In this document: piece after piece, positions 1 through 32,851 of the stretch | Position numbering within the stretch: position 1 is the stretch's first letter | How the letters are laid out: every line of letters begins with the position of its first letter | Source of the DNA: Gallionella sp. | GTDB lineage: Bacteria > Pseudomonadota > Gammaproteobacteria > Burkholderiales > Gallionellaceae | NCBI GenBank assembly: GCA_024653675.1 | Contig: JANLIB010000005.1 | Span: 1-32,851, forward strand | Length of the DNA stretch: 32,851 nt | Direction: 5' to 3' | The notes under the pieces: model-generated | What the model saw: the letters and a program-made list of their open reading frames with translations, nothing else | What the model was told of the DNA's origin: nothing | Database searches by the model: none | Position numbers and translations under genes: made by a program

Positions 1-171
1 AAATTTTAGCGCGCCGCATATGTTTGATATGTAAGCGTTAAAATTTCTTGAGCAACGCCGTATCGCGACGGAGTTTGGATTAATAGAGGTGCCCTTTAGA
101 ACTTGTCCGTAAACAATACGGACAAATTCTTAGTACACCGCACGCGCCGCTGATCGCGGAAATTACCAGGC

Positions 172-945
172 TCAATAATCCCGCCGTGGCGCGCTGTAAG
201 CGTCGTTCTCAAACACGAACGGCGTGGTGCGACCCACCAGCGCCTCGATCAAGGCCAACTCCTGATCGGTATGGTTGATGAAGGGCGCGTTGCGGATGCT
301 CTTCCCCCGCTCCGCATCGTTTACGATATACAGCGGCCTGTCATGATGTTTCGATTCGACGGTTGTCTTGCTTGCGGGGTCGGCATTCGCCGCGACATCC
401 GTGGTGCCGTAACAAGTGCATAAATAAGTCAGCGCCGGATCCGATTCCACATAAAAACCCGTACCCCGGATGCCGAGAGCCGCTGTGGAGGTAGTGACCC
501 GCATCGGCGTGTTGCGCGAGACGGACAGCAGCTTTCCGGTCAATATCCTCAGGCCGGTTATCAACAGAGATGCAGGGGATTTTTCTTCAGCTTTCTTTTG
601 TGCTGTCTTGTTCCGTTCGGTTTCGATAACGAGATGGCTTTCGCCGCGCAGGATCATTGCATGGCTGTTGACCGCGAAAATGATTTCGCTGTCCTTCGCG
701 GTCTGCACTGTGTCGCCGGGGATTATCCGGGTTTCCTGCGTCGCTTTCTTCCCGTTGACCGTAACCTGCCCGGAAATGCGATAGATGGACTGCCCTGCAG
801 CGAGCCTGGACGGCCTGCTGCCGAAGATGCCGGCAGCAAGCGCATTGACACCCGGCAGCCCTGCCGAAAACAGCCCGGCGGCGAGCGCCTGGATCAGCAA
901 TCTCCTGCGCGGGTCTTCCGTTTCGTCCGGACGTTTCATGAACAC
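172..945 (-). CDS. FecR-domain-containing protein (start could be the second ATG, 939)
   Basis: ORF with a Tat/Sec-like N-terminus (RRRLLIQALAAGLFSAGLPG) and FecR-like core (GQVTVNGKKA...GDTVQTAKDSEIIFAV...LLSV...TSTAALGIRGTGFYVE). Confidence 0.8.
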   Translation of the reverse strand: MFMKRPDETEDPRRRLLIQALAAGLFSAGLPGVNALAAGIFGSRPSRLAAGQSIYRISGQVTVNGKKATQETRIIPGDTVQTAKDSEIIFAVNSHAMILRGESHLVIETERNKTAQKKAEEKSPASLLITGLRILTGKLLSVSRNTPMRVTTSTAALGIRGTGFYVESDPALTYLCTCYGTTDVAANADPASKTTVESKHHDRPLYIVNDAERGKSIRNAPFINHTDQELALIEALVGRTTPFVFENDAYSAPRRDY

Positions 946-1144
946 CCCCTGTCTTTCATGTCATGCCTTGCCTGCCAGCTCTTCCAACACATACGGCGCG
1001 CCATTAGTTATTGCACCCTTGCGCGGGCTGACGTTAATTGACTGACCGAAGTATTGGCATGCAAGATAACATTCTGCTCGCAGGATGTAAAAACATCAAT
1101 CCAAACGGCATGTTGAGCCACGCAGAACTCACGTAGGCCGTAAT

Positions 1145-1213
1145 GTAGGATGCCAATAAGACTGCCCTGAGCAGCCGAAGGGCGAAGCGTATTGCGCCGA
1201 TGTTTCATCCTAC
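1145..1213. repeat. Extragenic palindromic repeat (GTAGGATG ... CATCCTAC)
   Basis: Terminal inverted arms gtaggatg/catcctac; resembles the other GTAGGTTGG-type repeats in the window. Confidence 0.5.
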
Positions 1214-1235
1214 AAACCTCAACTGAAACGCCGTT

Positions 1236-1299
1236 GTGGGAGCCCGATTTATCGGGCGATTCGAAAGTCGGCTATCGCCCGATAAATCGGACTCCTACG
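1236..1299. repeat. Inverted repeat (gggagcccgatttatcgggcgat / atcgcccgataaatcggactcc)
   Basis: Arms read directly in the sequence; extragenic, upstream of a TA pair. Confidence 0.8.
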
Positions 1300-1493
1300 C
1301 ACAGAAGATCGGCCTTACTGCCGGAATGACCTGTCCTGGCTTATCCCCAAATGAGCAATCCGGGATACAAGATAATAAGAGTGTTTTTGTAGCTTTAATT
1401 ACTGACTGCAGTGTAATTCCACTTTCCGGTAATTCCACTTCCGGCCTCTTTGGCGTAAAATCTAAACCGTCAAAACGCATTGGAGGGCATACC

Positions 1494-1739
1494 ATGAGTA
1501 ACACCATCACACTGCCGCAAACCATTCTCAAGCGGCTGGAAAAAATATCAGCAGGCACCCGGCGAACCCCACAAGCAATCATCAAGCAAGCGATTACGGA
1601 TCGTCTTGAATACGAAGAATGGAAGCTGGAGCAGATTGATGCAGGGCTTGCCGACATCAAAGCGGGGCGTGTTTATTCAGCCGATGAAGCCTATAAAAAA
1701 CTAGGCTTGCTCAAGCATGACAGCAAAAAGGCAGCTTGA
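1494..1739 (+). CDS. CopG/RHH-family antitoxin
   Basis: Internal ATG of ORF 1236-1739 gives MSNTITLPQTILKRLEKISAGTRRTPQAIIKQAITDRLEYEEW..., typical RHH antitoxin; overlaps the downstream toxin by 23 bp. Confidence 0.8.
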   Translation: MSNTITLPQTILKRLEKISAGTRRTPQAIIKQAITDRLEYEEWKLEQIDAGLADIKAGRVYSADEAYKKLGLLKHDSKKAA

Positions 1740-2007
1740 ATTTTCAGCGCGCTCCCTTGCCAACATGGAGGTTATCAAGCTGCATATCGCAGCCGATAAT
1801 CCAGCGGCCGCAACAAAGGTTATTCAAAGTGTGCTTTCGACTTCGGAAGGGCTGATAGACTTTCCCATGCTGGGGCATACAGGGCAAAGAACCGGAACCC
1901 GTGAACTTGTCCTATCGAAATATCCTTACACAATCATTTACCGCCTGACCTTGAAAAAAATCCACATCGTTGCCGTGGTGCACCAGTCACAACAACATCC
2001 GTCATGA
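1717..2007 (+). CDS. ParE/RelE-superfamily toxin
   Basis: 96 aa: LEFSARSLANMEVIKLHIAADNPAAATKVIQSVLSTSEGLIDFPMLGHTGQRTGTRELVLSKYPYTIIYRL; canonical ParE pattern, coupled to the antitoxin. Confidence 0.85.
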   Translation: MTAKRQLEFSARSLANMEVIKLHIAADNPAAATKVIQSVLSTSEGLIDFPMLGHTGQRTGTRELVLSKYPYTIIYRLTLKKIHIVAVVHQSQQHPS

Positions 2008-2106
2008 CACGCGAGCCAGCTCGTGGAAGCAAAATCAATCGAGTCTACTCTACCCGATGTATCCTCCGGAACCCGCGCCATCATAACTGCGCAGCATTTG
2101 TGGCTC

Positions 2107-2134
2107 TTGACAGTATACGCCAATGGCGTATAGT
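2107..2134 (+). promoter_or_regulatory. Promoter and palindromic operator of the HigBA-like pair (TTGACA-16-TATAGT; TATACGCCA-A-TGGCGTATA)
   Basis: TTGACA at 2107-2112, TATAGT at 2129-2134, perfect 19-bp palindrome at 2114-2132 between and overlapping them, 8 bp before the toxin ATG. Confidence 0.8.
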
Positions 2135-2141
2135 TCAAACA

Positions 2142-2453
2142 ATGATTTTCATTGAGCCCCCGACATTCTCGCGTCTGATTACAGAACTGCTGGACGACGA
2201 CGAATATTCGAAGCTGCAAGCGGAGCTGGCCAAGCACCCAGATGCTGGCGATCTCATTAAAAACGGTGGCGGCATCCGCAAGTTGCGTTGGAAACGAGCC
2301 GGGACAGGCAAGAGCGGTGGCATACGGGTGATATATTACTGGCTCACCGAAGACAACCAGATTTTCATGCTCGTGGCCTATCCCAAGAGCGTTAAGGACA
2401 ATCTGACTGATAAGGAAACCGCAATTTTGCGCAAACTCGTGAAGGAGTTATAG
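2142..2453 (+). CDS. RelE/HigB-like toxin
   Basis: MIFIEPPTFSRLITELLDDDEYSKLQAELAKHPDAGDLIKNGGGIRKLRWKRAGTGKSGGIRVIYYWL...; HigB/RelE signature GxGGIRKLRW...GGxRVIYY. Confidence 0.88.
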   Translation: MIFIEPPTFSRLITELLDDDEYSKLQAELAKHPDAGDLIKNGGGIRKLRWKRAGTGKSGGIRVIYYWLTEDNQIFMLVAYPKSVKDNLTDKETAILRKLVKEL

Positions 2454-2456
2454 ATT

Positions 2457-2747
2457 ATGGACAAAACACTTTTTGAATCCCTCAAGCGAGGCTTGAAAGA
2501 AGCTTCGGCAATTCGCCGTGGCGAACTTGCGCCTGGACGAGTGACGGAGATCAGCGCCCCCGATGCAAAGACCGTGCGCGCCAAAGTTGGGTTGAGCCAA
2601 AGCGAATTTGCTCAACTGATCGGAGTAAAAGTGGCAACACTCAGGAACTGGGAACAGCATCGCCGCCAACCCACCGGCCCCGCTGCTGCCTTGCTGACCA
2701 TTGTCGAAAAAGAACCCGAAGCAGCGCTTCGTGCATTGCACTCATAA
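2457..2747 (+). CDS. HTH (XRE)-family antitoxin, HigA-like
   Basis: VRAKVGLSQSEFAQLIGVKVATLRNWEQHRRQPTGPAAALLTIVEKEPEAAL; HTH motif; directly follows the toxin. Confidence 0.88.
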   Translation: MDKTLFESLKRGLKEASAIRRGELAPGRVTEISAPDAKTVRAKVGLSQSEFAQLIGVKVATLRNWEQHRRQPTGPAAALLTIVEKEPEAALRALHS

Positions 2748-3040
2748 CCCCCACAGTCTTGCATCGCAAGTCTTTGGGCAGATTTTGCACAAGAGCATCG
2801 CTGTTGTGACTGTGTGAATAGTACAGGGTTAGCCGCAGGGCGCGAATCTAAGCCGAACCCGGCCCCTTAAATTCTTTAAGGACATCGAAATTATTACTGC
2901 GGCACAGGCATTGGAACGGATAGCGAAGTAGCCTTATGCTACGAATGCTGCGGGGCGAAAATTTAATTCGAACACGGCGTTTGCCTTACGCGATTTGTAA
3001 CCGTACAATCAACATTGATGCTTTCATTAAAGGAGTTGTC

Positions 3041-3325
3041 ATGACCTTGCGAACGAGTGACGTGATGCCGATCAGCGAAGCCCGTGCCCGGCTGACGGAG
3101 CTTGCCGATGAGGTGGTCGGTGCGGGGGCTGAAAAAGTGCTCACCAAGAACGGTTCGAGCTTTGTTGCCATCGTCGATGCGCGCAAACTTGACTACTACC
3201 ACGCGCTTGAAGAAGAACATGCAGGCTTGGTTTTATTGGACGAAGCGGAAACAGGCCTACGTCAACTTCTTGCCGGTCAGCGTGTGCCTTCCGCAGAATT
3301 GACATTAGCTCTGTCAGATCAATGA
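3041..3325 (+). CDS. Phd/YefM-family antitoxin
   Basis: MTLRTSDVMPISEARARLTELADEVVGAGAEKVLTKNGSSFVAIVDARKLDYYHALEE; SD-like aggag upstream; ATGA overlap with the next gene. Confidence 0.82.
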   Translation: MTLRTSDVMPISEARARLTELADEVVGAGAEKVLTKNGSSFVAIVDARKLDYYHALEEEHAGLVLLDEAETGLRQLLAGQRVPSAELTLALSDQ

Positions 3326-3705
3326 CACTAGCGGCTCGTGCCCGGATCGAAGCTGCCCCGAATTTTCTCAGCAACCTGGAAATCGCTCACCAATTTTTCG
3401 TTGAACAAGATGCAGATTCCGCATCCGAACGCTTTCGCAAACTAAAAGCAGAGCTGCGCGAAATGGTCGCCGTATTGGGTTGGTCTCCGGCCAGTTGACA
3501 TCCGGCACGTTTCTTCACAGCACGTTCAGCTCAAGCACAGCTAAGGGCGCAAACTGTTCAACAGCTTGCCGTGCAAGCGGGTTTGCCAAATTTGCGCGAA
3601 TACATCGTAAACCGCCACATCGTTTTGTATGCCCACTCCGAGACCGAGGTGGTGCTACTGGCGTTGAAACACCAACGGCAACTGACTTACTTGGCTGAGG
3701 GTTAA
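3322..3705 (+). pseudogene. ParE/RelE-family toxin interrupted by an in-frame TGA (3496-3498)
   Basis: One frame reads MTLAARARIEAAPNFLSNLEIAHQFFVEQDADSASERFRKLKAELREMVAVLGWSPAS*HPARFFTARSAQAQLRAQTVQQLAVQAGLPNLREYIVNRHIVLYAHSETEVVLLALKHQRQLTYLAEG*. Confidence 0.75.
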
Positions 3706-3820
3706 AGACGGTGGATTCACAAATATCCGTGGTCTGTCCCCAGTTGTTCCGGAAAATTTATGATCCTCAATTGTTTCCAAAATCAATTTGGCTCCGTCCC
3801 TGAGGCATTCCGGCCAGATC

Positions 3821-3907
3821 GTAGGTTGGGTGGAGCGCAGCGATACCCAACGAAAATTTCCGACAACATCAAAAACGATGGGTATCGCTACGCTCCACCC
3901 ATCCTAC
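3821..3907. repeat. Extragenic palindromic repeat, GTAGGTTGGGTGGAGCGCAGCGATACCCA type
   Basis: Arms gtaggttgggtggagcgcagcgatacccaa and gatgggtatcgctacgctccacccatcctac are inverted copies. Confidence 0.85.
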
Positions 3908-3911
3908 CGTG

Positions 3912-4400
3912 CTAAGCCGACGCCCTCTCATGCGAGAGGTGTTTTGCCATCACTTTAATAAGAGCCACCAGCTCATCGTTGAGTTGCGGCCTCAATTCAT
4001 CAGCTTTCTTTGAGAACTCGGAATCTCCACTTGCAATCATGGACACACCCAAATCTCCTATTGGCTTTGGCGCGCCTCTTCGGTACAGCACAGACCATTG
4101 ATGCATGAGCACCGACACTTTCTCGTACTGGTCGTTGATCTGATTGGTGGAGAGCAATCGGAGAAGCGCATTGTTCTTTGAATGCTCACGCTCAATTTGC
4201 TCATAGCTTCCGATGGAGACTGTGATTCTCATGCTCATCTCCAAGGATTCAACGCATTCAGCGTAGATGCTTTCCAGTTTTCTTACATGCTCTTTTTGCA
4301 TGTCCCGTCGAAAGCTATTTCGTTCCCGCAGCCCTGCGAGCAGCCAGGTGATGAGCGCTACTGCTATACCAAAAGCACCTGTTAGAAAAGCGTCACTCAT
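3912..4400 (-). CDS. Hypothetical protein with one N-terminal TM helix and a cytoplasmic coiled/helical domain
   Basis: MSDAFLTGAFGIAVALITWLLAGLRERNSFRRDMQKEHVRKLESIYAECVESLEMSM...; hydrophobic N-terminus. Confidence 0.6.
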   Translation of the reverse strand: MSDAFLTGAFGIAVALITWLLAGLRERNSFRRDMQKEHVRKLESIYAECVESLEMSMRITVSIGSYEQIEREHSKNNALLRLLSTNQINDQYEKVSVLMHQWSVLYRRGAPKPIGDLGVSMIASGDSEFSKKADELRPQLNDELVALIKVMAKHLSHERASA

Positions 4401-4442
4401 TTGTTTCCTTGGGCATACGTAAAGTAGACACACTAAACTCCG

Positions 4443-4475
4443 CCAGTAACTACACCTTTAAGGTGGATATACTGG
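4443..4475. promoter_or_regulatory. 33-bp symmetric double dyad (CCAGTA-N4-CACCTT-T-AAGGTG-N4-TACTGG)
   Basis: Both arm pairs are perfect inverted repeats around one centre; 42 bp upstream of the start of CDS 3912-4400. Confidence 0.55.
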
Positions 4476-4561
4476 TGCTTGTTTTGTAGGGACATTGCGC
4501 CGCATGTTAGCACCAAACTCCAAGGTAAAAACTAATCGCTATATCCCAACCATGCTTTCAC

Positions 4562-7500
4562 TTAACTCGCCAACTCCAACCGGGTAATGCTTCCAGCCGT
4601 ATTTTTCGCTCCGGTGACATGCTGACTTTTGCCATTCGTTGCGTACTTACTTACCCATATACCGACTCGATATCCATCTGTCGTCTTGTAATGGCGAGGA
4701 ACCTTGACATGCCCTTCTCGATCTGCGAATTCCTTGAGATAGTGAAATCCTTCTTCCCACTTATCTGCACGAGCATCCCAACTCCATCCGGGTAATGCTT
4801 CCAGCCGTACTTTATGCTCCGGTGATATGCTGCCATTGTTGCTCCGCTGAACACGAACCCAATTACCAAGGCGGCACCCATCTTCTGTTTTATATAGCGC
4901 AGATACCTTGGCATGCCCCTCTCGATCTGTGAATTCCATAAGATAGCGAAATCCTTTTTCCCAATTATCTGCACGAGCATCCCAACTCCATCCATGTAAT
5001 GCTTTCAGCCGCGCTTTGCGCTCCGGTGACATGTTGTCTTTTGTTCTTCGTTGAATCCCTACCCAGCTACCGAGTCGATATCCATCTGCCGTTTTATAAT
5101 CGCGAGGAACCTTGGCATGCCCCTCTCGATCTGCGAATTCCCTGAGATAGCGAAATCCTTCTTCCCACTTATCTGACAAAGCATTCCAACTCCAACCGGG
5201 TAATGCTTCCAGCCGTGCTTTGCGCTCCGGCGATAGGTTGTCTTTTGCTATTCGTTGTTCATTGACCCAGCTGCCGACTCGATATCCATCTGCCGTTTTG
5301 TACAACGCGGGCACTAGGCAATGCCCCTCTCGATCAGTGAATTCCATAAGATAGCGAAATCCTTTTTCCCACTTATCTGAAAAAGCATTCCAACTCCAAC
5401 CGGGTAATGCTTCCAGTCGTGCTTTGCGCTCCGGCGATAGGTTGTCTTTTGTTGTTCGTTGTGTTCCTACCCAGCTACCGGCTCGATATCCATCTGCCGT
5501 TTTGTAATCGTAAGGAACCTTGGCATGCCCCTCTCGATCTGCGAATTCCTTAAGATGGCGAAACCCCTCCTCCCAAGCATCCTCAAGAGTATTCCAACTC
5601 CAACCGGGTAATGTTTCCAGCCGTGCTTTGCGCTCTGGTGACAGGCTGTCTTTTGTTATTCGTTGCTTAATTACCCAGCCACCGACTCGATATCCCTCTG
5701 CCGTTTTATAATCGTAAGGAACCTTGGCATGCCCATCACGTTCCACAAATGCCTCCAACAACCCAAACCAGAAATTCCACGACGCCGTGACCTGCTCAAC
5801 CAGATAGGTGCGCAGTGCGCTGCCGAAATTAGCATCTACTGTAGTGGGTAAGTCGATAAATATTTTGCGCAGGCCATCGGCGCTGATACTTGAACCAGGC
5901 TTCCTGCCTAGTTCAGTTCTGATCTGATCCAGTTCGGCAGACAGCACATCGTCGTGCGCTTTCAACGCGTTCAGCACATCCCAGATGGGTTTGAAGTTGC
6001 TGGCCGCTATCGTGTCTTCGGCATTTTCCCCGGTGGCGATAAATACCGGCAGAACGATGGTGCCCGCCTTCTTGTCCGGACTCAGGCGAATGGCGCGACC
6101 CACGGCCTGGATGATGTCCACCTGACTGCTGCGCGGGTCGATGAACGCCACGCCGTCGAGGGAGGGCACGTCCACGCCTTCGGACAAACAGCGCGCATTG
6201 CTCAGAAGTCCTCTCCTTAATTCTTTCCCTAAATCCCCTCTCTCTAACTCTCTGGTGGAACAACTAGCCAATCCACTAAGCCCGCAAGCGGGCAAGTGGC
6301 TGGTTATCCCACAATGGGGAGAGAGGACAAGCGGTTCATCTGCGCCCAAGTTTTTGAGTTGGTCGAGTTTGATCTTGCGTTTGTTGGCGGGCATGTTGCC
6401 GGAGACGAAATCGGTGCGCAGGGTTCCGCTGGGGCGATGTTCGTCGCTGATCCATTCCATGATGCCTTGAATGTCTGCGGCAAACGCTTCGGCGCGCTTG
6501 ACGCGGCTGTGGAAGCTGATGATGCGCTTGAGGTCGTAGTCTTTGATGGCTTTGAGCAGACCGATCTGGGCGGCGAGCGATTCGCTGTCGGTTTCACGAG
6601 TTGAGCTTGGATGATTTTTTTGATCATGAAAAGCACCCTCACCCCCACCCTCTCCCAGAGGGCGAGGGAGCGAAAGGCTGACCAGTTTGCGGTTGGCGAT
6701 CCACTGCGCGATGGTGGGGTCATCCACGCCGATGATGACGACGCGGTAATCGGTGAGCAGTTTGCGTTCGATGGCTTTACCGAACGGCAGCGCATACAGC
6801 ACTTCGCCAAACAGGGCGGCGTTGTCCATGCCGACCACTTCGACGCCGCGATCTTCGGCGGCTTTATGCACGGTGCTGGAATAGGTGCGCGGGGTGGCGG
6901 TGGCGAATAGCCGCTTGGCGCTGCGTATCTGCACGTTGTCGAGGATGGCGGTAAAGTCGCTGCCGACCTTGCCCGCGCAACGGTGGGCTTCGTCTGCCAC
7001 GGCCAGATCAAATGCGGGGATTGCCGGGTCGGCCTGGGCGGCGGCGATGACGGCGGAAGATTGGTAGGTGGAGAACACCACGCGGTTGCCTGCGCCGCTG
7101 AGAAAGCGTTTTACTTCTTCCGCATCGGATGTGACGGGAAAAGCGAGGTCGGCCACGCTGTGGATGGCTTCGTCGTTGCCCTTGCTGCCGACGGTTTGAT
7201 CCGAGCAGACGCACAGCACTTCAAACGGGGTGGCGGCGGCGAATGTCCATTCGCGCAGAAGCTGGGACAGCAGCCCCAATGACGGAACCAGCACCAGTGT
7301 GCGTTGCGCGTTTAGCGCTTCCTTGATCCACAGCGTGACGTATGTCTTGCCGGTGCCGCAGGCCATGATGAGCTGGCCACGGTCGGCGCTTTGCAGTCCT
7401 TGCACCACGGCGGCTCGGGCTTCGATCTGGTGGTCGCGCGGTTCGGGGCGGGGTTTGCGTTTGGCTTGCGGGAGTGCGGCAAAGTTGGCGGGATAGTCCA

Positions 7501-7924
7501 GCACGGATTTATCGAAGTCGGAGAGCAGAAACCGGACGACGGGTTTTTCCTGTGCATCACAGACTTGCTTCGCGTTCGCGCCGATGCCGTCGGTGGTGGC
7601 AATCAGCAGGCGGTGCTGGATGCTAGGCCGGTTCGATTCGCTGAGGAATTTATCCACATCGTGTTTGGTGATGTCGTAGTCGGGCGAGTAGCACTTGGCT
7701 TGCACCGCCCAGTGTTTGCCGTTCTTGTGCTGGAACACGAGGTCAATGCCGCAGTCCGCCCCCCAGCGCCCCGGCCATTCATCCCATAGCCACACTTGAT
7801 CGACTTGCGTCGCCCATTCGGGATCGGCCTTGAGGAACCATTTGACGAAGTGCTCGAACTGCTTGCCCCGCTTGAGCGGGTCGGCATCGAGGCTGTTGTA
7901 GAAATCGGAAAATTGGCTGGGCAT
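4562..7924 (-). CDS. Mrr-like restriction endonuclease + DEAD/DEAH helicase + six C-terminal helicase-associated (HA) repeats
   Basis: N-terminal [19 protein letters not shown] (D-QxK nuclease motif), MACGTGKT (Walker A), [20 protein letters not shown]; then ~68-aa repeats ...[62 protein letters not shown]. Confidence 0.88.
4660..5790 (-). repeat. Tandem ~204-bp coding repeats (six HA-domain units)
   Basis: Recurring catgcc[c/t][c/t]tctcgatc[t/a]g[c/t]gaattcc and caactcca[a/t]ccgggtaatgcttccagccgtgcttt at ~204-bp spacing. Confidence 0.9.
6208..6328. mobile_element. Candidate ~121-bp MITE-like palindromic element inside the helicase ORF
   Basis: Terminal GTCCTCTC (6208-6215) / GAGAGGAC (6321-6328), with an internal hairpin (6261-6310) shared with other intergenic repeats; removing 123 nt restores ...[21 protein letters not shown]. 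Confidence 0.6.
6604..6680. repeat. In-frame insertion of a CCCTC/GAGGG palindromic repeat in the helicase ORF
   Basis: accctcacccccaccctctcccagagggcgagggagcgaaag encodes [15 protein letters not shown], low-complexity relative to the helicase fold. Confidence 0.55.
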
Positions 7925-7940
7925 TTAAGCGCAACTATTC

Positions 7941-8252
7941 CTAGATGGCTGATAAACGCTCTACTGTGTCTGGATAGCGTTCAACCATGCGAATCAAAAT
8001 GGCTGCTTGAGCGTTTGGGCTCGCACGGCCTTGCTCCCAATTTTCCAAGGTGCGCACGTTGGTGCGCAGGTATCTGGCGAATACAGCTCGGGACAAATGC
8101 AATTTCTCCCGAAGGCTTAATAGCTCCGCTGGTGTGATGGATGGTGCGGGCTTTTTTTCCACCACATGATGCCGGAGGGTGATTTTTCCCTCGCGTTCAG
8201 ATTCCAGTGCGGTGAATCCCTCCTTCAGTTCGTCAAACAATTTACGTTTCAT
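7941..8252 (-). CDS. HTH-family antitoxin, HigA-like
   Basis: MKRKLFDELKEGFTALESEREGKITLRHHVVEKKPAPSITPAELLSLREKLHLSRAVFARYLRTNVRTLENWEQGRASPNAQAAIL. Confidence 0.88.
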   Translation of the reverse strand: MKRKLFDELKEGFTALESEREGKITLRHHVVEKKPAPSITPAELLSLREKLHLSRAVFARYLRTNVRTLENWEQGRASPNAQAAILIRMVERYPDTVERLSAI

Positions 8253-8593
8253 TTTATTCTCCTTGCTTCCAGTTCCTGCTTGAGCAATTCTTTCAGGATT
8301 TTGCGTTGAGCGGCGGTCAAGTCATCCATCTCGTCTTTGTTGTACACGGTATACAGCCAGAACTGGTTGCCTGGCTGCCACCAGTAGTAAATCACGCGAA
8401 GCCCGCCACGCTTGCCCTTGCCACGCTTTGCGTCGGCGTGCCGCATCTTGCGCAGTCCGCCCGTGCCTTCAATCACATCTCCAGCTTCCGGGTTATCCAT
8501 CAGCGCGTTCTGAAGCCCACGAAAACTCTCATCACTCAGATAGTCCTGCCGATGCCGCTCGAAGGGCGGCAACTCAATGAATGTGGCTTTCAT
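8249..8593 (-). CDS. RelE/HigB-like toxin
   Basis: Start at internal ATG: MKATFIELPPFERHRQDYLSDESFRGLQNALMDNPEAGDVIEGTGGLRKMRHADAKRGKGKRGGLRVIYYWW; overlaps the antitoxin by 4 bp. Confidence 0.88.
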   Translation of the reverse strand: MKATFIELPPFERHRQDYLSDESFRGLQNALMDNPEAGDVIEGTGGLRKMRHADAKRGKGKRGGLRVIYYWWQPGNQFWLYTVYNKDEMDDLTAAQRKILKELLKQELEARRIK

Positions 8594-8599
8594 ATGCTT

Positions 8600-8629
8600 A
8601 CTGTACGCAAGTCGCGTATGAAGTGTCAA
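8600..8629 (-). promoter_or_regulatory. Promoter/operator of the second HigBA-like pair (TTGACA ... TACGC-N5-GCGTA ... TACAGT)
   Basis: TTGACA on the minus strand (8629-8624), dyad tacgcaagtcgcgta 8604-8618, just upstream of the toxin ATG. Confidence 0.6.
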
Positions 8630-8665
8630 GGTTAATTATTGCGGCACATCAGGATGGAATATGGC

Positions 8666-9520
8666 TTAGGGACTGACTTTGACCGGCAAACCCAGCTTGC
8701 CGATGCGCTCTGCGAATGCTTGCAGTTGTTCTGCGGACAAGGCGGACAGCCGCGGTGCTTCGGGTTGCAGCGAAGGTCGCGCCAGGGTGTAGAGCAACAC
8801 GCCCTGCGGTTTGTGCCCATCGCGCAGCAATACGGAAACGAACTCCAGATAGTCATCTTCGTCCTGTCGCGAGGGCGGTTCGCCGTCCAGCGCGAACCAG
8901 CAGGTTTGCAGCCAGGTGGGACACAGTGAAATAGCGGCGATCAGGTTGTCGCGCACTTTGCCGATGCTGGTCCGGGTGTCGTTGACGAGTTGCATCCCCG
9001 CTTCGCTGGCGCGATCCAGTTTGAACCAGACTTCACCGTTGAGCTTGGCCATGTCGCGCAGCCCTTGCCGGACTTCGCTGCGATACAGCAGGCTGCCGTT
9101 GGTGATCAGCACGGTCTTTACCGCATCCGGTAAATCCACCGCGTGGCGCACTCGCGCGATCAGTTCGATGACCTGGACAAATTCCGCGCTGCTGGCCGGT
9201 TCGCCGTTGCCGGATAGCGCGATGTCGTTGATGCGCTGCGCGCCTTCCGGCACGCGGGTTTGCATGAATTCGCCGTGCAGCAGTTCATCGAGAAAACCGC
9301 GCAGCTCTTTTTCCAGAACGGCCATATCTATCGGCGGCGCAGTGCCGCGCGTGAGACCGGGAACCTGGCAGTAGATGCAGCGCCAGTTGCAGGCATTGTT
9401 GGGATTGAGATTGATGCCTACCGAGACACCGCCGACGCGGCGCGATACCACCGGATAGACATAGCGCAACGCCGCGCTGTCGCGGTCGTGAACGGAGGTG
9501 CTAAGTGGCTTCTCGCTCAA
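8666..9520 (-). CDS. Radical SAM protein
   Basis: GINLNPNNACNWRCIYCQVPGLTRG with CxxxCxxC cluster motif; ALSGNGEPASSAEF. Confidence 0.9.
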   Translation of the reverse strand: MSEKPLSTSVHDRDSAALRYVYPVVSRRVGGVSVGINLNPNNACNWRCIYCQVPGLTRGTAPPIDMAVLEKELRGFLDELLHGEFMQTRVPEGAQRINDIALSGNGEPASSAEFVQVIELIARVRHAVDLPDAVKTVLITNGSLLYRSEVRQGLRDMAKLNGEVWFKLDRASEAGMQLVNDTRTSIGKVRDNLIAAISLCPTWLQTCWFALDGEPPSRQDEDDYLEFVSVLLRDGHKPQGVLLYTLARPSLQPEAPRLSALSAEQLQAFAERIGKLGLPVKVSP

Positions 9521-9535
9521 GGAACCCTCAAATAA

Positions 9536-9656
9536 TTCGTCATTCCCGCGCAGGCGGGAATCCAGTCAAATATTAAGCTCCCCCGCAACGCGGGGACAAA
9601 ACAAAAAGGCATATTGAATAAAACCGCTGGATTCCGGCCTTCGCCGGAATGACGAA
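9536..9656. repeat. ~121-bp dispersed-type inverted repeat (TTCGTCATTCCCG...GGAATCCAG / CTGGATTCC...CGGAATGACGAA)
   Basis: Terminal arms are inverted copies; internal ccccgcaacgcgggg hairpin. Confidence 0.8.
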
Positions 9657-9674
9657 CCAATGAATTATGTGAGT

Positions 9675-10556
9675 TCAAGATTTACCCATCGGCAGATATT
9701 TCGCCGGATCCACCGGCTTGCCGAGACGGCGCACTTCGAAATGCAGCTTGACCTTGTCGGTATCGGTTTTGCCCATCGCGGCGATCTTTTGCCCGCGCGT
9801 TACGGCTTGCCCTTCCTTCACCAGTATCTTGTCGTTGTGCGCGTAGGCGCTGAGATAGGTCTTGTTGTGCTTGATGATGATCAGCTTGCCGTAACCGCGC
9901 AGCCCGCTGCCGCTGTACACCACCTTGCCGGATGCGCCTGCCACAACCGGTTGGCCGAGCGTGCCTGCGATGTCGATGCCCTTGCGGTTGGCCGATTCGG
10001 AAAATTGGGCGATCAATTTTCCCTGGGCGGGCAGGGTCCACTCCAGCGCGGCCTCTTCGCTCTCATCGATGGTATTGTCCGGTTCCGTGTCATCCGCTTT
10101 GGCAATCTTTGTAACTACAGGGGTGGTTTGCTCCTGAACCTTTTCTATCTGAGCCATTGCCGCCTCGCTGTAAGGATATTTCACGAGCTTGGGCTGATCC
10201 TTGATCAACGATTCTGCCGCAGAGGCAGCGCGGGCGGCAGATGCCGTTTTGCCCGGGAACAGGCGAATTACCTGGCCTATCATGATTTTTCTCGGGTTTT
10301 TGATGCCATTTAAATCGGCCAGCTCGTGATAATCAAAACCGTAATTGAAAGCGATGCTGTACAACGTGTCGCCTTTTTGCACGGTATACGTTCTGGGACG
10401 CCAATCCTTTTCGCGCAGGGGTTTTTTACTCTGTGCGGTGGCCTCGCTCTTTTGGGCTTCGGCTGTATCAAAGACCGGTGCGCGATATTCCTGCGACGAA
10501 CAACCCGCAAATATGGCGGATACCAGCAGCAGCATCCAGAAACTCTTTGATCTCAT
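9675..10556 (-). CDS. LysM + M23 peptidase-domain lipoprotein (NlpD-like)
   Basis: Lipobox VSAIFAGCSS; LysM YTVQKGDTLYSIAFNYGFDYHELADLNGI; M23 region GIDIAGTLGQPVVAGASGKVVYSGSGLRGYGKLIIIKHNKTYLSAYAHN. Confidence 0.9.
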   Translation of the reverse strand: MRSKSFWMLLLVSAIFAGCSSQEYRAPVFDTAEAQKSEATAQSKKPLREKDWRPRTYTVQKGDTLYSIAFNYGFDYHELADLNGIKNPRKIMIGQVIRLFPGKTASAARAASAAESLIKDQPKLVKYPYSEAAMAQIEKVQEQTTPVVTKIAKADDTEPDNTIDESEEAALEWTLPAQGKLIAQFSESANRKGIDIAGTLGQPVVAGASGKVVYSGSGLRGYGKLIIIKHNKTYLSAYAHNDKILVKEGQAVTRGQKIAAMGKTDTDKVKLHFEVRRLGKPVDPAKYLPMGKS

Positions 10557-11227
10557 TCTTTTCCCATCAGTAGCGGTACAAACTTCACTGCTTCCAGCCG
10601 GGTTTCGCGGAATCCCCGCTCTTCACGCTCAACCAGATACAGCGATTGCTCCTGCACCCCAACCGGAAGAATCATTCTACCACCGGCCGCGAGCTGCTCT
10701 CGCAGCGCGACTGCCAGCGCAGGAGCGGCGGCGGCCATGATGATGCCGTCGAATGGCGCGGCTTCAGGCAAGCCGGCGTTGCCATCGGCATAGCGCACGC
10801 TGACGTTGCGTATCTTCAGATCGCGCAACTGCCTCCGGGCGCGTTCATACAGCGGCTGGATGCGCTCCACGGTGTAGACTTCACGCACCAGGCGCGCCAG
10901 AACCGCAGCCTGGTAACCGCAGCCGGTGCCGATCTCAAGCACACGGTTCAGCGGGCGATGGTGATGGTCCGGGCCACGCAATATCTCGATCATGCGCGCC
11001 ACGATGTAAGGCTGGGAAATGGTCTGGTTGAAATTGATCGGCAGCGATACATCGTCGTATGCGCGGGTAGCCATCGCCTCGTCTACGAACAGATGGCGCG
11101 GTACTTCGAACATCGCCGCCAGCACCGCTTCGTCCTTGATACCCTGCTCGCGCAGCCGCTCGATCATGCGCGCGCGGGTGCGCTGCGAGGTCATGCCGAT
11201 GCCGCTGTGACTTTTGTTCATTGCCAT
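10553..11227 (-). CDS. pcm: Protein-L-isoaspartate O-methyltransferase
   Basis: VPRHLFVDEAMATRAYDDVSLPINFNQTISQPYIVARM...VLEIGTGCGYQAAVLA. Confidence 0.95.
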   Translation of the reverse strand: MAMNKSHSGIGMTSQRTRARMIERLREQGIKDEAVLAAMFEVPRHLFVDEAMATRAYDDVSLPINFNQTISQPYIVARMIEILRGPDHHHRPLNRVLEIGTGCGYQAAVLARLVREVYTVERIQPLYERARRQLRDLKIRNVSVRYADGNAGLPEAAPFDGIIMAAAAPALAVALREQLAAGGRMILPVGVQEQSLYLVEREERGFRETRLEAVKFVPLLMGKE

Positions 11228-11230
11228 TCA

Positions 11231-11983
11231 TCATTCATGGGTTTGTCCGATCCAGCCACGCACAGCGTCGAGCTGGCTGTATTGGGTGAGATCGATCTGC
11301 AAAGGTGTGATCGAGACGCGCTGCTGCGACAGGGCATGGAAATCCGTGCCCTCCCCGGCATCCTGCGCCTTGCCCGCCGCACCGACCCAGTACACCGTTT
11401 CTCCGTGCGGATTGCTGGCCTTTACAACCGGCTCGGCCTTGTGCCGCTTGCCAAGGCGCGTCACTTCCATGCCTTGCAATTTATCGTGGGGTATGTCCGG
11501 CACATTCACGTTGAGCAGCCAGGGATGGCTGTGGGTCTTTCCGGCAAAGCGTTGCACCAATTCGGCGGCAACCCTGGCGGCTGTCTCGTAATGGGCGAAT
11601 TCCCTGCCTACCAGTGAAACCGCGATCGAGGGGATGCCGAGCAGGAAACCTTCCGTCGCCGCCGCCACGGTGCCGGAATATATCGTGTCGTCGCCCATGT
11701 TGGCGCCGGCATTGACGCCGGAAACCACCATGTCCGGCTGCTGATCGAACATGCCGGTGACGGCAAGATGCACGCAATCGGTGGGTGTGCCATCGACGTA
11801 ATAGAAACCATTGGCAGCTTTGCGCGGCTTGAGCGGCCGGTCCAGCGTCAGAGAATTGCTTGCGCCGCTGCGGTCCCGTTCGGGCGCCACGACGGTGACA
11901 TCGGCGATCCTGGCCAGATGCTCGGCAAGGCAGATTAAACCTGGGGCAAAATAGCCATCATCATTACTGATAAGAATACGCAT
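11231..11983 (-). CDS. surE: 5'/3'-nucleotidase SurE
   Basis: [16 protein letters not shown]...[17 protein letters not shown]...[26 protein letters not shown]. Confidence 0.97.
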
Positions 11984-12071
11984 CGGGAATTAACAAAGGG
12001 AGTTAGAGAATCGCAGTGATTGTGCCACAAGCGCTGATGAATTGTGCATGCAACCGGATTCAGTCAATGTG

Positions 12072-13658
12072 TTAGTCCTCCAGCGAAACGTTGCGTGTCT
12101 CCGGCAAAAAAATCAAGCCGATGACAAAGGCCATCGTCAGCAATCCGACCGGATACCACATGCCCGACAAGGCATTGCCCGCTTTCACGCTCAGCAGTGT
12201 GATCATGAACGGCGACATACCCCCTATCCAGCCGGCACTGAGGTTATGCGGAAGCGCGACTGCCGTGTAGCGTGTGCGTGCCGGAAATAATTCGGCCAGG
12301 GTCGCGGTTTGCGGGCCGGTGATGAGTCCAACGGCAATGACCGGGATGAGCAACAGCAAGAAGATCATGAGCCGGTTGACCTGCTCCGGATTTGCCTGTT
12401 CCGTCCACCCTTCGGCCTTCAGCATCCGGGTGAGTTCGCCGGATTTGTAGCCAATGACCTCGCGCGTACCGATACGCACCAGGGTCTCATTGGGTACTTG
12501 GGCCGGATAGAGCGTGTAAGACACGCCCAGTTTGGCAAGTAATTGCTGGTTGCGCTCGCAGTCATTTTTGGTTTCGGTGAACGGATCGTAGCCGCATGAC
12601 TCGCCATACAGTCCCACCGCCACCTCGCTGTTGAAGCGTTCCAGCGTGGGGTTGCCATAGTGCATCAGGCCTTTGAACACCGGAAAGATAGCCAGACAGC
12701 CGACCAGCAACCCGGCCAGCAGCACCGGTCTGCGCCCGATACGGTCCGATAGCCAGCCAAAATAAATGGTCAACGGGAACAACACCAGCGTGCTCAGCAT
12801 CACCAATGCCGAGGCGGTCTGCGGATCCAGCCTGACCACGCTTTTCAAATATACGTTGGCATAGATTTGCGATGAAAAGAACAACAGCGATCCGCCCGCA
12901 GAAATGCACGAGAACAGCAACAACATCCGCCCGAGCGTATGGGGATTGCGCAAACATTCGCGCAGCGGAGCCTTGGACAGATTATGTTTCTCGCGCAAAT
13001 GCAGGAACACCGGCGACTCGTACATATTCACCCGGCTCTTGATCGAGATCATCAACAACACGATGGAAAGCAGGAACGGCACGCGCCATCCCCATGCCTG
13101 GAAATCTTCGGCGCTCAGATACGATTGCAGCAGCACCACCTGCAGCGTGGACACCAGAATACCCAGCGGCCCCATCAATTGCAGCACGCTGGTATAAAAC
13201 CCGCGCTTGCCGGCAGGAGCATGTTCGGTCAGGTAAACCGCCGCGCCGCCGATCTCGCCGCCCACCGACAGTCCCTGCAACAGGCGCAACACCAGCAACA
13301 GCACGGGCGCCAGCATGCCGGCCTGCGCATAGGTCGGCAACAGCCCGACGAAGAACGTCGCGAGACCCATCAGAACGATCGTGGCGATGAAAACCGGGCG
13401 GCGGCCATACTTGTCGCCCATTGATCCGAACAGCGCCGCACCGAGCGGGCGCACCAGCATGCCGACCCCAAAGGTGGCCAGGCTGGCCAGCAAAGCGGCG
13501 ACCGGATTCTCCTGCGGGAAGAACAGCGTGCTGAAATACGTGGCCAGCGAGGCGAACGTCAGGAAGTCATACCATTCCAGAAAAGTGCCGAAGCAAGCCG
13601 CGATGGCGACCTTGCGCTGGATGATGGAGGATGGTGAAGGAGGGAAATTATCGGACAT
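12072..13658 (-). CDS. MFS transporter, metabolite:H+ symporter (MHS)-like
   Basis: FGTFLEWYDFLTFASLATYFSTLFFP...GSMGDKYGRRPVF...RLLQGLSVGGEIGGAAVYLTEHAP; LAELFPARTRYTAVALPHNLSAGWIGG. Confidence 0.9.
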   Translation of the reverse strand: MSDNFPPSPSSIIQRKVAIAACFGTFLEWYDFLTFASLATYFSTLFFPQENPVAALLASLATFGVGMLVRPLGAALFGSMGDKYGRRPVFIATIVLMGLATFFVGLLPTYAQAGMLAPVLLLVLRLLQGLSVGGEIGGAAVYLTEHAPAGKRGFYTSVLQLMGPLGILVSTLQVVLLQSYLSAEDFQAWGWRVPFLLSIVLLMISIKSRVNMYESPVFLHLREKHNLSKAPLRECLRNPHTLGRMLLLFSCISAGGSLLFFSSQIYANVYLKSVVRLDPQTASALVMLSTLVLFPLTIYFGWLSDRIGRRPVLLAGLLVGCLAIFPVFKGLMHYGNPTLERFNSEVAVGLYGESCGYDPFTETKNDCERNQQLLAKLGVSYTLYPAQVPNETLVRIGTREVIGYKSGELTRMLKAEGWTEQANPEQVNRLMIFLLLLIPVIAVGLITGPQTATLAELFPARTRYTAVALPHNLSAGWIGGMSPFMITLLSVKAGNALSGMWYPVGLLTMAFVIGLIFLPETRNVSLED

Positions 13659-13676
13659 TACTTATCGAATTGATCA

Positions 13677-13700
13677 GGTCGGGGCGAGAGGATTTGAACC
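13677..13700. repeat. Direct repeat of the tRNA-Pro 3' end (ggtcggggcgagaggatttgaacc), att-like
   Basis: 23/24 identical to 14820-14843 (ggtcggggcgagaggattcgaacc) within the tRNA gene, same orientation. Confidence 0.75.
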
Positions 13701-13763
13701 CTGGAGCTAATTTTGTGAAGCTTGCATTGATTCTCTGCATGGGGTCTAAATCAAGTTACCATG

Positions 13764-14252
13764 TCAGCGATGTGAGAGTCGTAGCATGAGTGTCATCGGA
13801 TCGATTGGCGACTCCTCGAAACCGTAGTGACGATAAAATGCTATTGCTCTTTCGTTCAACGCATGGACTAACAGAGCGCGAATCCCTGCATTCTCCGAGA
13901 CAGAAATTGCACGCGAGACCGCATCCTTCAGCAATGCCCCACCGATCTGCTTTCCTTGAGCATTACGGTCTACAGCCAGACGTGCAAGAACCATGACAGG
14001 TATCGGATCAGGCATGTTACGCCGCACTGCTCCAGTAGAAACTCGATGCGCTACGGCACCGGCCGATAATGCATAGTAGCCAACAACACGCTGACGATTG
14101 TCGGCTACCACAAACGCGCGGCTGGCACCGCTAGCCTGATTGGCAAGCGCTCGCCGCTTTAACCAATCATTAAGCTGCGGCTCGCCGCAATCAAAATTGC
14201 TGACATCGTGATTATCTGTGAGCAGTTGCGGGCTGCTAACAGTGATTGCCAT
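13764..14252 (-). CDS. GNAT-family acetyltransferase toxin (TacT/AtaT-like)
   Basis: Internal start MAITVSSPQLLTDNHDVSNFDCGEPQLNDWLKRRALANQASGASRAFVVADNRQRVVGYYALSAGAV...VLARLAVDRNAQGKQIGGALLKDA; FYRHYGFEESPIDPMTLMLRL. Confidence 0.9.
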   Translation of the reverse strand: MAITVSSPQLLTDNHDVSNFDCGEPQLNDWLKRRALANQASGASRAFVVADNRQRVVGYYALSAGAVAHRVSTGAVRRNMPDPIPVMVLARLAVDRNAQGKQIGGALLKDAVSRAISVSENAGIRALLVHALNERAIAFYRHYGFEESPIDPMTLMLRLSHR

Positions 14253-14557
14253 CAGACCACTGATTTGCTTCGGGCAGCTACTCGTTTGCTTGGGCTTTGA
14301 TCCCAAGGCGCTTTAACCGCGGACAGCCGCTCCAGCCCTTTATTCAGGCGTGCAGGCGCATCCAACACCCGGCAAAACTGCTGGAATTTCTTGGCGTCTA
14401 GCTGAAAAAATACCTGATCGAGCATTACGCCTTGCGCTTTCTCGCAGGCGGCCTCCAGCATGAAGTCGGAGCGGTTTTTCCCCAACAGGCTTGCCGCCTG
14501 ATCGATGAGTTCGCGCTGCTCAGAATGAGCGCGTAAATTGATTGCTGCATTGCGCAT
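14252..14557 (-). CDS. DUF1778 (TacA-like) antitoxin
   Basis: INLRAHSEQRELIDQAASLLGKNRSDFMLEAACEKAQGVMLDQVFFQLDAKKFQQFCRVLDAP; overlaps the GNAT gene. Confidence 0.9.
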   Translation of the reverse strand: MRNAAINLRAHSEQRELIDQAASLLGKNRSDFMLEAACEKAQGVMLDQVFFQLDAKKFQQFCRVLDAPARLNKGLERLSAVKAPWDQSPSKRVAARSKSVV

Positions 14558-14580
14558 AGCCCTCTCCTATCAAGGTAGAA

Positions 14581-14621
14581 ACAGATATGCGTATCTTATG
14601 GAAATGTATATCTGTTGTCAA
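14581..14621 (-). promoter_or_regulatory. Candidate autoregulated TacAT promoter: TTGACA plus ACAGATATGC-N15-GTATATCTGT dyad
   Basis: Inverted arms 14581-14590 and 14606-14615; TTGACA on minus strand 14621-14616. Confidence 0.55.
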
Positions 14622-14818
14622 TACAAGCAAAATCGGGCTCGATTGGTTTTGAACTGCTCTGATTTCCTATCTCCACCCTTTGCTGCCGGCTCAACCCGCC
14701 GCTCCAGTTTCCGCTGAATACGCTATGGCTAACTTGCGCTGGGTGATGGATGGCTGTGGTGTTGAGGGACTGGTGGGCAAGATCAAATGTTTATTGAGTG
14801 TACATCATTGAAACAAAT

Positions 14819-14895
<77 letters not shown>

Positions 14896-15018
14896 AAGGC
14901 GCGGATTATACAGAGGGGACAAGACTCATGACAAATCATTCTCACTCTACCGATACATTTCTGTGGAAACCTGCTCGACATAGTCTATAACATAGCGGCA
15001 GAAGTCGTAGCGAGCGGA

Positions 15019-15104
15019 CTTGAGGCGGGCCGGGACGGAGCGCAGGAACCGGAGTGTACAAGTAGTACACGAGGATTCCGAGCACCGCACCGGCTCGCCT
15101 CATG
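15019..15104. repeat. Long imperfect palindrome (cttgaggcgggccgg ... ggaaccggagtgtac-aagta-gtacacgaggattcc ... ccggctcgcctcatg)
   Basis: Nested complementary arms across ~86 nt of noncoding sequence. Confidence 0.7.
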
Positions 15105-15109
15105 TTCGC

Positions 15110-15245
15110 GCATAACCAATGACTTGGTTGGCGTTAACCAGCGGCTTATGTCACCGTATTTTGGTGACTTAGCCGAATGGCTATGCAAAGCTGTTTGCCA
15201 ACTTAGTCAGATGGCAAGTCGTTCTACCAGTAGACTTAGCCGCCA
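15110..15245. repeat. Hairpin array downstream of the suf operon (CATAACCAATGACTTGGTTGGCG ... CGGCTTATGTCACC-GTATTTT-GGTGACTTAGCCG ...)
   Basis: Several adjacent stem-loops; shares core sequence with 22331-22387 and 6261-6310. Confidence 0.65.
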
Positions 15246-15248
15246 TGT

Positions 15249-15569
15249 CTAATCCCAGCGATTGTCCCTGACCTGGACCATGCCGTTTTCGACTCTGACG
15301 GGAAATGTAGTGGTCGGCTCGTAGGCTGGCGCAGTCAGGGCTTCCCCGGTCCTGATCGAAAAGCGGGCGCCGTGGCGCGGGCAGACTACTTGGTCATTCT
15401 CGACGCAGCCGCCGGTCAGCTTGCCGCCGTCATGGGTGCAGACATCCTCGATCGCGTAGAACGTTTGATCCAGTTTGAACACCGCGATGCCGGTGCCGTC
15501 AATTTCAATATGCGCCGGTTTATCGGCGAAAATTTCATCGGCCCTGCCAACGTCCACCCAATCGCTCAT
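15249..15569 (-). CDS. Rieske-type [2Fe-2S] ferredoxin
   Basis: YAIEDVCTHDGGKLTGGCVENDQVVCPRHGARFSIRTGEALTAPA: CxH...CxxH. Confidence 0.93.
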   Translation of the reverse strand: MSDWVDVGRADEIFADKPAHIEIDGTGIAVFKLDQTFYAIEDVCTHDGGKLTGGCVENDQVVCPRHGARFSIRTGEALTAPAYEPTTTFPVRVENGMVQVRDNRWD

Positions 15570-15582
15570 ACCACCCCTTTAT

Positions 15583-16119
15583 TCATACAACTTGGACCTC
15601 GATGTCCGGCTCGATGGTTCTGGCAAGATTCCCGATTGCCCAAAGTGTTCCGGAAAGAGAACTCGGGCAGCTTCCGCATGCGCCGAAATAGTGAATCTTC
15701 AGCACGTTTCCTTCCAGGCCGGCAATTTCCAGGTCTCCACCGTCCGCCATCAGCGCGGGGCGGATTTGCTCGTCGAGCAATTTGCGGATAGCTGCCAGCC
15801 TGGGTTCGTCGTCAACATAATTCGATGCGGCTTGTGATTCCGGTTTCCTGGCGGCTTCCGCCTCCCTGATCGGCATCGCGATTTTCCGCAGCAGCGTCGG
15901 CCAGTCCGCCTCGCCGTCCTGTGTGACGGTGATCCACTTGTCCATGTAATACACATTGGTGACGTGTGCAATGGCGAACAATTGGGAAGCAAGCGGGTCG
16001 GCAGCGGCCGATTCGGCGCTGTCGAAGGAACGTGCCGTGCCCCAGGTCAACCTGTCCTTCAGCACGAGCTTGACGGCGTTCGGGTTCGGGGTGTCTTCGA
16101 TGTCAGCAATTCTGGGCAT
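15583..16119 (-). CDS. Nfu-like Fe-S scaffold (Nfu_N + NifU C-terminal domain)
   Basis: N-term IEDTPNPNAVKLVL...; C-term RPALMADGGDLEIAGLEGNVLKIHYFGACGSCPSSLSGTLWAI (CxxC). Confidence 0.9.
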   Translation of the reverse strand: MPRIADIEDTPNPNAVKLVLKDRLTWGTARSFDSAESAAADPLASQLFAIAHVTNVYYMDKWITVTQDGEADWPTLLRKIAMPIREAEAARKPESQAASNYVDDEPRLAAIRKLLDEQIRPALMADGGDLEIAGLEGNVLKIHYFGACGSCPSSLSGTLWAIGNLARTIEPDIEVQVV

Positions 16120-16121
16120 GG

Positions 16122-16613
16122 TTATTGTCCGCCTATTGCAGTGCCGGGAACAGGATCGGCTTCGCCTTCAGTCGAGATCGATGATTCGGCATGCAGCGCG
16201 GCATGCAGCGTATGCCAGGGCAGGATCGCGCACTTGACGCGTGACGGCAGGTCCTTGACGCCGGCGAAGATTTTCAGCTTACCCAGATGATGTTCTGCTT
16301 TGTCCGGGTCGAGCGTGCCGGTTGCCATGCTGCGGAATTCCTCGACCATTGTTTCGGCTTCCTGCACGGCTTTACCCTTGACCGCGCCGGTCATCATCGA
16401 GGCGGATGCCTTGCATATCGCGCAGCCATGTCCTTCGAAAGCGATGGCCTCGATCTTGTCATCCCGCACATTCACCGAAAGCTTGATGTGATCGCCGCAT
16501 AGCGGGTTGTGCCCGTCCGCATGGCGGTTCGCGCCGGGTATCGCGCCCCAGTTCCTGGGCTTGCGATTGTGGTCGAGTATTACTTCCTGATAAAGCTGGC
16601 GCATGTCAGTCAT
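16122..16613 (-). CDS. sufU: SufU-type Fe-S cluster assembly protein
   Basis: LYQEVILDHNRKPRNWG...ADGHNPLCGDHIKLSVNV...FEGHGCAICKASASMMT...RVKCAILPWHTL. Confidence 0.93.
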   Translation of the reverse strand: MTDMRQLYQEVILDHNRKPRNWGAIPGANRHADGHNPLCGDHIKLSVNVRDDKIEAIAFEGHGCAICKASASMMTGAVKGKAVQEAETMVEEFRSMATGTLDPDKAEHHLGKLKIFAGVKDLPSRVKCAILPWHTLHAALHAESSISTEGEADPVPGTAIGGQ

Positions 16614-16620
16614 GGTAACC

Positions 16621-17850
16621 TCATGAAAACATCTCCTGCACCTTCAAGATGCCGTCGGCCAGCTTGTCGATTTCCTGTCTGGTGTTGTAAAAGGCGAACG
16701 AAGCACGCGCGGTGGCCGGCACGCCGTAGAATTGCATCACCGGTTGGGCGCAATGGTGGCCGGTACGGATCGCGACGCCATCTTCATTCAGGATCGTGCC
16801 TACGTCGTGGGGGTGCACTCCTTTGATTTCGAATGACAGCACTGCGGCTTTATGCTTCGCAGTGCCGATTATCCTGACGTCTTTCAATGCAGAAACCCGT
16901 TCGGTCGCGTAATCCAGTAATTCCTTCTCGTACGCTTCGATTTTGGCCAAGCCTATGCCGTTCAGGTAATCGATCGCGGTCCCCAGGCCGATCGCCGCCA
17001 TGATGGGCGGCGTGCCGGCCTCGAATTTGGCGGGGATGACGTTATAGGTAGTCTTCTCGAAAGTCACCGAGAGGATCATGTCCCCTCCGCCCTGATAGGG
17101 CTGCATCTTCTCCAGCATTTTAGCCTTGCCGTACAGCACGCCGATCCCGGTCGGCCCGCACATCTTGTGACCGGAAAAGGCGTAGAAGTCGCAATCCAGA
17201 TCCTGCATGTCGAGCGATTGATGCGGCGCGGCTTGCGCGCCGTCGAGCAATACCGGCACGCCGTGGCGGTGCGCGAAAGCGGTCATCTGCTTCACCGGAT
17301 TGATCGTGCCCAGCGCATTCGACACATGCGAGAGCGCCATGAATTTTGTCTTTTCATTGAACAACGCCTCGAACTTGTCGATGAGCAACTCCCCGGCATC
17401 GTTCATCGGGATCACGCGCAGCACCGCGCCTTTTTCCTGCGCCAGCATCTGCCAGGGAACGATGTTCGCATGGTGCTCAAGGGCGGACAGGATGATCTCG
17501 TCCCCTTTGCCGATGAAGGCGCGGCCATAGCCGTGCATCACCAGGTTGATGGCTTCCGTCGTGCCGCGCGTGAAAATGATCTCGCGCGATTCCTTTGCTT
17601 TCAGAAAATGCTGCACTTTGATGCGCGCGTCTTCATATTGCTTCGTGGCCAGCTCGCTCAGGTAATGCACCGCGCGGTGAATGTTGGAATGCTCTTCCTT
17701 CTGGTAGCGCACAATGCGATCGATGACCGTCTGCGGCATCTGGCTGCTGGCCGCGTTATCCAGATAGACCAGCGGCTTGCCGGAGACCTGCAGGCCGAGT
17801 ATCGGGAAATCGGCGCGTATCTTGTCGATATTCATGGTTCCGGCCTTCAT
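16621..17850 (-). CDS. sufS: Cysteine desulfurase SufS
   Basis: Start ATG at 17850 (ATGA overlap with sufD): IRADFPILGLQVSGKPLVYLDNAASSQMP...FSGHKMCGPTGIGVLYGK...IRTGHHCAQPVMQFYG. Confidence 0.95.
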   Translation of the reverse strand: MKAGTMNIDKIRADFPILGLQVSGKPLVYLDNAASSQMPQTVIDRIVRYQKEEHSNIHRAVHYLSELATKQYEDARIKVQHFLKAKESREIIFTRGTTEAINLVMHGYGRAFIGKGDEIILSALEHHANIVPWQMLAQEKGAVLRVIPMNDAGELLIDKFEALFNEKTKFMALSHVSNALGTINPVKQMTAFAHRHGVPVLLDGAQAAPHQSLDMQDLDCDFYAFSGHKMCGPTGIGVLYGKAKMLEKMQPYQGGGDMILSVTFEKTTYNVIPAKFEAGTPPIMAAIGLGTAIDYLNGIGLAKIEAYEKELLDYATERVSALKDVRIIGTAKHKAAVLSFEIKGVHPHDVGTILNEDGVAIRTGHHCAQPVMQFYGVPATARASFAFYNTRQEIDKLADGILKVQEMFS

Positions 17851-19190
17851 GTGCGGACTCCGCTCATGCGATCCAGAATCGTCCGGCTCAATGATTCGAC
17901 CAGAGACGGCACCGGAATTTTGATTATGATTTCTGCGGCAAAAGCATGAGAGAGCAGATTTCTCGCGCGCTCCTCGGAAAAGCCGCGGCTTCTGAGGAAG
18001 AACAGTGAATCTGCATCGATTTGCCCGACCGTCGCACCGTGCTTGCATTTCACATCGTCGTTGAATATCTCAAGCTGCGGCTGGGTGTCGATACGCGCCT
18101 TGCCGGAAAGCAGCAGGTTGCGGCTGCTCTGCGAGGAGTCGGTCCCAGCCGCGCCGGGGTGCACGATGACCTTGCCGTTGAAAATCGCATGTGCGGCCCC
18201 GTCGGCGATGCATTTGTGCAATTGCACGCTCTTGCCTCTTGGGAAGGCATGGTCGATCCGGGTATGCGTATCGGCAATCTGGCGTCCGGTGATCAGCGCC
18301 AGGCCGTTGAGCCGTATCTCGGCGCCCTCCCCCATCTGCACGGCATGCAGATCGTGGCGCGACACACGCGCCCCGAATGCGAGCGAAGTTGCGGCATAGA
18401 CGCTGCCCCTGCCCACCGCGACCGAACAGTGCCCGATGTGGAACGCATTCTTTTCATCGCGCTGCACACGCACATGTTGCAGTTGCGCATCGTCTTTCAG
18501 AACCACCTCGGTCACCGCGTCCGAAAAATTGACCCCGTCTTCGAGTCCGGCATAATCTTCGACTACAGTTGCGCGACTGTCCGGTTCCATCACCACCAGA
18601 CATCTTGGATAGATCGCGGACGGCGCTTCGCGCCTCGTCGCCACATGCAGGATATGGATCGGTGCTGCGGCTTCACCCGTCACGTGAACGAAGGCGCCGT
18701 CTTCGAAAAAGCGCGTGTTCAATGCGGCGAACGCGTCCTGTTTGAAGGATGCCTGCCGCGCAAAATACGTCTCGACTTGCACATCGCCTATGCGTTCGAC
18801 CAGCGATGACACTGTCACGCCATGTGCCCCGGCTGAACCGGAAAACCCCAATTCGGAAAGCCCTGCGTCATAACATCCGTCGACGAAGACCAGCCGTGTT
18901 GAACCGGGAATCAGAAATTTCTCGATGTCTCCAGGAGTCAGCTTCGCAAAGGAGCTAACCGGCTGGAAGCCATGCTGGAACAGCGGTGATAAATCCGTGA
19001 AGCGCCAGTCGTCGTGCCTGTCCGAAGGAAAATTCAAGGCTCTGGCGTTCTCCAGCGCCTCAGCGCGGACAGCTTCCAGCCAGCCTTCCGATCCGGAAAG
19101 ATATTGGCCGGGCACCCGTTTGACGGTTTTGCCGAGCAGCAGCTGCTCGAAGCATTTTTCTTTGGAAATTGTCGTACTGACTTGGGTCAC
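17847..19190 (-). CDS. sufD: Fe-S cluster assembly protein SufD
   Basis: [44 protein letters not shown]. Confidence 0.95.
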
Positions 19191-19972
19191 GCCGCCGCCC
19201 TTACCCAGTCGTAGCCGCGCGCTTCGAGTTCCAGCGCGAGTTCCTTGCCGCCGGTCCTGACGATGCGCCCGCCATCCATCACATGCACGTAATCCGGCAC
19301 GATGTAATTCAGCAGGCGCTGGTAGTGCGTCACCATCACCACCGCATTGTCGGCTGTGAGCAGGCTGTTGACGCCGTTTGCGACTATCCTCAATGCATCG
19401 ATGTCAAGGCCCGAATCGGTCTCATCCAGGATCGCGAGCCTGGGTTCGAGCACCGCCATTTGCAGTATCTCATTGCGCTTCTTCTCGCCGCCGGAGAAGC
19501 CTTCATTCACACTGCGATCGAGAAAACTGGCATCCATCTCGACGACCTTGATCTTCTCCAGCACCAGGTCCTCGAACTCGAGCGGATCGAGCTCCTCCAG
19601 CCCGCGTTCGTTCTGAAGCGTGTTATAGGCCAGACGCAACAATGCGCTGTTCGACACGCCGGGTATCTCGACCGGATACTGGAAGGCCAGGAAGAGCCCG
19701 GCCCTCGCCCGTTCTTCAGCGGCAAGCGCGAGAAGGTCCCTGCCTTCGAAGGTGGCGGTCCCGCCCGTTACCGTGTATTCCGGATGGCCAGCCAGCACCT
19801 TGGAGAATGTGCTCTTGCCCGAGCCGTTGACGCCCATGATGGCGTGCACTTCGCCTGCGCGCACGGTAAGGTCGACACCCTTCAATATCTCGACACCCCG
19901 GACTCCATCAACCACGACTTCCGCCCTGAGGTTTCTGACTTCCAGCAATACCCTGCTATCCTTGTTAATCAC
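19187..19972 (-). CDS. sufC: Fe-S cluster assembly ATPase SufC
   Basis: [29 protein letters not shown]...[42 protein letters not shown]. Confidence 0.97.
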
Positions 19973-21405
19973 CCTACGCTCCCTTCAAGTTTCAGGCCGA
20001 GCAGCTTGGTTGCCTCGACCGCAAATTCCATCGGCAGATGCACGAATACGTCTTTGCAAAAGCCGTTGATGATCATCGAAACCGCCTCTTCCGAACCGAT
20101 GCCGCGCTGCGCGAAAAAGAACATCTGGTCTTCGCCTATCTTGGACGTGGAGGCCTCGTGTTCGACCTGTGCCGTGGCGTTCTGCACATCTATCGTCGGG
20201 AACGTGTTCGCCCCGCAACTGTTTCCGATCAGCATCGAGTCGCACTGCGAATAATTCCTTGCGCCTGTCGCGCGGCTGCCGATCTTGACCAGTCCTCGAT
20301 AGCTGTTGCTCGAGCGCCCGGCGGAGATGCCTTTCGAGATGATTCTGCTTCGGGTGTTCCTGCCCAGATGGATCATTTTCGATCCGGTATCGGCCTGTTG
20401 CATGTGGTTGGTCAGCGCCACCGAATAAAATTCGCCGATCGAGTTGTCGCCCAGCAGCACGCAGCTCGGATATTTCCATGTGATCGCGGAACCGGTCTCG
20501 ACCTGGGTCCAGGATATCTTTGAATTGACGCCCTTGCACAGGCCGCGCTTGGTGACGAAATTATAGATCCCGCCTTTTCCATTCTCGTCACCGGCATACC
20601 AGTTCTGCACCGTCGAATATTTGATGTCGGCATTGTCCAGCGCGACCAGTTCGACCACCGCCGCATGCAACTGATTGGTGTCGAACTGCGGCGCCGTGCA
20701 GCCTTCCAGATAACACACCGAACTGCCTTCCTCGGCGATGATCAGGGTGCGCTCGAATTGCCCCGAGCCTTCGGTATTGATCCGGAAATAAGTGGACAGG
20801 TCCATCGGGCACTTGGTGCCTTTGGGGATGAAACAGAACGATCCGTCGGTGAACACCGCCGAATTGAGCGCGGCATAAAAGTTGTCGCCGCTCGGCACCA
20901 CGCTGCCCAGATACTGTTTCACCAGCTCCGGATGCTCGTGCACCGCCTCGGAAAAGGAACAGAATATGATCCCGATCTCGGCCAGCTTCGCCTTGTAGGT
21001 CGTGGTCACCGATACGCTGTCGAAGATCACGTCTACCGCCACTCCGGTCATCAGCTTTTGCTCGTGCAATGGCACGCCGAGTTTGTCGAAGGTGCGCCTT
21101 AATTCCGGATCGACCTCGTCCATGCTGGCAAGCTGCTTTTTCGGCTTCGGCTGCGCGAAATAGATGATGTCCTGGAAATCGATCCTGGGGTAGCTCACGC
21201 TTGCCCAAGCCGGTTCTTCCATCGTAAGCCAGTGACGGTAAGCGGCCAGGCGAAATTCGAGCAGCCACTCCGGCTCATTCTTCTTTTTCGAGATCAGGCG
21301 TATCACATCCTCGCTCAAGCCCTTGGGGACCGTCTCGGTTTCGATGTCGGTGACAAAACCGTGCTTGTAAGGCTGGTTGACCAGATTTTGTATCGCAGAG
21401 CTCAT
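19969..21405 (-). CDS. sufB: Fe-S cluster assembly protein SufB
   Basis: [22 protein letters not shown]...[23 protein letters not shown]...[22 protein letters not shown]. Confidence 0.97.
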
Positions 21406-21436
21406 GAATTAATCCGTTCTTATGCTGCCCGATAAA

Positions 21437-21760
21437 TCAGACTGCAAAACTTTCGCCGCAGCCGCATTGATTCTTGACATTGGGATTGTTGAACTTGAAC
21501 ACATGCCCCAGCCCTTGCTTGACATAATCAAGCTGTGTGCCTTCAAGAAAAGCCATGTTTCCCGCATCCACCAGCACCTTCGCGCCAAAACTTTCAAAAA
21601 CCACGTCGGTTTCCAGTACTTCCTGGGCAATATCGAAAGAATAGACAAAGCCGCTGCATCCCGATTTTTTTACGCCTAGCCGCAGTCCTACTCCCTTGCC
21701 GCTCTTTTCAACCTGATTGCGTATGTGTTTTGCTGCTGTTTCTGTCATCGTGATAGCCAT
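21437..21760 (-). CDS. sufA: HesB/IscA-family A-type carrier
   Basis: LGVKKSGCSGFVYSF...NPNVKNQCGCGESFAV (Cys / CxC). Confidence 0.9.
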   Translation of the reverse strand: MAITMTETAAKHIRNQVEKSGKGVGLRLGVKKSGCSGFVYSFDIAQEVLETDVVFESFGAKVLVDAGNMAFLEGTQLDYVKQGLGHVFKFNNPNVKNQCGCGESFAV

Positions 21761-21778
21761 TTTTATCTCCAGTAAAAA

Positions 21779-22225
21779 TTATGTCTGAATTCCACGCGAA
21801 CGAATCGCGCTCACATCCACAACCTGCGGCTTGGGGGCGATCATTTCGGCCAGACTCACTTTTTCCAGCGCATCCAGAATGATGTGATTGATCCCCTGCC
21901 AATTGCTGCGCGTCGAACAGCTCGATTCGCGGTCGCAGGTCGTGTTGCTGCTGCATTCGGTGATCGAAATAGGACCGTCCATCGCATCGATGATCTCGGC
22001 GATTGATATCCCGGAGGGGTGCCGCGCCAGCACATAACCGCCTTTCGCGCCCATCATTGAAGTAACCAGATTCTTGCGAACCAGCATCTTGAGAATCTTG
22101 CTTACCGTGGGCGCAGCAATACACAAATCCGCCGCCACCTCGCTCGCGCTGTGAATCACATGGTCACGAGCCATATATGTCATGACTTGCGTGCCATAAT
22201 CTGCTAATTTGCTTAAACGTAACAT
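21779..22225 (-). CDS. Rrf2-family Fe-S-responsive regulator (IscR/SufR-like)
   Basis: MLRLSKLADYGTQVMTYMARD...VSKILKMLVRKNLVTSMMGAKGGYVLARHP; ECSSNTTCDRESSC = C-x5-C-x5-C. Confidence 0.93.
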   Translation of the reverse strand: MLRLSKLADYGTQVMTYMARDHVIHSASEVAADLCIAAPTVSKILKMLVRKNLVTSMMGAKGGYVLARHPSGISIAEIIDAMDGPISITECSSNTTCDRESSCSTRSNWQGINHIILDALEKVSLAEMIAPKPQVVDVSAIRSRGIQT

Positions 22226-22245
22226 GTTCGCCTCGCCAATGTAGG

Positions 22246-22256
22246 ACTATTATAGT
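22246..22256 (-). promoter_or_regulatory. Putative suf operon promoter -10 embedded in palindrome ACTAT-T-ATAGT
   Basis: Minus strand reads ACTATAATAGT, i.e. TATAAT inside an 11-bp palindrome, ~20-30 bp upstream of the Rrf2 start. Confidence 0.6.
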
Positions 22257-22330
22257 ACTAGTTAGTTTCCTGATGCAACATGCAATGTAAAAACGCCTGA
22301 TAGAGCATTTAACCCGGAAAAAGCATTTAG

Positions 22331-22387
22331 CCACATAACCAGCGACTTGGCTGGCGTCTTTTGCCAGCTTAGTCGCTGGTTATGTGG
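22331..22387. repeat. Near-perfect 57-nt hairpin CCACATAACCAGCGACTTGGCTGGC-gtctttt-GCCAGCTTAGTCGCTGGTTATGTGG
   Basis: 25-nt arms with a single 2x2 TG/TT internal loop; lies between the divergent Rrf2 and ParA genes. Confidence 0.9.
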
Positions 22388-22473
22388 ACTCTGTGGCTTG
22401 AACTGAGGTTTAAAGGTTTAATCGGAAATGGTTATTTCTCTGGGCGAAAATCAACCCCGGCACTCACTGAACG

Positions 22474-23241
22474 ATGACTGTAATCGCTGTATTTAACCAG
22501 AAAGGCGGGGTGGGAAAGACGACCACAGTGCTCAATCTGGCAGCGGCACTGGCGCGTCGCGGCCGCCAGCCGGTCGGAATCGACCTTGATCCGCAGGCGC
22601 AACTCGGGGCTGTCATGGGTATTACCGCCCAAACAAGTGATGACAGTGTTTACGGCCTGTTTCAGCGCAACCGCTCCCTCGGTGAGCTGATACGCAAATC
22701 AGCCAGCGGGGTCAATGTCATCCCATCCCACATCGAGCTGTCCAAGGTAGACGCGCTGCATGGCAAAAGCTACAACGTGATCAACAAGCTGAACACAAGC
22801 TTGCTGGCAGAAAAAGCAGCAATAGCCGACAGACACTGGATAATCGATTGCAGCCCGCTGGTCAGCGTTCTTTCGCTTAATGCAATATTCGCCTGCGATT
22901 GTGTGATTGTTCCGATCTCCGCAGACCATCTATCCATGAGTGGAGCCATGCAGATCAGGAAAACCCTCCATGCGCTCGAACAGGTGCTGAAACGCCGCGT
23001 TTCCCGGCGTTATCTGCTTACCCGGTACGATGCACGGCGAAGTATGGCTAAGGATATTTTAGGTATGGCGCAAACGGAATTTGGCGCAGATGTTTGCCGG
23101 ACATATATTTCGGAAAACGTCAGCCTGGCGGAAAGTCCGTCGGTAAAGAAGAATATCTTTGAGTATGCCCCCAGCAGCCGTGGCGCTCAGGACTATGATG
23201 CGCTCCTGAATGAATTGATGGTTGATGGGGTTATCAAATAG
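22474..23241 (+). CDS. ParA-family ATPase (orphan)
   Basis: MTVIAVFNQKGGVGKTTTVLNLAAALARRGRQPVGIDLDPQAQLG; WIIDCSPLVSVLSLNAIFACDCVIVPISAD. Confidence 0.92.
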   Translation: MTVIAVFNQKGGVGKTTTVLNLAAALARRGRQPVGIDLDPQAQLGAVMGITAQTSDDSVYGLFQRNRSLGELIRKSASGVNVIPSHIELSKVDALHGKSYNVINKLNTSLLAEKAAIADRHWIIDCSPLVSVLSLNAIFACDCVIVPISADHLSMSGAMQIRKTLHALEQVLKRRVSRRYLLTRYDARRSMAKDILGMAQTEFGADVCRTYISENVSLAESPSVKKNIFEYAPSSRGAQDYDALLNELMVDGVIK

Positions 23242-23297
23242 CGCAGACAGGTGCGCAATTCATTGCGCCCAGTTGAACAGCGCACTTCAGGGCGCCT

Positions 23298-23513
23298 CTA
23301 TTGTTGCCTGGCAATCAATGACAGCACTTCTTCAATATCCGTTGAATGCGGATATTTGCTGTCTGCGTTGATCGTCCTGCAGTTGATCACCTCGCAATAG
23401 TGGTACATCTGAAATAGTTTCCGCTCGGCATCCGGCTGATCATTGCCCTGGATATGGATGCTTTCTACCTTCTGCCCATCACGCGTCTTTATGGAGAAAT
23501 CAAACTTCAACAT
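23298..23513 (-). CDS. Hypothetical 71-aa protein
   Basis: ORF between the ParA-like and GspE-like genes with no strong shadowing ORF; MLKFDFSIKTRDGQKVESIHIQGNDQPDAERKLFQMYHYCEVI. Confidence 0.6.
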   Translation of the reverse strand: MLKFDFSIKTRDGQKVESIHIQGNDQPDAERKLFQMYHYCEVINCRTINADSKYPHSTDIEEVLSLIARQQ

Positions 23514-23564
23514 TGCTCACCCCACGATATATTCCGCGCATGTCTGCGCTATGGATTTGCCGGA

Positions 23565-25343
23565 TTAATCTGACGGCGGGGCGATCTTGGCGATTTCCTC
23601 CGCCGTTGTCAATCCTGCCACCACCTTCTCCGCGCCGTTCAGGCGCAGCGTCTTCATGCCCTCGCGCTGAGCCACGGCCTTGATCCTGGCGAGATCGGTA
23701 TCCTTGATCACCAGTTTCCTGATTTCCGGGCTGAGTGTAAGCATTTCATAAATTCCGGTTCGCCCTCGATAACCGGTCATGCGGCATTCAAGGCAACCGG
23801 TGGCTACATTAACTTGCGCGGGCTTGGCAGCTTTCCACGGGCTGACCAGTTCATGCCACGCCTCATCGCTGATTTCGCCTTTTGTTTTGCAATGCGGGCA
23901 CAGCGTGCGCGCCAGACGCTGCGCCATCACCCCCAGCAGCGTCGAATTGATCAGATAGGCCGGCACGCCCAATTCGAGCAGGCGCGTGATGGCGGAAGGC
24001 GCATCGTTGGTATGCAGTGTGGATAACACCAGATGGCCGGTGAGCGCCGCCTGTATCGCCATCTCGGCGGTTTCCAGGTCGCGGATCTCACCCACCATGA
24101 TGATGTCCGGGTCCTGACGCAACAAGGTACGCACGCCATCGGCAAAGTTCAGCCCGATGTTATGTTGCACCTGCATCTGGTTGAAAGCCGGTTCGATCAT
24201 TTCGATCGGGTCCTCCACTGTGCAGACATTCACTTCCGGCGTGGCGAGCTGCTTCAACGTGGAATACAGCGTGGTCGTCTTGCCGGAACCGGTCGGGCCG
24301 GTTACCAGAACGATGCCGTTGGGCTGGTGCGTCCAGTTGTTCCACAGCGCGGTTTGATCGCGGGAGAAGCCGAGGTCGGCAAAATTCTTCACCAGAATCT
24401 CCGGGTCGAATATCCGCATCACCAGCTTCTCGCCAAAGGCCGTCGGCATCGTGGAAAGGCGCAACTCGATTTCTTCGCCATCATCGCTCACTGTCTTGAT
24501 GCGGCCATCCTGCGGCCTGCGCTTTTCCACCATGTCCATGCGCCCCAACAGCTTGATGCGGTTGGTGATGGCGTTGGTGACCGCAGTGGGAAGCTGATAG
24601 ACCTGATGCAGCACGCCGTCGATGCGAAAACGCACCAGGCCGATGTCGCGGCGCGGCTCCAGATGGATGTCGCTGGCGCGTTGTTCAAAGGCATACTTGA
24701 ACAGCCAATCCACCAGCGTGACGACATGATGCTCGTTGGCATCCAGATTCTTGTTCTTGCCCAGTTCGACCAACTGCTCGAAATTCTGCACCCCGATGGT
24801 CTGCCCCGCTTTCGCCTTGCTGGCGAGTTGCACCGAAGCAGCCAGGCTGTAGATCTCCGGCAGGTAATGATTGATGTCGAGCGGGCTGGACAGCACCAGC
24901 TTTATCTTCAAATTGAGGATACGCTCCAGCTCCACCACCCAGTCGGTGAGGAACGGCTCGGCGGTGGCGATATTCACTTCGCTTTCGCTGACCTTGACCG
25001 GTATGATTTTGAGGCGCTCGGCGTAAGACTTGGAAACAATATTGGCGATGCCGCCGATATTCAACTTCAGCGGATCAATATGAAAATACGGCATACCGAT
25101 GCGCGCTGCCAGCCACTCGGTGAGGAACTCCACGCTGAGCGGCTTGCCAGGCGGCAACAAATTGCGCCAGTTTTGCCCGCCGATTACTACCAGCGGATGC
25201 GAAAAATCAGACTTGCGATTCCTGGCCAGTTTCTCCGCATCCTCCGGCGGCACCATGCCGTCCTTCACCAGCAATTGCAACACCTCGCCCAGCGTCAGCT
25301 TGTGTTGGTGGGATTGCAGCGTGTTGAGGGTTTCCTTGCTCAT
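23565..25343 (-). CDS. GspE/PulE/PilB-family secretion/pilus assembly ATPase
   Basis: GIVLVTGPTGSGKTTTLYSTL...VEDPIEMIEPAFNQMQVQ...RTLLRQDPDIIMVGEIRDLETAEMAIQAALTGHLVLSTLHTN; CPHC...CLEC zinc motif. Confidence 0.95.
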   Translation of the reverse strand: MSKETLNTLQSHQHKLTLGEVLQLLVKDGMVPPEDAEKLARNRKSDFSHPLVVIGGQNWRNLLPPGKPLSVEFLTEWLAARIGMPYFHIDPLKLNIGGIANIVSKSYAERLKIIPVKVSESEVNIATAEPFLTDWVVELERILNLKIKLVLSSPLDINHYLPEIYSLAASVQLASKAKAGQTIGVQNFEQLVELGKNKNLDANEHHVVTLVDWLFKYAFEQRASDIHLEPRRDIGLVRFRIDGVLHQVYQLPTAVTNAITNRIKLLGRMDMVEKRRPQDGRIKTVSDDGEEIELRLSTMPTAFGEKLVMRIFDPEILVKNFADLGFSRDQTALWNNWTHQPNGIVLVTGPTGSGKTTTLYSTLKQLATPEVNVCTVEDPIEMIEPAFNQMQVQHNIGLNFADGVRTLLRQDPDIIMVGEIRDLETAEMAIQAALTGHLVLSTLHTNDAPSAITRLLELGVPAYLINSTLLGVMAQRLARTLCPHCKTKGEISDEAWHELVSPWKAAKPAQVNVATGCLECRMTGYRGRTGIYEMLTLSPEIRKLVIKDTDLARIKAVAQREGMKTLRLNGAEKVVAGLTTAEEIAKIAPPSD

Positions 25344-25430
25344 GGCGATCCATCCGTACCGAATGACGTAAGTCTAACGGCTTATGGGATGAAACAGGAA
25401 GTGTTTTTGAGGCGATTCATGGAGCATTCA

Positions 25431-26174
25431 TCACTCCATATACATCCCGCCGTTCACATGTAATGTGATCCCAGTGATGTAAGCTGCGCCGGGGCCAGCC
25501 AAAAAAGCCACGGCGGCGGCGATGTCGGCTGGTTCTCCCAGGCGTTTCAGCGGCACGTGTTCGACCAGTTTTGCGCGCTGTTCTTCGTCCATTCCCTGGG
25601 TCATGTCAGTGTCGATGAAGCCCGGCGCGACACAGTTCACGGTGATGTTGCGGCTGCCGATCTCCTGCGCCAGCGATTTGGTGAAGCCTGTTATGCCGGC
25701 CTTGGAAGCCGCGTAGTTGGCCTGTCCGGGATTGCCCATGCTGCCGACTACCGAGGAGATGCTGATGATGCGTCCGCCCCTTGCCTTCATCATCGCACGA
25801 AGCACGGCGCGGCTTAGACGAAACACCGATTTGAGATTGGTCGCCAGCACGTCGTCCCACTCTTCGTCGGTCATGCGCGCCAGCAGGTTGTCGCGGGTGA
25901 TCCCGGCGTTGTTCACCAGGATAGTGATCTCGCCGAATCGCTTGCGCAGCTCGCCCAGCACCTTCTCGGTCTGCGCGATGTCATTTACATTCAGTGCCAT
26001 GCCCGCGCCCTTGATGCCCGCCGCTTCCAGGTAGTCGCTGATCGCCTGCGCGCCTGTGTCGCTGGTCGCCGTGCCGATCACCGTCGCGCCCTGCCTGCCC
26101 AGCTCCAGCGCGATGGCTTGTCCGATGCCGCGGCTGGCACCGGTCACCAATGCGATTTGTCCTTGTAGTGTCAT
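25431..26174 (-). CDS. fabG: 3-oxoacyl-ACP reductase FabG
   Basis: ALVTGASRGIGQAIALELGRQGA...LVNNAGITRDNLLARMTDEEWDDV...YAASKAGITGFTKSLAQEIGSRNITVNCVAPGFIDTDMT. Confidence 0.97.
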   Translation of the reverse strand: MTLQGQIALVTGASRGIGQAIALELGRQGATVIGTATSDTGAQAISDYLEAAGIKGAGMALNVNDIAQTEKVLGELRKRFGEITILVNNAGITRDNLLARMTDEEWDDVLATNLKSVFRLSRAVLRAMMKARGGRIISISSVVGSMGNPGQANYAASKAGITGFTKSLAQEIGSRNITVNCVAPGFIDTDMTQGMDEEQRAKLVEHVPLKRLGEPADIAAAVAFLAGPGAAYITGITLHVNGGMYME

Positions 26175-26186
26175 CTCCGTATCCCC

Positions 26187-27119
26187 TTACGCGAGTGCAG
26201 CCAATACTGTCTTCAGCGCCTCGCCGTCATTGATAGCCAATGCCTGCTGGCTGGCATCTATACGCTTGTTCAAGCCTGCCAGCACCTTGCCCGGCGCGCA
26301 TTCGACGTTGCGGGTGATGCCCTGCCTGCCGAATTCCAGCACGGTTTCCACCCAGCGCACCGGCGAATACAACTGGCGCACCAGCGCGTCCTTGATCGCA
26401 GCGCCGTCTGTGTAGCTTTTCACATCGGCATTATGCAGCACCGGGATGGCCGGAGCCTGTACTGCGACATCGCCCAGATATGCGCGCAATTGTTCTGCCG
26501 CACCTTTCAGCAGACTGCAATGCGACGGCACGCTCATGGGCAGCATGATCGCGCGCTTCGCACCCCTGGCCTTGGCCAGTTCCATGCCGCGCTCCACCGC
26601 AGCGCGATCGCCGGCGATCACCACCTGGCCGGGCGAATTGTAATTCACTGCTTCCAGCACCCCGCCCTGTGCACCTTCCGCGCATACGGCGCGCACCACA
26701 TCGTCCTCCAGGCCGAGTATCGCGGCGATACCGCCCACACCTTCCGGTACAGCCTGTTGCATGCATTGCGCGCGGTAGCGCACCAGCGGCAGCGCGTCGG
26801 CAAAGCGCAGCGCACCCGCAGCGACCAGTGCGGTGTATTCACCCAGGCTGTGTCCGGCCATGATCGCCGGTGCTGCGCCATTCTGTAACTGCCAGGCGCG
26901 ATACACCGCCACGCCGGCGGTGAGCATGATGGGCTGCGTGTTCACCGTGGAGTTCAGTTCGGCATCGCTGCCTTCCGTTACCAGTTGCCACAAGTCCTGC
27001 TTCAACACATCCGAAGCTTCGGCGAAAGTGTTGCGCACCACAGCAAAATCGGCATAGCCGTTCATCATGCCGCGCGACTGGGAGCCCTGGCCGGGAAATA
27101 CGAAAGCGAATCTGGTCAT
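26187..27119 (-). CDS. fabD: Malonyl-CoA:ACP transacylase FabD
   Basis: FAFVFPGQGSQSRGM...MAGHSLGEYTALVAAGAL. Confidence 0.97.
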   Translation of the reverse strand: MTRFAFVFPGQGSQSRGMMNGYADFAVVRNTFAEASDVLKQDLWQLVTEGSDAELNSTVNTQPIMLTAGVAVYRAWQLQNGAAPAIMAGHSLGEYTALVAAGALRFADALPLVRYRAQCMQQAVPEGVGGIAAILGLEDDVVRAVCAEGAQGGVLEAVNYNSPGQVVIAGDRAAVERGMELAKARGAKRAIMLPMSVPSHCSLLKGAAEQLRAYLGDVAVQAPAIPVLHNADVKSYTDGAAIKDALVRQLYSPVRWVETVLEFGRQGITRNVECAPGKVLAGLNKRIDASQQALAINDGEALKTVLAALA

Positions 27120-27133
27120 AAGAAAAACAGTCG

Positions 27134-27221
27134 GTAGGTTGGATTAGCGTAGCGTAACCCAACAATCATTGTGAATATCGGAAAAATGTTGGGTTAAGCT
27201 ACGCTAACCCAACCTTGCTAC
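27134..27221. repeat. Palindromic repeat of GTAGGTTGGATTAGCGTAGCG type between fabH and fabD
   Basis: gtaggttggattagcgtagcgtaacccaac / gttgggttaagctacgctaacccaacc; abuts the fabH stop codon. Confidence 0.85.
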
Positions 27222-28177
27222 CAGCGAATCAGCACCGCACCCCAGGTGAACCCGCCTCCCACCGCTTCCAGCAGAATATTCTGGCCGGCCCTGATGCGGC
27301 CATCGCGCACTGCGGTGTCCAGCGCCAGAGGAATAGAGGCCGCAGAGGTGTTGCCGTGCGTGGCGACGGTGACGATCACGTTATCCATGCTCAAGCCGAG
27401 CTTCTTGGCGGTGGCCTCCATGATGCGGATGTTGGCCTGGTGCGGAACCAGCCAGCTGATGTCGGAACCGGTCAGCTTATTTTCTTCAAGAATTTCCTCA
27501 ACAACATCACTCAACACTTTGACTGCAAACTTGAAAACAGCTTTACCGTCCATCTTGATAAAGGGATCCCCCTGCACCTCGCCGTTGCGGATGTTGCCAT
27601 CTGCTTTCAACATGCCGCGATGGCTGCCGTCGGCGTGCAATTTGCTGGTGATGATACCCGGTGACTCGCTGGCTCGCAAAATCACCGCACCTGCGCCGTC
27701 GCCGAACAATACGCAGGTGGTTCGATCGCTCCAATCCAGCATGCGCGATAATACTTCCGCGCCGACCACCAGCACGGTCCTTGCCTGACCGCCGCGTATG
27801 TACAGATCGGCGGTGTTCATCGCATAGACGAAGCCGCCGCACACCGCCTGCATGTCGAAGGCGGCTCCGCAATTTCTGATGCCCAGTTTGTCCTGCAGGA
27901 TACAGGCGGTGCTGGGAAATATCTGGTCCGGCGAAGTCGTTGCGACGATCACCAGGTCGATCTCATCCGCGCTGATTCCAGCCGTTTCCATGGCGCGCAA
28001 GCTGGCCTGCAAAGCCAGGTCGCTGGTCATTTCGTTATCCGCCGCGATGTGCCGCTCATGGATGCCGCTGCGCGATACGATCCAGTCATTTGAGGTATCG
28101 ACGATCTTTTCCAGATCGTAGTTGGTCATTACCCTGCCGGGCAGATAACTACCGGTACCGATGATCCTTGAGTACAT
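27218..28177 (-). CDS. fabH: 3-oxoacyl-ACP synthase III FabH
   Basis: Start at internal ATG ([39 protein letters not shown]); [32 protein letters not shown]. Confidence 0.96.
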
Positions 28178-29214
28178 CAGGAAACCTCTTGCACTGTTAT
28201 TTGGCGCTGATGGTGCCACTTCTCGATATGCTCGCTGATGTGCTGCAACATCCCGCCTCGCGCTTCTTCGGCGGCACGCTCGATGGCACAGCGAAACGCG
28301 AATATATCCGCAGAACCGTGACTCTTCACCACGATGCCCTTGAGGCCGAGAAAACTCGCTCCATTGTAGCGGCGATGATCCACCCGGTGCTTGAAGGCAT
28401 TGAGTACCGGCAATGCAACCAGCCCGGCCAGTTTGGTGAACACATTGCGCCCGAACTCTTCACGCAGGAAACCGCCCAGCATCTGGGCAAGTCCTTCGGT
28501 GGTCTTCAGTGAGACATTGCCGACGAATCCGTCGCACACCACGACATCGGTGGTGCCCTTGAAGATGTCGGTGCCTTCGACGTTGCCGTAGAAATTAAGA
28601 TCGCTGGCGCGCAGCAATTCGGCGGCCTGCTTGACCACCTCGTTGCCCTTGATGTCTTCGCTGCCGATATTCAGCAGCCCGACGCTGGGGCTGGGTTTGT
28701 GTTCCAGCGCCGTTACCAGCGTCGTGCCCATCAGGGCGAATTGCAAAAGATGCTCTGCGCTGCAATCGGTGTTGGCGCCGAGATCGAGCATACAGACCTG
28801 GCCTGTTCTGGTCGGCAGATAGGATGCAATTGCGGGACGGTCGATACCGGATATGGTTTTCAGGACATAACGCGCGGTGGCCATCAGCGCGCCGGTATTG
28901 CCGGCGCTGACACAGGCCAACGCCTCACCGCTTTTGACCAGATCGATGCTGACGCGCATCGAAGAATCTTTTTTCCCGCGCAGTGCAGATTGGGGCGACT
29001 CGTCCATACCCACCACCTCGCTGGCTGGATGAATACGCAAATGCACCCCGCTCTGTACGCCCAGGGCGCGCAACTCGGTTTCAATGGCATCGGGGATACC
29101 CGCCAGAACGATGGTGTCGTCCGGGAATTCCTTCAGATATTCGACTGCAGCCGGGATAGTGACCGTCGTGCCGTGGTCGCCTCCCATCGCATCTATAGCT
29201 AATGTGACATCCAC
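28177..29214 (-). CDS. plsX: Phosphate acyltransferase PlsX
   Basis: [71 protein letters not shown]. Confidence 0.97.
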
Positions 29215-29246
29215 TAAGCAATCCTGGGGTAATGAAAACTGGGAAT

Positions 29247-29284
29247 GAAAAAAAACGCAGCCGACCTTGCCGATCGGCTGCGTT
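29247..29284 (-). terminator. Rho-independent terminator between rpmF and plsX
   Basis: Minus strand ACGCAGCCGA-TCGGCAAGG-TCGGCTGCGT followed by TTTTTTTT. Confidence 0.8.
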
Positions 29285-29294
29285 ACTTAACAGA

Positions 29295-29474
29295 TTACTC
29301 GCCCTTGGTCTTGACTACTTTTTTGCCACGGTAAAAGCCGGTTGGGCTGATATGGTGGCGCAAGTGGGTTTCACCCGTGGTCGGCTCAATCGCCGTCGCG
29401 GGGTTGGTCAAAAAATCGTGCGCACGGTGCATGCCACGCTTGGACGAGGACTTCTTGTTCTGCTGTACTGCCAT
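29295..29474 (-). CDS. rpmF: 50S ribosomal protein L32
   Basis: Translates to [59 protein letters not shown]; missed by the ORF track because of its length cutoff. Confidence 0.95.
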
Positions 29475-29492
29475 GTTGACTGCTCCTAAAAA

Positions 29493-30002
29493 TTAACTAC
29501 GCTTCAAATTCGCCAAAACTGCAAAAGTACGCTGCTCCTCCATTTGCGTATTCTTGCCGACTGCCGCCCGACAAGCGCCCGCTTCATGCCTGGGTGCAAA
29601 GGGCAGGCTCAATAAAATCTCTTCTTCCAGCAAATTCAGCACATCGAGATGCGCATCCGCCAATATGCTGTCAAACTCTTCTTCCTCACCGCCCGCAACA
29701 TTGTCATCCAGCGCGTCCAGACTTGCCTGGTCACGCAGCATCAAGCGCGTCTCGATCCGCACCTGGTGATCCATGCCCTCCAGGCAACGCTGGCAACGCA
29801 ACCGGCACTGCCCGGTCACGCTGACATCCAGAAAGCGGCTGCCCTGCCTGTCCACACCACCGAGTATCTTATAGCTCAGGATTTCCTGCCGGCTTTCCAG
29901 TATATCGTGCAGGCGAGGAAATCCGGCAACCGGAATTTCACCGCTGATCTCACGGCCATTTCTGGCAAAATCAGGACTGTTGATGAAAGGCCGTGCATAC
30001 AT
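29493..30002 (-). CDS. YceD/DUF177 family protein
   Basis: Start at internal [38 protein letters not shown]...[26 protein letters not shown]; adjacent to rpmF. Confidence 0.88.
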
Positions 30003-30047
30003 GAGGCGCGCATGATATATTTTTCGCCGCTCCCTGTCAAAACTCAC

Positions 30048-30650
30048 ATGGCAAAAACCCCAAGGAATATTGTGCTTGTCCTCGCCTCCAGCTCCCCATA
30101 TCGCAGCGAACTCCTGAAACGGTTGCAACTCCCCTTCGAGACCATTGCGCCGAATGTGGATGAAACACCCTTGCCGAACGAATCTGCGCGTGACACCTCG
30201 ATACGCCTTGCACGGGAGAAGGCTCATGCTGTGGCTGTGGCTGGCGCTTACCCAGATGCGCTGATCATCGGTTCCGACCAGGTCGCCCTGCTGGACGGCC
30301 AGCAGCTCGGCAAACCGCTCAATCATGACAATGCTGTCCGGCAACTTCGCGCGATGCGCGGCAAAACCACTCATTTCTATACCGCGCTGACGCTGTTGAA
30401 CAGCAAAACCGGCAACGAACAGACCGAAGTGGCGGAAAATATGATCACGCTGCGCGATCTCAGCGATGCCGAGATCGAAGGCTATCTGCTCAAGGAACAA
30501 CCTTATCACTGCGCAGGCAGCGCAAAATCGGAAGGCCTGGGTATCGCGTTGATGAGCCGGATGACCGGCGAAGACCCGAATGCACTGATCGGCCTGCCGC
30601 TGATCTTGCTGGTCGAAATGTTGCGCCGCGAAAACGTGAAGCTATTCTAA
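30048..30650 (+). CDS. maf: Maf-family nucleotide pyrophosphatase
   Basis: [33 protein letters not shown]...[20 protein letters not shown]. Confidence 0.95.
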
Positions 30651-30653
30651 GTC

Positions 30654-31370
30654 ATGATGCCCGGCACCCTCTACCTGATTCCCTGCACGCTGGGGGACAC
30701 ACCCGCAGAACAGGTACTGCCGCAACACGTCATCGCCGTGGCGCGCAAGTTGAAACATTTTGTGGTAGAGCACCCCAAAAGCGCGCGGCAATTCCTGTCT
30801 GCGCTCAAACCCGAACAACCTGTCCAGTCCCTGCATTTCGCCAGCCTCAATGAACATACCGGCGCGAGCGAGTTGGGCGAACTGCTCGCACCTTTGCTGG
30901 CAGGAGAGGATGCCGGCATCATTTCCGAAGCCGGATGCCCCGGTGTAGCCGACCCGGGCGCCGACCTGGTCTTGCTGGCGCACCGCAAAGGCATCCGCGT
31001 CGTGCCGCTGGTCGGACCATCATCCATCCTGCTGGCCTTGATGGCCTCAGGCCTGAATGGCCAGCGCTTCGCCTTTCACGGTTACCTGCCGATAGCGGAA
31101 GCCGAAAGAAACAAGGCCATAGCCTCGCTGGAAGCCGAGTCGGCAAAACTCAAGCAGACTCAGCTATTCATCGAAACCCCTTACCGCAACGAAAAGATGT
31201 TCAGCGCGCTGCTCGCCCATTGCCGTCCGCATACGCTATTGTGTGTCGCCACCGACATCACCCTGCCCGGAGAACATATCCGGACGCGCTCCATCGAACA
31301 ATGGAAAACCCAGCCTGCCCCGCTACTTAACAAGCATCCGAGCATGTTTCTGCTGCTTGGGGCAAGTTGA
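30654..31370 (+). CDS. SAM-dependent methyltransferase, tetrapyrrole-methylase/RsmI-like family
   Basis: GTLYLIPCTLGDTPAEQVLP...DAGIISEAGCPGVADPGADLVLLAHRKGIRVVPLVGPSSILLALMASGLNGQRFAFHGYLP. Confidence 0.88.
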   Translation: MMPGTLYLIPCTLGDTPAEQVLPQHVIAVARKLKHFVVEHPKSARQFLSALKPEQPVQSLHFASLNEHTGASELGELLAPLLAGEDAGIISEAGCPGVADPGADLVLLAHRKGIRVVPLVGPSSILLALMASGLNGQRFAFHGYLPIAEAERNKAIASLEAESAKLKQTQLFIETPYRNEKMFSALLAHCRPHTLLCVATDITLPGEHIRTRSIEQWKTQPAPLLNKHPSMFLLLGAS

Positions 31371-31439
31371 TATGGTTGCTTAGCGATTCGCTTTCTGGTA
31401 TTAAAGCGGACTTAATTTTTAACACGTTGGAGAAGTGCA

Positions 31440-31862
31440 ATGCCGGTACAGACACAAAAGCCCGTCGCTCCCTACAAACCCAAGAAGGGCGAGGCCTATA
31501 TGAACCCGAAACAGATCGAGCATTTCCGCCATATCATGAACGAAATCAAGGCCGGCCTGGGGAAGGATATCGACCGCACCGTGCATACCATGCAGGACGA
31601 GGCAACGGTATTCGCCGATCCGAATGACCGTGCCACGCAGGAATCGGACATGGGACTTGAACTTCGCAACCGCGACCGCGAGCGTAAATTAATCAAGAAG
31701 ATCAACGACATGCTTGCCAAGATCGAAGCGGGCGAATATGGCTATTGCGAGAATTGCGGTATCGAGATCGGCCTGGAGAGGCTGGAAGCAAGACCGACCG
31801 CCACGCTATGCATCGACTGCAAGACCCTGGACGAGATACGCGAGAAACAGGTCGCCAAGTAA
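31440..31862 (+). CDS. dksA: RNA polymerase-binding transcription factor DksA
   Basis: [80 protein letters not shown]. Confidence 0.96.
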
Positions 31863-31871
31863 TATTGTGTA

Positions 31872-31929
31872 GGGGCGCGATTTACCTCGAAGAGGTTCTT
31901 GTGCCCTTGTGGGTATCGCGCTCTTTTTC
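31872..31929 (+). terminator. Putative dksA terminator
   Basis: GCGCGAT ... ATCGCGC followed by TCTTTTTCT. Confidence 0.5.
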
Positions 31930-31973
31930 TAAGTGGGGTATCCATATAATTACGGTAACGATACAATTATGCA

Positions 31974-32851
31974 ATGGAATCAGCACACGCCTCCAAACAG
32001 AAGACATCTCCCAAAGCCGGGGTTGATTACCCGCGCAACTACGCCGAGTTTATGGCGTGGTTCCCGGATGACGCCGCCTGTGTCGACTATCTTGACTGGC
32101 TTCGCTGGAAAGAGGGCTTTGAGTGCCCAACGTGCCACGGCAGCAAGGGTTGGCGCATGAAGAACGGCAAATGGTGGTGCGAAGCATGTCGTAACCGCGT
32201 CTCTTCTACCGCCGGCACCATCTTTCATCGCACCAAGACACCACTGACTGTTTGGTTTGCCGCTGCGTGGCATGTCACCTTCGCTAAAAATGGCGTTTCT
32301 GCCAAAACGCTGCATCGAATCCTTGGATTTGGCTCCTATCAAACAGCATGGGCAATGTTGCACCGTTTCCGGTGCGCTATTAGCCATGCCGGGCACGATA
32401 TGTTGTCCGGGCATATCGAGGTGGACGAAACTGTCTTTGGCGGCGTCAGGCACGGTAAACGCGGACGCGGGGCCGATGGCAAGGTGATGGTCGCCGTCGC
32501 CGTGGAATTGCTCTCGCCAAAGGGCTTTGGGCGCTGCCGCTTGCAGATTATTTCCAATGCGGATACCGGAACACTTAAGAAGTTTATTCAAAAACATGTA
32601 CTGCCCGGTTCCGCCATTTACACGGACGGGCTGAATTCTTATCCGGGTGCCGCGAAAGACGATTACATCCACCACGGAACGTCCATCAAAGGCTCTGGCA
32701 AAGAGGCTAACGAAGTTTTGCCAGGCGTGCACCGCGTGGCCGCGCTGGTTAAACGCTGGCTGATGGGTACGCATCAAGGCTCCTATGAAGAAGATCATCT
32801 TCAAGCCTACCTCGACGAATTTGCTTTCCGGTTTAACCGCCGCAAATCCTC
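31974..32851 (+). mobile_element. IS1595 (ISXO2-like) family transposase, truncated by the window edge
   Basis: Open from ATG 31974 to the window end: MESAHASKQKTSPKAGVDYPRNYAEFMAWFPDDAACVDYLDWLRWKEGFECPTCHGSKGWRMKNGKWWCEACRNRVSSTAGTIFHRTKTPLTVWFAAAW...HIEVDETVFGGVRHGKRGRGADGKVMVAVAVE. Confidence 0.92.

Follow-up and report, generated by a model that had tools for sequence, protein, structure and literature searches.

What is the imperfect hairpin that flanks a suf operon on both sides and recurs inside a helicase gene of Gallionella sp.? A first-pass annotation of the window (the whole 32,851-nucleotide stretch of DNA analyzed here) had grouped hairpins at these three sites by a common core, and all three are present where it placed them. 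A search of the window with the pattern ATAACCAGCGACTTG, allowing up to three mismatches, returned 8 matches compared to 0.57 expected, and the hairpin at 22331-22387 has a folding energy of -48 kcal/mol (z = -12). Used as a blastn query against the host genome (G000, a 2.94 Mb draft in 307 contigs), the hairpin at 22333 found dozens more copies. A covariance model (E < 0.001) identified approximately 99 distinct copies in this genome, far more than the three from which the family had been proposed. An Rfam search of the window matched only a tRNA and sX9 and none of the hairpins, in agreement with the annotation, which had recognized no named family.

To describe the structure, we aligned the stems of 29 distinct cores (42-49 nt) from the fetched loci. 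We found that 96.9% of cells pair on TAACCA.CGACT.GGCTGNC/GNCAGCC.AGTCG..TGG.TA, with a covariation score of 0.270 compared to 0.124 for shuffled alignments (0 of 500 reach 0.270) and at most 0.062 for slid structures. As the structure was read from the same sequences, the double changes are a stronger argument than the score. The annotation had called for compensatory changes, and 11 of 17 stem pairs carry double changes, with CGACTT/TAGTCG replaced by CCACTT/TAGTGG, TGACTT/TAGTCA or CGGCTT/TAGCCG. Mispairs, meanwhile, are conserved: among 198 distinct cores, an A.C mispair at 3:47 is fixed in 189, a T.T mismatch at 13:36 is found in 181, and a G.A mispair at 7:42 is found in 162 and swapped to A.G in 18. 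Because these mispairs are fixed around stem pairs that vary, the proposal of an internal loop kept despite stem changes was correct in substance, though what is kept is really a T.T mismatch, a separate G/AA asymmetric loop and an A.C mismatch.

The hairpin was found in 131 of 150 Gallionellaceae genomes, spanning 14 of 15 genera; copy counts per genome across the family are lower bounds, as few candidates were scored. Within the same genus, 23 of 24 genomes carry 3 to 112 copies. Positive genomes include three that are assembled as single contigs (G056, G119 and G135, with 34, 24 and 33 copies, respectively), so the family is not an assembly artifact. The hairpin is absent from 16 genomes that represent other families of the order, and among 273 other genomes of the class only one was positive, with a single copy. 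This lone copy (genome G304, L333 1501-1560) lies in a host repeat of the CCCCTCCCC kind and is possibly the result of horizontal transfer. In a contig scan, the carriers were named Gallionella, Sideroxydans, Ferrigenium, other Nitrosomonadales MAGs and a few differently labeled bins, and no virus contig contained an exact match. The hairpin family is therefore essentially confined to Gallionellaceae, and the suggestion of a lineage-specific repeat with conserved structure agrees with both this near-confinement and the covariation.

The repeating unit is 57-60 nt long and consists of an imperfect stem-loop, TAACCA...TGGCTA (42-49 nt), followed by a short 3' tail. There are two subfamilies, which have the core in common and differ in their tails. 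Class 1 (60 nt) ends in the tail GTWGTTYCAYCA and is inserted at A^G, usually within another palindromic repeat, whereas class 2 ends in TGCAAAGC and is placed in the loops of REP hairpins. To find unoccupied sites, we joined the flanks of 185 copies and sought the joined sequence in the fetched loci. Empty sites were found that run straight through the join, gap-free. For example, a site filled in L088 is empty in L103 (join between CGCGCTCAGACA and GTCCTCGCCG), L206 and L152 form a filled/empty pair with 97.5% identity over 158 nt (join between CCCCGCTTGCGGGA and GAGGATTGAGG), and L058 and L098 form such a pair for class 2 (join between GGGGCGCGATT and TATCGCGCCC); further pairs are L089 with L165 and L302 with L002. 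None of the filled/empty pairs has a target-site duplication (0 or 1 nt, a shared A that fits either side). We considered solo tails as possible excision footprints and rejected them: nearly all of 19 exact tail matches were joined to a core or a nested copy, and one tail, at C69, was alone.

The class 1 target reads (G/C)(G/A)(G/C)A^G, with A at a frequency of 0.93 and G at 0.89, and is CT on the other strand; the class 2 motif is less defined, and in 14 of 23 cases the class 2 site is part of an apical loop. Empty targets fold more stably than control sites from the same loci, with mean z of -1.08 for class 1 and -2.02 for class 2 compared to -0.37 and -0.14 for the controls, values that are relative because the shuffles preserve single-base composition only. 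The host repeats of the element include CCCTCTCCCGC-AA-GCGGGAGAGGG, GGGCTTCGACAGGCTCAGCCC and several GTAG REPs, as well as GGATTCCGGC-CTTC-GCCGGAATGACG, a CGTC-type REP by the scheme of PMC3733652. Copies are also nested in one another, both in other loci (L039, L069, L115, L163 and L200) and in the window at 15113-15229. One spot, CGCTCAGACA^GTCCTCGCCGA inside GGTCAGG...CCTGACC, is filled in many genomes by copies with class 1 or class 2 tails (L076, L079, L081, L088, L110, L138, L178 and L191).

Table 1. Copies of the hairpin and neighboring features in the window.
Feature	Position	Strand	Remarks
Atypical copy	22331..22387	+	Covariance-model match 22336-22382
Left part of outer class 1 copy, TAACCAATGACTTGGTTGGCGT	15113..15134	+	Sequence resumes at 15192
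Inner class 2 copy	15135..15191	+	Core 15135-15183, tail TGCAAAGC 15184-15191
Right part of outer class 1 copy, TGTTTGCCAACTTAGTCAGATGGCAA and 12-nt tail GTCGTTCTACCA	15192..15229	+	By analogy with the family
sX9 match (Rfam RF02228)	14997..15070	-	Adjoins the copy nested at 15113; probably a further dispersed repeat
tRNA gene	14822..14895	-	Between the suf operon end and neighboring genes
Helicase gene (host gene), 1120-aa protein	4562..7924	-	Mrr-type nuclease, ResIII/DEAD helicase, six HA domains
Class 1 copy, 42-nt core subfamily, 54 nt	6253..6306	-	Core 6265-6306, tail GTTGTTCCACCA 6253-6264
Whole in-frame insertion, host repeat CCTCTCTCC... and nested class 1 copy	6205..6332	-	Borders approximate
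Six HA (helicase associated) domain repeats	4646..5824		204 nt each
Second in-frame insertion-like peptide in the helicase gene, 24 aa	~6600..6660	-	Resembles the CCCTCTCCC host repeat without guest

The copies in the window are listed in Table 1. At 22333, the left arm of the common core is normal (TAACCAGCGACTTGG...), but the right arm is not that of the family; it is an inverted left arm (TTAGTCGCTGGTTA), and the symmetry extends 5 nt into the flank (CCACA / TGTGG). Across 61 genomes, we found only 3 copies of this left-left kind and none of a right-right kind. This copy may have arisen by rearrangement or inversion between inverted copies, as both of its flanks resemble left flanks of other copies; such an origin, however, predicts right-right copies. 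As none were found, we prefer an origin by template switching that corrected an imperfect palindrome; with left-left copies numbering only 3, however, we do not consider this proven. At the site at 15110, which also belongs to the family, the loop of a class 1 copy in fact harbors a class 2 copy. Any window of this length is expected to contain approximately 1.2 copies, so the flanking of the suf operon is nothing special.

The helicase site is likewise a member of the family, in this case nested inside another palindromic repeat that is itself in frame. The reading frame of the gene stays open through the insertion, and the class 1 copy amounts to 18 amino acids in frame. The insertion (~120 nt) is missing from most close orthologues in the same genus, and in the orthologues of G011 and G018 the point of insertion is occupied by host-type repeat sequence that lacks the guest hairpin. 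The comparison of orthologues thus makes three stages visible: empty, host repeat, and host repeat with guest.

The helicase gene is one of many that contain the element. Among 131 distinct class 1 copies on sufficiently long loci, 50 (at least 38%) sit within a long ORF at a depth of 150 nt or more, and 49 of these 50 are in the three phases that are free of element stop codons. Gene calls came from a simple ORF finder, and ten were checked by Pfam; all ten were real genes, encoding PurL, LeuRS, a Mur ligase, PDH E2, a UvrD-type helicase, a CheA-like kinase, an AcrB-type transporter, a molybdopterin oxidoreductase, a radical SAM protein and a protein matching an SMC hinge. The predicted extra peptide is typically DGTTSHSTRLSKNASQVAGY, or ~20 amino acids. 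Mapped onto solved structures, the insertion in PurL (~40 aa in all) lies cleanly between the neighboring residues 795 and 796; in LeuRS, the insertion (~59 aa in all) is as clean to within one residue, between 569 and 571. This LeuRS, encoded on C217, is the sole strong hit to the editing domain of LeuRS in a genome that is 99.99% complete, and so the insertion-bearing enzyme presumably works.

Stop-free frames of at least 200 codons contain 73 of 131 class 1 copies compared to 1 of 15 class 2 copies (p = 2.4e-4). Total length is divisible by 3 in 154 of 167 class 1 copies (p = 4e-23, which overstates the independent evidence because the frame-neutral length may reflect one old subfamily). 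A core of 47 nt comes with a tail of 13 nt, and a core of 48 nt with one of 12 nt. The difference in frame-neutral length between copies inside and outside ORFs was not significant (48 of 50 vs. 72 of 81, p = 0.20). Together, the 60-nt length and the pairing of 47-nt cores with 13-nt tails would make most class 1 insertions frame-neutral, allowing copies in genes to survive; they would do so as insertions of ~20 amino acids, usually within a longer host-repeat insertion.

Comparison of these loci across genomes demonstrates mobility, scarless insertion, a preference for palindromes, nesting and tolerance in frame. The mobility, the nesting in palindromes and the reading in frame within protein genes are additions to what the first-pass annotation had read in these hairpins. 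We propose, with a probability of roughly 0.6, that the element is a non-autonomous mobile DNA hairpin that is moved by an HUH/Y1-type enzyme and nests in palindromes. The picture of a mobile, nesting hairpin carried in frame is, judging from sequence, very probably right; the step by a Y1 transposase, taken alone, is tentative, with the odds somewhat against it, and a RAYT/IS200-like enzyme is our best guess. Mechanistically, the hairpin would move as folded single-stranded DNA. An HUH/Y1 transposase of the RAYT/IS200 type would act in trans on the mismatched hairpin and join it to a short target motif, and the tail would help choose the target. No host function is needed to explain the hairpin.

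IS200/IS605-type (HUH Y1) transposition occurs without target-site duplication, and the combination of fixed mispairs with scarless insertion at a short motif is a signature of HUH Y1 enzymes (IS200/IS605, RAYT). Characterized TnpA-REP enzymes cut at CT (PMC8266576), the dinucleotide that the class 1 target A^G forms on the opposite strand. Two features count against a Y1 enzyme: the tetranucleotide at the foot of the hairpin on the CT strand is CWAC and not GTAG, and the published guide rule predicts GT or GA whereas the element's site is CT. The host genome contains five Y1/RAYT-like genes (L031-L035), each next to a REP or palindromic repeat of a different kind, and the element itself was not seen beside any of the five. 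Some of the repeats beside these genes also serve as targets of the element. The flanks of Y1 genes in relatives were screened for pairs of copies only. With respect to an autonomous partner, the spacing within pairs of copies 0.2-3.5 kb apart follows no common pattern, and there is no obvious transposase among the ORFs of the one gap between copies for which they were listed. Copy number is weakly correlated with the number of Y1 genes (rho 0.40, p 0.05, uncorrected); in G022, a genome that is 83% complete, no Y1 gene was detected alongside the 112 copies.

A stronger version of this proposal, which we regard as somewhat unlikely, is that the hairpin is hyper-parasitic, a 60-nt mobile DNA that lives inside mobile palindromes, is guided by its tail and has its length held at 20 codons. 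The tail would then act as the guide, directing class 1 to CT-type sites and class 2 to REP loops, and a core of -1 would be offset by a tail of +1 because copies are routinely translated in essential proteins.

It is also possible, though unlikely, that the hairpin does not move by itself but travels as cargo of host palindromes (REPs and the CCCTCTCCC type), spreading with the composite repeat, for example by means of a RAYT. The 42-nt subfamily looks as if this had happened, with many near-identical copies in the GGATTCCGGCC-TTC-GCCGGAATGACG repeat whose outer flanks differ, and the five REP-flanked Y1 genes of the host genome would fit as well. However, the element is found at precise points of many unrelated host repeats and is also nested in itself, and filled and empty versions of one repeat coexist; these observations require independent insertions of the guest alone.

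More doubtful still is that the hairpin is a structural RNA or an element acting at the mRNA level (a terminator, stabilizer or small RNA) that is under selection and has spread by recombination. The strong covariation, the copies flanking the suf operon and the excess of G.T over A.C at paired positions on the written strand (98 vs. 40, although one pair supplies 56, more than half) would fit such an element, but the A.C, T.T and G.A mispairs are conserved and both orientations occur. Furthermore, ~40% or more of the copies are inside genes, mostly antisense to them, the site at 22333 is between divergent genes, and Rfam gives no match. A terminator role in particular was rejected, as there is no strong enrichment at convergent gene ends: copies lie between convergent genes only slightly more often than background gaps do (22 of 107 vs. 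71 of 400). Similarly improbable is another scarless enzyme working on palindromes, either a recombinase of the IS110 type (IS621-like), a group with known members that insert in REPs (PMC1525189), or an integrase of integrons working on folded DNA, whose attC sites are likewise hairpins with extrahelical bases. Scarless insertion would suit both, but the element's targets are many and loosely defined (SRSA^G), whereas those of IS110 are long and fixed; inspection of the aligned copies shows no attC motif RYYYAAC...GTTRRRY, and the copies are dispersed without cassettes.

The mobile hairpin resembles several known systems. Rickettsia palindromic elements (RPE; Ogata et al. 2000) are 105-146 bp long with terminal inverted repeats (PMC2229807). 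Like the Gallionellaceae element, they are small, many-copy palindromic mobile repeats found both in intergenic regions and in frame in conserved genes, whose products apparently tolerate them; unlike RPE, the element is 57-60 nt with one hairpin and a tail, nests in other palindromes and inhabits free-living iron oxidizers as opposed to obligate intracellular hosts. We claim no sequence kinship with RPE; Rickettsia belongs to another class. GTAG and CGTC REPs (PMC3733652), the latter, like the element, with no known transposase, are also short imperfect stem-loops with covarying stems, high copy number and some intragenic copies, whereas the element has a longer stem and a 12-nt tail and uses such REPs as insertion sites. 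At its 5' foot there is no GT(A/G)G, but host flank on one strand and CWAC or TGCA on the other; a GTWG is seen on the 3' side of the hairpin alone, and the element does not have the CGTC tag, 8-9 bp stem and CCA-type tail that define CGTC REPs.

Substrates of IS200/IS605 and TnpA-REP (RAYT) enzymes (PMC6006769, PMC8266576) are single-strand hairpins that require their mispairs; the element resembles them in the conserved mispairs of its hairpin and in a short target motif that is CT on one strand, but they have two ends where the element has one hairpin, its foot is CWAC or TGCA, and no linked transposase gene was found. IS1397, IS621 and ISPpu9/10 (PMC1525189) also insert into palindromic repeats; those are full transposons encoding their enzyme, in contrast to a 60-nt non-autonomous hairpin. 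Unlike a classical MITE, the element has no target-site duplication in filled/empty pairs. The small dispersed repeats (SDR) of cyanobacteria, which PMC3116915 cites, are, like the element, very small mobile repeats. We found no description of the Gallionellaceae element in the open-licence literature. It works like RPE and intragenic REPs, yet lacks the defining size or tag of each.

As a caution, annotated Gallionellaceae proteins contain repeat-derived inserts of ~20-60 amino acids. In-frame palindromic insertions have so far been best known from Rickettsia and from scattered intragenic REPs. Here, a tiny element carried by almost all genomes of a free-living family provides many precise pairs of loci, filled and empty, with and without the peptide. 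With these pairs, it becomes testable how REP-like hairpins move without a dedicated transposase, whether they choose targets that are palindromic, and how proteins tolerate inserted selfish peptides.
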